Assembly: GCA_003669055.1 (NCBI GenBank)
Contig: RAYB01000001.1
Span: forward strand, 186,001-250,000
Reading direction: 5' to 3'
DNA length: 64,000 nt
Source of the DNA: a bacterium 1XD21-70
GTDB lineage: Bacteria > Bacillota > Clostridia > Lachnospirales > Lachnospiraceae
This document shows, in pieces, positions 1 through 64,000 of the stretch; positions within the stretch are counted from its first letter, which is position 1, and every line of letters begins with the position of its first letter. Below the pieces are notes generated by a model. That model was not told where the DNA came from and did no database searches. It worked only from the letters and a program-made list of their open reading frames with translations. The position numbers and the translations under genes were made by a program.

Positions 1-327
1 CAGGGACTGGGGACCTCTATGCTGCAGATGGGCAACATTGTCAAAAATCCCCGCATCTGGATTCCGCCCACACTGGCCTCCCTCGTTACCGGCCCGGTTG
101 CCACCTGCCTTTTCGGGCTGCAGAATATTCCCGCCGGTTCCGGTATGGGCACCTGCGGCATGGTCGGCCCCATCGGTGTCTACACTGCCATGGGCGGCGG
201 CGGCAAAATGTGGCTGGGCATCGCGCTGGCCTGCTTCGTCCTCCCCGCCATCCTGACCTGGATTTTCGGCGAGATCCTGCGCAGACTCCATTGGATCCAG
301 CCCGGGGATCTGAAACTCGACCTGTAG
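1..327 (+). CDS. PTS sugar transporter subunit IIC, C-terminal part
   Basis: The reading frame is open from the first base, so this is the last 108 codons of a gene starting upstream of the window. The fragment has the hydrophobic segments and the KNPRIWIPPTLAS and GPIGVYTAMGGGG stretches that I associate with the EIIC_2 family of membrane PTS permeases, which carry a sugar across the membrane while it is phosphorylated. The last hydrophobic segment (roughly the final 40 residues) is followed by a short cytoplasmic tail ending in LKLDL. The substrate cannot be told. It converges on ctpA, with a strong hairpin between them. Confidence 0.75.
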   Translation, partial: QGLGTSMLQMGNIVKNPRIWIPPTLASLVTGPVATCLFGLQNIPAGSGMGTCGMVGPIGVYTAMGGGGKMWLGIALACFVLPAILTWIFGEILRRLHWIQPGDLKLDL

Positions 328-338
328 CCCAGCCGCCT

Positions 339-378
339 GCCCTAAAGGGAACATCCTGCTGTCCGTTCCCTTTAGGGC
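339..378. terminator. 14-bp inverted repeat between convergent genes
   Basis: Two perfectly complementary 14-base arms (339-352 GCCCTAAAGGGAAC and 365-378) are separated by 12 bases. It sits between the stop of the PTS IIC gene (plus) and the stop of ctpA (minus), the usual place for a shared two-way terminator. There is no good U-tract on either side, so the termination role is inferred from position and stem strength. Confidence 0.6.
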
Positions 379-383
379 GGCAA

Positions 384-1727
384 TTAATTCATCCCGCTAA
401 GAACCTCCAGCGCCTTCTGCACCTGGTTGTCCTGATCCAGAGGAACTTCCAGCGCTCCTTCCAGCCCTTCCGGGATCTCATACTCGATCTCCACATCGGG
501 ATCCAGCCCCTTTTTATGCAGATCCACACCTCCCGGCGTATAATAATGGGATATGGTCATCTTTACGGCCGACCCGTCGTCCAGCGGTACCAGGCTTTGG
601 ACAATCCCTTTCCCAAAGGAAGTCGTGCCCACCAGCTTCGCACATCCATAGTCCTGCAATGCGCCGGCCAGCACCTCCGATGCACTGGCCGAATTGCCAT
701 TGATCAGCACCACCATCGGGATATCCAGTTCATGGCCGTCCTTCTTCGGGTACCGGGGGTCGTTCTGCCTGGAATCCGACTCAAAACAGATCTTCCCGCC
801 CTCGCTGAAATACCGGTCTCCCTTACCGTTTTTGTCCGAGGTCGATACTATCATCCCGTCTAACTTGTCATCCGGAAGGATATATGCCGCCATCTCCACC
901 ACGGCATCCAGCACACCGCCAGGATTGTCCCGCAAGTCAATAATCAGCTTCTCCATCCCTTGTTCCTGCAAAGAATCGACAGCCTCCTTAAACTGCTCGC
1001 CGGTCACCAGTTCAAACTGGGTTACCATAATATATCCTGTCTGCCCGTCCAGCATCTGTGACTCGACTGTGGTCACCTCCACAATACGCCGCTGGATATG
1101 CAGTTTAACCTCCTCGCCTTCGCGGATCACCGTGATATCCACATAGGTGCCTTCCTCTCCACGGATCTTTTGCTGCACCAGCACGTCAAGTTCCATTTCC
1201 GTCACCTCGGCATCCCCCACCTTGTACAGGATATCCCCCTTCTTCATCCCTGCCTCCTCAGCAGGGGATCCCTGGAACACCCTCAAGGCGGTAATCAGCC
1301 CCGAGGACAGGTTCTGGCTCACCAACACGCCGATCCCGCAATAAACCCCCTCTGTCTCCTCCGTCAGGGATTCGTACTCCTCCGGTGTGTAATATACGGT
1401 ATAAGGATCCCCCAAGCCTGCCAGCATCCCTTTATAAATCCCTGCCTCCATCTGCTCCGGGTCGATATCCTCCTCAAACAGGAAATTGCGGTTCACCAGG
1501 TATTGCAGGGTGTTCAGCTTCTGGTTCACCGTGTTGATGTCAATCCCTCCCTGGCTCTTAGTCTCCTCTGCTACCTGCACCTGTGCCTGGTTTTCCATCA
1601 CGGTTTGGCCGATCAGGTTGATCCCTGCCGCAATCCCGACGATTATCAGGCCGACAAATGCTGTCACCAAAGAACCAGTCAGCACACCCTTCCAAAATTT
1701 ATTTTTTGTCTTTGTCTCGTTTTCCAC
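384..1727 (-). CDS. S41 family C-terminal processing peptidase
   Basis: A 447-residue CtpA-type serine protease anchored by one N-terminal membrane helix (about residues 13-40) and facing outside. A PDZ domain lies near residues 118-200 and the S41 catalytic domain follows. The Ser-Lys dyad is visible in GNSASASEVLAGAL (serine) and TTSFGKGIVQ (lysine). Family members trim the C-termini of envelope proteins and often act with peptidoglycan hydrolases. It is the last gene of the minus-strand run ftsE-ftsX-LytM hydrolase-ctpA, 95 bases after the hydrolase. That context suggests it controls or processes the hydrolase, as known for CtpA/Prc partners elsewhere; this is inference. Confidence 0.93.
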   Translation of the reverse strand: MENETKTKNKFWKGVLTGSLVTAFVGLIIVGIAAGINLIGQTVMENQAQVQVAEETKSQGGIDINTVNQKLNTLQYLVNRNFLFEEDIDPEQMEAGIYKGMLAGLGDPYTVYYTPEEYESLTEETEGVYCGIGVLVSQNLSSGLITALRVFQGSPAEEAGMKKGDILYKVGDAEVTEMELDVLVQQKIRGEEGTYVDITVIREGEEVKLHIQRRIVEVTTVESQMLDGQTGYIMVTQFELVTGEQFKEAVDSLQEQGMEKLIIDLRDNPGGVLDAVVEMAAYILPDDKLDGMIVSTSDKNGKGDRYFSEGGKICFESDSRQNDPRYPKKDGHELDIPMVVLINGNSASASEVLAGALQDYGCAKLVGTTSFGKGIVQSLVPLDDGSAVKMTISHYYTPGGVDLHKKGLDPDVEIEYEIPEGLEGALEVPLDQDNQVQKALEVLSGMN

Positions 1728-1822
1728 AGTGAACTCCTTCTCTATCTTTTTATAATTTATATCCCGTTGCCTGCATCAAAACCACTGGATTGCACGAACC
1801 GTCAAAGCCAGGCCCGCAGATG

Positions 1823-3040
1823 CTATGGGCTGACATAATTAGCAGGATTCACATACTGCCCATTGGCGCGGATGCCAAAATGCAGGTGCGGCCCGGTAGA
1901 ATAGCCGGTAGAACCAACCTTTGCGATGGTCTGCCCCTGAATCACAGACTGCCCTTCCGATGCCAGCAGCTGGGAGCAGTGCATATAAACCGTATATACC
2001 CCGCCTCCGTGGTTAATCATTAAATAATTCCCCGCCGAGTAGCTGTATGTAGAAATCACCACTGTGCCCGAGGCGGCCGCCAGGACCGCACTGCCCGAGG
2101 CGGCTCCAATGTCTATGCCCTGATGGTTGGTGGATGCGCCCTCTGTCGGTGAATTGCGCCCGCCAAATCCGGATGTGACCCGGCTGCTGGCAGGGCAAGG
2201 CCATATAAACCTAATATTCCCAAGGCTGACATTATTATACGCTTTTCCGGCAGCCTCTGCCGCCCGCCTTGCTTCCTCCTCCTTGCGCTTGATCTCTGCC
2301 TCCAGCTTCCGGATCTGATCCTCCTGGGCCTTGATATCCTTCTCATACTCACTGATCTGCCCCTGAGCCGTCTGGATCTGGTTCTCAAAGTTCTTCAGTT
2401 CCTGGTTCTTTTGAGCCAACAGGGTCTCTACGGACTGCTGCTTAGCCTCTGTCTGTTCCTGGAGCCCCAGCAATTCTTCGCGCTCCTGGTTCAGCTGCCG
2501 TTCCCTGTCCGCCACCGCCTCCCTGGCCGCCGCGTATTCATCCATTTTTTTGCGGTCATACTCAGAAATCCTGCGGATATACTCTGCCCGGTTCATAAAC
2601 TGCATCATGCTCTTGGATTGCAGCAGCATATCCAGGTAGCTGACTTCGCCGCGCTCATACATATATTTTATGCGCAGCTTCATGGACTCATACTGCCCAG
2701 CCTCCACTTCCCTGGCGGCCTCCAGTTCCTGCCCGGCTATTTGGATATCTTCCTCCTTTTGGAGGATCTGCTCCCCCAGTTCCTCCAATTCTTCATTCAA
2801 TACACCCAGGCTTTTGTCCAGTTCCCGCACATAGGCCACCGTATCCTGTTTTAATCCCTCTAAGTTTTTCAGTGTTGCCTCAACCTTTTTCTTCTCCGTC
2901 TCCAGGCTGCTGGCTCTTTGCTTTGCATCCTCCACATCCTTCTTCGTGGCATAAACCGGCCTCACCGCTGCCAGCAGCAGGCCTGCAGCCAACAGCACAC
3001 ATACACGGGCCTGCCATCTTCCCTTTCTCCCTGCCTCCAT
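1823..3040 (-). CDS. EnvC-like murein hydrolase: coiled coil plus M23 (LytM) domain
   Basis: A 405-residue secreted protein: signal sequence at the N-terminus (ARVCVLLAAGLLLAAV, cleavage near ATKK), a long charged coiled coil (about residues 30-270, very rich in E, K and Q), then a LytM/M23 domain. The zinc ligands are present (HQGIDI and GPHLHFGI, with YMHC in between), so unlike E. coli EnvC it looks catalytically competent. It starts 12 bases after ftsX. The layout matches FtsX-activated peptidoglycan hydrolases such as PcsB, CwlO and RipC, where FtsX contacts the coiled coil. Role: cutting septal or side-wall peptidoglycan under FtsEX control. Confidence 0.92.
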   Translation of the reverse strand: MEAGRKGRWQARVCVLLAAGLLLAAVRPVYATKKDVEDAKQRASSLETEKKKVEATLKNLEGLKQDTVAYVRELDKSLGVLNEELEELGEQILQKEEDIQIAGQELEAAREVEAGQYESMKLRIKYMYERGEVSYLDMLLQSKSMMQFMNRAEYIRRISEYDRKKMDEYAAAREAVADRERQLNQEREELLGLQEQTEAKQQSVETLLAQKNQELKNFENQIQTAQGQISEYEKDIKAQEDQIRKLEAEIKRKEEEARRAAEAAGKAYNNVSLGNIRFIWPCPASSRVTSGFGGRNSPTEGASTNHQGIDIGAASGSAVLAAASGTVVISTYSYSAGNYLMINHGGGVYTVYMHCSQLLASEGQSVIQGQTIAKVGSTGYSTGPHLHFGIRANGQYVNPANYVSP

Positions 3041-3052
3041 CCTGATCGCCTC

Positions 3053-3961
3053 CTACACTCTCATGTACTTACGGATTGTAAAATGGCTCCCTAAAAAACC
3101 GATCCCTACCCCCAGGCAGACGGCAACTGCCGCCATTACCGGGTAAATCTCATGGATTGGCAGAAACACAAAAACCCCCGATAGCACCTGGAAGCGTTCC
3201 AACAGATAAGCCACTGACCGGCTATATAAAACATAGATCCCTGCCAATGGGATCCCTGCGCCAACCACGCCGATCAGCACACCTTCCACCACAAACGGCG
3301 CCCGGATCATAAAATTGGTGGCCCCGATCAGGCGCATGATCTGACTCTCCTGCTTGCGGAAGGCGGCCGCCACGGAAATGGTGTTGCTGATCAAAAATAT
3401 AGACACCAACAGCAAAACTCCGGTTATTACCAGGGACAAAAGCCCCACCACACGGTTAAAACCGGCAAAACCTTCCGCCACTGTGCTGGAGTAGTTCACC
3501 TGCCGCACACCGTCCAGCCCCTGCAGCCAGGACGCCATCACATTCTGGTCTTCTATCTCATAGAGGTGGATCTCATAGCTGGCCGACCCCGCCAACGGGT
3601 TGTCCTCCGCAAATCCCTCTGCCAATTCCTCATGCCCGGCAAAATAATCCGTCTGAAAAGATTCCCACGCCTCATCCGCAGACACGTACACCATATCCTT
3701 CACCTCTGTACGGCTGCCGATGGCCGCCCCCAATGCAAGGATATCCGTCTCGCCCAGCCCCTCATCAAACAGTACCGTGATCCCCACCGTACTTTCCATA
3801 TTTTTAATGATATACTGAATGTTGCTGATAACAGAAAAAAACAGGCAAAATAAAAAAACGCAGGCAGAAATGGTCGCCACCGATGCCAGTGAAAACCACA
3901 CATTCCTGCATATATTTTTCAGCCCCTGTTTTAAACAATACCAGAGCATACTTATCCTCAT
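3053..3961 (-). CDS. ftsX: Cell division protein FtsX
   Basis: A 302-residue ABC-type permease of the FtsX family. A membrane helix near residues 22-48 is followed by a roughly 120-residue extracellular domain (about 50-170) and then three more helices (near 172-200, 222-250 and 262-290), the standard FtsX topology. It does not transport; it passes the ATPase state of FtsE to an outside hydrolase. The partner ATPase is 27 bases upstream and the probable target hydrolase 12 bases downstream, so the three form one operon. The start ATG at 3961 is preceded by a purine-rich GGGACGG. Confidence 0.95.
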   Translation of the reverse strand: MRISMLWYCLKQGLKNICRNVWFSLASVATISACVFLFCLFFSVISNIQYIIKNMESTVGITVLFDEGLGETDILALGAAIGSRTEVKDMVYVSADEAWESFQTDYFAGHEELAEGFAEDNPLAGSASYEIHLYEIEDQNVMASWLQGLDGVRQVNYSSTVAEGFAGFNRVVGLLSLVITGVLLLVSIFLISNTISVAAAFRKQESQIMRLIGATNFMIRAPFVVEGVLIGVVGAGIPLAGIYVLYSRSVAYLLERFQVLSGVFVFLPIHEIYPVMAAVAVCLGVGIGFLGSHFTIRKYMRV

Positions 3962-3988
3962 GATCTCATCCGTCCCTTATCTGCGCTG

Positions 3989-4654
3989 TTATCTGATCTC
4001 GTCACCGATAACCCTCCCCCGGTCCAGGGTTATCACACGCCCCCCCATCTGGTCCACGATCTCCTGGCTGTGGGTCACCACCACCACGGTAGTCCCCATC
4101 TGGTTAATGTCCCACAATAGATCCATGATTTCAACCGCATTCTGGTAATCTAAGTTGCCTGTAGGTTCGTCCGCCAATAAAATCTCCGGCTGGTTTACCA
4201 GCGCGCGGGCAATGGCCACCCGCTGCTGCTCCCCGCCGGAGAGATGCTGTGGAAGTGACTTGTATTTAGAGGACAGCCCGACCAGCGTCAGCATCTCGGG
4301 TACAGATTCCCGGATAGCACGCGAAGAAGCCCCCACCACCCGCTGGGCGAAGGCTACATTCTCAAACACATTCCGATCCTTTAACAGCCTGAAATCCTGG
4401 AACACAATCCCAAAATTCCGCCGGTAACGGGGAATCTGCCACCGGCGCATCTTCTGTAGTTCAATCCCATTGACAATGATTTCCCCGGAACTTGGCTCCT
4501 CCTCCTTGATCAGCAGCCGCAAAAGCGTCGTCTTGCCAGAACCGCTGCGCCCCATGATGAACACAAACTCCCCGTCCCCGATGGTGATATTTATGTCCCG
4601 CAGTGCCCGGTTCCCGCTTCCATAGGCCTTGCAAACATCTAAAATCTCTATCAT
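3989..4654 (-). CDS. ftsE: Cell division ATP-binding protein FtsE
   Basis: A 221-residue ABC ATPase of normal FtsE length. Walker A is GRSGSGKTTLL, the signature is LSGGEQQRVAIARAL and Walker B is ILLADEPTG, with the switch histidine in VVVVTHSQE. It drives the FtsX conformational change that activates the LytM hydrolase encoded two genes downstream. First gene of the minus-strand ftsE-ftsX-hydrolase-ctpA run; the next upstream gene, the PucR regulator, ends 56 bases before it. Confidence 0.96.
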   Translation of the reverse strand: MIEILDVCKAYGSGNRALRDINITIGDGEFVFIMGRSGSGKTTLLRLLIKEEEPSSGEIIVNGIELQKMRRWQIPRYRRNFGIVFQDFRLLKDRNVFENVAFAQRVVGASSRAIRESVPEMLTLVGLSSKYKSLPQHLSGGEQQRVAIARALVNQPEILLADEPTGNLDYQNAVEIMDLLWDINQMGTTVVVVTHSQEIVDQMGGRVITLDRGRVIGDEIR

Positions 4655-4710
4655 AATTATCCCCTGGTCTTCCGGAGCCTCACCTTTCTCTTCTTATTCT
4701 TTCCTTCCGC

Positions 4711-5799
4711 TCAGAAGTCCTGGTTCTCCATGTATTTCATATATTTCACCACCATCAATGCAATCTTGAATGTGATGGCATCCTCAAATACCCGCAGATC
4801 CAGCCCTGTGCTTTTCTGCAGCTTGTCCAGACGGTATACCAGGGTATTCCGGTGGATATAAAGCTGCCTGGAGGTCTCCGACACATTCAGGCTGTTCTCA
4901 AAGAACTTATTGATCGTTGCCAACGTCTCCTCATCGAAATCATCCGGCGACTTGCTCTCAAACACCTCGCGGATGAACATCCGGCACAGCGGCAACGGCA
5001 GCTGGTAGATCAGCCGCCCAATCCCTAAGTTGCTGTAAGCCACTACATTCTTGCCGCTGTAGAAAATCTTGCCCACGTCCAGGGCCATCTTCGCTTCCTT
5101 GTAGGAACGGGAAACTTCTTTGATATCCCCCACAATCGTACCGAAGGAAACATGGACCTTGGTCATCGCCTCGGTATTGAGCATATCGAGGATCATGTTG
5201 GCCGTCTTCTCCAGGTCCTCATAGTCCTCCATAGGCTTTACTTCCTTCACCAGGATGATGTTCTTCTCATCCACAGCAGTGATAAAATCCTTCGTCTTGC
5301 CCGCAAACAGGCTGCGGACAGTCTCCAAAGCGTTCCCATCCTTCTCGTGCTTCGTCTCAATCAAAAAGACCACCCGGCGCACATTTGTCTCAATATGCAG
5401 CTTCTTGGCACGGTTGTAGATATCCACCAAAAGCAAATTGTCCAACAACAGGTTCTTGATAAAATTATCCTTATCAAACCGCTCCTTATATGCTATCAGC
5501 AGGTTCTGCACCTGGAATGCTGCCAGCTTGCCCACCATATATACATCGTCACTGCCGCCCCTGGCCAACAGGATGTATTCCAGCTGATGCTCATCAAAAA
5601 CTTTAAAAAACTGATAGCCCTGGATCACCTGGCTGTCCGCCGGTGAATCCACAAAAGACAGGATGGAGCTTTCATATTCTTCTGCCTCCGGAAATGTCGA
5701 GGCAAGCACCTTGCCTTCTGTGTCACAGATGCAAAGGTCGATTCTGGTAATTCCCTTCAAACCCTCAATAGTCGTCTGAAGAATCTGATTTGAAATCAT
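4711..5799 (-). CDS. PucR/CdaR family transcriptional regulator
   Basis: A 362-residue cytoplasmic regulator. The N-terminal 130 residues resemble a diacid-recognition (CdaR-type) sensor, the middle (about 170-280) a GGDEF-like CdaR domain without catalytic signature, and the C-terminus is a PucR-type helix-turn-helix containing NVSETSRQLYIHRNTLVYRL. Family members respond to sugar diacids or purine derivatives. No target genes are adjacent in an obvious operon; kduI and yhcH, 5 kb upstream, are uronate genes and might be targets, but this is speculative. The start at 5799 follows GAAGGAGCG. Confidence 0.85.
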   Translation of the reverse strand: MISNQILQTTIEGLKGITRIDLCICDTEGKVLASTFPEAEEYESSILSFVDSPADSQVIQGYQFFKVFDEHQLEYILLARGGSDDVYMVGKLAAFQVQNLLIAYKERFDKDNFIKNLLLDNLLLVDIYNRAKKLHIETNVRRVVFLIETKHEKDGNALETVRSLFAGKTKDFITAVDEKNIILVKEVKPMEDYEDLEKTANMILDMLNTEAMTKVHVSFGTIVGDIKEVSRSYKEAKMALDVGKIFYSGKNVVAYSNLGIGRLIYQLPLPLCRMFIREVFESKSPDDFDEETLATINKFFENSLNVSETSRQLYIHRNTLVYRLDKLQKSTGLDLRVFEDAITFKIALMVVKYMKYMENQDF

Positions 5800-5863
5800 A
5801 ATATACGCTCCTTCTTCAAATATTGGTTACCCTATCTTATATCTTAATGCAAACTGCCAAAAA

Positions 5864-5893
5864 AAGCAAGCAAGTATCGCAGCCTGCCTGCTT
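5864..5893 (-). terminator. Hairpin with T-tract upstream of the PucR gene
   Basis: Read on the minus strand, AAGCAGGCA pairs with TGCTTGCTT (one G-T pair) and is followed by seven T. It lies 65 bases before the PucR start. It may be a second terminator for the ABC ATPase gene or an attenuator in the PucR leader; the sequence does not decide. Confidence 0.5.
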
Positions 5894-5985
5894 ATTTTTG
5901 TAAATTCGCTGTCGGCTCCCCCTGCCCTTGGCGGACATAGGGATACACATCCTCCTGCCTGCTAATGATAAATGCTGCATCATAC

Positions 5986-6049
5986 AAAAAACCGCAGAAG
6001 CAGGGCAGACAGACATACCAAAATGCCCTTCTGCCCCAGCCCTGCGGCC
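5986..6049 (-). terminator. Intrinsic terminator after the sugar ABC ATPase gene
   Basis: On the minus strand the outer arms CCGCAG and CTGCGG, with an inner GGCAG/CTGCC pairing, are followed directly by six T. It starts about 30 bases after the stop of the MsmK-type ATPase gene. Confidence 0.75.
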
Positions 6050-6081
6050 TTATGCTAAGCTATGAAAACAGCCCAAATCCT

Positions 6082-7194
6082 TTAGTTTGTGACAACCTGC
6101 TCCGTCTCTTTATCGAATACATGTACCTTGCTCAGATCCATCGCCAGCTTGATGGTATCACCCGGCCTAGCCGTGGTGCGCGGATTCACGCGTGCAGTAC
6201 AACTCGTCTCCTGCAGGTCAAAATACAGATACACTTCAGCACCCAGCAGTTCATATACGCGAACCGTAGCAGAGAATACACTGTCGGGAGAAGCTTTCAG
6301 ATAAGCCTCCTCGTCATGCAGATCCTCCGGACGGATGCCCAGGGTAACTACCTTGCCCACATACCCCTTCTGATCCAGGACTTTGCCCTTCTCCTCCGGC
6401 AAAGTAATCGTATTGCCGTCAAAGGTCAGGGTTACGCCGCCGCCTGCTTTGCCAACGGTAGCGTCTACCAAGTTCATCTGCGGAGCGCCGATGAATCCGG
6501 CCACGAACTTATTGCAGGGCTTGTCATACAGATTCTGCGGAGAATCCACCTGCTGTACGATACCATCCTTCATAACAACAATCCTGGTACCCAGAGTCAT
6601 TGCCTCGGTCTGGTCATGGGTTACGTAAATGATGGTTGCCTGCAGCCTCTGATGCAGCTTGGAAATCTCAATACGCATCTGCCCTCTCAGCTTTGCATCC
6701 AGGTTGGACAGCGGCTCGTCCATCAGGAATACCTTCGGGTTACGCACAATGGCACGGCCCATAGCCACACGCTGTCTCTGACCGCCGGACAGAGCCTTCG
6801 GCTTACGGTCTAACAGATGGGACAAATCAAGGATTCTTGCAGCCTCCTGAACCAGCTTGTCAATCTCATCCTTCGGCACCTTCCTCAGCTTCAGGCCGAA
6901 TGCCATATTGTCATATACTGACATATGCGGGTACAGGGCGTAGTTCTGGAATACCATTGCGATATCTCTGTCCTTTGGCTCTACGTCATTGACCAGCTTG
7001 CCGTCAATGTACAGTTCACCAGATGAAATATCCTCCAGGCCAGCAACCATACGCAGGGTGGTTGACTTACCACATCCAGATGGCCCTACAAAAATGATAA
7101 ACTCTTTATCTGCAATCTCCAGATTGAAATCCTTTACTGCTACAAACCCATTAGGATACGACTTTGTTACATTTCTCAGTGACAGACTAGCCAT
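6082..7194 (-). CDS. Sugar ABC transporter ATP-binding protein, MsmK/UgpC type
   Basis: A 370-residue ABC ATPase of the carbohydrate-uptake class. Walker A GPSGCGKSTTL, Q-loop VFQNYALYPHMSV, signature ALSGGQRQRVAMGRAI and Walker B VFLMDEPLSNLDAK are all intact. The C-terminal 130 residues form the TOBE/regulatory region typical of MalK, MsmK and UgpC. No permease or binding protein is adjacent, which fits a shared ATPase serving several sugar transporters, as described for MsmK and MsmX. It ends in a clear terminator, so it is probably a single-gene transcript. Start at 7194 with AGGAGG ten bases upstream. Confidence 0.93.
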   Translation of the reverse strand: MASLSLRNVTKSYPNGFVAVKDFNLEIADKEFIIFVGPSGCGKSTTLRMVAGLEDISSGELYIDGKLVNDVEPKDRDIAMVFQNYALYPHMSVYDNMAFGLKLRKVPKDEIDKLVQEAARILDLSHLLDRKPKALSGGQRQRVAMGRAIVRNPKVFLMDEPLSNLDAKLRGQMRIEISKLHQRLQATIIYVTHDQTEAMTLGTRIVVMKDGIVQQVDSPQNLYDKPCNKFVAGFIGAPQMNLVDATVGKAGGGVTLTFDGNTITLPEEKGKVLDQKGYVGKVVTLGIRPEDLHDEEAYLKASPDSVFSATVRVYELLGAEVYLYFDLQETSCTARVNPRTTARPGDTIKLAMDLSKVHVFDKETEQVVTN

Positions 7195-7563
7195 ATTCTT
7201 TTTTCCTCCTGATAATAAAGTCCTTATTTTTGATTGGCTGGGGACATTCCCAAAAACCCGCCGTTGTTACTTTCTTTATCATACAATAATCAAATTGTTT
7301 TCGCCATATGGCAAATGACCAAAAACCTGTTTCCCATTTTGTAACATCTGTCTATTTCCCGGGAAAAGTGCAAAAAATCACAAAAGCGGATTCAAAAGAA
7401 CCCGCTTTTCCTGCCCAACTTAATAAATCTCCACAAAAAACCGGCACCTATTGGCTTTCCGGAATAAATCCTTGTGAATCCTGCCCAACGGATATCCTTT
7501 TTTCTTGTCTAAATTCTTTCTGCAGCTTTCATGCCGTTCTGCAGCCGCTCCCCGCCAGGCATC
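7195..7563. other. Gene-free 369 bp; possible promoter and operator for the ABC ATPase gene
   Basis: I see no coding region here. On the minus strand a weak promoter can be proposed (TGGCGA at 7306-7301, 17-base spacer, TATGAT at 7283-7278). A perfect 10-bp palindrome, GCCATATGGC (7303-7312), overlaps the proposed -35 and could be an operator. The rest (7315-7563) holds nothing I recognise. Confidence 0.35.
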
Positions 7564-8148
7564 CTATGAAATCTTCTTTGCCAATACATTCAGCCACCGC
7601 AAATCAGAATTCCTGTTCACATCGTCGGTAATCCAGATTTTTTTGACCTCCAGGCGCTTAGTCTCCCGCAGGATCCTCTCCAGCTTTTCCTCCGTATACT
7701 CGCAGAAATACTGCTCACCCTGAAAGCCCTCAAAATCCCCCTCCCGAAAGGATAAAAACAGAACGCCTCCCCTGCACATGGCATCAATAACCTTATCCAG
7801 GATCCCTCCCAGTTCATCCTCCGGCACATGGATCAGCGCCGCACTGCCCCAGACACCATCAAACACCTCGTCAAATACCATGTCTTCGTATGGCATATGC
7901 AGCACTTCTATGCCGGTATGTATCTCCGCCAGCTTACACATCTCCTCCGAGGCGTCCAGCGGCGTCACATCATATCCCATTTCATAAAAAGCCAAGCTAT
8001 CCCTGCCAGAACCACATCCCAGGTCCAGAATGGTATCTCCCTCTTCCAGATATTTTAAAAACCTCTGGTATAACTCCCCCATATCCAGTTCTGACGTATC
8101 CTCAAATATTTTCGCTGCATATTTATTATAATACTCGATCGTGTCCAA
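7564..8148 (-). CDS. Class I SAM-dependent methyltransferase
   Basis: A small methyltransferase of about 194 residues. The SAM-binding glycine motif ILDLGCGSGRDSLAF, the following acidic position in TPLDASEEM, and GVWGSAALIHVP mark a Rossmann methyltransferase domain (residues about 40-140). The substrate is unknown. I prefer the TTG start at 8148 because AGGAGG lies six bases before it; a longer reading from 8175 would run into the end of cvfB and lacks a site. It follows cvfB by 13 bases and is probably co-transcribed with it. Confidence 0.8.
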   Translation of the reverse strand: MDTIEYYNKYAAKIFEDTSELDMGELYQRFLKYLEEGDTILDLGCGSGRDSLAFYEMGYDVTPLDASEEMCKLAEIHTGIEVLHMPYEDMVFDEVFDGVWGSAALIHVPEDELGGILDKVIDAMCRGGVLFLSFREGDFEGFQGEQYFCEYTEEKLERILRETKRLEVKKIWITDDVNRNSDLRWLNVLAKKIS

Positions 8149-8161
8149 AGCAATCCTCCTG

Positions 8162-8995
8162 CTATATCCGTTCAATAGTTTTCTCCGTTATGCGGATCCT
8201 GCCTTCTTTCAGGAGCCGTCCCACTGCACGCTTAAAAGCATTTTTGCTCATCTTCATCTCTCTTAGAATGGTTTCCGGCCTGGCCTTATCGTTAAAGGGC
8301 AGCACCCCTCCAAACTCTTCCACCGCCTTCATCACCAATTCCGCATCCGTATCCATCTGTACATACGCTTTCTGCCTTGGGCTTAAATCGAGCTTACCGT
8401 CCTCTCGCACCTTGACTACCCGTGCCTCAACCGTATCTCCTGGATAGAATTCTCCATACATTTCTCTTTTGGGGATCAAACCGTAATACTGATTATCCAC
8501 TGCCACAAAGGCTCCTAGATTTTCATTGATCTCATAGATAGTACCAGTCACCCGGTCATCTCTTTTATAAGGAGATTCTGCGCTCATATAGGAATAAACA
8601 TTCATGGTAGCTGCCAGCCGTTTGCTCTTGTCCACATACAAAGCTACCAGGCACATCTCGCCTTCCTGGACCTTATGGTTCTGCTCCTTAAAAGGAAGCA
8701 GCAAGTCTTTTTCAAGCCCCATATCCAGAAACGCACCTACCTTCGCCACATCTTTAACCTGCAGCACGGCCACCTCACCCACCTGGAGTTTTGGCGTCCC
8801 AGTAGTTGCTATCAGCCGGTCCTCCGAATCTTTATAGATGAAAACCTCCAGCACATCTCCGGGCTTAGTCCCTTCAGGAACCTGTTTCTTCGGAAGCAGC
8901 ACAGAACTTGACTCGTCCTCTGCTTCTCCAAGATAAACACCGAAGCTCTTTGCTCTCTGGACAACCAGCTTTTGAATTTTCCCTAACTCTATCAT
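8162..8995 (-). CDS. CvfB-like S1 RNA-binding protein
   Basis: A protein of about 277 residues from the ATG at 8995 (MIELGKIQ). It has S1-like domains in series (about 1-60, 65-130 and 140-215; the second contains KVGAFLDMGLEKDLLLPF) and a C-terminal winged-helix part (about 220-277). This is the layout of Staphylococcus CvfB, an RNA-binding regulator of virulence gene expression. A longer GTG start at 9031 is possible, but the MIELGKIQ start fits the family better. The target RNAs cannot be predicted. Confidence 0.85.
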   Translation of the reverse strand: MIELGKIQKLVVQRAKSFGVYLGEAEDESSSVLLPKKQVPEGTKPGDVLEVFIYKDSEDRLIATTGTPKLQVGEVAVLQVKDVAKVGAFLDMGLEKDLLLPFKEQNHKVQEGEMCLVALYVDKSKRLAATMNVYSYMSAESPYKRDDRVTGTIYEINENLGAFVAVDNQYYGLIPKREMYGEFYPGDTVEARVVKVREDGKLDLSPRQKAYVQMDTDAELVMKAVEEFGGVLPFNDKARPETILREMKMSKNAFKRAVGRLLKEGRIRITEKTIERI

Positions 8996-9158
8996 CGAAA
9001 TCTCTCTTTCCCTATCTATAGGTACCTGCACTTATGCAGTATCTTTTTACTTTATCCTGCCATCCGCCCGGCGGACTCTTCTTTCCTCCCGCTCTCTGTC
9101 ATTTTACAGCGCCCTTGCGCCTTCCTTCGATACCGTCCGCCGGTTGCCGATGGATTCT

Positions 9159-9878
9159 TTACGCCCCCACCGCCTGCATCCAGACCACAGCATATATTAT
9201 ATCCTCCCTGCTGCATAGGGCAACCACATAGATATCTTTATCCTGGCTGATCCGGGGGATCATCACGTCTCCCATCACGGCCGCTTTTTTATATTCCACC
9301 CTCACTTCCCGGATCCTCAAGTTTTCCGGCAAGGCCTCCCTCGCAACCGCCACATACTGCGCATTATTCATATGGCAGTTCGTATCAATATGATGCCGGG
9401 CCACTTTCACCGGCTCGCCTAACCAATATGCCTCCGGCAGGGATATCCGCCTGGGTGCATATTCCATATCCAGCTTTTCCTCTTCTCCCGTTTTGTAGCC
9501 CCGGATGTCCTCCTCCCCCACCTTTACCGGACGCCCGGCCGCCGTGTCGAACAAAAACCAAACCGAATTTGCTTTGGCCAAAAAAGCCCCCTGCCGGTCA
9601 CGGATCGTAAAATTCCGGTAACCGTACATCCCTTTAAAAGCATATGGCCAGGTGCTGACCACAATCTCCTCCCCCAGCCGGGGATAGCGTTCCATCACAA
9701 TCTGCCATGATGAAAGCCACCATGCCCGCCGGCTTAACTCCAGGTAATCAATCCCCATCTTTAAGTCTTCTGACTGAAAGGTGGAACAATCCTGCAAATA
9801 ATTGACAACTCCCGGCAGCGACAGCTTACGATCTCCTCCCACCTCACTATAACGCACCCGGGCATTAAATGAGTACAT
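9159..9878 (-). CDS. Acyl-ACP thioesterase
   Basis: About 239 residues with two hotdog domains in tandem, the FatA/FatB-type arrangement. The catalytic region of the second half of the first domain and the motif HIDTNCHMNNAQYV, with Asn and His in the usual places, are visible. It hydrolyses acyl-acyl carrier protein to release free fatty acid. The ATG at 9878 (MYSFNARVRYS) is preceded by GAGGG and fits better than a TTG seven codons further upstream. It stands alone between the uronate genes and cvfB. Confidence 0.88.
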   Translation of the reverse strand: MYSFNARVRYSEVGGDRKLSLPGVVNYLQDCSTFQSEDLKMGIDYLELSRRAWWLSSWQIVMERYPRLGEEIVVSTWPYAFKGMYGYRNFTIRDRQGAFLAKANSVWFLFDTAAGRPVKVGEEDIRGYKTGEEEKLDMEYAPRRISLPEAYWLGEPVKVARHHIDTNCHMNNAQYVAVAREALPENLRIREVRVEYKKAAVMGDVMIPRISQDKDIYVVALCSREDIIYAVVWMQAVGA

Positions 9879-10023
9879 GCCATCCCTCTTTTCAGACAAA
9901 AAAATTCAAAATAATTATATAGTATTTCCGGGGTGTTGTCCAGATAATATTTCAATTGGCTGGCAGGTGCATCCCTGCTTTACGGCCTGCCTGCAAGGCA
10001 GAAATGCACCTGCCCCAGCTATC

Positions 10024-10488
10024 CTATTTCTCGTTGATCTTCACGACTACCTTTTTCACAAAAGAGGGGGCTCCGTTTGCCGCCTTTGGTTTGTGCCCGT
10101 CCCAGGGGAAGAAAATCATAAAATCACCTGCATTGCATACCACCTGCAGCCCCGGGTTCCCATTGTCAAACTTGACCACGTCTTTTTCTGCATTATAAGG
10201 CTCCGCCGGGTTCAGCGTGCCTACCGGTGCATACGTCATAATCTCCGTCCCGTCGATCACATATTGGATGTCGGTGTAATTCTCATGGGCCTCATACTTT
10301 GCCTCTTCCCATGGCAATGTGGTATAGGTCATCACATTGGCATATACGTCCTTGCCGTCGATCTCATACTTCCCGTTCTCCAAAGCCGCCAGGTCGTTCG
10401 CCTGCAGCCACTCGATTGCTTTTGCATAACGCCCGCCAATCCCCAACCCTTTGTAAAAATCCAGGTTCTTTGCCTGATCCAATATCAT
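10024..10488 (-). CDS. YhcH/YjgK/YiaL family cupin
   Basis: A 154-residue single-domain protein of the YhcH/NanQ family. It has the metal-site stretches HENYTDIQYVIDGTE and FFPWDGHKP. Relatives are sugar anomerases or accessory proteins in sialic acid and uronate breakdown. It lies 17 bases after kduI with AAAGGAGGG before its ATG, so the two are one operon; the partnership points to pectin or glucuronan monomers rather than sialic acid. The exact reaction is not known for this subgroup. Confidence 0.88.
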   Translation of the reverse strand: MILDQAKNLDFYKGLGIGGRYAKAIEWLQANDLAALENGKYEIDGKDVYANVMTYTTLPWEEAKYEAHENYTDIQYVIDGTEIMTYAPVGTLNPAEPYNAEKDVVKFDNGNPGLQVVCNAGDFMIFFPWDGHKPKAANGAPSFVKKVVVKINEK

Positions 10489-10505
10489 GTGCGTGCCCTC
10501 CTTTA

Positions 10506-11348
10506 TTACCTAAGTTCTGTCGTTGGAATCGTATCCATATCGTCAAATGCCTGGTTCTCGCCGCCCATCGCCCAGATAAACGTGTAATTGCTGGTTCCTG
10601 CACCCGCATGGATGCTCCAGGACGGGCTGATTACGGCCTGCTCATTCTGCATCACGATATGACGTGTCTCATTGCCCTCCCCCATCATGTGGAACACCAC
10701 GTTGCCCTCCGGAACCTCAAAATACATATACACTTCCATGCGGCGTTCATGTGTATGGGCCGGCATGGTGTTCCATACGCTTCCCGGATCCAGCACGGTC
10801 ATCCCCATGGACAGCTGGCATGTCTCCAGCACGTCCGGATGGATAAACTGGTTGATCACCCTCTTATTGGAAGTCTCCATGGCACCAAGCGGCTTTTTGG
10901 CCGCCTTCTCAATGGGGATGAACGTCGTCTTGCATGCTTTATGCGCCGGCGCACTAACCATATAAAACTTTGCCGGGTTCGCGGCATCGTCACTGGCAAA
11001 AACCACTTCCTTCGTCCCTTTTGTGATATATAGGCAGTCTTTGTAACCCATATGGAAGGTTTCATTGTCAGCCGTAATCACGCCGCTCCCGCCGATATTA
11101 AAGATACCGACCTCTCTTCTCTCCAGAAAATACCGGGTACCAAAATTTTTCCAGATATCAATCCCTTTGTTGATCGGAACGGTCTCTGTTGTCGGCATGC
11201 ACCCCAGGGTGACCATACGGTCCACATGTGAATATACTGCCACTACCTCATTCGCCAGATAAAGGTTCTCAATCAAAAACTCCTTCCTGGCCTCCTCTGT
11301 CGTGTAACGCTTAAAATCCCTTTGGTTTGCCGAATAACGAATATCCAT
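10506..11348 (-). CDS. kduI: 5-dehydro-4-deoxy-D-glucuronate isomerase
   Basis: A 280-residue KduI cupin that converts 5-keto-4-deoxyuronate to 2,5-diketo-3-deoxygluconate in pectin and glycosaminoglycan monomer breakdown. Zinc ligands are visible in PAHTHERRMEVYMYF. I chose the ATG at 11348 (MDIRYSANQ), which has AGGAGG eleven bases upstream and matches the usual family start. Forms operon with the YhcH gene; other kdu or kdg genes are not in the window. Confidence 0.94.
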   Translation of the reverse strand: MDIRYSANQRDFKRYTTEEARKEFLIENLYLANEVVAVYSHVDRMVTLGCMPTTETVPINKGIDIWKNFGTRYFLERREVGIFNIGGSGVITADNETFHMGYKDCLYITKGTKEVVFASDDAANPAKFYMVSAPAHKACKTTFIPIEKAAKKPLGAMETSNKRVINQFIHPDVLETCQLSMGMTVLDPGSVWNTMPAHTHERRMEVYMYFEVPEGNVVFHMMGEGNETRHIVMQNEQAVISPSWSIHAGAGTSNYTFIWAMGGENQAFDDMDTIPTTELR

Positions 11349-11434
11349 CTCTTCTTCCGCCTCCTCCATATTGATTGCATAAAACCTATAACATTTATTA
11401 TAATAGATTTCCAGAAATATGCAAGGGTTTCCGC

Positions 11435-13909
11435 TCACTGCCCGGCCACTGCACAGACAAAATCATTGCCCCGTGCCCGGAAGTACTCCGTGCTGTCATT
11501 CAGCCCTTCCTTGTAAGTCTCCCGGGAAACCGGGTCATAAACCGTAATATTATAATTGTCATAGCCGCAAAGCAGCAAATAAGATCCTTCCCCGGTATAT
11601 CCGACCACCGGGATCCCCTGGTCTATAAAATACAGCATCTGCGGCAATGTACAGCCCCTAGCATCCAGAACCGTCACCCCGTCATTGTAGCTGCGGCTGC
11701 CAAAAAAGCTGTCCAGGTGGCGTTCCACCGCCGCAAACGAAACCAGCGGGTCACGGATGCCGCGGGTATTGCTGCGGTTAACCCTCCCCCAGAGAATCTG
11801 CTGGTTCTGGTCTGCCACGATCCCCATCCGTTCATAAGCCAGGGCAACTGCCTGGGAAAAATCCGTCGTAACCCCCAAAAGCCGGCCTCCTCCGTAGGCA
11901 TAAAAACGCAGGCCCTGGAACTGGAAATTTGACTGCAGGTTCAAAATGCCAAATGCATCTGTCCCCACCCGGCCGGGCGTCCCTGTCCGGATCCCCCTGC
12001 CGCCGCGGATTTCTTTGCTCAACTGCACAAAATATATCCTCCCCCGCTCCTGCGAAGCAAACCATCCAATCCCGTCCAGCTTCCCTGTCCCTACCTCCAC
12101 GTTGCAGACGATCGTGTCTTCCTGCACCATTGCATAACTCTGGTCCCCGGTCTTTGCCATCCGCTGAAGATGGATCCTGCTTTCATCCACAGTGACTCCG
12201 TCCACATAATAACCTTCCTTCTCATAGCGGGTCTCCACCTGCATTTCATCGTTGATAATCTCTACCGCATACATGGGAAAACCCTGCAGGCGCCCGTTGG
12301 CAACCCACTGCTGCCCTGCCCGGGAAATCCCGTAGACCAGATCCCTTCCCACAAACCCCAGTGTCCGCACATATTCCTGGTTCTCGCCACGGATATCCTG
12401 CTTTTCCCCGGTTTCCAGATCCAAAAGGTGTAAAACCGACGCCTCAAAGCACTTTCCGTTCTCCTGCCAGGCCAGCCTGGCCTTGTCCACGCTGACGGCA
12501 AAACTCCCTTCCTCCAGGGCATCCGCCACCACCATGGTTTCGTTGCTTTTCATGTCGATCCCATAGACCGCATGATCCAGGTATAAATACAGCATATTGG
12601 ATGCCGACTGGTAAGACAGCAGGCCCAAGTCTTCCTCCAGCTGCCCAAACGAGACGCTCACCGGGATAAAAAACAGTTCCTGGATAGCATTGTTTTCCTT
12701 TTCAAATTGGTAACCCACAATGCCAAACCGCCCCTCATGGTTCCCCCTGTTCTGGTAACCATAGACCAGGAAATAGATGTCGCCATTGTCCTCTGCCCGC
12801 AGAATCCGGATCTCGTGCTGGTTATAATTGTTCCTCATATCCCGGTTATTATTTCCGCGGAACGAAAAAATCTGGGTTCCGTGGCGTTCCTCCTGGTCAT
12901 AACTCCAGAGATCCCGGTTTGCCCGGTAAGCAATCACATTGCCGTCCGGGCTTGCCTTTGCCTCCACCCGGTCGTCATTGGTAATGCCAAGCATAATGCG
13001 TTTCCCCAAATAAGCATTCCTGTTCCCGTCAAAAATCTGGTCTACGGTCCGCTCATAATCCATCAGGTAGGTACGGGTTTCATTCCATTTCATAGTGAAA
13101 TTCTCCTCCACCTGATACAGTTCTGTGCCATCCTGCCCTTCCCGGGATGCCAAATATGCCAGGCTGACGCATCCCATCAGCCCATCCAGTTCCTTTAGGG
13201 TCACCTGAATCTCCCCTGCCTGTTCCATCTTAAGCCCTCCCCAGGTCAAATGGGAAAAGCTGGAATGGATGCATGTATGCCCGTAAGAACTGTTGTCCTC
13301 ACTGGTATTCGGCTCCATATAAGTCACTAACTCCTGGGCTTGCTCATAATGGAATGTCTTCGATGCAAAATCGGTAGCCAGTTGAATCATGGGCTGCGCT
13401 TTTTCATCCGTTGTCCACATGATACGGGTATAATAAAAAACCTGCCCCATCCCTTCCGTCTCCAGTTCCAGCCTCAGCAGGTATTCCCTGCCCTCTGCCA
13501 GCAGATTCTGGATTGGCAGCTTCACACGGATCCCGTCCTCCCCCGTCTCCCAGGACTCCAGGCGGGTATCCTCCACCAGGCGGGACAAATCCAGGCTGCG
13601 GATCTCATAGCGGATCCCCAGCACGGCTTCCCTGCCGCCAGTGATATGCAAAGACAAATTCCTGTTCTCCGGAAGGATCGTCAGGCTGTCCCTTGCCACT
13701 GCATTCCCCATATCCTGGCGGTAGCCATACATCGGGTTCATCTCCTGCCCGAACATATCCACATATACCACCGGCAGGCGCGCCTCTTCAAAAGCAGTAT
13801 AAGTTGTCCTCCCCTGGTTCAGCCATTCCCGGTTCCCCACAAGATATATCAGCAGCACAACTGCAAAAATGCCAAAAAGAATGCTTATCTTTTTTATCAT
13901 ACGATTCAT
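11435..13909 (-). CDS. Large extracytoplasmic protein of unknown function with degenerate C39-like end
   Basis: An 824-residue protein with a single N-terminal membrane anchor (about residues 8-26) and everything else predicted outside. The middle (about 320-700) reads as repeated short beta strands with alternating aromatic residues, like a propeller (for example TMVVADALEEGSFAVSVDK), but I cannot count blades reliably. The last 90 residues resemble a C39-type cysteine-peptidase fold: MLYFIDQGIPVVGYTG, then LLLCGYDNYNITVYDPV. The usual catalytic His-bearing GHW motif is replaced by GSYLLLCGYD, so it is probably inactive. The stop lies 86 bases before kduI. Function unknown. Confidence 0.7.
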   Translation of the reverse strand: MNRMIKKISILFGIFAVVLLIYLVGNREWLNQGRTTYTAFEEARLPVVYVDMFGQEMNPMYGYRQDMGNAVARDSLTILPENRNLSLHITGGREAVLGIRYEIRSLDLSRLVEDTRLESWETGEDGIRVKLPIQNLLAEGREYLLRLELETEGMGQVFYYTRIMWTTDEKAQPMIQLATDFASKTFHYEQAQELVTYMEPNTSEDNSSYGHTCIHSSFSHLTWGGLKMEQAGEIQVTLKELDGLMGCVSLAYLASREGQDGTELYQVEENFTMKWNETRTYLMDYERTVDQIFDGNRNAYLGKRIMLGITNDDRVEAKASPDGNVIAYRANRDLWSYDQEERHGTQIFSFRGNNNRDMRNNYNQHEIRILRAEDNGDIYFLVYGYQNRGNHEGRFGIVGYQFEKENNAIQELFFIPVSVSFGQLEEDLGLLSYQSASNMLYLYLDHAVYGIDMKSNETMVVADALEEGSFAVSVDKARLAWQENGKCFEASVLHLLDLETGEKQDIRGENQEYVRTLGFVGRDLVYGISRAGQQWVANGRLQGFPMYAVEIINDEMQVETRYEKEGYYVDGVTVDESRIHLQRMAKTGDQSYAMVQEDTIVCNVEVGTGKLDGIGWFASQERGRIYFVQLSKEIRGGRGIRTGTPGRVGTDAFGILNLQSNFQFQGLRFYAYGGGRLLGVTTDFSQAVALAYERMGIVADQNQQILWGRVNRSNTRGIRDPLVSFAAVERHLDSFFGSRSYNDGVTVLDARGCTLPQMLYFIDQGIPVVGYTGEGSYLLLCGYDNYNITVYDPVSRETYKEGLNDSTEYFRARGNDFVCAVAGQ

Positions 13910-14039
13910 ATTGCGTTTCCTTATCTATTCGCTATCCACTTTCTGTACCTGTCTTTCTTTATATTTTATCTGCTTTTTGGCCAAACTACAACCGCTTCTT
14001 GCCTGTTTTTGCAATTTTTCATTTTTTATTCATTTTCTC

Positions 14040-14068
14040 TTGTCAAACAATTGCAAATCCGTTATAAT
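14040..14068 (+). promoter_or_regulatory. Sigma-70-type promoter of the DUF5688 gene
   Basis: TTGTCA (14040-14045), a 17-base spacer and TATAAT (14063-14068). The predicted start of transcription is near 14075, giving a leader of about 105 bases before the ATG at 14182. Confidence 0.75.
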
Positions 14069-14181
14069 AAAGAACGACCGTTTCTGGTATTCTGGCATTT
14101 CTCAGATCTATCGTTCCCTCCGGAATTATTTTCTCTGATCGATGTCTAACAATTTTATAATAATCTAGGAGGTATCTTTTT

Positions 14182-15111
14182 ATGGATTACACAGCATTCC
14201 TTGAAACTGTAAGACAGGCACTGGCGCAGAAGCTGGGGGAAGGCCAGGCTCTGGAGATCCGCCCGGTTCCCAAGAATAACGGCGTCATACTGGACGGGCT
14301 AAGCATACGCACGCCCCAATCCTCCCTGGCTCCGACTGTCTACCTAAACCCTTATTACCAGCAATTTAAAGAAGGAATGCCCATAGAAGATATCTGTGAG
14401 GATATCCTTGGCCTTTTTTTGGGGAACCCTCAGCCAAACCAGGTGGACGAAAAAATGCTCGCCGACTTTTCGTGTATGAAAACCAAAGTTATGATGCGGC
14501 TGATCCATACGGATTCCAACAGCGAATTCTTGCAGGATGTCCCTCATATCCCTTATCTGGATCTGTCGATCATATTCCACCTATTCCTTGAGCGCAACGC
14601 TTTCGGGCAGATGACGGTATTGATCCATAACGACCTGCTAGAGCAATGGCAGGTGGATGAACGGACTCTTCTCCGCCTTGCCCTGAAGAATACCCCCACC
14701 GCCTACCCACCGCAAATCAAAAGCATGTCCGATGTCATGAAGGATATTGCCCGCCACAATCTGGGAGATGATTATGACGAGGCACTGTTGGATCAGCTTT
14801 TGGGGCAGAATGAAAACGCCTCCCCCCTTTATGTACTCTCCAACCAGGCCGGAATCTATGGCGCCTGTTGCATCCTCTACCGGAATACATTGAAAAACTT
14901 CGCAGATTCCCTGGAAAGCGACCTGATTATCATCCCTTCCAGCATCCACGAAGTTCTCCTTACTCCCTATGGGGGCGTACTTTCTTATGATTATCTAAAT
15001 TCGATAGTAATCGGCATCAACCATTCTGAGGTTCCGACGGAAGACCAGCTTTCCGACCATGTCTATCTCTATACCCGCGCCGACGACCGGATCCATATCA
15101 TCCGTGCATAG
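14182..15111 (+). CDS. DUF5688 family protein
   Basis: A 309-residue soluble protein of a family that I know mainly from Lachnospiraceae genomes and whose role is undescribed. It has no signal peptide or membrane segment. Recognisable parts are the N-terminal VYLNPYYQQFKEGM region and the central LVATN-like and NQAGIYGACCILY regions. It is transcribed alone on the plus strand from a good promoter, with AGGAGG nine bases before the ATG, and converges on feoB. Confidence 0.8.
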   Translation: MDYTAFLETVRQALAQKLGEGQALEIRPVPKNNGVILDGLSIRTPQSSLAPTVYLNPYYQQFKEGMPIEDICEDILGLFLGNPQPNQVDEKMLADFSCMKTKVMMRLIHTDSNSEFLQDVPHIPYLDLSIIFHLFLERNAFGQMTVLIHNDLLEQWQVDERTLLRLALKNTPTAYPPQIKSMSDVMKDIARHNLGDDYDEALLDQLLGQNENASPLYVLSNQAGIYGACCILYRNTLKNFADSLESDLIIIPSSIHEVLLTPYGGVLSYDYLNSIVIGINHSEVPTEDQLSDHVYLYTRADDRIHIIRA

Positions 15112-15133
15112 CAGAAGCCTGCCCCTCCTTCTG

Positions 15134-17131
15134 TCAGGGCAGCCGGCTGCCGACTTGAAAAACCAGCACTGCCATCGCCCACGCAGCCACAATCTGGAAC
15201 CCGATCATGCCTATTGTGAATCTCCATGACTTGGTTTCCCTGCGGATGGCGCCGATTGCGGCCACGCAGGGCGTGTACATCAGGCAGAATACCATCAGCG
15301 CATAGGCATTGGCTCCGCCAAAACCCATTGCTGACAGGCCTAAGGTAAGTTCCGCCATGCCAGCGGCTGAATTGATATTGCTGATGCCGTAGAGCACAGA
15401 AAAGCTGGAGACCACGACCTCCTTCGCCGAGAGGCCGGAAATCAGGGCCACTGCTATCTGCCAGGAACCTAAGCCGGCAGGCTTGAGGAAAGGCACCAGC
15501 GCCCTCCCGAACATCGCGGCAAAACTCTTTGTCACATCATCCACATATCCGCCCACCCCAAAATTCAGTACAAACCAAAGGACAATAGACGCCACAAAGA
15601 TCGTCGTCCCCGCCTTCGACAGGTAATCCTTGACTTTATCCCAGACGTAGATCCACACAGTCCGGGCATTCGGTGTCTTATATTCCGGCAGTTCAATCAA
15701 GAGTGCATCCTCTGCCCCTGCCTTTTTTAGCCTATGCACCACAAAGGCAACCGCAATCGCCGCCGCAAGGCCAATCATATAGAGTGAATATGCAACCATC
15801 AGCGCATGCTCGGCAAAAAACATATCCGCAAACAGCACGTAGATGGGAAGCCTTGCCGAACAAGACATAAACGGCGTAACCAGGATGGTTCTTTTCCTGT
15901 CCCTTTCACTAGGAAGCGCCCGTGAGGCCATCACGGCAGGAACCGTACAGCCAAACCCCAAAAGCATCGGCAGGAATGCTTTTCCCGAGAGGCCGACCCG
16001 GGCCATCACCTCATTCATCACATAAGCCACCCGGGCCATGTACCCACTGTCCTCCAAAAATGCAAGCGCCAAAAACAGGATAAAAATATTGGGCAGAAAA
16101 GTCAGGATCCCTCCCACCCCTGCCACTATCCCATCCACCACCAGTGAGATGACTAAAGAAGATGCATGGATACGGGACAGGAACGCAAATACCGCCCCGG
16201 AAAGCACATCCAGCCCAACCTCAAAATACCCTTTGAGGAAATCCCCTACCACAAACGTGAGGAAAAATACGACCGCCATAATCCCCAAAAAAGCCGGGAT
16301 CCCCCACACCGGATGGGTGAGGATTCCATCGATCCGATCCGTGAAGGCCGCCCTCTCCTCCTTGTTGAACAGACACTCCTCAATAACCTCCTCAATATAA
16401 TCGTATTTCTCATTGATAATCTTTTTTTCAAACCCGTTTCCTACAATGTAGTCGATGTCAACCGGATGGTCGTTTTGCACTTCCGGATCTTTTTCCAGCA
16501 TTTTTACTGCATGCCAGCGCATGTTCTCCATCTCCCCGTACTTTGCGCACAGGATTTTTTCGATGCGGCTGATTTTCCCCTCGATTTCGTCATTGTAGTG
16601 TACCACTACCCCCTGCGGCTCCTCCTCATAGTGATGGACTACCGCATGCATCAGCACGTCCAGCCCGCTGCGCCTGCGCGCCGAGACCGGCACTACAGGG
16701 ATATGCCCTAACATCTCCGGAAGGCGGTGCAGGTCGATCTCCATCCCCCGCTCCTCCACAATATCCATCATATTAAGCGCCAGGATCACCGGCTTTTTCA
16801 GTTCCAAAAGCTGCAGCGTCAGGTAAAGGTTCCTTTCCAGGGAAGAGGCGTCCACCACATTGATGATCACGTCCACCTCTCCCTCCTCGATACACCGCCG
16901 GGTTACGATCTCCTCAATCGTGTAGGAAGTCAGGCTATAGATCCCTGGCAGGTCAATCACCCGGATCGGCCTTCCCCTATAACTCGTGCTGCCTTCCACC
17001 CGCTCCACCGTGACGCCCGGCCAGTTGGCAACCTTTAAGCTTGCCCCCGTAAAAGCATTGAAAAGTGTCGTCTTTCCGCAATTCGGGTTCCCTACAAAAC
17101 CTACACGGATCTCATTTGTACTGTCTGCCAT
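15134..17131 (-). CDS. feoB: Ferrous iron transport protein B
   Basis: About 665 residues. The N-terminal GTPase has G1 GNPNCGKTTLFNAF, G3 DLPGIYSL and G4 NMMD; a helical GDI-like region follows, then the membrane part with the Gate motifs (including GFGCTVPAVMASR and CSARLPIYVLF). It imports Fe(II). I take the ATG at 17131 because GGAGG lies eight bases upstream; a GTG three codons earlier is possible. It overlaps the end of feoA, indicating translational coupling. Confidence 0.96.
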   Translation of the reverse strand: MADSTNEIRVGFVGNPNCGKTTLFNAFTGASLKVANWPGVTVERVEGSTSYRGRPIRVIDLPGIYSLTSYTIEEIVTRRCIEEGEVDVIINVVDASSLERNLYLTLQLLELKKPVILALNMMDIVEERGMEIDLHRLPEMLGHIPVVPVSARRRSGLDVLMHAVVHHYEEEPQGVVVHYNDEIEGKISRIEKILCAKYGEMENMRWHAVKMLEKDPEVQNDHPVDIDYIVGNGFEKKIINEKYDYIEEVIEECLFNKEERAAFTDRIDGILTHPVWGIPAFLGIMAVVFFLTFVVGDFLKGYFEVGLDVLSGAVFAFLSRIHASSLVISLVVDGIVAGVGGILTFLPNIFILFLALAFLEDSGYMARVAYVMNEVMARVGLSGKAFLPMLLGFGCTVPAVMASRALPSERDRKRTILVTPFMSCSARLPIYVLFADMFFAEHALMVAYSLYMIGLAAAIAVAFVVHRLKKAGAEDALLIELPEYKTPNARTVWIYVWDKVKDYLSKAGTTIFVASIVLWFVLNFGVGGYVDDVTKSFAAMFGRALVPFLKPAGLGSWQIAVALISGLSAKEVVVSSFSVLYGISNINSAAGMAELTLGLSAMGFGGANAYALMVFCLMYTPCVAAIGAIRRETKSWRFTIGMIGFQIVAAWAMAVLVFQVGSRLP

Positions 17132-17429
17132 CTGTGCCACCTCCGTTTGTATGTTTGCCTCCCGGGATGCTTTCGCTTCCGGTGTTACGGCCCGTTTCCG
17201 GTGCGCCCCCCGTCTCCTCCACTGTAATCCCCTCGCTGATCCGCCGCCCCACGGCCAGACGCGTGCCGCGCACTTTAAAAATCACCGAACCACTGCCCTT
17301 TTTGTTCAATACGGTTATGGGGGTCATCTCATTAACCCCCAGCGCTTCCAGACGCCGGGTAATTGCAGCATCCGTTGTCACATTCTTCACCAAATAAGTC
17401 CGCCCGATTTCTCCTTCATTTAACTTCAT
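17112..17429 (-). CDS. feoA: Ferrous iron transport protein A, with extended tail
   Basis: A 105-residue SH3-like FeoA protein; the core (about 1-75) contains VTTDAAITRRLEALGV and the typical VNEMTPITVL. A low-complexity Gly/Thr-rich tail of about 35 residues (GGAPETGRNTGSESI and beyond) makes it longer than the usual 75-80 residues; the tail ends inside the feoB start. FeoA is thought to modulate FeoB. First gene of feoAB, with its own promoter. Confidence 0.92.
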   Translation of the reverse strand: MKLNEGEIGRTYLVKNVTTDAAITRRLEALGVNEMTPITVLNKKGSGSVIFKVRGTRLAVGRRISEGITVEETGGAPETGRNTGSESIPGGKHTNGGGTDGRQYK

Positions 17430-17464
17430 ATTCTATGACCTCTCTTCCCAAAAGACCTGTGAAA

Positions 17465-17493
17465 ACTATACTCTTATTGAGAATCTTTGTCAA
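17465..17493 (-). promoter_or_regulatory. feoAB promoter with overlapping operator-like inverted repeat
   Basis: On the minus strand TTGACA (17493-17488), a 17-base spacer and TATAGT (17470-17465). An imperfect inverted repeat covers the -35 and spacer (17477-17493, TTGAGAAT-C-TTTGTCAA, 6 of 8 positions paired). It resembles half of a Fur-type site, as expected for an iron-repressed operon, but the match is partial. Confidence 0.65.
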
Positions 17494-17550
17494 TAACCTT
17501 CCCGCAATTTCCTATTTTGGGCTCTTTTCGCATTTTCCTGCCTTAAAATC

Positions 17551-19230
17551 CTACATTTCACCCCTTCTCTCTTCCCCGAGCAGGGCTACATGGGCATTCT
17601 CCCCGTCCCAGACCACCTTGCGGACTATCCTGCGGACCGCCTCCCTCTTCCTCACGGCATCCGCCTTTTCCAGGCATTTCCCAAACACAGGCAGAAACTG
17701 CTTGATCCCGTCCAGTTCCTGGCTGTTTAGCACACTGCCAAAAGCTTTTTCCTCCAGTTTTTGAAGGCGTTTCCCTATGGATTCCGCTTCCGCATGCAGC
17801 TGTTCAATCCGCCCGGTTATATGCATCCTTGCGCTGCTGTTTCCTACCTCAGCCAAAGAGTCCACCAGTGCGTTGATTTTCCTCTCGGCTTCTGCCTTCT
17901 TCTGCCTCATGGCAATCGCCTGCCCTTCATACTCCTCATTTTGTGCACGGCTGCTGACATAGGCCTTCCGGGTCTGCCCCATCCGGCCGGCAAAAACAGC
18001 CGGATCCCCTTCCAGCCTTCCCACACATTCAAGCACTGCCTGATCCAGCTGGTTCCCATTTACATTCCTTCCATTACATATGCTCCGCCTGCTATGCTCC
18101 TTCATTTTGCATACATAGGCAAAAGCCTGCCTCCCGTCCTTGGTTCTGCGGCCGGATACCTTCGGATACATCCTGCTCCCGCAGCCGCAATACAAAATGC
18201 CGGTCAGCAGCGCCTCATTGCTGCGCGGCCTGCGAAAAGATTTGGACTTATTCTCTTGCAGTTTTTTTTGTACCTCTACCCAATCCCTGCCCGGAATCAA
18301 GCCTGGATGCTGTCCCACTGCGACAATCCATTCTTTTACCGGCAAATAAACCGTTGCCCGGCCCTTCTCCTGCCGGGTACGGTTGTAAGCCAGAATCCCA
18401 TGTTCCCCGTCAAATTCCCTGCTGCCTGAAAACAGTTCAGCCTCCCGATCCGCAAAATATCCGTATGCATCCGGATCTGCAATCAGATAAACCGGGTTCT
18501 CTAAGATTGCCTTTATAGAAAAACGGGTAAAATACCTGCCATTCTTCGTCACGACCTGCCGTCTCATCAGTTCTGCCTCTGTAAGTGTCAAAGAATTCGT
18601 TTCCATAAACAGCCGGTACACACACCGGACAACCTCTGCCTCCTCTGGTATCAGCTTAAGCCTGCAGGTTTTCCTCGCCTTGCCCTCCACGGTTACGCTC
18701 TTCACGCTCTCTGATGCATAGCCAGTGGGCGTTACTCCCCCCAGCCACCGCCCGGTCTTTGCCAGTTCATGCATATTGTCCCGGATCCTCTCTGCTATCG
18801 TCTCCCGTTCCAGCTGTGAAAAAACAGAGGCGATATACATCATGGCTCTCCCCATAGGCGTCCCGGTATCAAACTGCTCACGGATTGATACAAATGCTAT
18901 ATCTAAGCGCGACAGTTCTTCAATCAGACCGGAAAAATCACTGATATTACGGCTGATCCGATCCAGGCGGTATACAATAATCGCCCGGAACCTCCTCTCC
19001 CTTGCCGCCTTCATCATCGCTTTAAAACCCGGCCGGTTCAGATTGCCGCCGGAAAATCCCTCATCTTCATACACCTCCGCATCCTGGTCCGCCCCCTCCC
19101 CATAATGGCTACGGATATACTCCCTGCAAAGTTCCACTTGGTTGCCGATGCTCTCACCCTTTCCGGTGAACCTGGACTTGCGCGAATAAACGGCAATCAC
19201 CTTGTCATGATCTGGCATATCAGTACACAT
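17551..19230 (-). CDS. Large serine recombinase
   Basis: A 559-residue site-specific recombinase. Order of domains: resolvase catalytic domain (catalytic serine in AVYSRKSR, arginines in VYRLDRISRN), recombinase DNA-binding domain (about 170-290), zinc ribbon (YCGCGSRMYP and a later CxxxxxxxxxC around VCKMKEHSRRSIC), then a coiled coil (about 420-500). Such proteins insert or excise phages, ICEs or conjugative transposons. No cargo gene clearly belonging to it follows, so it may be left over. An in-frame ATT at 19284, five bases after AAGGAGG, is a possible earlier non-standard start. Confidence 0.93.
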   Translation of the reverse strand: MCTDMPDHDKVIAVYSRKSRFTGKGESIGNQVELCREYIRSHYGEGADQDAEVYEDEGFSGGNLNRPGFKAMMKAARERRFRAIIVYRLDRISRNISDFSGLIEELSRLDIAFVSIREQFDTGTPMGRAMMYIASVFSQLERETIAERIRDNMHELAKTGRWLGGVTPTGYASESVKSVTVEGKARKTCRLKLIPEEAEVVRCVYRLFMETNSLTLTEAELMRRQVVTKNGRYFTRFSIKAILENPVYLIADPDAYGYFADREAELFSGSREFDGEHGILAYNRTRQEKGRATVYLPVKEWIVAVGQHPGLIPGRDWVEVQKKLQENKSKSFRRPRSNEALLTGILYCGCGSRMYPKVSGRRTKDGRQAFAYVCKMKEHSRRSICNGRNVNGNQLDQAVLECVGRLEGDPAVFAGRMGQTRKAYVSSRAQNEEYEGQAIAMRQKKAEAERKINALVDSLAEVGNSSARMHITGRIEQLHAEAESIGKRLQKLEEKAFGSVLNSQELDGIKQFLPVFGKCLEKADAVRKREAVRRIVRKVVWDGENAHVALLGEERRGEM

Positions 19231-19298
19231 CCCCTTACCCTGGCTTAATTCGTTGGCCTGCCTTGTCCGGCCGGCTTTCTTAATATTTTCCTCCTTAT

Positions 19299-19319
19299 GG
19301 CATTGTATTACATAATGCC
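19299..19319. promoter_or_regulatory. Inverted repeat upstream of the serine recombinase
   Basis: GGCATT and AATGCC arms separated by nine bases, placed just upstream of the recombinase ribosome-binding site AAGGAGG (19296-19290). A possible operator; no regulator is assigned. Confidence 0.35.
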
Positions 19320-19433
19320 TATTTCCCGACCTGTTTTTTACAATTTTTTAGTCTCCTACCCCATTGCAGCATAGAGGACAGCCGCCTTTACATAAATTTA
19401 TCATAACTAAATGGCTGCAGGGAAGTACCCTAT

Positions 19434-19625
19434 ATGAGAACAAGTGCCCCAATCCAGCTAATTATCCATCCGCCTGGCACAAAAGAAGGCCAACGCGAAT
19501 TATCCAATGCAGTCGCCAATGTCCATGCCGACATAGCCGGCCAATATATCCAAAACCTGGATTGCCCTGCCGGGCAGAAAGCTGAACTGATGGATGCAAT
19601 TTTAAAAGGGCTAAGGGATTGCTGA
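19434..19625 (+). CDS. Small protein of unknown function beside the recombinase
   Basis: A 63-residue ORF on the opposite strand to the recombinase. AGGGAAG lies nine bases before the ATG, supporting translation. It begins MRTSAPIQLIIHPP and contains VANVHADIAGQYI and LDCPAGQKAELMDAIL. It is soluble with no recognised domain. My recollection is that similar short proteins occur near mobile-element recombinases, but I cannot check this. It could be an accessory or directionality factor. Confidence 0.5.
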   Translation: MRTSAPIQLIIHPPGTKEGQRELSNAVANVHADIAGQYIQNLDCPAGQKAELMDAILKGLRDC

Positions 19626-19646
19626 ACCGCGAGCTGACATAGAAAA

Positions 19647-19677
19647 ACCGCCCCTAAACCTTGACCTTGCGGGCGGT
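19647..19677 (-). terminator. Intrinsic terminator
   Basis: On the minus strand ACCGCCC and GGGCGGT arms are followed by five T. It lies after the stop of the Tubby-like gene and would stop transcription before it reaches the recombinase region. Confidence 0.65.
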
Positions 19678-19771
19678 ACATCGGATGTTCCTTAAATAAG
19701 CTGAGCCAAATTCCATCCCTCTATTCAAAATAAATTTTGTATCATATACGGCTGCAAGCATATCACCTCTT

Positions 19772-20296
19772 TTATACTACTAAAAATTCATTTTCCTGCT
19801 CAATATACTTGCAAAACACAAAAATACCGCATATCATTTCCGGAATAAAGTCGTTCATGACTTCTATGTTCCAGCCACCGGCTAATCCCCGGTGAAATAT
19901 TTGAATAACTGCTTTGCCAGACTTATCGGATAATATATAATTTTGGCTGTTCTGCATTATTAGTAAATATTCATTTTTGTCAAATACAACCTTTGCATGG
20001 TCTACTCTTGGCATACGGCATAAAGGCCAGCCAACTACAGTTGGGTCATCTTCCTCTGCATAGTCTGGATTTGCGACTGCATATTTATTGCCATTACTGT
20101 CAAACAAGATATATTGGCGGTGGCGGACATTCCTCGCTTCATTTGGCGGAACCTTTAAGTTTGCTATATTCGTGTACATAAGCCCTGAACCGTTTGCAGA
20201 ATATATCTTTTTTTCCGAACCTGTTAAAGCGCCTTTTATCCGGGCTGACACTATATCATTAAAATATAAAGTCCCTGCTTTCATTATGTACTTCAT
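19772..20296 (-). CDS. Tubby/LURP-one-like protein
   Basis: A 174-residue protein made of short beta strands ending in a hydrophobic segment (NDFIPEMICGIFVFCKYIE), the pattern of the Tubby C-terminal-like/LURP-one fold, in which a beta barrel wraps a hydrophobic helix. Supporting pieces are HRQYILFDSNGNKYAV, YLLIMQNSQNYILSDKSG and GGWNIEVMND. Bacterial members have no firmly known role. It starts 15 bases after the chromate transporter stop and may be in that transcript. Base composition is more AT-rich than the core. Confidence 0.55.
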   Translation of the reverse strand: MKYIMKAGTLYFNDIVSARIKGALTGSEKKIYSANGSGLMYTNIANLKVPPNEARNVRHRQYILFDSNGNKYAVANPDYAEEDDPTVVGWPLCRMPRVDHAKVVFDKNEYLLIMQNSQNYILSDKSGKAVIQIFHRGLAGGWNIEVMNDFIPEMICGIFVFCKYIEQENEFLVV

Positions 20297-20311
20297 ATTA
20301 GCCTCCTCATA

Positions 20312-20875
20312 TCAAACAATAGAATACAGCAGCACTCCGGCTACACCCGCTCCCATCATCACATAAATGGGATTTACATTCCATTTCCTCAAAACAAAAA
20401 ACCCAATCGCAAAAATAATTAAAGAAATTATGTTGATTCCACTCAAATCAACAGGAAGAACCCTTTCTCCGTAAAAAGACATGATTACCAATGTAATACC
20501 GGCAGAGGCAATCATGGCTATAACTGCAGGGCGAAGGCCTGCAAGCACCCCCTGTACCATTTTTAATCCGCGGAAACAGTAATAAATATAGGCAAGCGTC
20601 ATTACGATCACACAAGACGGGAGAATACAGCCAGTGGTAGCAATAATCGCTCCCGGAATTCCTGCAACTTGAATTCCTACAAAGGTTGCTGAATTGATGG
20701 CAATCGGCCCTGGTGTCATTTCCGCAATCGTCATAATATCTGCAAATTGGGTCGGAGTCAGCCACGGATGAACATCGACAACCTGACTTTGGATCAGCGG
20801 CATGGCAGCGTAGCCGCCGCCTATACTAAACAACCCAATTTGAAAAAAACTCCACAGCAGTTCCAAATAAATCAT
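20312..20875 (-). CDS. Chromate transporter, half-size CHR protein (second of pair)
   Basis: A 187-residue membrane protein with one CHR domain (about six hydrophobic segments). Family motifs GLFSIGGGYAAMPLI and MTPGPIAINSATFVG are present. Short CHR proteins work in pairs as one transporter that exports chromate. The ATG overlaps the stop of the partner by four bases. In a gut bacterium the real substrate may be another oxyanion. Confidence 0.9.
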   Translation of the reverse strand: MIYLELLWSFFQIGLFSIGGGYAAMPLIQSQVVDVHPWLTPTQFADIMTIAEMTPGPIAINSATFVGIQVAGIPGAIIATTGCILPSCVIVMTLAYIYYCFRGLKMVQGVLAGLRPAVIAMIASAGITLVIMSFYGERVLPVDLSGINIISLIIFAIGFFVLRKWNVNPIYVMMGAGVAGVLLYSIV

Positions 20876-21435
20876 GCCTGTCTCCCTTTCTTGTCAAGAT
20901 ACAAAGTATCAGCTACACCGATTACGGCACAGACTAAAATAATCAGTATAATATTGATTTTTATGAAACGAACAGCAACAAAAGATGCAAACAAAACAAC
21001 AACCGGAAGAACCCGTTTTTTTTGGAAAATGCCTTTTCCCATTGTAATTACTACATTACAAATTACAGCAGCTACTCCTGCAAGCATACCTGCCATAGCC
21101 ATGTTGACAATGACATTATCACGAAATGCAGTATAGAAAAAGGAAACGATAGAGATAATGATGAGCGGCGGCAACACTGTTCCCAATACCGTTATCAAAG
21201 CCCCAATCACCCCTGCCACATGATACCCTACAAGAATAGACGCATTGACTGCGACCGCGCCAGGTGAGGATTGTGCGATTGCTGTTATGTCCATCATTTC
21301 CTGTTCTTCTATCCAGTGTAGTTCATCAACAAATTTTTTCTGCATTAATGGTATAATTACAAACCCGCCGCCGAACGTACAGGCACTTAACTGAAAAGCA
21401 GATAAAAAAAGCTTTATAAATGTTTTATGTTTCAA
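20872..21435 (-). CDS. Chromate transporter, half-size CHR protein (first of pair)
   Basis: A 187-residue partner of the protein above. It has the CHR motifs CTFGGGFVIIPLMQKKF and SSPGAVAVNASILVG. The two proteins are similar in size and layout, the usual sign of a duplicated half-transporter. It is divergent from a LysR regulator 106 bases away, which probably controls it. Confidence 0.9.
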   Translation of the reverse strand: MKHKTFIKLFLSAFQLSACTFGGGFVIIPLMQKKFVDELHWIEEQEMMDITAIAQSSPGAVAVNASILVGYHVAGVIGALITVLGTVLPPLIIISIVSFFYTAFRDNVIVNMAMAGMLAGVAAVICNVVITMGKGIFQKKRVLPVVVLFASFVAVRFIKINIILIILVCAVIGVADTLYLDKKGRQA

Positions 21436-21541
21436 TGTTCTTCCCTCCTATGCACATAAGCATAACACTTGCTTTTTAATAAGGGAAATAATATAATTTT
21501 ATTTATATAATAAGAAAATACATATAAAGGTGGGATAAAAT

Positions 21542-22456
21542 ATGACAGTACGGCACTTAAAAATATTCCTATCGGTTTGCAAAAATAATTTCAATACAAC
21601 AAAGGCTGCCGAAGAACTCCACATGACACAGCCTGCAGTAAGCCTTTCCATCAAGGAACTAGAACAGTATTATGGTGTGGCTTTATTTGACAGAATCGGG
21701 AAACGACTTAAAATCACAGAAGCCGGGCAACGGTTTGGTGAATATTCTGCCCATATCATTTCCATGTTTGATGATATGGAAAAAGGAATGAAAGACTGGG
21801 ATTCTTTTGGTGTTATCAGAATTGGGGCAAGCATAACTATTGGCTCACAGTTTCTCCCTTACTATGTGAAAGCCTTTTACAATCGCCATCCTGGTACGAA
21901 AATAAAAGTAACTGTTGAACCATCAGAGCGGTTAGAACAGAAAATTCTGAAAAATGAACTGGATTTTGCGCTGATTGAGGGCATTTCCCATACACCGTCT
22001 TTTGTGTCAGAGGAATATATGGAAGACCATCTGACTGTTATCTGCCCTACAAACAGCTGTTTTTACCCAGGGCAGTTGCTTTCCGTTGAAGAATTTCGTC
22101 AACAGAATTTTCTTCTTCGTGAGCATGGAAGCGGCACGCGAGATACCTTTGAGCGGGTAGTTGAAGCAGCGGGTTTTTCTGTTTCCCCTATCTGGGAAGC
22201 CACAAGTACGACTGCCTTGGTAAATGCTGTTGTTAACGGGCTTGGAATTGCCATATTGCCACATCGTATGGTAATTGGGCCGATAGAACGCGGGCTTGTT
22301 ATTGCTGTCCATGTAAAAGGACTTAGTTTCAAACGAAAGTTTCATATCGTTTACCATAAAAAGAAATTTCTTACTTCATCAGCTAAAGCCTTCATTGAAT
22401 TGTGTCAAAATTATGAAATGGATTATCCGTTGCCCAAGTATAATGGGTTGTATTAG
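21542..22456 (+). CDS. LysR family transcriptional regulator
   Basis: A 304-residue LysR regulator. The N-terminal winged HTH (about 1-60) has NTTKAAEELHMTQPAVSLSIKELE; the C-terminal part (about 88-295) is a periplasmic-binding-protein-like effector domain. It is divergent from the chromate transporter pair, the classic place for a LysR activator of that operon. The effector is not known. The intergenic 21436-21541 is very AT-rich and should hold the shared operator. Confidence 0.92.
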   Translation: MTVRHLKIFLSVCKNNFNTTKAAEELHMTQPAVSLSIKELEQYYGVALFDRIGKRLKITEAGQRFGEYSAHIISMFDDMEKGMKDWDSFGVIRIGASITIGSQFLPYYVKAFYNRHPGTKIKVTVEPSERLEQKILKNELDFALIEGISHTPSFVSEEYMEDHLTVICPTNSCFYPGQLLSVEEFRQQNFLLREHGSGTRDTFERVVEAAGFSVSPIWEATSTTALVNAVVNGLGIAILPHRMVIGPIERGLVIAVHVKGLSFKRKFHIVYHKKKFLTSSAKAFIELCQNYEMDYPLPKYNGLY

Positions 22457-22513
22457 AATGAAATTCAATTTCTAATCTCAACTTCATTTCATGCTTTCGC
22501 TAAAACATATGGA

Positions 22514-22785
22514 ATCATGGGCGGCGCCGACCAATCTTACGAAGCAGCCTGTCCATGACAAAAACCACTCTTGCGGTATATCCGGTATCCTCCCAAATGG
22601 AGAGGAAGAAAAACCCTATCAATTCCCATACCCGCCAGATCACCGACATTCGCATCCTGTTCCATTAAAAGAAACAGGATACGAATACGGGCAGGGTTCC
22701 CAAGCATCTTAAAAAATTCCGTAAGAATGTATAAATCGTTTTCTTTCAACCCGGCATAACGTTGACTGTCCTGATATTCCGCCAA
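22514..22785 (-). pseudogene. Chimeric remnant: arsR 5' end fused to an internal feoB fragment
   Basis: From a TTG at 22785 the minus strand encodes an ArsR-type start (LTEFFKMLGNPARIRILFLL, ending DANVGDLAG). The match then stops. A different frame from about 22619 to 22514 reads GFFFLSIWEDTGYTARVV and FVMDRLLRKIG, a recognisable internal membrane segment of FeoB (compare LEDSGYMARVAYVMN in the intact feoB of this window). That is followed by non-homologous RRRP and a stop. So two gene pieces were joined by deletion. It lies 13 bases after the metal ATPase gene, suggesting an original ATPase-arsR-feoB order. Confidence 0.7.
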
Positions 22786-22798
22786 AGGAACCCCTTCC

Positions 22799-24814
22799 TT
22801 ACAGTTTTTTCACAAACAGGCAACGGATCGCATTCAGCACCGCAAGAATCATAACACCTACATCCGCAAAAATCGCCAGATACATATTCGCAATGCCCAC
22901 AGCCCCTAATGCAAGGCAGGCAAATTTCACAACAAGCGCCATCGTAATATTCTGGTACACAATCCTCAGACACTTCCTTGAAATCTTAATTGCTTTTGCA
23001 ATCTTAATCGGATCGTCATCCATCAGAACAATATCCGCTGCTTCGATTGCCGCATCGGAACCCATTGCCCCCATAGCGATACCAATATCCGCTCTGGAAA
23101 GCACAGGTGCGTCATTGATACCGTCACCCACAAATGCCAGTTTTGCCTTGCCAGGCTTCACCCGCAGAAGTTCTTCTACTTTTTCAACCTTATCTGCCGG
23201 CAAAAGTTCGCTGTAAACTTCATCAATCCCAAGTGATGCAGCAACCTGATTTGCCACTTTCTTTGCATCTCCGGTCAGCATGACGGCTCTTTCTACTCCC
23301 GCTTTCTTCAATTCCGCAATCGCCGCCTTAGAATGAGGTTTAATAATATCAGAAATCACGATATGACCTGCATATTTCCCATTAATTGCCATGTGGATAA
23401 TTGTTCCGGTCTGGTGACAGTCCTGATAGGGAATATTCAAATGCTTCATCAGTTTATCGTTCCCGGCTGCAACCTCCGTGCCGTCTACTTTTGCAGTCAC
23501 GCCGTTTCCGCTGATTTCCTGTATATCCGATACACGAGTCCTGTCAATTTCTTTCCCATATGCCCGCTGTAAACTCTTGCTGATCGGGTGGGAAGATGCG
23601 CTTTCTGCAAAAGCAGCATACTCTAACAATTTTTCATTCCCTATGGCAGAATGATGAATCCCATTTACTTCAAAGACACCCTTTGTCATGGTTCCGGTTT
23701 TGTCAAAAACAACATATTTTGTCTGGGAGAGGATTTCCAGATAATTGGAGCCTTTCACCAAAACACCCTCCTTGCTTGCTCCTCCGATACCTGCAAAGAA
23801 ACTTAAAGGAATACTGATAACAAGCGCACAAGGGCAACTGATAACAAGGAATGTCAATGCCCGGTAAATCCAGACTCCCCAATCGGCTGACAGCCCCATA
23901 AAAAGCATACGGACAACAGGAGGAAGGAATGCCAGCGCCAATGCTGCATAGCAGACAGCCGGAGTATAGATTTTTGCAAACTTCGAGATAAAATCCTCTG
24001 ATTTCGATTTGCGGGAACTTGCATTTTCCACCAAATCCAAAATCTTAGAAACCGTAGATTCTCCAAACTCTTTTGTTGTCTGTATCTTCAATACTCCTGT
24101 CATACTGATACAGCCGCTGATTACTTCATCACCTGCTTTTACCTCCCTCGGCAGACTTTCCCCGGTCAATGCACTGGTATTCAGGCTGGAAGCACCACAG
24201 GTGATAATCCCGTCAATCGGCACTTTCTCTCCCGGCTGAACAACAATCACGCTGCCAATCCCTACTTCATCCGGATCAATCTGCTCTAATTTTCCATTTC
24301 TCTCAACATTTGCATAATCAGGGCGAATGTCCATCAGGTTGCTGATATTCCGGCGGCTCTTACCAACCGCATATCCCTGAAACCACTCCCCAATCTGATA
24401 AAACAGCATAACAGCAATGGCTTCCAGATATTCTCCATTTTCATAAATAGCCAGTGCCATTGCCCCAATCGTAGCCACAGCCATCAGAAAGCTCTCATCA
24501 AATACCTGACGGTTTTTAATACCCTTTATAGCTTTCCGTAAAATGTCATATCCGATAATCAGATAATTAATCAAATAGCACGCAAAACGAAGCCATCTTC
24601 CGGCAGACGGGAATAAATACCCGCAGGCTGTATCGAACATCTCTGCGGAAATAAACTGGAGTGCCAGCAAGATTCCGGCACTGAGTAAAATCCGAACCAT
24701 CATAACCCTTTGCTTTTTTGTCATTCCATCTTTGCGGCTGCCAACAAAAATAAGAAGCGACGCAGCCATTATAATGACAACCATAAGTAATATACTTATT
24801 ACTAATTCCTCCAT
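22799..24814 (-). CDS. Heavy-metal P1B-type ATPase, cadmium/zinc class
   Basis: A 671-residue P-type ATPase. Membrane metal motif SCPCALVISIPL, phosphorylation motif DKTGTMTKGVF, TGES in the actuator domain and hinge GDGINDAPVLSRADIG are all intact. Sequence class suggests Zn/Cd/Pb export. It has no N-terminal metal-binding domain; a separate HMA protein is encoded just upstream instead. The long hydrophobic N-terminus begins MEELVISILLMVV. Regulated probably by the divergent ArsR protein at 25368. Confidence 0.94.
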   Translation of the reverse strand: MEELVISILLMVVIIMAASLLIFVGSRKDGMTKKQRVMMVRILLSAGILLALQFISAEMFDTACGYLFPSAGRWLRFACYLINYLIIGYDILRKAIKGIKNRQVFDESFLMAVATIGAMALAIYENGEYLEAIAVMLFYQIGEWFQGYAVGKSRRNISNLMDIRPDYANVERNGKLEQIDPDEVGIGSVIVVQPGEKVPIDGIITCGASSLNTSALTGESLPREVKAGDEVISGCISMTGVLKIQTTKEFGESTVSKILDLVENASSRKSKSEDFISKFAKIYTPAVCYAALALAFLPPVVRMLFMGLSADWGVWIYRALTFLVISCPCALVISIPLSFFAGIGGASKEGVLVKGSNYLEILSQTKYVVFDKTGTMTKGVFEVNGIHHSAIGNEKLLEYAAFAESASSHPISKSLQRAYGKEIDRTRVSDIQEISGNGVTAKVDGTEVAAGNDKLMKHLNIPYQDCHQTGTIIHMAINGKYAGHIVISDIIKPHSKAAIAELKKAGVERAVMLTGDAKKVANQVAASLGIDEVYSELLPADKVEKVEELLRVKPGKAKLAFVGDGINDAPVLSRADIGIAMGAMGSDAAIEAADIVLMDDDPIKIAKAIKISRKCLRIVYQNITMALVVKFACLALGAVGIANMYLAIFADVGVMILAVLNAIRCLFVKKL

Positions 24815-24868
24815 AATAAAACTCCTTTCAAAATATGCTTAATTATTTAATCGTTATTGGTAAAAATA

Positions 24869-24904
24869 ACACCCCTAAATTGCAGCGGCGCATTTTAAGG
24901 GTGT
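24869..24904 (-). terminator. Hairpin between the HMA gene and the ATPase gene
   Basis: On the minus strand ACACCCTTAAA pairs with TTTAGGGGTGT and is followed by TTATTTTT. It would end or attenuate transcription between the HMA gene and the ATPase gene. Confidence 0.65.
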
Positions 24905-24928
24905 CACTCTGTCACAGGCAGCTGCCGC

Positions 24929-25147
24929 TTAAAGAAAAATCTCGCAGTCCGGCTCCACTTTTTTACAAGCATCCAGCACATTCTTCATGACATCTTTCGG
25001 CTCCTGCCCCTCATCAAACTCCACAATCATTTTCTGTGTCATGAAATTAACTGTTGCGCTCTGCACACCAGCAGTCTTGCGAGCCGCATCCTCCATCAAA
25101 TTTGCGCAGTTGGCACAGTCTACCTCGATCTTGTAAGTTTTCTTCAT
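24929..25147 (-). CDS. Stand-alone heavy-metal-associated (HMA) domain protein
   Basis: A 72-residue single HMA domain. The metal-binding CxxC is Cys11-Cys14 in VDCANCANLM; the rest has the ferredoxin-like pattern (GVQSATVNFMTQKMIVEF). It likely hands metal to the P-type ATPase encoded downstream, or corresponds to that enzyme's missing N-terminal domain split off as its own gene. AAGGAGG precedes the ATG. Confidence 0.88.
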   Translation of the reverse strand: MKKTYKIEVDCANCANLMEDAARKTAGVQSATVNFMTQKMIVEFDEGQEPKDVMKNVLDACKKVEPDCEIFL

Positions 25148-25179
25148 TGTAAAGTCCTCCTTGTTATTTTTAAATTCAG

Positions 25180-25219
25180 TGATTAAGTACTTGTTTAATC
25201 ATCATAGCCGTAGTATAAT
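25180..25219 (+). promoter_or_regulatory. ArsR promoter with palindromic operator
   Basis: On the plus strand TTGTTT (25191-25196), a 17-base spacer and TATAAT (25214-25219). A perfect inverted repeat TGATTAA-N8-TTAATCA (25180-25201) overlaps the -35; its shape is like CadC/SmtB operators. It sits between the divergent HMA and arsR genes and could control both. Confidence 0.65.
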
Positions 25220-25367
25220 ACGGAAAAAGACACACGTCAATATCCCCAAAGCATTCCCTCCCAAACGGGCGAAAAGTATTTCCGTTTGGGCGAAATGCAA
25301 GTCAAATGTGCATGCAGGCATGCCCGCTTGGCTCGTTGCTCGCGGGAATAAAAGAAAGGAAAACAAT

Positions 25368-25736
25368 ATGGATCATATGAAATTGCCACATCAACATGGA
25401 GAAGGACAACAGACTGTACTGATCCAGAAACAGTTAGACCATGTAGATTATTTTCAAACCGTAGCGGAAGTTTTCAAACAGCTTGGAGATACCACCAGAA
25501 TCCGAATTTTCTGGCTTCTCTGCCACCAGGAGGAATGTGTCCTCAATATTTCAGATCTGCTTCATATGTCAAGCCCGGCAGTGTCACATCATCTCAGACC
25601 ATTGAAAAACAGCGGTCTTATTGTTTGCCGGCGTGAAGGAAAAGAGGTTTACTATCGTGCCGCAGATACGCCACAGGGACGTCTGCTGCATCAGATGATT
25701 GAGCAGGTTATGGAAATCACCTGCCCCCAATTATGA
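25368..25736 (+). CDS. ArsR/SmtB family metal-responsive repressor
   Basis: About 122 residues from the ATG at 25368, with AAAGGA seven bases upstream. A winged HTH with LGDTTRIRIFWLL, CVLNISDLLHMSSPAVSHHL and GKEVYYRAAD is complete. A His-rich N-terminus (MDHMKLPHQHGEG) and Cys in LLCHQEECVLN could bind metal. It is divergent from the HMA-ATPase genes and probably represses them until Cd, Zn or Pb binds. The AraC gene follows ten bases later. Confidence 0.9.
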   Translation: MDHMKLPHQHGEGQQTVLIQKQLDHVDYFQTVAEVFKQLGDTTRIRIFWLLCHQEECVLNISDLLHMSSPAVSHHLRPLKNSGLIVCRREGKEVYYRAADTPQGRLLHQMIEQVMEITCPQL

Positions 25737-25746
25737 GGTCTGCCCT

Positions 25747-26829
25747 ATGAATGAGGAACTGAAAAAAATACAAAAAAATGTGGAGAAATTTCATCAAGAG
25801 GTATCACAGGCTCTCATTCCGCTTTATTCCGGTATTGAGTTATGCTATCTTACGTTTTCAACCGATTCTTTTTCTGTGCGGCATAAGGCTATATCACATA
25901 TTATTCAGATTAACTACTGCAAATCCGGACAGCTTATGTGGGAGATGAAAAACGGAAACCGTATATACCTGAATCCGGGAGATTTTTCTCTCCATACCAT
26001 GAAAGCCTGTACGGATTCTGTACTTACTTTTCCAAACAATAGGTATCAGGGACTTAGTATTTATATTGATCTGCCAAAAGCCTCTGGAAATCCACCTGAC
26101 CTGCTGGAAAACAGTACTATTTTTGAAACCGTATTACCTAAAAAATTTTGCCAAAATGATAGTCCTGTCTTTCTTGCCGGAAATGAACAGACGGAAAGTA
26201 TCTTTTCTGCATTTTATGACCAGCCTGAAACACTTACGCTCCCATACCAGAAAATCAAAGTTTTAGAATTGTTGTTATACCTTGCCAAAATGGAATTTAC
26301 TCCCCAAAGCAAATTGGTAGAATATCAATTCGAGCTAACAGAAACTATCCGAAAAATTCATGACCAGCTTCTGCAACACATGGAGCAAAGAATTACCATA
26401 GAGGAACTTTCAAAACAATATCTCATCAATCAAACAACTTTGAAAAATGTTTTCAAGTCTGTTTATGGAACTTCCCTTGCAGCACATATCAAGGAACACC
26501 GAATGCGGCAAGCTGCCTATATGTTAATAGAATCAAATATGAATATAGCGGAGATTGCACAGGCTGTTGGCTATGATAGCCAAAGTAAGTTTACAACTGC
26601 ATTTAAAGCATATTTTAAAGTCCTTCCTAGAGAATATCGAAAAAATAAAACTTTTGCCTCCAGCTCCGGGATTGGCTCCCCCGATGTCTGCTTTACATCA
26701 AAGACGGACACAGCACGGAAAGCAGGGATTTTAACCTCGACTTCCTCCGTCTGCGGCATACCGTCCTTATCCAGCATGACCTCCCCGGTCACAGGGTCTA
26801 ACTTATCCCGTTCCTCTTTGATCTTATAA
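25747..26829 (+). CDS. AraC family regulator with a run-on C-terminus
   Basis: A 360-codon ORF. Residues about 1-200 form a cupin-like sensor region and 205-303 two AraC helix-turn-helix motifs (ITIEELSKQYLINQTTLKNV and IAEIAQAVGYDSQSKF). The normal end should be near LPREYRKNKT (about base 26650). Beyond it the frame reads about 60 residues antisense to an ardC-type gene, so the 3' end was replaced at a recombination joint. The two HTHs are intact, so it may still work. It starts just after arsR, with GAGG overlapping the arsR stop. Confidence 0.85.
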   Translation: MNEELKKIQKNVEKFHQEVSQALIPLYSGIELCYLTFSTDSFSVRHKAISHIIQINYCKSGQLMWEMKNGNRIYLNPGDFSLHTMKACTDSVLTFPNNRYQGLSIYIDLPKASGNPPDLLENSTIFETVLPKKFCQNDSPVFLAGNEQTESIFSAFYDQPETLTLPYQKIKVLELLLYLAKMEFTPQSKLVEYQFELTETIRKIHDQLLQHMEQRITIEELSKQYLINQTTLKNVFKSVYGTSLAAHIKEHRMRQAAYMLIESNMNIAEIAQAVGYDSQSKFTTAFKAYFKVLPREYRKNKTFASSSGIGSPDVCFTSKTDTARKAGILTSTSSVCGIPSLSSMTSPVTGSNLSRSSLIL

Positions 26830-27098
26830 GGGGCCGGGGCAAGGATACGGATTCCCCTCTCCCCCTTGTTTACATGGCGGTTGAAATTCTTCTGCCATGC
26901 CTGGTAGCCTGCCACTAAGGTTGCGTCAGGGCGTTGTAAGGCTATCAGCAGAGTGTTGTTAAAACTGTAATTATGGAATTTTGACATAGTGGAAAGATAG
27001 CTTTTATATTTCTCGCTCTCGAAAAGCTCTTTTAAGCCTTCCTCCAGCTTGTCAGTGATCTCTTTTACTTTCTGCTTCTCTGTTTTTGCGTCTGCCAT
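26650..27098 (-). pseudogene. ArdC-like protein, N-terminal fragment
   Basis: The first about 150 residues (KFHNYSFNNTLLIALQRPDA, RGIRILAPAPYK, AFRAVSVFDVKQTSGEP) match the N-terminal ssDNA-binding domain of ArdC/LtrC antirestriction-type proteins carried by conjugative elements. The zincin-like C-terminal part is missing: after PELEAK the sequence switches to the antisense of the AraC gene. The gene is therefore cut at the joint near 26650 and is probably non-functional. Confidence 0.8.
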
Positions 27099-27125
27099 AT
27101 TTGATTTTCCTTTCTTTGCACAAAA

Positions 27126-27208
27126 AAAGACAATCTGCTATGACTGTCTTTCTTCCCGAAAACAGAAAAAGCAGCAAATTGTTTTCTCTAATAAAAACAA
27201 TTCACTGC
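27126..27208 (-). terminator. Two tandem hairpins after the Rpn-type gene
   Basis: 27171-27208 forms a stem (GCAG and ATTGTTTT against AAACAAT and CTGC) followed on the minus strand by TTTTTC; 27126-27151 forms AAAGACA/TGTCTTT followed by a T-run. Both suit termination of the minus-strand gene ending at 27239. Confidence 0.6.
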
Positions 27209-27238
27209 TTTACTGCTTGTGTTATTAAGTTGCTGTGA

Positions 27239-28183
27239 TTATGCTAATACTGGCTCTCTTTTTCTAATGACAGCCTCCACTTCCTCTATGGTCTTTTCAA
27301 CAATCCTTGCTATTTGTTCTGATGAATAGCCATCTCTGTGCATATTCATAATCACGCCAGTTATAGCATTATCTGTTGCATTTTCTCTGATTCCCTGTGA
27401 AAGATTACACATAGCGCTCATATCCTTTCTCAATTTTTCATCTACCGGAATACTATACTCAGTTTTAATAATCCCTAATTTCTCATCAACGGTCAATTCC
27501 GCCGAAAGCAACGTACTCAGCAAACGGTGTAGCTCATACTTTTCATCATGCTCCGGAAGTTCATTTGATATACCTATCAGGACAATATTTAACAAGTCAA
27601 GCCCGCCCTTCCACGGATAGGAACCAAGCAGATCGTCTTTCGCAAGATGCACATAAGCCATACTGCTTTCGTCCATGCCCATACATACCCAAATACTGAA
27701 TACACGCCTGATGTCATTATAATTTGTCTTGACAAAATCCCGTTCCTTCTGCGACGAAACAAGACGGCTTACATAGAAAACTGCCCTGTTCAGGATATGG
27801 TAGCCTGACGGTTCATCTTTCTGTGCCTCCACGTTTACGATAACCTGTGAGATACCATCTTTCATACGCACATAAAAGATAATGTCAAACCGTATAAGCC
27901 CCTCGTTAATCTCCGCATTCTCCGTATTCATCCCGACAATGCGCTGCCCGTTTTCTTCTTTTTCAATATTGGTCAGCCCCGGCTCCACCGGAACCACACT
28001 GATAAATGGCTCCCCCTCAATATAAGATACCACATCTTTCGGGTTCATTCCCCGGAACTCATCAACCGTCTTTACCAGAATATGCGCCAGAATGATCTTA
28101 TTTCCCAACAGACGTTTTGCCTTATCATCATACTGTGCGTCCTGGTCTGTTGCGCTGACCGCATTTTTTATTTCCGTATCCAT
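27239..28183 (-). CDS. PD-(D/E)XK nuclease family protein (Rpn type)
   Basis: About 314 residues from the ATG at 28183 (MDTEIKNA), with AGGAGG ten bases upstream. The nuclease core is readable: acidic residue in IRFDIIFYVR, then VIVNVEAQKDE, where the usual E-x-K is E-x-Q as in Rpn (recombination-promoting nuclease/putative transposase) proteins. The C-terminal helix has GYSSEQIARIVEKTIEEVEA, a small HTH-like tail common in this family. It has its own promoter and lies inside the mobile-element remnant. Confidence 0.8.
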   Translation of the reverse strand: MDTEIKNAVSATDQDAQYDDKAKRLLGNKIILAHILVKTVDEFRGMNPKDVVSYIEGEPFISVVPVEPGLTNIEKEENGQRIVGMNTENAEINEGLIRFDIIFYVRMKDGISQVIVNVEAQKDEPSGYHILNRAVFYVSRLVSSQKERDFVKTNYNDIRRVFSIWVCMGMDESSMAYVHLAKDDLLGSYPWKGGLDLLNIVLIGISNELPEHDEKYELHRLLSTLLSAELTVDEKLGIIKTEYSIPVDEKLRKDMSAMCNLSQGIRENATDNAITGVIMNMHRDGYSSEQIARIVEKTIEEVEAVIRKREPVLA

Positions 28184-28255
28184 CAGCCATAAACCTCCTT
28201 TTTGTATGGTAGGAAACGCAAAAGCCATTCCCAAAAGGTATATGACCTCAATGCC

Positions 28256-28284
28256 ATTATACCCCGAAATCCCGGCTAAATCAA
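28256..28284 (-). promoter_or_regulatory. Promoter of the Rpn-type gene
   Basis: On the minus strand TTGATT (28284-28279), 17-base spacer and TATAAT (28261-28256), about 75 bases before the start codon at 28183. Confidence 0.7.
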
Positions 28285-28343
28285 TCGGAACTTTTTAATT
28301 GCCAGCCCGGACAATAATTGATATTTGATTAGTTTTATGATTG

Positions 28344-28601
28344 TTACAGCGTTTCCTCCTTCCTTTTCGCTTTTTCAGCATCTGTCCGACCAGCCCCGGA
28401 CGCTTGCGCCCTGTATGCCGCCAGCTTTTCCTTTAACGATGCCCGCTGCACAGGCTTGTCAGCCATTGCCGCAGCAACTCTCAGCCCTCCATTCCCCATT
28501 GTATAATCACGCCTTGCGTTTTCTTCCGGGTACGGTATCGGTGCATTGGCGGCTTTTTCGCCTGTTTCCGGTCTTTCGGAAGTCTTTTCTTCCTGCGCTG
28601 A
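28344..28601 (-). pseudogene. C-terminal fragment of an element gene, cut by the IS
   Basis: An open frame of 86 codons with no start runs out of the IS end and stops at 28344. It reads hydrophilic and charged (SAQEEKTSERPETGEK, PYPEENARRDYTMGNG, KPVQRASLKEKLAAYRAQ, ending KRKEETL). The KP-x-x-R-x-x-L-K-x-K-L pattern is like the C-terminal tails of several conjugative-element proteins, but I cannot name the gene. The 5' part is not found on the other side of the IS. Confidence 0.55.
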
Positions 28602-30189
28602 CTTCTGGACATAATCGAGCTGTTGACAAACCTCTTGCCAAAAAGATTTGCATATAAGAAAATATATGTGTAGATTAATCCTTGAGGTGATACATTATGA
28701 TGACGAAAAGAGAAAACCAACAGATAGAAATGCATTTGATAACAATTGAAGATTTAGTCCCTATGGATCATCTGCTTCGGAAAGTAAATGATATTATTGA
28801 TTTTTCATTCATATATAACGAAGTAGAAAATATGTACTGTCATAACAATGGGCGTCCATCCATTGATCCGGTGGTCTTAATCAAGTTTCTTCTCATCGGT
28901 TTTCTTTATGGCATCAATTCCGAAAGAAGAATATCAGAAGAGATTCAGGTGAACATGGCATACCGTTGGTTTCTTGGTCTTGATATCATGGATAAAGTTC
29001 CAGACCATTCTACGGTTTCCCAGAACAGACGCCGCCGTTTCAACGGCAGCGATCTTTTTCGGAATATCTTTCAGAAAATTGTTTCCATATGCATAGAAAA
29101 GGGTCTGGCAGACGGCAAGCTGGTTTTTACGGATTCGACACACGTGAAGGCAAACGCATCCCGGAAAGCAGAATACATCAAGCAAACAGAAGAAGCCACA
29201 AATGAATACCTCAAAGAACTAGACAAGTATGAAGAAACGGTACGGGCCCAGTTGGAATCAGAAGGGAAAATCAAGCCCATCAGATGCAAGAAACGGAAGG
29301 AAAAAACGGAAATCATTAGCCGCCGTGAAAGTAGAACAGACCCCGAATCTGGATTTTACAAGAGGAAAGGGAAAGCGGAGGGGATGCATTACTTGTCGCA
29401 TGAAACCGTGGACTCTAAAAACGGAATTATAATCGATGTGGCAGCTACAGCCGGTAATGTGCCTGACAGCCAGCCGTATATCAAAAGGGTTGATTATATT
29501 GAGAAAAATCTGGGTTTGAAAATACAGGAAGCATGTGCCGACAGTGGATATGACACAAACCTTATCAACCAACAGTTATCAGAAAGAGACATAAATTTTT
29601 ATACGCCTGAAAGAACGGAGCAAAAAAGAGGAACTACAGAATTTCAAAGGAAAGATTTTCAGTATGATGAAAAGGATGACAGATTCATCTGTCCCGGAGG
29701 AAAAACACTTCCGCTGCACCGGCTTAATAGAACAATAAATACAGTAACAAAAGAATACCGCTGTCCAAAGGCTGAATGTAAAGACTGTCCGTTCCGTAGC
29801 AGGTGCATAGGAGAAAAAGGTTCTGATAAAAGAATCCAAGTAAATATTTTTGAAGACATTGTAAAAAAGAATCATGAAAAAGATGGTACGGAAAGACACA
29901 CCAGGGTTTTGCTTCTGCGGCAGATATGGAGCGAAGGAAGCTTTGCAGCGCAAAAGTCAAGACATAATTTGAAATTCTTATACAGAAGAGGATTAGAGGC
30001 GGCTGAACAGCAGTGCCTCTTATCGTCAACGGCATTAAATCTTAAAAGGATGATAAAGGCCATGGCATAGGGAACCATGCCCTTTTTCTTTGGAATATTT
30101 CTGCTATCTTTGCTAGATTTTTATCATGATATCTTGTGACATTTACGAAATTAGGGGGGTTGTCAACAGCTCGATTGTGTCCAGAAGTC
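28600..30189 (+). mobile_element. IS1182-family-like insertion sequence
   Basis: A 1590-bp element bounded by 30-bp inverted repeats at 28600-28629 and 30160-30189 (29 of 30 positions match; outer end GACTTCTGGACA, inner end GAGCTGTTGACAA). It holds one complete transposase gene. No target-site duplication is visible next to the repeats, which suggests that a neighbouring deletion or rearrangement removed it. Confidence 0.85.
28697..30070 (+). CDS. IS1182-family transposase
   Basis: A 457-residue DDE-type transposase. The N-terminal DUF772-like part holds RPSIDPVVLIKFLLIG and the catalytic region has VFTDSTHVKANASRK, SCHETV-like LSHETVDSKNG and ADSGYDT; a Cys cluster (CPKAECKDCPFRSRC) lies near residue 360. 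The frame is complete, with TTGAGGTG before the ATG. It is probably active or recently active. Confidence 0.9.
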   Translation: MMTKRENQQIEMHLITIEDLVPMDHLLRKVNDIIDFSFIYNEVENMYCHNNGRPSIDPVVLIKFLLIGFLYGINSERRISEEIQVNMAYRWFLGLDIMDKVPDHSTVSQNRRRRFNGSDLFRNIFQKIVSICIEKGLADGKLVFTDSTHVKANASRKAEYIKQTEEATNEYLKELDKYEETVRAQLESEGKIKPIRCKKRKEKTEIISRRESRTDPESGFYKRKGKAEGMHYLSHETVDSKNGIIIDVAATAGNVPDSQPYIKRVDYIEKNLGLKIQEACADSGYDTNLINQQLSERDINFYTPERTEQKRGTTEFQRKDFQYDEKDDRFICPGGKTLPLHRLNRTINTVTKEYRCPKAECKDCPFRSRCIGEKGSDKRIQVNIFEDIVKKNHEKDGTERHTRVLLLRQIWSEGSFAAQKSRHNLKFLYRRGLEAAEQQCLLSSTALNLKRMIKAMA

Positions 30190-30191
30190 CG

Positions 30192-31274
30192 TTAAGTGAT
30201 TCCCTTTTCTGCCCACCCACCGCCATACATATCGTGCTGAACCTCCTGCTGGTAGTAATGGCTCATGGTTGAGGGCGCATTATAAAGGGCGGTGATCAGG
30301 TATGCCCTGATGTTGGTAATCTTTGTTGTGGTTTCCTTCATACAGCCCATGACATACTCCACATGGCCGCTGTTCAGCTTCAGGAAGCGGGATTTCACAA
30401 GTTCGTAAGGGTAATCCTCCCCGTTGATGCGGATTGTCCTGCGCTTCACACACACCACATCGCAGACGGTTTCATAGATTTCCTCGTACATCTCCTTTTC
30501 CCCATACTGGCCATACTTCATGTGGTGTTCATATTCCAGATTTTTGCGGATCAGCGCCATATATGCGCTCGTTTCATCCATCACATCCATCGTATCCGCT
30601 TTTCCCTGTATCCCTGTGTTATCCACATCCCCCACGGATTGATTGATAGGATTGGGATAACTCATATCAGTATAATTCTGTTTAGTATAGTTATAGTCAG
30701 TATAATTAGGGTCTGGTTTCCCGACTTCTTGAAGTTGGTTTTCCCGACCTCTTGAAGTCAGATTTTCCGACCTGCTGAAATCGGTTTTTCCGACCTCTTG
30801 AAGTCGGCTTTCCTGACTTCTTGAAGTCGGCTTTTCCGACCTCTTGAAGTCGGTTTTTCCGACTTCTGTGGAAACATCAGTGTTGCAAGGCTCTTTTCTG
30901 CCCTCATCTATAATAAAATTCTTCACATAAATAATATCCGGTTTGCCAAGCCCCCGGCGTATTTTCTCAACAAGCCCTATCCCTTTGGCCTTATCTAGCT
31001 CCGCAAGAACCTTTACAGCCTTTTCCTTGCTGCATCCTAAATCTTCCCTGATATTATCTATTGTGTATATGATATATGCCCGATTTTCATCGTCCAGCCA
31101 CCCGTTTTTCATGGAAAGTGACATCCGGTCAAGCATCAACCCATACAGGAGCTTAGCATCGCTGCTAAGCCCCTTAAAACGCTCGTCCTTTATCAGCAGG
31201 CGGGGAACACGGTAAAAAGAAAACTGCTCTGCTTCTACGCCATAGTAATAATCAAATCTCAATGGCTCGCCCAT
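30192..31274 (-). CDS. Replication initiator protein (RepA N-terminal type, DUF6017 end)
   Basis: A 360-residue initiator. The N-terminal RepA_N domain (about 15-120) has FYRVPRLLIKDERFKGLS and LLYGLMLDRMSLS. A variable middle (about 130-200) is encoded by a 23-bp iteron array, and the C-terminal DUF6017-like domain holds TTKITNIRAYLITALYNAPS. It starts replication of a plasmid-like or excised integrative element, with the origin expected inside the gene. The stop codon abuts the IS end. It forms an operon with parB and parA upstream, 13 bases away. Confidence 0.88.
   Translation of the reverse strand: MGEPLRFDYYYGVEAEQFSFYRVPRLLIKDERFKGLSSDAKLLYGLMLDRMSLSMKNGWLDDENRAYIIYTIDNIREDLGCSKEKAVKVLAELDKAKGIGLVEKIRRGLGKPDIIYVKNFIIDEGRKEPCNTDVSTEVGKTDFKRSEKPTSRSQESRLQEVGKTDFSRSENLTSRGRENQLQEVGKPDPNYTDYNYTKQNYTDMSYPNPINQSVGDVDNTGIQGKADTMDVMDETSAYMALIRKNLEYEHHMKYGQYGEKEMYEEIYETVCDVVCVKRRTIRINGEDYPYELVKSRFLKLNSGHVEYVMGCMKETTTKITNIRAYLITALYNAPSTMSHYYQQEVQHDMYGGGWAEKGIT
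30718..30870. repeat. Seven 23-bp iterons inside the repA gene (probable origin)
   Basis: The CGAC core recurs exactly every 23 bases (G at 30723, 30746, 30769, 30792, 30815, 30838 and 30861). Each full unit contains a near-perfect palindrome CGACYTC-TT-GAAGTCG. The seventh unit is partial. As 23 is not a multiple of 3, the protein frame shifts in each unit, so the repeat is kept at DNA level. Confidence 0.85.
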
Positions 31275-31287
31275 TCTGCCGCCTCCT

Positions 31288-32169
31288 TTACCGCTTACTC
31301 TGCCATTCCTCCAAAAGCCCGATAATGATGCCCTCTATATCGTCATTGGAATAGTCCTCCGGAAAATATCTGTTAATCTTATCTCCCTTAATCGTTACTT
31401 TCCTCTCTTTCGGCTTTTCCTCCGCCAGTATCAGCCTGACCATCGCCAGCGTCAGCTCGCCGCTTTTCCCATACTCTTTCAGCTTCGCCGCCTGCGCATT
31501 GGAAACCGATGCGCCCGTTTCCTGGAGAATGACTGTTACATACTGCTGCTGTTCTTCTGAGAGGAAAGAAATATCAACGCCCTGCGCTATCCCTATCTTC
31601 TTTGCATCCACCATGCCAAGCAGCTCATCCGAGAGCCTTGCAAGCCATACATACCTCTGTACGGTCTTTCCGCTTTCCCCGGCAGCTTCCCCCACTTCAT
31701 CAAGGGTACTGCCGCCTTTGCTGCCCTGATGTTTCATCGCTTCGTATTTCATAGCATAAGCCCTTGCTTTTTCACTCGGTAAAATATCCTCTCTCTGGAT
31801 ATTGGAATCCACCATGATTATCGTGGCTTCATCGTCCGTGTAATTCCTGACAATGACGGGCATCGTGTCCAGTCCTGCCCTTTCAGAACCCCGTTTCCTC
31901 CGGTGTCCGGCTATGATTTCATAGCCGCCCCCTTCCCTCGGTCTTGCAAGCCCTGGCACAAGCACACCGTATCTGCTGATACTCTCCGTGGTTTCTTCCA
32001 TCTTTTCATCATCCAGGACACGAAAAGGGTGTCCTTTGAATGTATGTAAATCAGTCAGCTTCGCATGGATAATCTGCTCCCCTGCTGTATTTTCCGCACC
32101 GCCAAATAAATCGTCAAAGCTGTTCAGTTTGACTTTTGATGCGCTCCCTGCCTTACTGCCCATTGCCAA
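31288..32169 (-). CDS. ParB/RepB/Spo0J family partition protein
   Basis: A 293-residue centromere-binding protein. The ParB N-terminal domain has the GHRRKRGSERAGL motif (CTP-binding box II) and HPFRVLDDEKMEE; the HTH region follows with STLDEVGEAAGESGKTVQRY. The first 17 bases overlap the end of parA. Part of the segregation module of the integrative element or its plasmid ancestor. Confidence 0.94.
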   Translation of the reverse strand: MAMGSKAGSASKVKLNSFDDLFGGAENTAGEQIIHAKLTDLHTFKGHPFRVLDDEKMEETTESISRYGVLVPGLARPREGGGYEIIAGHRRKRGSERAGLDTMPVIVRNYTDDEATIIMVDSNIQREDILPSEKARAYAMKYEAMKHQGSKGGSTLDEVGEAAGESGKTVQRYVWLARLSDELLGMVDAKKIGIAQGVDISFLSEEQQQYVTVILQETGASVSNAQAAKLKEYGKSGELTLAMVRLILAEEKPKERKVTIKGDKINRYFPEDYSNDDIEGIIIGLLEEWQSKR

Positions 32170-32938
32170 GCACCTCCTCCGTCAAAGACTGGTATGCGCC
32201 CGCAACCCTGCCTTTCGGGTCATGCTGGTAGATGCTGACACCTTCCGCAGAAGTTTCCGCAGCCCTTACCGACATCGGTATGCTGTTCTCAAATATCCGT
32301 ACCCTGCTCCCATAAGTTTCAATAAGCAGCGCTGTAATATCCCTCGCATAATTAGTCCTGTTGTCTACCATTGTCAGCAGAATACCCTCTATCTCCAGTT
32401 TGGGATTGATCTGTCGCTTTACCTTGCCTATGGTCTTAATAAGCTGTTCCAGACCTTTCACGGGCAGATATGCGGCCTGCACAGGTATCAGTATGCTGTC
32501 CGCACAGGCAAAGGCATTTATGGTAATCATGCCAAGTGAGGGCATACAGTCAATCAGGATATAATCGTACTGCTCCTTTACCATGTCCATATAAGAGCGC
32601 ATCATAATTTCTCTGCTCATCACGTTCACAAGGGAAACTTCCAGACCGGACAGCTCAATGTTCCCCGGCATCAGGTCAATCCCTTCTTCGTGCTTCAAGA
32701 TACCGTAGCCCGGTTCCATTTCTTCATCGTTGATAACCTTTTCCATTACGCTTGCAAGGGTGACTTCCAGCTTGTCAGGCTCCGTAAAGCCAAGGCTTGC
32801 GGTCAGGCTCCCCTGTGCGTCTGCGTCAATAAGTAAAACTCTTTTTCCCTGTTTCGCCAGCCCAATCCCCAAATTACTCGTTGTGGTGGTCTTGCCGACA
32901 CCGCCTTTCTGGTTTGCAATTGCTATAATTTTACACAT
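32153..32938 (-). CDS. ParA family partition ATPase
   Basis: About 261 residues from the ATG at 32938 (MCKIIAIANQ), with GGAGG upstream. The deviant Walker A KGGVGKTTTTSNLG, Walker A' DADAQGSLT and Walker B YILIDCMPSLG are intact. It works with ParB to segregate the replicating form of the element. Confidence 0.95.
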   Translation of the reverse strand: MCKIIAIANQKGGVGKTTTTSNLGIGLAKQGKRVLLIDADAQGSLTASLGFTEPDKLEVTLASVMEKVINDEEMEPGYGILKHEEGIDLMPGNIELSGLEVSLVNVMSREIMMRSYMDMVKEQYDYILIDCMPSLGMITINAFACADSILIPVQAAYLPVKGLEQLIKTIGKVKRQINPKLEIEGILLTMVDNRTNYARDITALLIETYGSRVRIFENSIPMSVRAAETSAEGVSIYQHDPKGRVAGAYQSLTEEVLGNGQ

Positions 32939-32955
32939 GGTTTTATTCCTCCGTA

Positions 32956-33138
32956 TTAGTTGGATTTTTCTTTGATGTTGGCTTTCTGCACTTCCACATA
33001 AGCCCGGTAATACCTGTTTGTACCTTTGTTCCGGTACAGATCTGAAACTTCCGTCACAGCCACTTTGGGCTGTCTTTTCAAAATCTTCTCGAACCACTTA
33101 ATATCATTCTTCGTTCCCATCAGTCGAATTTTCAGCAC
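32956..33138 (-). CDS. DUF3970-type small protein
   Basis: A 60-residue protein. I choose a GTG start at 33138, because GGAGAGG precedes it and the resulting N-terminus (KIRLMGTKNDIKWFEKIL) fits the family pattern VKIRL-x-GTK. The C-terminal RNKGTNRYYRAYVEV also matches. It overlaps the end of the DUF6075 gene. Common in conjugative elements of Firmicutes; function unknown. Confidence 0.7.
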   Translation of the reverse strand: MLKIRLMGTKNDIKWFEKILKRQPKVAVTEVSDLYRNKGTNRYYRAYVEVQKANIKEKSN

Positions 33139-33622
33139 GTTTCCTCTCCATTTCTGCAAGGATCTCCTCAATGGACTTCTGCTTTTTGCAGTATTCCGGA
33201 TAACGGAGCTTAATGCCCTGCCAGAAGTACATCGCATAGCCGCAGCAGAAAATATCACTCACGGAATACTCACTGCACTCTCTGATCTGCTCGTCCTTGC
33301 GCTTATAATCGTCAACACTCGGCGTTCCGTCTGTATAAAGGTTAAAGGCAAGCCTTACCACCCGGACACTGCCGCTTGTCTGCCAGCCCTGGTGCAGACA
33401 CTCCGGCTTGATGAACCCGGACTTAATATCATAGATCTGGCTGAAATGATTCCTTGTGTCCTCTGAAATACCGAGAATGTAAATCAATGCCTTGTGATAG
33501 CAGTCCTGATACCTTGCCTGCTCCAGTTTCTCATAATAAAACTTTTCATGTTCCTCGTTGTTAAAAACCATGTGTTTGTTGTTGGCGCTCTGCGCCTCTG
33601 CTCTTAACGCTGTGTTGTTCAT
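33104..33622 (-). CDS. DUF6075 family protein
   Basis: About 172 residues from the ATG at 33622, with TTGGAGG upstream. Signature pieces are HEKFYYEKLEQARYQDCYHK, IKPECLHQGWQTSGSV, VRLAFNLYTDGTPS and FCCGYAMYFWQGIKLRYPEY. A mobile-element protein family of unknown role. First gene of the partition operon at the lysS-side end of the remnant. Confidence 0.82.
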   Translation of the reverse strand: MNNTALRAEAQSANNKHMVFNNEEHEKFYYEKLEQARYQDCYHKALIYILGISEDTRNHFSQIYDIKSGFIKPECLHQGWQTSGSVRVVRLAFNLYTDGTPSVDDYKRKDEQIRECSEYSVSDIFCCGYAMYFWQGIKLRYPEYCKKQKSIEEILAEMERKRAENSTDGNEE

Positions 33623-33660
33623 TATCTCTACCTCCAATTTTATTTTTTGACCATAACAAA

Positions 33661-33695
33661 AGGACACTCCCAAATTCTCACTTGGAAAGTGTCCT
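33661..33695 (-). other. Stem-loop upstream of the element's partition operon
   Basis: Arms AGGACACT and AGTGTCCT plus inner CCAA/TTGG, with a small bulge, 39 bases before the DUF6075 start. On the minus strand it is followed by TTTTGTT. It may be an attenuator of the partition operon. Confidence 0.5.
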
Positions 33696-33732
33696 AAAGG
33701 TACATACCCTATAAAATTGAATGCCGCACAAA

Positions 33733-33792
33733 ACGTATTATCAAGTATTATTCCGTATTATGCGTAGCAAATTTGTAGTAAATTTGTAGTAA
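33733..33792. repeat. Direct repeats at the element end beside lysS (candidate attachment arm sites)
   Basis: On the minus strand an 11-bp unit TTACTACAAAT is repeated twice with a third partial copy (TTGCTAC), followed by three spaced copies of ATAATAC or AATAATAC. Clustered short repeats next to a gene 3' end are what a tyrosine integrase arm region looks like. No integrase is present in the window. Confidence 0.5.
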
Positions 33793-33824
33793 ATCACAAC
33801 TCAAAATCGCTGAAACCCTTGATT

Positions 33825-35339
33825 TTACTGGTTTTCTTTACCCAAAGTTTTCATCGTCGGGAACAACAAAACATCCCTGATCGCCGGGGCATTGGTAAGC
33901 AACATCACCAGCCGGTCAATCCCATACCCAATCCCGCCAGTCGGCGGCATCCCGATCTCCAATGCATTCAGGAAATCCTCATCCGTGGTATTGGCCTCCT
34001 CATCCCCGGCTGCCAGCGCTGCCTCCTGAGCCTTAAACCGCTCCCGCTGGTCAATAGGATCATTTAACTCCGAATAGGCATTACACATCTCTCTGCCATA
34101 GATAAACAACTCAAACCGCTCCACCAGTTCCGGCTTATCCGGCTTTCTCTTGGTCAGGGGAGACACCTCCACCGGGTGGTCCATGATAAAGGTGGGCTGG
34201 ATCAAATGTTCCTCCACAAACTCTTCAAAGAACAGGTTAATGATATCGCCCCGCACATGGCGCGCCTCATAATGAACCTCTTTTTCATCCGCCAGCTTCT
34301 TTGCCTCTTCTGTGGTCTTAATCTCCTCAAAATCAATTCCCGTATACTTTTTGATGGCATCAATCATGGTCAGCCTCTCAAAAGGCTTGCCTAAATCGAT
34401 CATCTCCTCCGCATAGGGAACGCAGGTGGTGCCGCAGACCTCCTCGGCCACATGGCGGAACATATTCTCTGTCAGATCCATCATGCCGTTATAATCCGTA
34501 TACGCCTGGTATAGTTCCATCAGGGTAAACTCCGGGTTGTGGCGGGTATCCAGTCCCTCATTGCGGAACACGCGGCCGATCTCATAGACCCGTTCCATGC
34601 CGCCCACAATCAGCCTCTTCAGATACAGTTCCAGGGATATCCTCAGCTTCACATCCTCATCCAGGGCATTGTAATGCGTTTCAAAGGGACGCGCTGCCGC
34701 CCCGCCTGCATTGCTTACCAGCATAGGGGTCTCCACCTCAAGAAATCCCTGGCCATCCAGATAGCGGCGGATACTGCTGATGATCTTGGAACGCATGACA
34801 AAGGTCCTTTTCACATCCTCATTCATGATCAGGTCTGTATACCGCTGGCGATACCGCATATCCGTATTGGTCAGCCCATGATACTTTTCCGGGAGGATCT
34901 GTAAACTCTTAGAAAGAAGAGTCATGGATTTTGCATGGATGGAAATCTCCCCCATCATCGTGGTGAACACAATGCCTTCCACACCGACGATATCACCGAT
35001 ATCCAGCTTCTTGAATGCCTTATAAGCTTCCTCTCCCAGATCATCCCGCGCCACATAGCACTGAATATTGCCCTTTAGGTCCTGGACATTGCAAAAGGAT
35101 GCTTTCCCCATCACGCGTTTGGACATCATCCGTCCGGCAATGGAAACCTCCTTGCCTTCCCATTGTGCATAATCTTCTTTCACATCTATGCTGTGAACGG
35201 TTACACCGTACTTTGTGATTTGGAACGGATCCTTTCCCGCTGCCTGAAGTTCTGCAAGTTTCTCCCGGCGCACCTTTAACAGCTGATTTAAATCCGGCTC
35301 CTGACCCTGTTTTTTCTGCTGATTCTGCTGTTCTGCCAT
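33825..35339 (-). CDS. lysS: Lysyl-tRNA synthetase, class II
   Basis: A 504-residue enzyme charging tRNA-Lys. The N-terminal OB-fold anticodon-binding domain (about 60-165) and the class II catalytic core are complete, with motif 2 [15 protein letters not shown] and motif 3 [13 protein letters not shown]. The last residues after FPTMK (TLGKENQ) may have been supplied by the element inserted at the gene's 3' end. Co-transcribed with greA, with a stem-loop between them. Confidence 0.96.
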
Positions 35340-35373
35340 CCTCTGCTCCTCTTTTTCGTGGAATAATAATCAC

Positions 35374-35407
35374 CTGCAGCCGTTTGGTTCCTCCCAAACA
35401 GCTGCAG
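35374..35407 (-). other. Stem-loop between greA and lysS
   Basis: CTGCAGC-x-GTTTGG pairs with CCAAAC-x-GCTGCAG around a six-base loop. There is no T-run, so it looks like an mRNA processing or stability element rather than a terminator. I see no T-box or riboswitch here. Confidence 0.55.
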
Positions 35408-35416
35408 CCGTCTCTC

Positions 35417-35899
35417 CTATGACACTCTCTGAATCTCCAGCACCTTATACTGGATCACTCCGGCCTGTGTTTCCACATCCACTACGTCGCCCACTCTTTT
35501 GCCAAGCAATGCCTGGCCAACCGGCGATTCGTTTGAAATCTTGTTCTGCAGGCTGTTGGCCTCCGTGGAACCCACAATCCGAAACTCCATCTCCTCCTCA
35601 AAATCCGCATCGTAAACCTTAACCTTACAACCGATGCTGATCTTATTGATATCTATCTCATCCTCATCGATCACTTCCGCATTTTTTAAAAGCTTTTCCA
35701 ATTCCTCAATCCGAAGTTCGATGTCCCGTTGCTCATCCTTGGCAGCATCATACTCTGCATTCTCAGACAGGTCTCCCTGCTCCCTTGCTTCCTTAATCTT
35801 CTGAGCCACTTCCCGTCTGCGGTTTACTTTCAGATCCTGAAGTTCATCCTCATACTGCTTCAGTCCCGCATAGGTTAAAATATTTTTCTTCTCCGCCAT
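35417..35899 (-). CDS. greA: Transcription elongation factor GreA
   Basis: 160 residues from the ATG at 35899 ([12 protein letters not shown]). An N-terminal coiled coil (about 10-78, including [20 protein letters not shown], the acidic-tip region) and a C-terminal FKBP-like domain ([18 protein letters not shown]) are present. It stimulates RNA cleavage by stalled polymerase. An ATG three codons earlier (35908) also lies near the ribosome site AAGGAAGG. Confidence 0.96.
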
Positions 35900-35908
35900 G
35901 CCACTCAT

Positions 35909-36249
35909 TTCCTTCCTTTTTTACTACTCTGCCCCAGCCTCTCTTTCTTATCTGGTTCCCGGACAGCCGCTATGCCCATGCCGGCACGGCCCTGATCCCT
36001 TGCGTTCCACGTGCCAGTACGGCCTTGCCTCACCGGCCTTTGGGCAGTCGCCATTCCCGTGCCAGCACGGCCTTGGCTCATTGTGTTCCATGTATTATAT
36101 CCTAAAGAACCAGGCTTGTCAAGAATCGTTGGGGGCAATCTTGCCGCACAATCCGCAGATATACAAGCGCCTCTGCGAACGGGCTGTTACCCTAAGATAA
36201 CTTTTACCGCTTTGGCCAAAAAAGCGGCTGCCGAGGCACATTTCCCGCT
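35909..36249 (-). other. greA-lysS leader with GC-rich repeats; no certain gene
   Basis: The promoter at 36122-36094 gives a leader of about 180 bases. It carries three copies of GGCCGTRCYGGCAYG (minus sense; plus positions 36058-36072, 36010-36024 and 35977-35991), each itself partly palindromic. One frame is open from an ATG at 36081 to a TGA that overlaps a greA ATG as ATGA; it encodes 58 basic, repetitive residues (MSQGRAGTGMATAQRP at the start) and has no ribosome site. From 36123 to 36249 I see nothing. Confidence 0.45.
36094..36122 (-). promoter_or_regulatory. Consensus promoter of greA-lysS
   Basis: On the minus strand TTGACA (36122-36117), a 17-base spacer and TATAAT (36099-36094): a perfect match to the housekeeping sigma consensus. 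Confidence 0.88.
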
Positions 36250-37218
36250 TTAACGCCCCCTTGCAAGCATTGGCAGGAGAGCCTCCAGGCCTGCCATGGT
36301 TTCTATATAGTTGCATTCCCTGCGCACAGACGCAGAGTGGGGAAGGCCTGCCGTATACCAGGCAATATGCTTGCGCATTTCCTTCATCCCCAGCAGCTCA
36401 CCCTTTTTCTCCACCTGCATCCTGGCATGCCTCAGAACCATCTGGGAAATCTCTTCTGCATCCGGCTCCGGCAATAACTCCCCTGTATCCAGATAATGCC
36501 GGATCCGCCCAAACAGCCAGGGATTCCCCTGTGCCCCCCGTGCAACCATCAAGCCGTCGCAGCCCGTTTCCTCCATCATCCTCCTGGCATCTTCCGGCGA
36601 AAAAATATCTCCGTTCCCGATCACCGGGATCTTAACTGCCTCTTTCACCCTGCGGATGATATCCCAGTCTGCATGTCCCGAATAAAATTGCTGCCGGGTC
36701 CTTCCGTGGACCGCCACTGCTGCCACCCCGCAGTTCTCCGCAATCCTGGCAATCTCTACGGCATTCACGTGCCCCTCATCAAATCCCTTCCGGAATTTCA
36801 CCGTCACCGGCTTTTTTACTTTCTTAACCAATGCAGAAAGGATCCTCTCTGCCAGGGCAGGATCCTTCATCAGCGCGGATCCCTCCCCATTGTTCACCAC
36901 CTTCGGGACCGGGCACCCCATATTGAAATCAATGATGTCGCAATCACCCTCCGCAACCTGTGCCGCCATCTCACTCACGATCTTGGGGTCTGACCCAAAC
37001 AATTGTACGGCAATCGGATGTTCCTCCCGGCCGATTTGCAGAAGTTCCCTCGTGTTCCTGTTATTATAATAGACTGCTTTCGCGCTGACCATCTCCGTGC
37101 ATAGCAGGCCGCACCCCTGTTCCCGGCAAAGTTTCCGGAAAGGCTGGTCCGTCACGCCCGCCATTGGTGCTAATACCAGGTTGTTCTCCGCCTCCACGTT
37201 CCCTATCCGCAGTTTCAT
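36250..37218 (-). CDS. dusB: tRNA-dihydrouridine synthase
   Basis: A 322-residue FMN enzyme that reduces uridines in tRNA. The TIM-barrel motifs LAPMAGVTDQPFRKLC, DFNMGCPVPKV (active-site cysteine), VAVHGRTRQQFYSGHADW and GNGDIFSPEDARRMM are present. Its ATG overlaps the stop of the DUF6145 gene by four bases, so the two are translationally coupled. Confidence 0.94.
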   Translation of the reverse strand: MKLRIGNVEAENNLVLAPMAGVTDQPFRKLCREQGCGLLCTEMVSAKAVYYNNRNTRELLQIGREEHPIAVQLFGSDPKIVSEMAAQVAEGDCDIIDFNMGCPVPKVVNNGEGSALMKDPALAERILSALVKKVKKPVTVKFRKGFDEGHVNAVEIARIAENCGVAAVAVHGRTRQQFYSGHADWDIIRRVKEAVKIPVIGNGDIFSPEDARRMMEETGCDGLMVARGAQGNPWLFGRIRHYLDTGELLPEPDAEEISQMVLRHARMQVEKKGELLGMKEMRKHIAWYTAGLPHSASVRRECNYIETMAGLEALLPMLARGR

Positions 37219-37562
37219 CCTGTTGTCCCCTCACCGGCAATATCCTGCCCTGCGTTTTTTAGCAGGTACAAGGCCTGATAATATAATTCCAGTTTCTCCA
37301 GCAGTTCCCTTTGCTGCTCCCTATACTGCTTGATCTTTAAGTCTGCCCCTATTTCATCATAATAACCATCGTATTCTGACGTTGTATGCTTAAATTCCAG
37401 CCTTCCGCCCTCATCAAATTCCATTGTCAGTATCCCGCCGCACTCCTCTGTGAACCATACACATAAAACCTGCAGTTCCTTCTGCACCGCCTCCGGCAGG
37501 TTGGAAAATGCTTCATTAAAATAATATTTCCGTTCATAGCCATTAGAACCACAAAGTACCAT
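37215..37562 (-). CDS. DUF6145 family protein
   Basis: A 115-residue soluble protein from the ATG at 37562 (MVLCGSNGYERKYYFN), with GGAAAGGGG upstream. It contains ELQVLCVWFTEECGGILTME and a C-terminal helix. Known to me as an uncharacterised Lachnospiraceae family. Coupled to dusB, so it may relate to tRNA work, but there is no direct evidence. Confidence 0.75.
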   Translation of the reverse strand: MVLCGSNGYERKYYFNEAFSNLPEAVQKELQVLCVWFTEECGGILTMEFDEGGRLEFKHTTSEYDGYYDEIGADLKIKQYREQQRELLEKLELYYQALYLLKNAGQDIAGEGTTG

Positions 37563-37660
37563 CGCTTCCCCTTTCCTTTCCCGGCCGCTTACCACGGGCA
37601 CGCTTTGATGCCCACAGCCAATCGCCTCATCCCTTCGTCCACAAAGGGCAATTTGCCGGA

Positions 37661-37705
37661 ATAAAATAAAAAGCCCGGCAGACCTCTCACCCATGGCTGC
37701 CGGGC
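37661..37705 (-). terminator. Intrinsic terminator after pfkA
   Basis: On the minus strand GCCCGGCAG and CTGCCGGGC arms (37705-37697 and 37681-37673) are followed by TTTTTATTTTATT. It lies 40 bases after the pfkA stop. Confidence 0.9.
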
Positions 37706-37744
37706 ATCCTCTATCATGCCTGTTTCCTTTCCAACCTATCCCGT

Positions 37745-38719
37745 TTACCGAACCAGGAGTTTGCAAATCTCAAACTGGTCTTCCGGGATGTCCTTCTTCA
37801 TCTGGAGTGCCTCCTGGATATCAAAATCCACGTACTCGCCGTTCTTATAAGCCACCACGCGGTTGCTCTTGCCCTCAGCAAGCAGCATCGCCGCTTTGGC
37901 CCCCATAATGGATGCATACACCCTGTCCTTACAGGTCGGTGTGCCGCCCCGCTGCATATGCCCTAAGATCGTCGCCCGCGTCTCCACGCCGGTCGCTGCC
38001 TCGATCCTCCTGGCCATCGATGTGGAATGGCCGATCCCCTCGGCATTAATAATAATATTATGCTTTTTCCCCTGCTTACGGTTTGCAATAATGCGGTTGA
38101 TCAGCACCTGCTCATTGCCGTCATAGCGTTCCGGAAGCAGCACATCCTCCGCGCCGTTGGCAAAACCGCACCACAATGCAATATAGCCTGCGTTCCGCCC
38201 CATGACTTCAATAATGCTGCACCGCTCATGCGAGGTGGATGTATCCCGCACCCGGTCAATCGCTTCCATGGCCGTATTCACTGCCGTGTCAAACCCGATC
38301 GTATAATCACTGCATGCCACATCCAGGTCGATGGTCCCCGGCACCCCAATCGTGTTAATCCCCAGCGCCGCCAGCTTGCCGGCACCCCGGAAAGAACCGT
38401 CACCGCCGATTACCACCATACCGTCAATCCCATGCTTGCGGCAAATCTCCGCCCCCAGCTGCTGCCCTTCCAGTGTAGTAAACTCCATACAGCGAGCCGT
38501 ATAGAGGATCGTCCCGCCACGGTAGATAATATTGGAAACGCTTGAACTCTTCAAGTCAACGATCTCTTCCTGCAAAAGCCCCGCATACCCGCGCATAATC
38601 CCCTTCACGTTCAGCCCCAGGTTCAGAGCGGTCCGGACCACTGCACGAATAGCTGCATTCATGCCAGGTGCATCTCCACCGCTTGTGAGAACGCCTATTG
38701 TCTTAACCTCTTTTGCCAT
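37745..38719 (-). CDS. pfkA: 6-phosphofructokinase
   Basis: A 324-residue ATP-dependent phosphofructokinase (fructose 6-phosphate to fructose 1,6-bisphosphate). GVLTSGGDAPGMNAAIRAV (ATP loop), GGDGSFRGAGKL, catalytic GTIDLDVACSDYTIGFDTA and GRNAGYIALW are all typical. Single gene with its own terminator, downstream of dnaE. Confidence 0.97.
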   Translation of the reverse strand: MAKEVKTIGVLTSGGDAPGMNAAIRAVVRTALNLGLNVKGIMRGYAGLLQEEIVDLKSSSVSNIIYRGGTILYTARCMEFTTLEGQQLGAEICRKHGIDGMVVIGGDGSFRGAGKLAALGINTIGVPGTIDLDVACSDYTIGFDTAVNTAMEAIDRVRDTSTSHERCSIIEVMGRNAGYIALWCGFANGAEDVLLPERYDGNEQVLINRIIANRKQGKKHNIIINAEGIGHSTSMARRIEAATGVETRATILGHMQRGGTPTCKDRVYASIMGAKAAMLLAEGKSNRVVAYKNGEYVDFDIQEALQMKKDIPEDQFEICKLLVR

Positions 38720-38798
38720 AACCTGCTCCTCCTAATTATCCCACGCCTTCTGGCGTTGATCTGCATAACCGAATTGTTTTTATTTTAAATCATTTCTC

Positions 38799-41700
38799 CT
38801 ATCTTTTCAATCCCTTTTCCACAAGTTTGACATTATTTTCACCAAGCAATGGGTATAGCCTCTCCTGAATTGTCTTATTTGCACATACCCTCCAATTTGC
38901 AGGCAGAGTCTTCTTTGCCCGTTCTTTCTTCAGATATATCCAAACAGTGTCCTGGCCTTCCTCCATCTTCAAAATATCGAAGACCTGCTGCTGTTTTTTG
39001 TCGTATTCCTCCTTGTCGGCAAACTGCAGCCACAACTCCCTCGGCAAGTCTCCAAAAGGGATCACCTGCTCCAGGATCAGCTTCCCCGCAGCATCGTCCC
39101 CCATGGAAACGCGCCCGCGCACAAACACCTTGGAATCCTCAACCAGCTGGCTGCGCCCCCGCTCATAATCCTTGGGGAACACCAAGACCTCCACGGTTCC
39201 CACCAGGTCCTCAATAGTCACAAAAGCCATCATCTTCCCCGTCTTCGTCGTCTTGACCACCTTGCCGGTGATCATGCCCCCTATCGTCACATGCTCACCG
39301 TCCGCAAGCGCCGCCTTGCCGCCTTCCTCTTCTGCCGAAAAGTCAATGGTGCGGGCAGTGATGCTGTTCTTCCACACCTCCATGTATTCGTCTAACGGAT
39401 GGCCGCTGACATACACCCCTAAAATATCCTTTTCAAAAGCCAGCAACTCCTCCTTCGGAAATTCCTCCACCTTTGGCATCTGGATCTGGTACTGCTTCTT
39501 TTCCTCCTCGCCCGCAAAATCGAACAGGCTCATCTGCCCTTCCAGGGAATTTTTCTTTTCTTTATTCTTCTGCTCCAGAAGTTCCGGCGCAATCATCGTC
39601 TTCTGGCGGCGGTTCCCCGGAAGGCTGTCTAGTGCACCTGACTTGATAAAATTCTCCAGCGTCCGTTTATTGATCTCTTTTCCGCCCATCCGTTCCACAA
39701 AATCGTCCAGGGAAGTGTAAAATCCCCCGCTCTCCCGCTCCTTGATGATCATGTCCACCATTGTGCGCCCTACGCTCTTGATCGCCGAAAGCCCGTACCG
39801 GATGCCCTCGCCTGCCACTGAAAACCCGCTCTCCCCTTCATTGATATCCGGCGGCTGGATCTCTATCCCCATCTGGCGGCAGCTAAAGATATACTCTGCC
39901 ACCTTCGTATTGTTGTCCATTACCGAGGTCATCAGGGCAGCCATAAATTCTTTCGGGTAATAATATTTTAAATATGCGGTCTGCACTGCCACCACCGCAT
40001 AGCATGCTGCATGGGATTTGTTAAACGCATATTTGGCAAAATCAATCATTTCATCATAGATATGGTTCGCCGTCTTCTCATCAATCCCGTTGGCGATACA
40101 TCCTGCAACACCTTCCTGAGGATTCCCATAGACAAAGTTCTGCCTCTCTTTCTCCATCACCGCTGTCTTTTTCTTAGACATGGCACGGCGCACCAGGTCA
40201 CTGCGCCCCATGGTATACCCTGCCAAGTCCCGCACGATCTGCATGACCTGCTCCTGATAGACAATGCATCCATAAGTCGGCCTTAAGATCGGTTCTAACT
40301 GGGGGCAGTCATAAACCGCCTGCGCTTTTCCATTCTTCCCTTTTAAGTAGCGCGGGATAAAATCCATCGGACCCGGACGGTACAATGCCACCCCGGCAAT
40401 GATATCTTCCAGGTTCTCCGGTTTCAGTTCCTTCATGAAACTCTTCATGCCTGAACTTTCCAGCTGGAATACCCCGTCGCATTTCCCTGTCCCGATCGAT
40501 GCCAATACTGCCTTGTCGTTGTAATCAATCTCTCCCATATCCAGGCAGATGCCGTGGTTTTTTTCCACCTGCCTCACGGCATTCTGGATCACTGTCAATG
40601 TCCTAAGCCCCAAAAAATCCATTTTCAAAAGCCCCAGTTCCTCCAAAGTCGTCATAGTGAACTGGGTGGTTACCGTGCCGTCCTGCGCACGGGACAGCGG
40701 CACAAACTCATCCATTGCCCGCTGGCCGATGACCACCCCGGCCGCATGCATGGATGTATGGCGCGGCAGCCCCTCTAAGCGCTTCGCCATATCAATTAAA
40801 TATTTGACCTCCTCATCCTGCTGATATGCCTCCCGCAGGTCCGGGCTCTGCCGCAGCGCCTTGTCAAGGGTCATGCCCAGATCCCCGGGTATCATCTTGG
40901 CAATGGCATCGCAGCGGGCATAGGGCATGTCAAGCACCCGCCCCACATCCCGCACCACGCCCTTGGCGGCCATCGTACCAAACGTGACAATCTGTACCAC
41001 CTGGTCTTTGCCGTACTTCTCTACCACATAATCGATGACCTCCTGGCGCCGTTCAAAGCAAAAATCAATATCGATATCCGGCATGGATACCCTCTCCGGG
41101 TTCAGAAAACGTTCAAACAGCAGATGATAGCGGACCGGGTCGATATCGGTGATCTCCAGGCAGTAAGCTACGATGCTGCCTGCTGCCGACCCCCTCCCCG
41201 GGCCAACCATAATATCATGGGAACGGGCAAAATGGATAAAATCCCACACGATCAGGAAATAGTCCACATACCCCATATTGCGGATTACATCCAATTCAAA
41301 TGTGAGGCGCTCCTTCAATGTCCCGTTATCCTGCGGGTAGCGCTTCGCCATCCCGTCCTCACACAGCTTATTTAAGTAGCCCCAGGAATCATAGCCTTCT
41401 GGCACATCATAGCGCGGCAGCTTGGTAACCCCGAATTCGATCTCCACATTGCACCGCCCGGCAATCTTATGGGTATTGTCAACCGCTTCCTGCACATAGG
41501 AAAACAACTCCCGCATCTCCTGCTCCGACTTGCAGTAATATTGCCCGCCCTCATAGCGCATCCGGTTCTCATCCGCAACTTTCTTGCCCGTCTGGATGCA
41601 TAAAAGGATATCGTGGGCAGCCACATCCTGGGCAAAAGTATAATGGATATCATTGGTGGCAACCAAATCAATCCCCAATTCCCGGCTTAAGCGCATCAGC

Positions 41701-42266
41701 CCCTGGCCAACCGTCTTTTGCATCGGGATCCCGTGATCCTGCAGTTCCAGGAAGAAGTTCCCCTTCCCAAAGATATCCTGGTAATGCAGGGCGGACCGCT
41801 TCGCCTCCTCATACATCCCCCGCGCCAGGTTCCGCTGCACCTCCCCGGCCAGGCAGGCACTGAGCGCAATGATCCCCTCATGGTAGGTTTCCAGCACCTC
41901 ATAATCCACCCTCGGTTTATAATAAAAACCGTCGATAAAACCCTTCGACACAATCTTCATCAGGTTCTGGTAACCCTGGTTATTCTCCGCTAACAGCACC
42001 AGATGGTAATACCGGTCCTCCCCGCTGCCGGTCTCCCGGTCAAAGCGCGAGCCGGGCGCCACATAGACCTCACAGCCAATGATAGGCTTGATCCCAACCT
42101 CCCTCGCCGCCCGGTAAAAATCAATCACGCCATACATCACCCCATGGTCTGTCACTGCCATGCTGTCCATGCCCAGGTCCTTTGCGCACTGCACCAATTC
42201 TTTTATCTTACAGGAACCGTCCAACAAGCTATACTCTGTATGAACATGCAAATGTGTAAATGCCAC
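38799..42266 (-). CDS. dnaE: DNA polymerase III subunit alpha
   Basis: 1155 residues from a GTG at 42266, so that the protein begins AFTHLHVHTEYSLLDGS after the start; GAGG lies five bases upstream. Domains in order: PHP (HLHVHTEYS, TDHGVMYG), palm with catalytic MPDIDIDFCFERR, fingers, helix-hairpin-helix region and OB fold (VTIGGMITGKVVKTTKTGKM). It is the replicative or repair polymerase of the DnaE1/DnaE3 kind. Earlier in-frame ATGs (42326 and 42299) exist but fit the family start less well. Confidence 0.96.
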   Translation of the reverse strand: MAFTHLHVHTEYSLLDGSCKIKELVQCAKDLGMDSMAVTDHGVMYGVIDFYRAAREVGIKPIIGCEVYVAPGSRFDRETGSGEDRYYHLVLLAENNQGYQNLMKIVSKGFIDGFYYKPRVDYEVLETYHEGIIALSACLAGEVQRNLARGMYEEAKRSALHYQDIFGKGNFFLELQDHGIPMQKTVGQGLMRLSRELGIDLVATNDIHYTFAQDVAAHDILLCIQTGKKVADENRMRYEGGQYYCKSEQEMRELFSYVQEAVDNTHKIAGRCNVEIEFGVTKLPRYDVPEGYDSWGYLNKLCEDGMAKRYPQDNGTLKERLTFELDVIRNMGYVDYFLIVWDFIHFARSHDIMVGPGRGSAAGSIVAYCLEITDIDPVRYHLLFERFLNPERVSMPDIDIDFCFERRQEVIDYVVEKYGKDQVVQIVTFGTMAAKGVVRDVGRVLDMPYARCDAIAKMIPGDLGMTLDKALRQSPDLREAYQQDEEVKYLIDMAKRLEGLPRHTSMHAAGVVIGQRAMDEFVPLSRAQDGTVTTQFTMTTLEELGLLKMDFLGLRTLTVIQNAVRQVEKNHGICLDMGEIDYNDKAVLASIGTGKCDGVFQLESSGMKSFMKELKPENLEDIIAGVALYRPGPMDFIPRYLKGKNGKAQAVYDCPQLEPILRPTYGCIVYQEQVMQIVRDLAGYTMGRSDLVRRAMSKKKTAVMEKERQNFVYGNPQEGVAGCIANGIDEKTANHIYDEMIDFAKYAFNKSHAACYAVVAVQTAYLKYYYPKEFMAALMTSVMDNNTKVAEYIFSCRQMGIEIQPPDINEGESGFSVAGEGIRYGLSAIKSVGRTMVDMIIKERESGGFYTSLDDFVERMGGKEINKRTLENFIKSGALDSLPGNRRQKTMIAPELLEQKNKEKKNSLEGQMSLFDFAGEEEKKQYQIQMPKVEEFPKEELLAFEKDILGVYVSGHPLDEYMEVWKNSITARTIDFSAEEEGGKAALADGEHVTIGGMITGKVVKTTKTGKMMAFVTIEDLVGTVEVLVFPKDYERGRSQLVEDSKVFVRGRVSMGDDAAGKLILEQVIPFGDLPRELWLQFADKEEYDKKQQQVFDILKMEEGQDTVWIYLKKERAKKTLPANWRVCANKTIQERLYPLLGENNVKLVEKGLKR

Positions 42267-42422
42267 CGCTGCCTCAACCCCTTTCCTTCCCGGTGCCATC
42301 CGGCCTGCCCGAATCCAAATTTCCATTCTATGTTACTGGGAATCCATACTGCCGTCAAGCATTTTCAGCGCCGTTTTGTTACAAAAACCGCCTTGGCCGG
42401 CCTATACGCTGCTATATAAAAA

Positions 42423-42477
42423 TATCTCCTCCTTGATAAGAACCACTGCATCTGGAATTCCTATCAAAAAGGAGATA
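42423..42477 (-). terminator. Terminator after the BlaI-type gene
   Basis: TATCTCCTTTTTGATA on the minus strand (42477-42462) pairs with TATCAAGGAGGAGATA (42438-42423) at 14 of 16 positions, followed by TTTTTATA. It ends the BlaI-type transcript ahead of dnaE. Confidence 0.7.
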
Positions 42478-42498
42478 ATCCCCCGTACCGCTGCTATT

Positions 42499-42897
42499 CT
42501 ACCGCTCTTCTGTCCCGGATGTTTCGAGGATCCTTCTCACATCATCCTTTTCCTGTTTTGTCAATTCCCCTTTGCCGACATATGCTTCTATCAGATCCTT
42601 AAAAGAATTGTTATAGCAAACCTCTACCAGTTCCTTCGTCCACTTATGGATATGCTCACCCCTGCTGCATAAGGCATGGTACTCATTATACGGATTGATG
42701 ATGCTCCGCTCTGCCTGGATCATCCCCATCTTCTGGAGGCCGTTCAAAAAAGTATTTAAGGTCTGTACCTTCCACTCCTTCTTCCAGTCCCTCCTGGCAA
42801 TCTCCATAATCTCGCGAAATGTCATCGGCCTGTTTTCTGACCAAAAAAGTTCCATGATCAGCAACTCTGTGTTAGTCAATCCATAATTATTCTTCAT
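42499..42897 (-). CDS. BlaI/MecI/CopY family repressor
   Basis: A 132-residue winged-helix repressor (LTNTELLIMELFWSENRPMT, VQTLNTFLNGLQKMGMI) with a dimerisation tail. Usually paired with a BlaR1/MecR1 sensor protease or a copper ATPase; no such partner is adjacent, so it is an orphan here. It probably regulates itself and distant genes. Confidence 0.88.
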   Translation of the reverse strand: MKNNYGLTNTELLIMELFWSENRPMTFREIMEIARRDWKKEWKVQTLNTFLNGLQKMGMIQAERSIINPYNEYHALCSRGEHIHKWTKELVEVCYNNSFKDLIEAYVGKGELTKQEKDDVRRILETSGTEER

Positions 42898-42977
42898 AGG
42901 TCATTTCCTCTTCCATAAGGATTATCAGCTTTGCAATGAAATGTAAACAGATCCGATAAAAACTTTACTATTAGGAT

Positions 42978-43006
42978 ATTATATCATGGGCAGATAGATG
43001 CCGCAA
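42978..43006 (-). promoter_or_regulatory. Promoter of the BlaI-type gene
   Basis: On the minus strand TTGCGG (43006-43001), a 17-base spacer and TATAAT (42983-42978), about 80 bases before the ATG. Confidence 0.65.
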
Positions 43007-43059
43007 GGAATTTTTGCTAAAACCCGGCATCCTTGCCGCTTTGCAGCGGTTTCACCCCC

Positions 43060-44136
43060 TTATTCAATAACCTCCAAATCCTTTGGATCCCGGTTGAGGC
43101 TCACCGCCCCATCCTTTGTCACCAGCATCAGGTCCTCGATCCGCACCCCCAGTTCGCCCGGCAGGTAAACTCCCGGCTCACAAGAGAAGATCATCCCTTC
43201 CTCCACCACATCCGTATTCACTGCCGACACATCCCCCGCATCATGAACCTCAATCCCGATACAATGCCCCAGCCGGTGGGTAAAATAAGGCCCGTAGCCT
43301 GCCTCGGTGATAATATCCCGGGCAACCTTGTCGATATCACAGAACCGCATCCCCGGCTTCATCACCGCCTGCGCCGCCAAGTTGGCCTTCTTCACCACCT
43401 CATAGACTTCCCGCCCCTTCTCGCTGGCGCTTTTATAGAAAAATGTCCTTGTCATATCCGAGCAATACCCGTTCTTCTTGCACCCCACGTCAAAGAGCAC
43501 GCAATCCCCTTCCTTCAGCACAGTCCCGTCCGGCTTGTGATGCCCGATGGCCGCATTTGCCCCAAAGCTGACCAGCGGTCCGAAGGACGGCCCCTCGGTC
43601 CCCAGTTCCTTATAGATGGCATTCATCCCCGCTGCAACCTCCAGTTCCGTCACGCCCTCTTTGATCAGCCCACGGAACCTGGCCATGGCCGCGTCGTTCA
43701 GTTCGGATGCCAGGATCATCCTCTCCTTCTCTTCCTCATCCTTAATCCGGCGGGCTTTGTCCACACACTCAGAGGCATTCTTATAACCGCTTCCCGCCCC
43801 CAGTTCCATCAATTCCAGCAAAAACTTTGCCGCCATCTTCTTATCAATCCCCAGCACCTTATCATGGTCCGTATACCCGGCAATGATCTCGCACCCCGGA
43901 TCCGTATCGGAGAACCAAACCTTCTCTGCCCCGATATCCCCGTCTACCGTAAACAGTTTATTGACAAACAGCTTATGGTTCCCGTTCTTATTTAAATACA
44001 GGGCAAGCAGACGTTCATTGGGCAGGATCCATCTGCCGGTCAGGTAGTAAACTGACGGCGGGTCACTGACAATCATCTGTTCCAGCCCCTTCTCCTCCAT
44101 ATTTTTCAGTACCCTAGCTACTCTCTCCTCAAACAT
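43060..44136 (-). CDS. M24 family aminopeptidase (Xaa-Pro peptidase type)
   Basis: About 358 residues from the ATG at 44136, with AGGAGG six bases upstream. The N-terminal creatinase-like domain is followed by the pita-bread M24 domain; metal ligands are visible in LFDVGCKKNGYCSDMTR, HRLGHCIGIEVHDAG, SCEPGVYLPGELGVRIED. It removes N-terminal residues next to proline, or cleaves dipeptides. Last gene of the peptide/cysteine locus, separated from the AbgT gene by a terminator hairpin. Confidence 0.9.
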   Translation of the reverse strand: MFEERVARVLKNMEEKGLEQMIVSDPPSVYYLTGRWILPNERLLALYLNKNGNHKLFVNKLFTVDGDIGAEKVWFSDTDPGCEIIAGYTDHDKVLGIDKKMAAKFLLELMELGAGSGYKNASECVDKARRIKDEEEKERMILASELNDAAMARFRGLIKEGVTELEVAAGMNAIYKELGTEGPSFGPLVSFGANAAIGHHKPDGTVLKEGDCVLFDVGCKKNGYCSDMTRTFFYKSASEKGREVYEVVKKANLAAQAVMKPGMRFCDIDKVARDIITEAGYGPYFTHRLGHCIGIEVHDAGDVSAVNTDVVEEGMIFSCEPGVYLPGELGVRIEDLMLVTKDGAVSLNRDPKDLEVIE

Positions 44137-44225
44137 CTCCGTCCTCCTCATATGATTTAAATACACGCCGAAAACAAACAGCAGGCTCCTTAAATATCCC
44201 CATGCGGACAGCCGCAAGAAAAGAA

Positions 44226-44266
44226 GAGGGGGATGGACAATATCCTTTCGTGATGCCATCCCCCTC
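44226..44266 (-). terminator. Terminator after the AbgT gene
   Basis: Perfect 11-bp arms GAGGGGGATGG and CCATCCCCCTC (44226-44236 and 44256-44266), followed on the minus strand by TTCTTTTCTT. It lies between the AbgT transporter gene and the M24 peptidase gene. Confidence 0.75.
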
Positions 44267-44303
44267 CCGCCAAACCCGGGCATGTCTGGGTTTCACTATC
44301 CTG

Positions 44304-45878
44304 TTACCCGATGGTATAGAACACCGGTGCCCCCGGCCCCAGCGGCAGGTTCAGGATCATCCAAAGCGCCAGCATAGCCGCCCAGCTTACCAGAAAAGCC
44401 ATGGAGTACGGCAGCATGGAAGAAACCAAGGTTCCCCATCCCGTATCCTTATCGTACTTCTTCATAACCGTCAATATGTACGGAATCCAGGCAATGACCG
44501 GTGCAATGATATTGGTGGTGCTGTCGCCGATCCGGTACGCCACCTGGGTCAGTTCCGGAGAAAGCCCCATCTTCATGAACATAGGCACAAACACTGGTGC
44601 AAAGATCGCATACTTGGCAGACGCCGAGGCCATGAACAGATTGACAAAGCCGGCAACCAGGATAAAGCACATCATCAGCCCGACCGAATTAATATTCAGG
44701 CTCTGCAAAAATTCCGCGCCCTTAAAGGACAGGATCCGCCCGATATTGGTCTTGCCAAAATAGTTGGTAAACTGTGCCGCCACAAATGCCATGGCAATAA
44801 ACCCGGAAATGGAGGCAATGGATTTGTTAAAGGAAGCCACCACGTCCTTGTCGCTCTTAAAGCTGCCGCAAAGCTTGCCATACACAAAAGAGGGGATAAA
44901 GAACAAGAGCGTAAACAGCGGGATGATCGCATTCATCAGAGTGGACCCTTCGATCAGGCTCCCCGTCTCCGGATTCCTCATAAAGGATCCCTTCGGGATA
45001 CAGCACACCACATATACCGCCGCAATCGCCACAAACACCAAGTTGGCAATCCTAAGAGCCTTCTCTTCCTTATCCGTCAGTTCATTGGAAACCTCTACCA
45101 GAGTGCCGTCCCCGTTCTCCTTGTACGGCCCTAACCTGGGGATGACCACCAGTTCCGTTATCAAGGTTCCCACAATAGTAATCAAAAACGTAGAAGCAAT
45201 CATGAAAAACCAGTTGGACAGGGGCGTCACGTTGTAAGCCGGATCCAGGGTCTGCGCGGCCGCCGTGGAAAAGCCGGACAAGGTTGCATCGGCAGAACCG
45301 ATCAAGAGGTTTGCCGAAAAGCCGCCGGACACACCCGCAAAGCCTGCTGCCACGCCGGCCAGGGGATGCTTCTTATAAGCCTTAAAGATCATGGCCGCCA
45401 GGGGAATAAACACCACATAGCCCGCATTTTCTGCCACATTGGTCATAACCCCGATAAACACCACCATCGGCGTCACCAGCTGGGCCGGGGTAATCTTCAC
45501 CACTTTGTGAATCAGTCCGTTCAGCCAGCCGGAACTCTCTGCCACGCCGATTCCCAGCATGATCACCACCGTAAAGCCCAATGGCGCATAGCCGGTAAAA
45601 TTGGTCACAGCCGATGTCAGCATATACTGCAGCCCCGAGATGCTGAACAGGCTCACCACGCTCACCGTGGTCTCCTCCACTGTACCGCTTCCGGAATTGT
45701 ACATCTCACCAGTGGCGCTCCATCCCATAGCCGCGCCGATTCCGGAGAGCACTACCACAAACACTGCCAGATAGAAAAAAATCGTAAGAGGGGTCGGCAG
45801 CTTGTTTCCCGCCGCCTCGATCATGTCGAGGAAGCGCAGGATAAAGGAACGCTTTGTTGTCTGAGTTTTGTCTTTCAT
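44304..45878 (-). CDS. AbgT family transporter
   Basis: A 524-residue membrane protein of the AbgT family, members of which take up p-aminobenzoyl-glutamate or export sulfonamides. About ten to eleven membrane segments plus re-entrant loops are readable, with family stretches TPLTIFFYLAVFVVV and FVGVMTNVAENAGY-like VFIGVMTNVAENAGYVVF, GGFSANLLIGSADATLSGFS and YRIGDSTTNIIAPV. Placed after the flavoprotein gene with a 139-base gap containing a hairpin. A peptide or acyl-amino-acid substrate would fit the adjacent peptidase. Confidence 0.92.
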   Translation of the reverse strand: MKDKTQTTKRSFILRFLDMIEAAGNKLPTPLTIFFYLAVFVVVLSGIGAAMGWSATGEMYNSGSGTVEETTVSVVSLFSISGLQYMLTSAVTNFTGYAPLGFTVVIMLGIGVAESSGWLNGLIHKVVKITPAQLVTPMVVFIGVMTNVAENAGYVVFIPLAAMIFKAYKKHPLAGVAAGFAGVSGGFSANLLIGSADATLSGFSTAAAQTLDPAYNVTPLSNWFFMIASTFLITIVGTLITELVVIPRLGPYKENGDGTLVEVSNELTDKEEKALRIANLVFVAIAAVYVVCCIPKGSFMRNPETGSLIEGSTLMNAIIPLFTLLFFIPSFVYGKLCGSFKSDKDVVASFNKSIASISGFIAMAFVAAQFTNYFGKTNIGRILSFKGAEFLQSLNINSVGLMMCFILVAGFVNLFMASASAKYAIFAPVFVPMFMKMGLSPELTQVAYRIGDSTTNIIAPVIAWIPYILTVMKKYDKDTGWGTLVSSMLPYSMAFLVSWAAMLALWMILNLPLGPGAPVFYTIG

Positions 45879-45908
45879 ACTTCAAGTTCTCCTTTTAGGT
45901 TTATATTT

Positions 45909-45930
45909 CAGGTAATTGCGACATTACCTG
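45909..45930. other. Small palindromic stem-loop upstream of the AbgT gene
   Basis: CAGGTAAT and ATTACCTG arms around six bases, 30 bases before the AbgT start. Either an operator or an mRNA hairpin; there is no T-run. The adjoining 45958-46016 is a purine-only-like tract (minus sense) rich in AAGCAG and AAGAAG repeats directly after the flavoprotein stop. Confidence 0.45.
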
Positions 45931-46017
45931 GCCTACGTATTTAACCGCTTTTTCTTGCTTGTCCTAACCGTTTTTGCTGCTTCTTGCTTCTTCTTGCTGC
46001 TCCTGCTTCTCCCTCTC

Positions 46018-47373
46018 TTACTTCGCCGTATTCGAGGCGATCAGCGCCGCATCCCATACCCCGGAAAACGGCGGCGAATAGCACAGGTCCATGAATCCCA
46101 TCTCATCCACCGTCAGCCCCGCATAGATGGCGATGGCGTAATAGTTGGCCCTGGGCACCACAATCCCCTGCCCCCAGGCCTCTGCCCCCAGCACCACGCG
46201 TGTTTTGGCATCGTAGACCAGCTTGATATTCAGTTTCTCCGTCCCGTAATAGGAAGCATAGCTGTTGCCGGTTATGGTATTTACCTTAAAATCTATCCCC
46301 GCCGCCAAAGCCTCCTTTTCCGACAGCCCCACCTTGGCCGCATCCATCCCAAACAGACGCAGCGCCGAACTGCCGATCAGCTTAAAGGGCTTTGGCTCTG
46401 CACCGCCTAAGATATCCCCGATAATCCGTCCCTGCTTATTGGCATTGGTCCCCAGGGGCGCATACTGGTACTGGCCTGTAATCGCTGAGCGCATGATGCT
46501 GCAGTCCCCCGCCGCATACACGTCCTTTACACTGGCCTCCATCCGCTCATTGACGCAGATCGCGCCGTTTTTCGCCTTCTTTACGCCCTTAATGAAGTCC
46601 GTGCTCGGCGCAATACCGGCACTGTTGATCAAAACATCCACCGGGATCTCTTCCACTGCCGCCTGCCCGTCCGGCCCCTTTTGCTCTAAGCGGGCTGCCG
46701 TGATGACACCGTCCTTTGCCACCAGTTCCTTCACCATGGTGCCTGTTTGCACCACTACGCCGTTTTTCTCCAGTTCTGCCTCCAGAGCCTCGCTGACCTC
46801 TGTGTCAAAGGCAGGCAGGATGTGCGGCGCCAGTTCCACTACCGTCACATGCTTCCCGTAACGGCGGCAGGCCTCCGACACCTCCAGCCCGATAAACCCA
46901 GCCCCCACAATCACCACATTCTTTGTCTTCTCCTCCAGCAGGGCTGCCTTTACACGGGTACCGTCCGCTACGTTACGGATCTCGTACAGGTTCCCGTATT
47001 CCTTATCAAAGGGCGCAAAATGCCGCACCCCGGCGCCGCTGCCCACAATCAGCCTGTCGTAGCTGTCCGTAAACACCTCACCGCTCTTTAAATCCTTCAC
47101 AGCCACGGTCTTTGCCTCTGTGTCCACCCCGGTCACCTCATGCCAGGTCTTTACCGGAATCCCGCTCTTGGCAAATTCCTCCGCCGTCCGGGCAATCAGT
47201 TCGCTTCCCTGGCGGATATGGTCGGAGATATAAAAGGGAATCCCGCAGGCTCCGTAGGAAACTTCCTCCCCCTTCTCGTACACCACAATCTCCACCTGGT
47301 CCTTCAAAAGCCGTTTCAGCTTGGACGCCGCCGACATCCCCGCCGCTACGCCGCCGATAACCACAACCTTCAC
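46018..47373 (-). CDS. CoA-disulfide reductase-like FAD/NAD(P) oxidoreductase
   Basis: A 451-residue pyridine-nucleotide disulfide reductase with a single active-site cysteine, Cys43, in EVSYGACGIPFYI, exactly the CoADR pattern. FAD loop VVVIGGVAAGMSAASKL, NAD loop VVIVGAGFIGLEVSEA and the second FAD motif VYAAGDCSIM are intact, and a C-terminal dimerisation domain follows. The start overlaps the symporter stop by four bases. In this locus reduction of cystine or a mixed CoA disulfide is the likely task. Confidence 0.88.
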   Translation of the reverse strand: MKVVVIGGVAAGMSAASKLKRLLKDQVEIVVYEKGEEVSYGACGIPFYISDHIRQGSELIARTAEEFAKSGIPVKTWHEVTGVDTEAKTVAVKDLKSGEVFTDSYDRLIVGSGAGVRHFAPFDKEYGNLYEIRNVADGTRVKAALLEEKTKNVVIVGAGFIGLEVSEACRRYGKHVTVVELAPHILPAFDTEVSEALEAELEKNGVVVQTGTMVKELVAKDGVITAARLEQKGPDGQAAVEEIPVDVLINSAGIAPSTDFIKGVKKAKNGAICVNERMEASVKDVYAAGDCSIMRSAITGQYQYAPLGTNANKQGRIIGDILGGAEPKPFKLIGSSALRLFGMDAAKVGLSEKEALAAGIDFKVNTITGNSYASYYGTEKLNIKLVYDAKTRVVLGAEAWGQGIVVPRANYYAIAIYAGLTVDEMGFMDLCYSPPFSGVWDAALIASNTAK

Positions 47374-48719
47374 TTCCTCACCTTCCTCTCTACAAATATT
47401 GCGTTAGCCATACAGCCGGTTACATTAATCAGGGTCCTGGGCACATCCCCAATCGGGTCAACCGCAATCATGGCTCCCAGCCCCGGCACCGCATCTGCCA
47501 TGCCGGTCCCCAAAACCGCTGCAAACTCCGCCATGGTAGCCGTACCCGGAACATCCGTGATTCCATAGGACATCAAGACAATCACCACCACCAGCAAAAG
47601 AACCAGCCCCGGCGTCATCACCACGCCGGACATCCCTGCGGCAAACACTGCCGCCATCGCAGGGAACAGCGCCCCGCAGCCCTGCATCCCGGAAGAAATC
47701 GCATACGCAGACACCAAATCCGTCACCTCCCGGTTAAGCCCCAGACCTTCCGCGAGCGCCTTCTGCGCCTCCGGCAGGCATGCCGAACCCGAACGGGTCT
47801 TTAAGGCTTTCACCATCGCCGCCTTCCCTGCCTTCAAAAATGACACCGGCCCCACACCGGAGATGCCGGATAACACCAGCTGCACCGCCAGCATCAGCGC
47901 CGCCCCCAGGCAGAGCACCAACAGCATTTTTGCCAGCATGGCAATCACCATCACCCCATGCCGAATCGTCAGGGAAGCCATGATCGCCGCCGCCCCCATG
48001 GGTTTGTAGGCAATGATCGTCTTGCATACGCTGGTTCCCACCGAAAATGCCCCTTCCGTAAGGTCAAACACCGGTTTCACCGTATCCATGTATTTCCCCG
48101 ACATCCTCCGCGCCGCGATTCCCACATAAATGCCAAATACAAAGATTCCGATCACATTCGCCGCCAGCAGATCCCAGCCCAGCCCGGCCGGAACCACGCC
48201 CAGGATCAGTTCCACAATCCCCCCGCCGTTTTCCACGCTCCAGGTAAATACCTCTGCCTCCTCACCCGGCATCACGCCGACCTTAAATGCCAGCCCCAGG
48301 CACGCCGCAATCAAAGCACTTATTGCCACCATCCCGGTATTGACCCGTTTCTTCCAGCGGGTCAGGGGCGATACCTGTTTCTCCGCCGGTGTGCGAAGCA
48401 CCAGCCGGACAGAAGCCAAAAACACCATCGGCAGGATCAGGCACACAAACAGGGACAAATATCCCCGTGCCACCAGCCAAAACCAGGAATTCAAACTCTC
48501 CAGGACCGGCTCCCGGTCCGTCTGGCTATATCCCCAGGCTGCCAGCCCGAACAGCGTCCCTGCCCCGCTTCCGATCAGTACCCGCATAGCAAAGCTGAAT
48601 TTTTTCTTCGGCAGACGGGAAATCTCCACCAGCATGGCGAAAAACAGTGCCACGCCGATCAGGCACTCCCCATGCCCCCCGGCTATATTCAAAAGCTTGA
48701 GAATATCGTTTCCATCCAT
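47370..48719 (-). CDS. Dicarboxylate/amino acid:cation symporter, cystine-transporter-like
   Basis: About 449 residues from the ATG at 48719 (MDGNDILKLL), with AGGAGG twelve bases upstream; TTG and GTG starts further upstream would overlap the desulfidase gene. The DAACS core is visible in the C-terminal half: SYGITDVPGTATMAEFAAVL (HP2) and DPIGDVPRTLINVTGCMANA (TM8 with the NVTG substrate motif). TcyP-type members bring in cystine. Neighbours (cysteine desulfidase, disulfide reductase) support a cystine substrate, which remains inference. Confidence 0.85.
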   Translation of the reverse strand: MDGNDILKLLNIAGGHGECLIGVALFFAMLVEISRLPKKKFSFAMRVLIGSGAGTLFGLAAWGYSQTDREPVLESLNSWFWLVARGYLSLFVCLILPMVFLASVRLVLRTPAEKQVSPLTRWKKRVNTGMVAISALIAACLGLAFKVGVMPGEEAEVFTWSVENGGGIVELILGVVPAGLGWDLLAANVIGIFVFGIYVGIAARRMSGKYMDTVKPVFDLTEGAFSVGTSVCKTIIAYKPMGAAAIMASLTIRHGVMVIAMLAKMLLVLCLGAALMLAVQLVLSGISGVGPVSFLKAGKAAMVKALKTRSGSACLPEAQKALAEGLGLNREVTDLVSAYAISSGMQGCGALFPAMAAVFAAGMSGVVMTPGLVLLLVVVIVLMSYGITDVPGTATMAEFAAVLGTGMADAVPGLGAMIAVDPIGDVPRTLINVTGCMANAIFVERKVRK

Positions 48720-48775
48720 CGCTGTCTTAATCCTCCTCTTCCACAAAGCTATCCGGCCGCCAGGCAGTCCGTACA

Positions 48776-50056
48776 CTAGCAATCCGTCATAATCTGGATA
48801 ATCTCCTTATCCGTCTCCTTCATGCCTTCCTTGCCCAGGCGTCCTACATTGCGGATCGTATTCTCCACACCCTTGGAGATAATCCCGTCCCCGCCCCGGA
48901 ACTGCTGCCCGTTGACGTACATCTGATATCCCAGGATCCCCGCATCTACCGCCGCCGCAATCTTCCCGGCGCAGGAGGGCTTTGCCCCATCACAGATGAT
49001 CCCCGAAACAATCGCCAGCGCATTGACCAATGTATGGGCAACCGTGGCATAATCCCCGCCTAAGAGGTAAGCAATCCCGCACCCGGCGCCGCATCCGGCG
49101 CTGACCGCGCCGCAGTAGGCCGACAGCCGCCCGATTCCCGTCTTCTGGTGGATCGTCACCAGGTTAGAAAGCACCAGCGCCCGGTAGAGTTCTTCCTCCG
49201 GGGATTTCAGTTCCATGGCATACTCAATCACCGGCAGGGATGCCGTCATCCCCTGGTTCCCGCTTCCGGAATTGATGATCACCGGCATCTCGCAGCCGCT
49301 CATCCTGGCATCCGACCCGGCCGCTGCCGCTGCCCTCGCACGCACCCGGATGTCATCCCCATATGCTTTTATGAGCACGCTTCCGATATTGGCGCCCCAG
49401 TCATGCTCCAGCCCTTCCTTGGAGATGGCACTGTTGTACTCGATCTGGCGTCCAATCAGTTCCTTTACGTCCTCTAACTCCACGGTCTTTGCAAAGTCAT
49501 AGATATCCTTCACATTCAAAAGGCTCCTGTCTGCCATCTGCGCCTCTTCTGTAGCCATGACCCCCATCTCGTATAGCTTTTCCCCATCCTTCTCGATCAA
49601 TACAATATTCGTGTGGTAATTGGCTATCCTCACCTTGGCATACGAGCCGTCCCCATACAGGGTCACAACCATATCCAAAAGTTCATCCGTCTCCATGGCC
49701 TTTACCTGGATCGGGGTCTTCTCCATATACTCCTTGATCTGGATCTTCTGCTCTTTGGTCACCCCGGCGATCACCTCTAAAACCCGACCCGCATCCCCTG
49801 CCACCACCCCGGCGGCGGCAGCGGCCTCGATCCCTTTCAGCCCGCCGGTATTCGGCACAATCACACTCTTGACATTTTTCACAATGTTGCCGCTGGCCTC
49901 CACCTCGCAGCGCTCCGGCAGCATCCCCAGCACTTCCCTGGCTTTTGCCGCACAGTACGCCAATGCAATGGGCTCTGTACACCCCATGGCAGGAACCAGT
50001 TCTTCCTTCAGGATCTGTACATAAGTCTGATACTGGATGCTTGAACGTTCCATCAC
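48776..50056 (-). CDS. L-cysteine desulfidase / CyuA (YhaM, UPF0597) family
   Basis: A 426-residue Fe-S lyase of the serine-dehydratase-alpha-like fold. The conserved MGCTEPIALAYC at residues 24-35 and the cysteine-rich C-terminal half (SAYCGAVSAGCGAGCGIAY, SGIICDGAKPSCAGKIAAAV), which holds the probable cluster ligands, are intact. CyuA degrades cysteine to pyruvate, ammonia and sulfide. First structural gene of the locus, 178 bases after the YheO-type regulator. Confidence 0.9.
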   Translation of the reverse strand: MMERSSIQYQTYVQILKEELVPAMGCTEPIALAYCAAKAREVLGMLPERCEVEASGNIVKNVKSVIVPNTGGLKGIEAAAAAGVVAGDAGRVLEVIAGVTKEQKIQIKEYMEKTPIQVKAMETDELLDMVVTLYGDGSYAKVRIANYHTNIVLIEKDGEKLYEMGVMATEEAQMADRSLLNVKDIYDFAKTVELEDVKELIGRQIEYNSAISKEGLEHDWGANIGSVLIKAYGDDIRVRARAAAAAGSDARMSGCEMPVIINSGSGNQGMTASLPVIEYAMELKSPEEELYRALVLSNLVTIHQKTGIGRLSAYCGAVSAGCGAGCGIAYLLGGDYATVAHTLVNALAIVSGIICDGAKPSCAGKIAAAVDAGILGYQMYVNGQQFRGGDGIISKGVENTIRNVGRLGKEGMKETDKEIIQIMTDC

Positions 50057-50234
50057 CTGTCCTCCTATTCAATTCATGTTTTGTTTATGGGAAATTTATT
50101 GAATATTTATAATTAGAATATAGTACTTTGAAGCGATTTTGTCAATCATTATGATAATTTTTTTTTACAATAATAAAAATATAACGCAGCCCTGGAGGAA
50201 GGAGCGCCCTCCTGCCCCTTCCTTATGCCCCCTG

Positions 50235-50900
50235 TCACAGCTTCCTCTGTATCTTCGCCAGATACCGGTACACACTGGCCTCCGAGCAATAGAGGTACTC
50301 TGCCACCTGGCTCACCGCCCCCTTGATCTGGAACAGCCCCGCCTGGTTTAACCCTTCCACGATCTGGATCCGGTCCTCCTGGGTCAGCCTCTCCCGCACA
50401 ATGGCATCGCTAGAGCCCACCACCTGCACCACTGCTTTGCTCATCATGTCTCCCGTCACATCCGCCGAAAAATTTTCGACCGGCCCCTCGCAGACCACGC
50501 CCTCCGTATCTAAGCCATGGATCAGCCCGATCCCGCTCAGGGCACGGATCGTGTTCATCACCTGCTCATAAGGCCCCATATCGATATTGATGCAAAGCTG
50601 CCCGATCAGTTCCCCTTCCTCCCGGATAAAAAAGGTGGAAGAACGCAGGTTCTTATTGGGAGCCGCCTTGCCCACATAGTTCACCACATAATCCTTCTCC
50701 TTCCACTCCTCATTGGCCAGCACAGACAAGGTAAAGTCCGTAATCGGCGCCCCGACTGTCCGCCCGCTCACATGGCCATTGGCAATGGCAATAATATCAT
50801 GGTTCGGCTTCCTGCAGTCCCGCAGCACCACTTCCCCGTGCTCGCCCAGGACCTGCCCCAGAAAATCCACCAGTTTCTTGTAATAATCAAGCGTATCCAA
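50235..50900 (-). CDS. YheO-type PAS/HTH transcriptional regulator
   Basis: About 221 residues. The N-terminal YheO PAS-like domain (LGQVLGEHGEVVLRDC, IIAIANGHVSGRTVGAPIT) senses a small ligand and the C-terminal HTH (LFQIKGAVSQVAEYLYCSEASVYRYL) binds DNA. I favour a TTG start at 50900 preceded by GGGGAGAAGG; an ATG at 50936 has no good site. It lies immediately upstream of the CyuA gene in the same direction and is its probable regulator, with cysteine or a derivative as signal. Confidence 0.85.
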   Translation of the reverse strand: MDTLDYYKKLVDFLGQVLGEHGEVVLRDCRKPNHDIIAIANGHVSGRTVGAPITDFTLSVLANEEWKEKDYVVNYVGKAAPNKNLRSSTFFIREEGELIGQLCINIDMGPYEQVMNTIRALSGIGLIHGLDTEGVVCEGPVENFSADVTGDMMSKAVVQVVGSSDAIVRERLTQEDRIQIVEGLNQAGLFQIKGAVSQVAEYLYCSEASVYRYLAKIQRKL

Positions 50901-50986
50901 AATCCTTCTCCCCTTCTGTTTCCTGCATTGCTGCATGTTCTTTAAAAGCTACAAAATATTATAGCAGAAGCCGTCATTTTGCACAA

Positions 50987-51679
50987 CTACTCAAAATACA
51001 CCGCCCCTGCATAAATCCGCTCCTTTACATACTCATCCAAATCCAGCAATGCCTGTCCGCCCCAGGTGGACACTCGAAGCTTCACCGCCCCGCCGTCCGC
51101 CGCCACCCCCGTCACTGTCACCCAGTGAAGCGAAATGTCCTGCTTATAGCTGCCCCTGCCGGGAAGCACCACCTCCACCTGCTTAAGCTTATGCGTGCCC
51201 ACCAGCATTGCCACCGGCTTGTCCTTTTGAAGCCCTTCCCATACATACCGCAGCACATTCTCCCGGCTGAAACCCCAGCCCCGCCATACTGCCTGCAATT
51301 TCACCCCCCGCTCCCTCGCAAAGCGCTCCATGCCTCCTGCCAGGCGGCTGACCGGCCAGATTCCCAGGGGGAACCGCCCCACACGAAACGGCCTTACGTA
51401 CCCGTATAAGTCCACCATATGAGCCAGGAAATTGGCCTTCCTGCAATCCGGATAAGGATAAAGCCCTTCATATGCCGGGCTGCCCTGCGCCAGATAGGCC
51501 GCAATATTGGCCAGTGCCACCGTCCCGCAGGCTCCCTGCCTGGCCGCATGGCTCTGCCATCCACGCCCCTCCCAGGCAAACCATGCCTGGTTCCCGCCGT
51601 AATGCTGCCCGTCCTCCCCGGCAATCCGCACAAAAGATTCCGCCCTCCGCAGACATACGGCATCATTCCCGTCAGGCAA
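50987..51679 (-). CDS. Papain-like (C39-like) cysteine-protease fold protein
   Basis: About 230 residues, no signal peptide. GACGTVALANIAAYL places a Cys in the C39/BtrH position, and SLHWVTVTGVA and STWGGQALLDLDEYV place His and Asp or Asn, so a catalytic triad is possible. No ATG is available early; a TTG at 51679, nine bases after AAGGAGG inside the end of glpP, is the likely start. It is thus coupled to glpP and is the last gene of that run. Substrate unknown; not reported to me as part of glycerol metabolism. Confidence 0.7.
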   Translation of the reverse strand: MPDGNDAVCLRRAESFVRIAGEDGQHYGGNQAWFAWEGRGWQSHAARQGACGTVALANIAAYLAQGSPAYEGLYPYPDCRKANFLAHMVDLYGYVRPFRVGRFPLGIWPVSRLAGGMERFARERGVKLQAVWRGWGFSRENVLRYVWEGLQKDKPVAMLVGTHKLKQVEVVLPGRGSYKQDISLHWVTVTGVAADGGAVKLRVSTWGGQALLDLDEYVKERIYAGAVYFE

Positions 51680-52232
51680 ACCACAGATCCTCCTTGGTGG
51701 TGGAGATGGCATCCGCCCCGGCGGCAAAGGCGGCCATGATATCCTTTTTGTCCGAAATCAGCCCCCCGGCAATGATCGGGATATCCGTATAGCCACGGAT
51801 CTCCTTTAATACCTTGGGGATAATCCCCGGCATCACTTCCACCAAATCCGGGTGAAAGATATCGATCTGCTTTTTCATGGTGTTTACTGCCATGGAATCA
51901 ATCATAAACGTCCGCTGCACCCCATATAACCCCAGTTCCAAAGCCCGTTTTACCAAAAGCGGCTTCGTGCTGATAATCCCGTCTGCACTGGTGGCCTGCT
52001 TGATAAAATCCACCGCCACCTCCTTGGCACTCAGCCCTGCCATCAAATCCACATGGACAATCGCCACCTTCCCGTGTTCCTGAATCTGCCGGACAATCCC
52101 TCCGATATTGCAGATATTCCCATACAGGATAAACACCACCTGGCATTCAGAATCAAAACAGCGCTGCAGCCCCTTATCGTCCTTCACCGCTGCAATCACA
52201 GGCGATGTCTCCAGCAACTCGATTGCTTTCAT
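51672..52232 (-). CDS. glpP: Glycerol-3-phosphate responsive antiterminator
   Basis: A 186-residue GlpP from the ATG at 52232 (MKAIELLETSPV), with AAGGGGG upstream. It has a TIM-barrel-like shape (VAIVHVDLMAGLSAKEVAVDFI, ADGIISTKPLLVKRALELG, DIPIIAGGLISDKKDI). With glycerol 3-phosphate bound, it binds leader RNA and prevents termination ahead of glp genes. Two matching leaders in this window are described separately. Confidence 0.92.
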   Translation of the reverse strand: MKAIELLETSPVIAAVKDDKGLQRCFDSECQVVFILYGNICNIGGIVRQIQEHGKVAIVHVDLMAGLSAKEVAVDFIKQATSADGIISTKPLLVKRALELGLYGVQRTFMIDSMAVNTMKKQIDIFHPDLVEVMPGIIPKVLKEIRGYTDIPIIAGGLISDKKDIMAAFAAGADAISTTKEDLWFA

Positions 52233-52476
52233 ATTGGCAATCCCCCTTCCCGCTTCCATAAAGCCCCGTTTTCCTTCTGTCTATTATAAATGAACTTAGC
52301 CAAAAACTCAAGAATCGGCACAGCCCAAGCGCCAAACGCTTTGCACTGTGCCAATCCCTTCTCTGCTTCATTTCATTCTTTTATTCTTCAGCAAGCCGCT
52401 TTCCCTTCGCCGCTTTGCTGTTTTTCTATACCTATCAACCGCTCTCCCGGACTGCCTATATTTTCGGCCGCCTCAA

Positions 52477-52839
52477 TTATACCCTGGCCACGTTCTTGGT
52501 GGCAATCACCGGAACCCCGGTTCCCGCACAATTCTCAATCACTACATCCCCGATAGCCACAGGCGCATTGATTGTGGTTTTACGGATCTCCCCCATAATC
52601 TCAAAAATCTTGCCCTTGGGGATATCTTCCTTCGTCTTGACCGATACCATCTCCAGTTCCCCGCCGTTCACATGTACGCTGGAGGTCACAATCCTGGTGG
52701 GGCTTAACACCTCCTTGCGGGCATAGTCATCGCCCCTCTTACAGGTATTTCCGCTTACTTCCACGTTCTCCCCGTCTATACGGACAGTCAATGGGCATCC
52801 CAACGGGCACCCGATACAGATCAGTTCTCTCGTCTCCAT
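52477..52839 (-). CDS. DUF1667 protein, small subunit of G3P dehydrogenase-like complex
   Basis: A 120-residue protein. Cysteine cluster CIGCPLGCPL near residues 8-15, another cysteine in GNTCKRGDDYAR and later IENCAG suggest an Fe-S or zinc centre. It directly follows the two flavoproteins (one base gap) and is likely the third component of this complex, as seen in many Clostridia where DUF1667 genes follow glpA-like genes. Confidence 0.88.
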   Translation of the reverse strand: METRELICIGCPLGCPLTVRIDGENVEVSGNTCKRGDDYARKEVLSPTRIVTSSVHVNGGELEMVSVKTKEDIPKGKIFEIMGEIRKTTINAPVAIGDVVIENCAGTGVPVIATKNVARV

Positions 52840-52840
52840 A

Positions 52841-54106
52841 TTATTCCACCTCCGTACAAATCACGATATTCTTCAAATCCGGATACTCCCCAAAGCTTTC
52901 CTTTTTCAGGATTACCTGCTCCATCTCCCCGGGAGCCAGCACCTTTTTCTTCTTCTTGGAAACCTGGACCCCGTCATAGTATACGCTGATATAGCGGTCC
53001 TTATATACATCCGCTACACGGAAACGGACAGTCACCTTCTCCTGCATATTATTGATATCCAGGGTCTGAGGCACGGTATAACGGACACCGTTCTCCGCCT
53101 TCAGTTCAACCAGATGGGCATTGCCCTTGTCTTCCCCGCTCTTTACATACTCCGCCGCATTGGTTCCTGCCAGGGTGGCTTCCTCGGACACATAGTCCAC
53201 TAAGTCATGCACATGGAGCACATTGCCGCAGGCAAACACACCCTCCGCGCTGGTCTCTAGCTGGTCATTGACCTCCGGGCCAGAAGTGATCCGGCTCATG
53301 TCAATGCCAATGCTGCGGCTCAGCTCGTTCTCCGGGATCAGGCCGACCGACAGCAGCAGCGTATCGCAGCTGTAATGCTCCTCGGTTCCCGGGATCGGTT
53401 TGCGGTCCGGCCCTACCTGTGCGATGGTAATGCCGGTCACCCGCTCCTTGCCCTCGATATCCACAACCGTATGGCTCAGCTTCAGCGGAATGCCGTAGTC
53501 GTCCAGGCACTGTACAATATTTCTCTTCAAGCCGCCGGAATAAGGCATCAGTTCTGCCACCACCTTTACCTTGGCGCCTTCTAAAGTCATCCTTCTTGCC
53601 ATGATCAGCCCGATATCACCGGATCCTAAGATCACGACCTCCCTGCCCACGCTGAACCCTTCGATGTTCATCAGCCTCTGGGCCGTACCGGCAGAATAGA
53701 TGCCTGCCGGGCGGTAACCCGGAATGTTCAAGGCACCTCTCGGGCGCTCCCGGCATCCCATAGCCAGGATAATCGCTTTGGCCTGGATGGTGGTCAGGCC
53801 GTCCTCCTTGTTGATGACCGTGACTTCCTTATCCTTGTTGATATCAATGACCATGGTGTTCAGTTTGTAGGGGATCTTCTCCGCCTCTACCATCTCGATA
53901 TAACGCGCCGCATACTCCGGCCCGGTCAGTTCTTCCTTGAAGGTATGAAGGCCGAACCCATTGTGGATGCACTGATTTAAGATTCCGCCCAGGCAGCCGT
54001 CACGCTCCAGAATCAAAATGTCCTGAATGCCTGCCTTCCTCGCAGCCACTGCTGCCGCAAGCCCCGCAGGACCCCCGCCGATAATTACGATATCATGCTT
54101 TGCCAT
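52841..54106 (-). CDS. NAD(P)/FAD oxidoreductase, second subunit of G3P dehydrogenase-like complex
   Basis: A 421-residue flavoprotein. FAD loop IVIIGGGPAGLAAAVAA, cysteines in GCLGGILNQCIHNGFG, NAD-binding VVILGSGDIGLIMARR and the late FAD motif GVFACGNVLHVHDL are present. It presumably passes electrons from the GlpA-like subunit to NAD(P)+ or to another carrier. Part of the minus-strand operon with GlpA-like and DUF1667 proteins, gaps of twelve and one bases. Confidence 0.9.
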   Translation of the reverse strand: MAKHDIVIIGGGPAGLAAAVAARKAGIQDILILERDGCLGGILNQCIHNGFGLHTFKEELTGPEYAARYIEMVEAEKIPYKLNTMVIDINKDKEVTVINKEDGLTTIQAKAIILAMGCRERPRGALNIPGYRPAGIYSAGTAQRLMNIEGFSVGREVVILGSGDIGLIMARRMTLEGAKVKVVAELMPYSGGLKRNIVQCLDDYGIPLKLSHTVVDIEGKERVTGITIAQVGPDRKPIPGTEEHYSCDTLLLSVGLIPENELSRSIGIDMSRITSGPEVNDQLETSAEGVFACGNVLHVHDLVDYVSEEATLAGTNAAEYVKSGEDKGNAHLVELKAENGVRYTVPQTLDINNMQEKVTVRFRVADVYKDRYISVYYDGVQVSKKKKKVLAPGEMEQVILKKESFGEYPDLKNIVICTEVE

Positions 54107-54118
54107 CTCGCTGCCCTC

Positions 54119-55555
54119 CTATTTCTGACCGGTCAACATATTGGAACCGGGTGCGTTTTTACAAATATCTTCCATCTCCATGCCGCGCTCTCTTGCCAGG
54201 ATCTCCATGGTCCTGGGGGTGCAAAAGCCTGCCTGGCACCGACCCATGCCCTGGCGTACCCGGCGTTTAATGCCGTCTAAGGACACTGCCCCCAAGGTGC
54301 GGTTGATCGCATCCACGATCTCCCCCTCGCTGACGCCCTCACAGCGGCAGATGATGGTTCCATACTCCGGACGTTCCTTAATCAGGGCAGCCCGTTCCTC
54401 CTTGCTCAGCTTCTCCGGGCGCACAAAGCCTTTGCGCTTACCGTTCCACTCTGCCTTCTTCGCAGCCCCTGCCTTCTCGGCTACCTTCTCGGCCAGGTAA
54501 ACGCCGATTGCCGGTGCGCTGGTCAGCCCCGGGGACTCGATGCCTGCCGCATCAAAGAAGCCCGGTGCGTCCTCGGCCTCTCCCACAATGAAATCATCCC
54601 CGTCTTCATGGGCACGCAGGCCGGAAAAGGAAGTGATCACCTGGCGGAAGGGCACGTTTTTCACGCTGACGCTTCCCTTTTCCATGATCTCCGCCAGTTC
54701 CTCTGCCGTGGTAGCCGTGGCTTCCTTGTCCTCGATATTCTTGGCTGTCGGCCCGGTCAGGAGATTGCCGTGGATAGTGGGGGTCACCAGGATCCCCTTG
54801 CCCAATTTGCCGGGCAGCTGGAAGATCGTATGCTTCACATGGTTTCCCGCCTCCTTATCCAGCAGGCAGTAATCGCCCTTCCGGGGAGTGATATGAAGCT
54901 TCCTTGCACTGACCATATTATGGATTTCATCCGCATAGACACCGGCAGCATTGATAACATAAGCCGTATGTACCACGCCGCCCTCCGTCTCCAGGTCATA
55001 GCCGTCCTCCGTCTTAACAACCTTCTTAACCTCTTCCCGGAAGATAAACTCCACCCCATTGTCGCAGGCATTCTCAGCCAAGGCAATGGTCATGCCAAAG
55101 GGGCAGACAATGCCGCCAGTAGGTGCGTACAGCGCTGCTACCACAGCGTCGCTGACATTAGGCTCCATAGCCCTGGCCTCATCCCCGGTAATGATCTTTA
55201 GATCCGGCACCCCGTTCTTCACGCCCTTGTCATATAATTCCTGCAGTGCCGGCCGGTCTTCCTCGGCAAAACATAAAATCAAAGAACCGTTCCTGTCAAA
55301 TTCAAAATCCAGGTCCTCTGCCAGTTCTCCCATCATGCGGTTGCCTTCCACATTGAACTTGGCCTTCACCGAACCGGGAACCGCGTCATGTCCGGCATGG
55401 ACAATGGCGCTGTTAGCCTTGGATGTGCCGGAGCAGACATCCTCCTCCCGCTCAATCAGCGCTGTACGCATCTCATAGCGGGAAAGTTCTCTCGCTATCG
55501 CACAGCCGGTCACACCGCCGCCGATAATCACCGCATCGAAATTCCATTCCTTCAT
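54119..55555 (-). CDS. GlpA-like FAD-dependent glycerol-3-phosphate dehydrogenase with BFD domain
   Basis: A 478-residue flavoprotein. N-terminal FAD loop AVIIGGGVTGCAIARELS and the substrate-side GTSKANSAIVHAGHD are followed by a C-terminal BFD-like [2Fe-2S] domain with CRCEGVSEGEIVDAI and RCQAGFCTP (CxC and CxxxxC). It oxidises glycerol 3-phosphate to dihydroxyacetone phosphate. First gene of its operon, with a GlpP-type leader. Relatives act on other hydroxy acids, but the glpK/glpP setting favours glycerol 3-phosphate. Confidence 0.9.
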   Translation of the reverse strand: MKEWNFDAVIIGGGVTGCAIARELSRYEMRTALIEREEDVCSGTSKANSAIVHAGHDAVPGSVKAKFNVEGNRMMGELAEDLDFEFDRNGSLILCFAEEDRPALQELYDKGVKNGVPDLKIITGDEARAMEPNVSDAVVAALYAPTGGIVCPFGMTIALAENACDNGVEFIFREEVKKVVKTEDGYDLETEGGVVHTAYVINAAGVYADEIHNMVSARKLHITPRKGDYCLLDKEAGNHVKHTIFQLPGKLGKGILVTPTIHGNLLTGPTAKNIEDKEATATTAEELAEIMEKGSVSVKNVPFRQVITSFSGLRAHEDGDDFIVGEAEDAPGFFDAAGIESPGLTSAPAIGVYLAEKVAEKAGAAKKAEWNGKRKGFVRPEKLSKEERAALIKERPEYGTIICRCEGVSEGEIVDAINRTLGAVSLDGIKRRVRQGMGRCQAGFCTPRTMEILARERGMEMEDICKNAPGSNMLTGQK

Positions 55556-55864
55556 GTCTCTTCCTCCATATACATTTTTGCGCCTCTGCAGCCATGCCCA
55601 GGCACAGCCGCACCTACCAGTCAGGTAACAGCCCAGGCACCCCGGACTGCTATCCAGTCAGTTACTTCCCCCTCCAAGCCTTATAACCGCCGTTCCCGCC
55701 GGTTATAAAAAAAGAGTAAGGGGAATTAAACGGTCTATCCGCTTCCTTCACCTTACTCTGTCATCTCAAAGGTTTTTTAACTGTTATAATGCTACCACAG
55801 TTCTACAGGAATTGTCAAGACAATTTTACCATTTCAATTTGTTAACTTTTTAACCATTTTGTCA
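55556..55864 (-). promoter_or_regulatory. Leader of the glpA-like operon: promoter, GlpP-type motif, terminator
   Basis: On the minus strand: TTGACA (55818-55813), 18-base spacer, TGG-TAGCAT extended -10 (55794-55789), then the motif CCTTTGAGATGACAGAG (55772-55756), whose end forms the first arm (AGAGTAAGG) of an intrinsic terminator (arms 55759-55751 and 55721-55713, T-tract 55713-55707). ACCTT upstream can instead pair with AAGGT to make an alternative hairpin. The remaining 55556-55704 holds the ribosome site only. Confidence 0.82.
55707..55759 (-). terminator. Leader terminator of the glpA-like operon
   Basis: Arms AGAGTAAGG and CCTTACTCT followed by seven T on the minus strand, 150 bases before the start codon. 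It is in a leader, not after a gene, so it is expected to be conditional. Confidence 0.85.
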
Positions 55865-56566
55865 CTATTCACTAATAGTAATCACGCCCGACATCTCTGC
55901 CAGATGGGAAAATAAGGTTGCCTTGTCAAAACCCGGAGGATAAACCACCTCAAACTCCAGCTTGACCTCTTCTTTTTTATTTTTATGGATCTTAACCGAA
56001 GCCACATCTACCCTGGAATCATCCAGGTATTTCCGCATATTCTTGACTGCATCCGCCTCCTGGACAAGGGTCATGCGGATCATTCCCGCAGAAGCCACCT
56101 TGGCCAGATAAGAAATCCGGTGGGTGATGATCTGCATCACAACCAGCAGCAAGGTGGAGGCAATCCCGATCACATAAAGCCCGGATCCTACCGTCAGCCC
56201 GACGCTTGCCGTTGCCCACATCCCGGCCGCCGTTGTCAGCCCGTTGACCAGATTGTTCCTGACAAAAATAATCCCTGCACCCAGAAAGCCCACGCCGCTG
56301 ACCACCTGCGCCGCCACTCGGGCCCCGTCGTGATCCGGCATATCCATAAAACCATACTTGGATACCACCATGGCCAGGGCTGAACCCAGTGCCACAATCG
56401 CGTGGGTGCGGGTACCTGCCGACTTATTGCGGTTCTTCCTTTCATTTCCGATCATCCAGCCCAAAATACAGGCTAATCCCACACGAAAAATCAATTCCGC
56501 CTCACTTAGCAGAAACATCGGATCCGTCAACCCACGGATTGCCATCCCAAGTGAATCAACTGTCAT
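55865..56566 (-). CDS. MgtC/SapB family membrane protein
   Basis: A 233-residue protein: four to five membrane helices (about 18-130) with the MgtC signature GMWATASVGLTVG, GTRTHAIVALGSAL and ARVAAQVVSGVGFLGAGI, then a cytoplasmic ACT-like domain (about 150-233). Members affect Mg2+ or phosphate balance and ATPase activity. It follows glpK by 61 bases, so it may be in the glpK transcript. Confidence 0.9.
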   Translation of the reverse strand: MTVDSLGMAIRGLTDPMFLLSEAELIFRVGLACILGWMIGNERKNRNKSAGTRTHAIVALGSALAMVVSKYGFMDMPDHDGARVAAQVVSGVGFLGAGIIFVRNNLVNGLTTAAGMWATASVGLTVGSGLYVIGIASTLLLVVMQIITHRISYLAKVASAGMIRMTLVQEADAVKNMRKYLDDSRVDVASVKIHKNKKEEVKLEFEVVYPPGFDKATLFSHLAEMSGVITISE

Positions 56567-56627
56567 ATGTATTACCTCCTGTTATTGATATTGCCCGCAA
56601 CCGTTCAGGCTGCCAAACCGGCAGCGC

Positions 56628-58124
56628 CTACTCTTCCTCTGACCAGCAAAGCGCACACTTCACCGCACGCTTCCATCCCTTCACCAGCTTCTGCCGGCGT
56701 TCCTCCTCCATGGTGCTCACAAAAGAGCGGGAAACCTGCCAGTTTTTGCGGATCTCTTCCTTGCTCTTCCAGTAGCCCACAGCCAGCCCTGCCAGATAAG
56801 CCGCGCCCAAAGCTGTCGTCTCGATACACTCCGGGCGGACTATCTCCGCATTCAGGATATCCGACTGGAACTGCATCAGGAAGTTATTCGCACAGGCTCC
56901 CCCGTCCACCTTCAGCTTCTTTAGGGGGATCCCGGAATCCTGCTGCATTGCCTCAATCAGATCCGATACCTGGTAGGCCATGGACTCCACCGTTGCCCGG
57001 ATAAAATGCTCCTTATTGGTGCCGCGGGTCACCCCTACAATCGTCCCCCGGGCATACTGATCCCAGTAAGGGGCTCCCAGCCCTGCAAAGGCCGGCACCA
57101 CGTACACGCCCCCCGTGTCTTCAACCGAACCGCAGTACTCCTCCGTCTGCCCGGCTGTACGCACCATGCGCATCTCGTCCCGCAGCCACTGTACGGCAGC
57201 CCCCGCCACGAACACACTGCCCTCCAGGGCATACTGGCTCTCACCCTGGCTGCTGGCCGCAATCGTAGTCAGCAGTCCATGGTGGGATTTGACCGCCGCA
57301 TTCCCGGTATTCATCAGCAAGAAACAGCCCGTGCCGTAAGTATTTTTCATTTCACCGGCATCAAAGCAGCACTGCCCGAACAACGCTGCCTGCTGGTCCC
57401 CGGCGGCCCCGGCAATCGGAATCTTCCCCCCCATCACGTCCGATGAGGTGTAGCCGTAGACACAGCTGGAAGGCTTCACATCCGGCAGCATGCATTTGGG
57501 AATCCTGAAATATTCCAGGATCTCCTCATCCCAGCATTTTTTGTGGATGTCAAAAAGCATGGTACGCGCCGCATTGGTATAATCCGTCACATGGATGCAG
57601 CCCTTCGTCAGGTTCCAGATCAGCCACGTATCCACCGTGCCGAACAGCAGATCCCCCCGTTCGGCCCGCTCCCTGGCCCCCTCCACATGGTCCAGGATCC
57701 ACGCAATCTTGCTCCCCGAAAAGTAAGCGTCCGGAATCAGCCCGGTGCGGTCAATGACCATCTCCTCCAGCCCGTCCTCCTTCAGCTTCTCAATGCGGTC
57801 TGCCGTGCGGCGGCACTGCCAGACAATCGCATTGTACACCGGCTCCCCGGTATCCCGGTCCCAGACAACCGTGGTCTCCCTCTGGTTCGTGATGCCGATG
57901 GCGGCAATGTCACTGTAATGGGCGCCGATCTTCCCCATCGCCTCCATGGTCACCGAGAGCTGCGAAGACCAGATCTCCATCGGGTTGTGCTCCACCCAGC
58001 CCGGCTGAGGATAAATCTGTGTAAATTCCTTCTGCGCCACACTGCAGATGGTTCCCTGCTCATCGAACAGGATACACCGGGAACTGGTGGTTCCCTGGTC
58101 CAGTGCAATTACATACTTACCCAT
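56628..58124 (-). CDS. glpK: Glycerol kinase
   Basis: A 498-residue FGGY kinase (glycerol to glycerol 3-phosphate). Starts [16 protein letters not shown], with GGAGG upstream; the longer frame to 58268 is leader. Family motifs [32 protein letters not shown] and the C-terminal [19 protein letters not shown] are intact. Controlled by a GlpP-type leader; its product is the signal for GlpP and the substrate of the dehydrogenase encoded downstream. Confidence 0.97.
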
Positions 58125-58219
58125 TTCCTTCTCCTCCTGTTCCGCCTTGCCAATGACCAACCCATTCCCGCATTCCGCCCACAGGCAAAGGATTGTTAAA
58201 CTTTTGCCAAATGGTATAG

Positions 58220-58329
58220 AAAAAGCAGGGATGAACGGTCGCCCGCATTCATCTACCTGCTCTGTCATCTCTAAGGCGTTATTGTATTCTATATGTTTAA
58301 TATTACCATGAATTCTTGAAGTATGTCAA
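58220..58329 (-). promoter_or_regulatory. Leader of glpK: promoter, GlpP-type motif, terminator
   Basis: On the minus strand: TTGACA (58329-58324), an 18-base spacer ending TGG, TAATAT (58305-58300), then CCTTAGAGATGACAGAG (58276-58260). The last base of the motif begins a terminator stem (arms 58260-58248 and 58235-58225) followed by TTTTTC. The layout, spacing and motif are the same as in the glpA-like leader. The rest of the gap (58125-58219) only leads to the glpK ribosome site; 58330-58384 holds nothing I recognise. Confidence 0.82.
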
Positions 58330-58384
58330 GCACAAATGTGAATTTTTATCATAATAGGAACGCCTGCCTCTGCTTTGCCAAAAG

Positions 58385-58897
58385 CTAAAGCACCAATGAA
58401 GGAGCCGAATACACGCGGGCTGCCAACTCACTATCCAGCATATAAAGCGCCCTCGGGTCGGAACCAAACAATTCAAATTTTTTGATCAGGCCTTCGGCAT
58501 TGGTTTCCTCTTCCCCCTGCTCCTTTACAAACCAGTCGAGGAACTGCATCGTGCGGAAGTCTTTCGCCTCGTTTGCCGCGCCGTAGATGGCATGGATCAG
58601 GCCGGTCACATACTGCTCATGTTCATAACCTGCCTTCAGCGGATCGGAAAAGGAAGCAAACTCCTTGCCTGGCTTTTCAATCGCCTCCAGCGTCACTTTA
58701 CAGCCATTGTTCTGTAAGTACTGCATAAACAGCATGGCATGGTCCCTCTCCTCCTGTGCCTGGACCTTATACCAGTTGGCAAAGCCCTCCAGCCCCTGAT
58801 CCGCATAGTAATTGGAAAAATCCAGGTACAGGTAGGCAGAATAAAATTCTTTGTTCACCTGCGTATTCAGCAGTTCCTTCACTTTTGTATCTAACAT
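58385..58897 (-). CDS. Ferritin
   Basis: A 170-residue bacterial non-haem ferritin from the ATG at 58897 (MLDTKVKELLNTQV), with GAGGAGG upstream. Ferroxidase residues appear in NKEFYSAYLYLD, VQAQEERDHAMLF and the later EQGEEETNAEGLI. It oxidises and stores iron. Last gene of the signalling run, starting 13 bases after the YdcF gene. Confidence 0.94.
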   Translation of the reverse strand: MLDTKVKELLNTQVNKEFYSAYLYLDFSNYYADQGLEGFANWYKVQAQEERDHAMLFMQYLQNNGCKVTLEAIEKPGKEFASFSDPLKAGYEHEQYVTGLIHAIYGAANEAKDFRTMQFLDWFVKEQGEEETNAEGLIKKFELFGSDPRALYMLDSELAARVYSAPSLVL

Positions 58898-58910
58898 ATT
58901 TTTATCCTCC

Positions 58911-59606
58911 TCAGTCATTTGTCATGTCGCCGTCTCCGCTGACAGGGATCACATCCCCCAAATAGGTTGGCTTTGGCTGCAATAAACAATAAAGGATGTC
59001 CTTGTTCCTGGCAAGGATCTCCCTCGCATCCCTTATCCGCTGCCCTCCGTAACGGATTTTTTTGGCCGGGACCCCCCACAGTTCCAGCCCCAGGCAAGTC
59101 CCGTCATATAAGGCCCGGTAAAGATGGTATTCCTGGGTTACCACAATGGCTTTCTCTACCTGGAATATATCCCTTGCCCGGTACATGCTCTCATAAGTAG
59201 AAAATCCGGCATGGTCCATAAAGATATCCCGGGACGGCACGCCCCTATCCATGGCATATTGTTTCATCTGGTTTACTTCGTCATACTGTACCCTTCCATG
59301 GTCCCCGCTCATCAAGATCTTCGGAGCCGCACCGGATAAATAGAGGTCTATCCCCATATCCAGGCGGTCCTTAAGCATCTGTGTCGGCTCCCCGTCCGGG
59401 CGCAGCCCGCATCCCAAAACCAGGATGCAGTCTGCCAAAGGCAGCGGCTTGTCCCCGCTGTCAATAATTCTTTTCACGCTGCTTTTCTTTACATAGTAAT
59501 TGCCTGCAAGCAGGCACCCTGTCCCGGCCACTGCCAAGATCAGGCAGCACCTAAACAGGATACAAATCCCCCGCAACAGCCTCTTCTTTAAACCGTTATT
59601 CGCCAT
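58911..59606 (-). CDS. YdcF/SanA family (DUF218) membrane-anchored protein
   Basis: About 231 residues. An N-terminal membrane helix (CILFRCCLILAVAGTGCLLA) precedes a DUF218 domain with CILVLGCGLRPDGEPT, LMSGDHGRV and VTQEYHLYRA. Relatives affect envelope barrier function, but the chemistry is not known. The ATG at 59606 lies seven bases after the kinase stop; an ATG two codons earlier (59612) is also possible. Confidence 0.87.
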   Translation of the reverse strand: MANNGLKKRLLRGICILFRCCLILAVAGTGCLLAGNYYVKKSSVKRIIDSGDKPLPLADCILVLGCGLRPDGEPTQMLKDRLDMGIDLYLSGAAPKILMSGDHGRVQYDEVNQMKQYAMDRGVPSRDIFMDHAGFSTYESMYRARDIFQVEKAIVVTQEYHLYRALYDGTCLGLELWGVPAKKIRYGGQRIRDAREILARNKDILYCLLQPKPTYLGDVIPVSGDGDMTND

Positions 59607-59613
59607 CCTCATC

Positions 59614-62163
59614 CTACGCTTCTTTTCTGTGGACAAATTTGTTCAGCAGCCGGGATACCTCCTGGACATCAATCGGCTTGGCCACGTGCGCGTTCATCCC
59701 ACAATCCAGGCAGCGCTTGATATCCTCCGAAAATGCATCTGCGGTCATGGCAATGATCGGAATGTCTGCGTCTGCCCGGTCCATCTTCCGGATGCCCCAT
59801 GCTGCCTCATATCCCGTCATCACCGGCATGCGCAGATCCATCAGTACTGCTTTATAGTAGCCTACCGGGGATGCCTGGAACATATCTATACAGATCTGCC
59901 CGTTCTCTGCCCGCTCAAGTTCCATGCCAAGTTCGGATAATAGTTCCTCCGCAATCTCCCAGTTCAGGTCATTATCCTCCGCCAGCAAAATTTTCATGCC
60001 TGCAAAGCCGTCTGCCGCCTCTAATTCTTCTTCCTCGCGTTCCATGTTCCCTGCATACGGTTTGAGCCCATAATACAGCGTGGATTTAAACAACGGCTTG
60101 GAGATGAAGCCGGTCACCCCGGCATCCTTCGCCCGTTCCTCAATCTCACTCCAGTCATAGGCAGAAATCAACAGGATCGGAACCTGGTCGCCCATGCACC
60201 TGCGGATCCTTTTCGCAGTCTCGATCCCGTCAATCCCCGGAAGTTTCCAATCCAGCAGGATCACTTGGTATTCCTGATGCTTCTCATGGCTTATTTTTAC
60301 CATCTCGATGGCATTCTCCCCGTCCAGCGTCCATTCTGCATCAATGCCGATGGCTTTCAGCGATGTTACCGTGCTCTCGCATAGCTGCTGGTCATCGTCA
60401 ACCACCAGCATCCTCCACCGCGGCAGAACCATATCTGCTTCCTGGATCTCCGCTTTCTCCATATCGAGCGTCACATGGAATTCACTTCCTTTGCCCAATT
60501 CGCTGTCCACCTGGATGATGCCTCCCATGGCATCGACGATATACTTGGTAATCGTCATCCCCAGCCCGGTTCCCTCTGTCTTGCGCACCCGTGCGCTGTC
60601 TTCCCTGGTAAATGAGTCAAAAATCTTCTCCCTGAATTCCGGCGTCATGCCGATCCCGCTGTCCTTCACCCTCAGATGGATCCGCACCATATCCTCCCCC
60701 TTAGGGGACTCCTCTTCATATAAAGCCACCCGGATGCTTCCCCCATCCGGCGTAAACTTAATCGCATTGGATAACAGGTTCAGGAGTATCTGGTTAAAAC
60801 GCACGCTGTCGCAGCACACGTTCTCGGTCTGTATGTCATGGATAGAAACATCAAACTTCTGCTGTTTTGCCTTCACCTGGGGCTGTACAATACTTACGAT
60901 GCTGTCCATGACCTCCCGTAAAGATACCTGGTCCACGTTGAGCGTCATCTTCCCGCTCTCGATCTTGGACATATCCAGCACATCATTAATCAGGCCAAGC
61001 AAATGCTTGCTGGACAAGGCAATCTTCCTTAAACAGTTCTGAACCTGCTTGGGGTTGTCCATATTAGCGGTAGCTATGGCTGTCATCCCGACAATCGCAT
61101 TCATCGGCGTCCTGATATCATGGCTCATGTTGGACAGAAATTCACTTTTTGCCTTGTTGGCAAAAACCGCCTCCTTCCTCGCCTCCTCCAGCTGGCAGAT
61201 CTGCTGCCTGGTAAAGTGATAATACTTGGCAAATACGGCCAGCAGGGCAATCAGGATCACGGCACATCCGGCCAGGCCCATCACCTCCCACTGGATCCCC
61301 AGGCGGTTCACTACCTGGTCCAGCTGCCCATACGGCATGACGGTCACCAAAAACCACTCGGAATACGGAAGCTTTGTGCAATACAGATGGCGCCGTTCCT
61401 GCAGTTGCTGAATCACGACAGAATAGTCCTCATTCATATCCATGGCAGCAACCAGTTCCTTTATAATCTTCTCTGCCACCCCCGGCTCCCCTTCAAAAAG
61501 TGCCCGGATACGGTCAAAGTAATTGTCCCTGAAAGCTTCCGAACTCCGGATGACAAAGGTGCCGTCGCGCCGGATGATATGGGAATACACCAATGACTCT
61601 TCCCCTTCCAGGGAAAGCAGATTACTGATGTAATCCACCGGGAGCCCGGCCACAATCGCCGTGCTGTTCTTGCCGTTCTCCATAGGGCAGGCAGTTGAAA
61701 CCCCAAGCAGCACTACGTTTTCCCCATGGGCATCCAACCCTACTGCCACCTTTTTCCCATGGTTGTTCAATGAATTAAGGAACGGTTCCGGGTCTGCCAC
61801 CTTCAGCAGGTCGCCGTACAGCATCTCAAATTCCCCGTCTTCCGAATAAAATGCCAGATACTCAAACCCTCTGGCCTGGGCACTGTAAACCAGTTCCTCC
61901 CGCAGTTCCCTGCCGTCCTTATGTTTCCCGGATGCGATCATCCTTTCCATGTCTTCCACATGGGACAGGCGCATTTCCATGGTAGTCGCGAAATGCAAAA
62001 CAATCCTTTCGTTCATGCCGGACATATAGATATTCCCCACTTCGCTGATGGTTTCGGAACTTTTTCTATTCACATAGAATGCAAGGAACGAAAAAATAGC
62101 AACGCAAAGAACCGACACGAGAACCAGGCTGGTTTGCAAAAATCGTATGGTTTTATTTTTCAT
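59614..62163 (-). CDS. Hybrid sensor histidine kinase with two receiver domains
   Basis: About 849 residues from the ATG at 62163 (MKNKTIRFLQTS), with GGAGAGG upstream. Order: membrane helix, outside sensor region (about 40-290, Cache-like), second helix (about 300-325), HisKA with NMSHDIRTPMNAIVG, HATPase (NAIKFTPDGGSIRV, GTGLGMTITKYI), receiver 1 (aspartate in ILLDWKLPG) and receiver 2 (LLAEDNDLNW, VLMDLRMPVM). It lacks its own Hpt domain, which is supplied by the upstream gene 30 bases away. The signal is unknown. Confidence 0.93.
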   Translation of the reverse strand: MKNKTIRFLQTSLVLVSVLCVAIFSFLAFYVNRKSSETISEVGNIYMSGMNERIVLHFATTMEMRLSHVEDMERMIASGKHKDGRELREELVYSAQARGFEYLAFYSEDGEFEMLYGDLLKVADPEPFLNSLNNHGKKVAVGLDAHGENVVLLGVSTACPMENGKNSTAIVAGLPVDYISNLLSLEGEESLVYSHIIRRDGTFVIRSSEAFRDNYFDRIRALFEGEPGVAEKIIKELVAAMDMNEDYSVVIQQLQERRHLYCTKLPYSEWFLVTVMPYGQLDQVVNRLGIQWEVMGLAGCAVILIALLAVFAKYYHFTRQQICQLEEARKEAVFANKAKSEFLSNMSHDIRTPMNAIVGMTAIATANMDNPKQVQNCLRKIALSSKHLLGLINDVLDMSKIESGKMTLNVDQVSLREVMDSIVSIVQPQVKAKQQKFDVSIHDIQTENVCCDSVRFNQILLNLLSNAIKFTPDGGSIRVALYEEESPKGEDMVRIHLRVKDSGIGMTPEFREKIFDSFTREDSARVRKTEGTGLGMTITKYIVDAMGGIIQVDSELGKGSEFHVTLDMEKAEIQEADMVLPRWRMLVVDDDQQLCESTVTSLKAIGIDAEWTLDGENAIEMVKISHEKHQEYQVILLDWKLPGIDGIETAKRIRRCMGDQVPILLISAYDWSEIEERAKDAGVTGFISKPLFKSTLYYGLKPYAGNMEREEEELEAADGFAGMKILLAEDNDLNWEIAEELLSELGMELERAENGQICIDMFQASPVGYYKAVLMDLRMPVMTGYEAAWGIRKMDRADADIPIIAMTADAFSEDIKRCLDCGMNAHVAKPIDVQEVSRLLNKFVHRKEA

Positions 62164-62193
62164 CAAAACCTCTCCTTGAAAACTCATCCGCAA

Positions 62194-62556
62194 TTATGCC
62201 GGATTCCCCGCCTGCAATTCCTCAATCGCAGCAATCGTCTGCTTATAATCCTCCGACACCTGCCGGACCAGGCCGTCTGTCTCTGCCCCGTATCCGGAAC
62301 GCAGGTTATCTGTCAGGCGGTGGCTGGACTCATAAAGCTTCGTAAAACTCAGGTTCTGGCAGACCCCCTTGATCGTATGGGCGGCGCGGAACGCCTCTTC
62401 ATAATTTTTCTCTGCCATAGAAACCTCTAACAGTTCATAGCTTTTATCATTCAGGAATTTTAAGACAAACTTCTGCACCATCTTCTCACTGCGCAGGCGC
62501 CCGATCACGCCCTCATAATCCCCTTCCAAAGCTGCATAGCATTCTTTCAATGTCAT
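62194..62556 (-). CDS. Histidine phosphotransfer (Hpt) protein
   Basis: About 120 residues from the ATG at 62556 (MTLKECYAALEGDY). A four-helix Hpt domain with the phosphorylated histidine in AFRAAHTIKGVCQNL. It relays phosphate from the hybrid kinase encoded next. Its start lies just after the HD-GYP/GGDEF gene stop. Confidence 0.9.
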   Translation of the reverse strand: MTLKECYAALEGDYEGVIGRLRSEKMVQKFVLKFLNDKSYELLEVSMAEKNYEEAFRAAHTIKGVCQNLSFTKLYESSHRLTDNLRSGYGAETDGLVRQVSEDYKQTIAAIEELQAGNPA

Positions 62557-62575
62557 ATTCTTCCTCTTTCCCCCG

Positions 62576-64000
62576 TCAATCGACAGGTTTTTCTTCACTG
62601 CCGTCAATCGGCGAAATCACAGACAGCATTTCCTGCATTGTGTCATCATAAAAACGGTACTGCCCCCTCCCCGAACGTTTTGCCGCGTAAAGAGCCTGGT
62701 CTGCGGCATGGAACAGCGTATCATAGTCCGTGCCTACGGCATCCGTCCGGACTACCCCCATGCTGACAGAAATCCGGAAGTCTTCGTAGGTTCCTTCGAG
62801 GGAAGTGAAGATGCGCTGGACCACCGCCTCCGCATCCTCCTTATACTCCAAAAAGATAAGGAATTCGTCTCCGCCGACCCTCGCTGCAATGTCCCCGCCC
62901 CGGGTGCTCCGGCGCAGCTGTTCTGCCATATGGATCAGCACCTTATCCTCAAACATATGCCCATAGTTATCATTGGCCGACTTAAAATGATCCAGGTCAA
63001 AAATTGCCAGCGCAAACACACCTGCCTGACGGTCCTCCATCCTCTCCCGGATCCGCTCCCTGGCATAATTGTGGTTGAACAGGCCTGTCAAAGAGTCATG
63101 GGAAGCCATCTGCACAAGGGCATCAATCCGCGTGCGCTCGTCATGGATATCCGTGGTTTTCCCGATAGCCCCCATATAACGCGGCGGCTCGTCAGCCGAC
63201 CACATGGCACGCCCGATCGTCCTCATCCAGCGCTTCTCCCCATGGATATAAATCTCATGGTCATATTTCACCTGCGGATGCTCCGGGGTCGTGCTCCGCA
63301 ATTCGTTGGAAAGCGCCCGCAGCGTCCCGCTCCCCATCATCACCTGGATCTCAGGGTTATTGTGGGGATCCATCAGGATCTCATCCAGCCCCAGCTTCTT
63401 CGCCCCGAACGGGGACAATGTCACCATGGACGGCGCCACCGTATACTCAAACTGGATCTCCTCGGACATGTCGGCAAAAAAGCTATACTTCATCCGCTCA
63501 TGCTCCAAAAGCTGCAAAGTGCGCTCAGAAGCAGACAGATCCTCATGGCGCAGAAGTTCCTCTGCCACATTCTGCATCTGCCTCCGGCTCGCCCTGGCAT
63601 CGCTGTCACCCCGGAGTTCTTCCACCAGGATGCTCTCCACTTCTTTCAGGCATTCCATCAAGATCGGGTTAAACGTGCCGCACTGTCCGTCCAAAATCAT
63701 CTTCACGGCCACCTCATGGGAAAATGCCTTTTTATATACCCGCTCGCTGGTCAGGGCATCATAAACATCGGCCAACGCCACTACCTGGGCAGAAATAGGG
63801 ATCTCATTCCCCTTTAAGCCATCCGGGTAGCCACGCCCGTCATAACGTTCATGGTGCCAGCGGCATATCTCGTAAGCCTTCTTGATCAGCGGCTCCTGCT
63901 GGTGCATCGGCAATGCCTTCAGCATCTCCGCCCCGATCAAGGTATGCTTCTTCATCTCTGCAAACTCTTCGTCCGTCAGGCGCCCCGGTTTATTAAGGAT
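62576..64000 (-). CDS. HD-GYP / PAS / GGDEF signalling protein, start outside the window
   Basis: The frame is open to the window edge, so the N-terminus is missing (upstream codons read LNKPGRLTDEEF). An HD-GYP domain with HHERYDGRGYPDGLKGN comes first (about the first 110 visible residues), then a PAS-like sensor, then GGDEF with intact RVGGDEFLIF and FDLDHFKSANDNYGH. It could both degrade and make cyclic di-GMP, or use one half as a sensor. A receiver domain is likely in the unseen part. Probable operon with the Hpt and kinase genes. Confidence 0.9.
   Translation of the reverse strand: MLNKPGRLTDEEFAEMKKHTLIGAEMLKALPMHQQEPLIKKAYEICRWHHERYDGRGYPDGLKGNEIPISAQVVALADVYDALTSERVYKKAFSHEVAVKMILDGQCGTFNPILMECLKEVESILVEELRGDSDARASRRQMQNVAEELLRHEDLSASERTLQLLEHERMKYSFFADMSEEIQFEYTVAPSMVTLSPFGAKKLGLDEILMDPHNNPEIQVMMGSGTLRALSNELRSTTPEHPQVKYDHEIYIHGEKRWMRTIGRAMWSADEPPRYMGAIGKTTDIHDERTRIDALVQMASHDSLTGLFNHNYARERIRERMEDRQAGVFALAIFDLDHFKSANDNYGHMFEDKVLIHMAEQLRRSTRGGDIAARVGGDEFLIFLEYKEDAEAVVQRIFTSLEGTYEDFRISVSMGVVRTDAVGTDYDTLFHAADQALYAAKRSGRGQYRFYDDTMQEMLSVISPIDGSEEKPVD

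Follow-up and report, generated by a model that had tools for sequence, protein, structure and literature searches.

In Bacillus subtilis the GlpP protein is said to bind an antiterminator with glycerol 3-phosphate (available text of PMC7430163). Three promoters of this bacterium, those of glpD, glpFK and glpT, carry a GlpP binding site together with a terminator and require GlpP for induction, and the leader switch of glpD is likewise described as needing GlpP, as stated in the available text of PMC9604022. A different mode of recognition is described for LicT, which reads two bulges plus the stem between them (PMC7430163, same portion of text). The kind of leader that we analyze here is already known; the consensus of its element is new relative to Rfam and to the literature that we searched, in which we did not find a consensus or a sequence-and-structure rule for the GlpP target, although the primary B. 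subtilis papers (1991-2002) may hold one.

Results

The glp locus of the window

All the features of the locus lie on the minus strand of the window, by which we mean the whole stretch of 64 kb of DNA that was analyzed. The glycerol kinase gene glpK (56628-58121) was identified by Pfam FGGY and by the NCBIfam model GlpK, above its cut-off. The gene of an MgtC-like membrane protein (55865-56566; Pfam PF02308) lies between glpK and the leader of a glpA-like operon. The operon contains a glpA-like FAD oxidoreductase gene, labeled glpA1 (54119-55555; DAO and Fer2_BFD), whose closest NCBIfam model is a type 2 glycerol-3-phosphate oxidase with a score under the cut-off; a pyridine nucleotide-disulphide oxidoreductase gene (52841-54106; Pfam Pyr_redox_2), called glpB-like on the basis of gene order; and, as its third gene, that of a DUF1667 protein (52477-52839). 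Downstream of this operon and on the same strand is glpP (51672-52259), predicted to code for a glycerol-3-phosphate responsive antiterminator (PF04309, 222.9 bits against a cut-off of 27). Structures 3kts and 1vkf are relatives of the GlpP protein of the window. The fold of the GlpP structures is a TIM barrel.

Two leaders with the same layout

The original prediction described, upstream of glpK and of the glpA-like operon, a promoter, a 17-mer and an intrinsic terminator in the same order, and every part of this description that we checked was correct. The predicted promoter of the glpA-like operon (55789-55818, minus strand) is made of TTGACA at 55818-55813, an 18-nt spacer ending in TGG, and TAGCAT at 55794-55789; in a consensus scan it agrees with the consensus at 10 of 12 positions and has TG before the -10 box. 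The predicted promoter of glpK (58300-58329, minus strand), also examined by consensus scan, is made of TTGACA at 58329-58324, an 18-nt spacer with the same TGG end, and TAATAT at 58305-58300. The 17-mer CCTTWGAGATGACAGAG is found as CCTTTGAGATGACAGAG, with the core GAGA-N-GAG, at 55756-55772 in the glpA-like leader, and as CCTTAGAGATGACAGAG at 58260-58276 in the glpK leader, both on the minus strand.

Folding of the same strand placed an intrinsic terminator at 55707-55759 in the glpA-like leader, with a first arm AGAGTAAGG that overlaps the hairpin described below, and another at 58220-58262 in the glpK leader, with first arm GAGCAGG. Their folding energies were -24.1 kcal/mol (z -4.2) and -23.8 kcal/mol (z -3.8), respectively, and none of 200 shuffles was as stable. 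As had been claimed, the first arms of the terminators begin within the final AGAG/GAG of the motif in both leaders.

The claimed pairing of ACCTT with AAGGT across the motif of the glpA-like leader is also possible as described. There, a stem search gave a proposed antiterminator hairpin (55750-55773, minus strand) with ACCTT at 55773-55769, the loop TGAGATGACAGAGT and AAGGT at 55754-55750, worth -2.0 kcal/mol by itself. The hairpin proposed by the same search for the glpK leader (58255-58277, minus strand), in which GCCT and AGGT close the loop TAGAGATGACAGAGC, is weaker, with -0.6 kcal/mol by itself; at the equivalent place in the glpK leader of a relative, genome G046, AACCT and AGGTT can be paired by eye. 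In both leaders the hairpin and the terminator overlap in sequence and are consequently mutually exclusive folds. The stem and terminator sequences of the glpA-like and glpK leaders differ outside the 17-mer.

Specificity of the literal motif

When up to three mismatches were allowed, the 17-mer was found twice in the window, in the two leaders, against 0.22 matches expected, and two or more such matches appeared in 2 of 100 shuffles. The 12-mer core GAGATGACAGAG has two sites in its own genome, both of them these leaders; it is present, however, in 85 of 120 genomes of the family, so that the sequence by itself is a weak signal. All 29 of the relatives' 12-mer loci that were fetched place the 12-mer within open frames 100 or more codons long, and 561 of 580 random positions in those loci lie likewise within such frames; since random positions behave alike, this result says only that the 12-mer loci are not leader-like. 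The glpA leader of the window sits in a 74-codon frame, and the glpK leader of G046 in a 51-codon frame.

With up to one mismatch the 17-mer had matches in 14 of 120 family genomes, and it was found at glpK of G046 (exactly) and of G033, but in no further recognized glp leader beyond the two own sites. A third match in the own genome, with one mismatch, lies inside a murD-like reading frame and is therefore attributed to chance. The exact match in G086, a genome without glpP, is inside a 301-codon open frame, and the open frames that contain the other matches fetched (the own and G046 leaders aside, and with G084 not among them) are 157 to 834 codons long. The literal motif was rejected as the conserved unit, the 12-mer being too widespread and the 17-mer a local spelling.

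A conserved RNA element with a covarying stem

Judged by comparison of sequences, what is conserved is an RNA element with GAGA-N-GAG in a loop that usually measures 12-18 nt and with a short closing stem whose sequence varies; the 3' half of this stem and the second GAG fall in the first arm of the terminator. The comparison covered 37 glpP loci, each with at most 20 kb of surrounding DNA, from 33 further glpP-containing genomes of the family, some of which carry two or three copies of glpP. Many leaders in these neighborhoods have, just before the terminator, one strand of a short stem, GAGA, a few bases and GAG, followed by the complementary strand of that stem in the first terminator arm. 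The stem ACCTT/AAGGT of the window is replaced elsewhere by TTACC/GGTAA, TTTGC/GCAAA, TGCC/GGCA or CCTTTG/TAAAGG.

Covariation of this stem was measured on the matches of a model, R1, built from 17 leaders with the terminator helix as its sole modeled structure, the upstream stem being left unmodeled. R1 was run on the best 80 glpP loci of a longer list, from named genomes, obtained by a GlpP search. At E <=1 it gave 54 matches in 47 of those 80 loci, and 52 of the 54 were on the strand of glpP, where half would be expected by chance. Removal of two near-duplicates and of three matches without the core left 49 rows for the stem test; three loci (L138, L156 and L198) duplicate seed sequences of R1, and two of them, L156 and L198, remain among the 49. 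As a null, the 5' flank of one match was combined with the 3' flank of another; the register was left free for the real and the re-paired sets alike. The closing stem covaries: the mean best-stem weight of the 49 matches was 9.69, against 7.29 for the re-pairing null (sd 0.40, maximum of 1000 re-pairings 8.60). A fresh draw of Clostridia genomes supplied 29 loci, of which L298 and L300 end at a contig edge and none contains an exact training sequence. Six without the core were excluded, and for the 23 cored loci the stem weight was 10.46, against 7.15 for the null (sd 0.65, maximum of 2000 re-pairings 9.26), or 10.36 against 7.07 when one identical pair was merged. None of the six fresh loci from genomes lacking glpP had a stem.

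The terminator helix was evaluated in an alignment of 60 leaders, where 97.2% of its cells were paired, a figure that leans towards this helix because the alignment was fitted to it. Its covariation was 0.574 against 0.255, with none of 500 shuffles as high, and was also far above that of slid versions of the helix. For the closing stem, the best geometry of a fixed-geometry alignment paired 68% of the cells in 26 rows; loop lengths vary too much for a fixed geometry, and the free-register re-pairing is consequently our main test of the stem. Comparison of the leader region with the 4227 families of Rfam gave no match, except for one hit to a human lncRNA family that we attribute to chance.

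Co-occurrence of the element with glpP

A second model, R2, made from the 60 leaders, was run on 291 genomes of Clostridia, 101 of which have glpP above the Pfam cut-off. With the own genome excluded, R2 at E <=1e-3 had matches in 20 of 100 genomes with glpP and in 2 of 190 genomes without it (Fisher 1.7e-8), and the two latter matches have unrelated neighbors and lack the core. The corresponding figures were 10/100 and 0/190 at E <=1e-4, and 44/100 and 19/190 at E <=0.05. Within 10 kb of a glpP gene lie 28 of 76 R2 matches, one of them supplied by the own genome. At E 1e-3 no match was obtained in 80 of the 100 genomes with glpP, so that such leaders may not accompany every GlpP.

Upstream of the glpA-like genes of the family, R2 at E <=0.3 matched 22 of 29 loci from genomes with glpP and 1 of 16 loci from genomes without it, and at E <=0.01 the numbers were 18 and 1; among the 29 loci are that of the own genome and several training sequences. 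These 29 represent the scored genomes out of 32, with G062, G065 and G095 omitted (R1 found leaders in G062 and G095). The set without glpP covers 16 of 20 genomes with 17 loci, G038, G045, G050 and G063 (<=42% identity) being omitted, and became 16 loci from 15 genomes when L344, which lacks upstream DNA, was dropped. The exception among them is G114, a 98% complete genome without glpP that has a leader-like match before a glpA-like gene split into two reading pieces; its glpP may have been lost, or may be located in an assembly gap. Across the family, R1 at E <=1e-3 had matches in 18 of 34 genomes with glpP and in 1 of 86 without it, but 14 of those 18 are sources of seed sequences, and this count was therefore kept out of the evidence.

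Genes behind the leaders and reach of the element

The genes downstream of the leaders, named by Pfam or by the appearance of the protein start, mostly code for glpA-like enzymes. Others are glpK; a glpF-like gene (L295, with L082 and L084 as candidates from a pattern scan); glpP itself (L070, L078, L081 and L302, with L069 as a candidate); an Ldh_2 enzyme gene (L315); a HAD hydrolase gene (L299); and, behind candidate leaders, ABC permease genes (L088 and L092). At L304 a leader precedes the gene of a GlpT-looking MFS transporter, and the stem was not found there. A version of the element with an AGUUAC stem, present in three genomes, precedes an FAD oxidase gene near a GlpP-like gene. At two of these three loci electron-transfer flavoprotein genes follow the FAD oxidase gene, at two of the three a short-chain dehydrogenase gene near the GlpP-like gene is also preceded by the AGUUAC-stem version, and two loci have BCCT transporters and an FGGY sugar kinase.

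Beyond Clostridia, Cytobacillus spongiae (Bacillaceae) has glpP, glpF, glpK and glpD in a row. By eye, the core and a terminator can be recognized upstream of glpF, where TGTG pairs with CACG, as well as upstream of glpD, where GGTT pairs with GACC; R2 gave a weak match to the first of these leaders (20.1 bits, E 0.19) and none to the second. In the class of Longicatena, the GAG core and a terminator flank glpP. The set for this class, 39 R2 matches from 28 loci of Longicatena's class and 8 loci of other records, left the stem unsupported, its 34 cored matches having a weight of 4.76 against 3.96 (sd 0.50; 122 of 2000 re-pairings as high). The glpP locus of Listeria showed no clear core-plus-terminator site. 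From these sequences, the GAG core may be wider in reach than the stem, which would fit recognition of the loop, and the hairpin stays a claim at the level of Clostridia.

Discussion

We consider it very probable that GlpP controls each of the two leaders as a transcription switch with two states, at a predicted antitermination site like those of B. subtilis. Covariation, together with the co-occurrence with glpP, gives good support to the main idea of the original prediction, namely an antitermination site for GlpP whose hairpin and terminator cannot coexist, but the 17-mer put forward in that prediction is not the conserved unit. In the proposed mechanism, the nascent RNA would fold into the intrinsic terminator when glycerol 3-phosphate is lacking, and transcription would stop before glpK or the glpA-like operon. 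When glycerol 3-phosphate is available, GlpP would bind the loop GAGA-N-GAG and keep the small upstream hairpin shut. As the first arm of the terminator contains both the second GAG and the 3' strand of this hairpin (AAGGT; in the glpK leader, AGGT), the terminator could not form while the hairpin is shut; it would thus be blocked, and RNA polymerase would read through. The hairpins are weak (-2.0 and -0.6 kcal/mol) when compared with terminators near -24 kcal/mol, so that something must hold them. GlpP is the natural candidate for this holder, as it is encoded here, belongs to the right family and is said to bind the antiterminator in B. subtilis. We infer the identity of the binder, GlpP, as well as its recognition of the GAG loop and the role of glycerol 3-phosphate as the signal.

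TRAP is a triplet reader whose leaders have conserved GAG triplets near a terminator. The leaders might be worked by another RNA-binding antiterminator of the BglG/LicT or HutP/TRAP kind, or be a ligand-binding RNA such as a riboswitch, with glpP as a neighbor by chance, and the two GAG triplets do resemble the targets of triplet readers such as HutP, which recognizes NAG repeats (available text of PMC7430163). We find this improbable, since the presence of the element tracks glpP across the 291 genomes and at the glpA-like genes, and since Rfam gave nothing besides the one chance hit. Somewhat less probable still is that the motif serves a repressor or an activator as its operator in the DNA, with the terminators being incidental. 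In each leader the motif closely follows the promoter, at a place where repressors often bind; however, the core is non-palindromic, the flanks covary, something not required of a DNA site, the second GAG is inside the terminator arm (in the model matches partly by construction), and the element co-occurs with the gene of an RNA-type regulator.

It is very unlikely that the leaders are plain unregulated attenuators which share the 17-mer through a recent copy. In favor of this reading, the 17-mer at up to one mismatch is confined, among recognized glp leaders, to the own genome and two relatives; against it, the element recurs in several families of Clostridia with changed letters, and outside the 17-mer the leaders of the window differ in stem and terminator. 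Finally, attenuation by a leader peptide, for which the ATG in GAGATGACAGAG offers two frames in the window (MTE-stop in the glpA-like leader and, before glpK, one that is in phase with this gene), is ruled out for practical purposes by the lack of conservation of this ATG, in place of which relatives have GAGATT, GAGAAA, GAGACC or GAGACG.

With a GlpP-worked switch as the preferred reading of these leaders, the balance tips slightly towards the existence of an RNA family absent from Rfam and from the literature searched, with a freely changing stem, a GAGA-N-GAG loop and an overlap with the terminator, that would be read by the whole GlpP family and would have spread beyond glycerol. GlpP relatives may sense other phosphorylated polyols. 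The consensus of the element narrows the question of the GlpP target to one testable hairpin, makes it possible to annotate glycerol regulons throughout Clostridia, and draws attention to GlpP relatives with an apparent role in other pathways. Furthermore, such leaders are portable switches, a use already demonstrated for the glpD leader of B. subtilis (available text of PMC9604022).

These leaders resemble those of the BglG/LicT/SacY proteins, with their RAT hairpin, in having a hairpin that would be stabilized by a protein and competes with a terminator. In contrast to the LicT target, the element of the window has variable stem letters and a conserved loop; a conserved stem with bulges of the RAT type was not found, as the closing stem varies and matches nothing in Rfam. 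The protein is also different, GlpP being of the G3P_antiterm family and not known to have PRD domains. With the HutP and TRAP leaders they share conserved NAG/GAG triplets near a terminator (for HutP, available text of PMC7430163). They differ from them in a core of two GAG triplets placed in one hairpin loop and in the protein family involved, and clusters of several NAG or GAG repeats were not seen by eye, each leader having two GAG triplets. The closest likeness, drawn from their description, is to the glpD, glpFK and glpT leaders of B. subtilis, which have in common with ours glp genes preceded by a promoter, a site (a predicted one in ours) and an intrinsic terminator in the 5' UTR, and the presence of glpP; the window differs from them in that its second operon is a DAO/BFD, Pyr_redox and DUF1667 set instead of glpD, and in that its glpP is downstream of the glpA-like operon.

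Leaders outside the glycerol genes

Leaders in which a GAG...GAG loop is carried on a stem of the AGUUAC/GUAACU type were observed in three genomes, G085, G077 and G611. In the fetched loci they lie at 1136-1214 and 11449-11519 on the plus strand and at 931-991 on the minus strand of L089, near 16794 and 6894 on the minus strand of L086, and also in L311 and L367. An FAD oxidase gene is found downstream of such a leader in all three genomes, and in G085 and G611 ETF genes come after this oxidase gene. A short-chain dehydrogenase gene is preceded by one of these leaders in G085 and G077, and an MFS transporter gene in G085. A gene for a protein like GlpP, the predicted antiterminator proposed to read the leaders, lies close to them in each genome, and the G085 and G611 loci contain BCCT transporters and an FGGY kinase. 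In the tree, the GlpP of G611 falls apart from those of G085 and G077.

Leaders and glpP

The ATG within the glpK motif of the window (58268, minus strand) starts a frame of 546 aa in phase with glpK, and is not conserved in the relatives compared. Just 5' of the glpA-like gene, an MgtC-like membrane protein gene is present in the window (55865-56566) and in two relatives (L063 and L067). A leader-like site precedes a glpA-like gene, which reads as two pieces, in locus L364 of G114, a genome with no glpP over the Pfam cut-off.

In the Longicatena class (L221-L248), the GAG...GAG core with a terminator often occurs, at about 1360-1480 and 2030-2160, 5' of glpP, 3' of it, or both; its closing stem finds no support in these loci. 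Elsewhere, a leader stands immediately upstream of glpP in L070, L078, L081 and L302, which suggests that the predicted GlpP promotes its own expression there. Single genomes, among them G001, G568, G662 and G740, carry several glpP paralogues over the cut-off, and therefore several antitermination circuits may exist side by side in such genomes.
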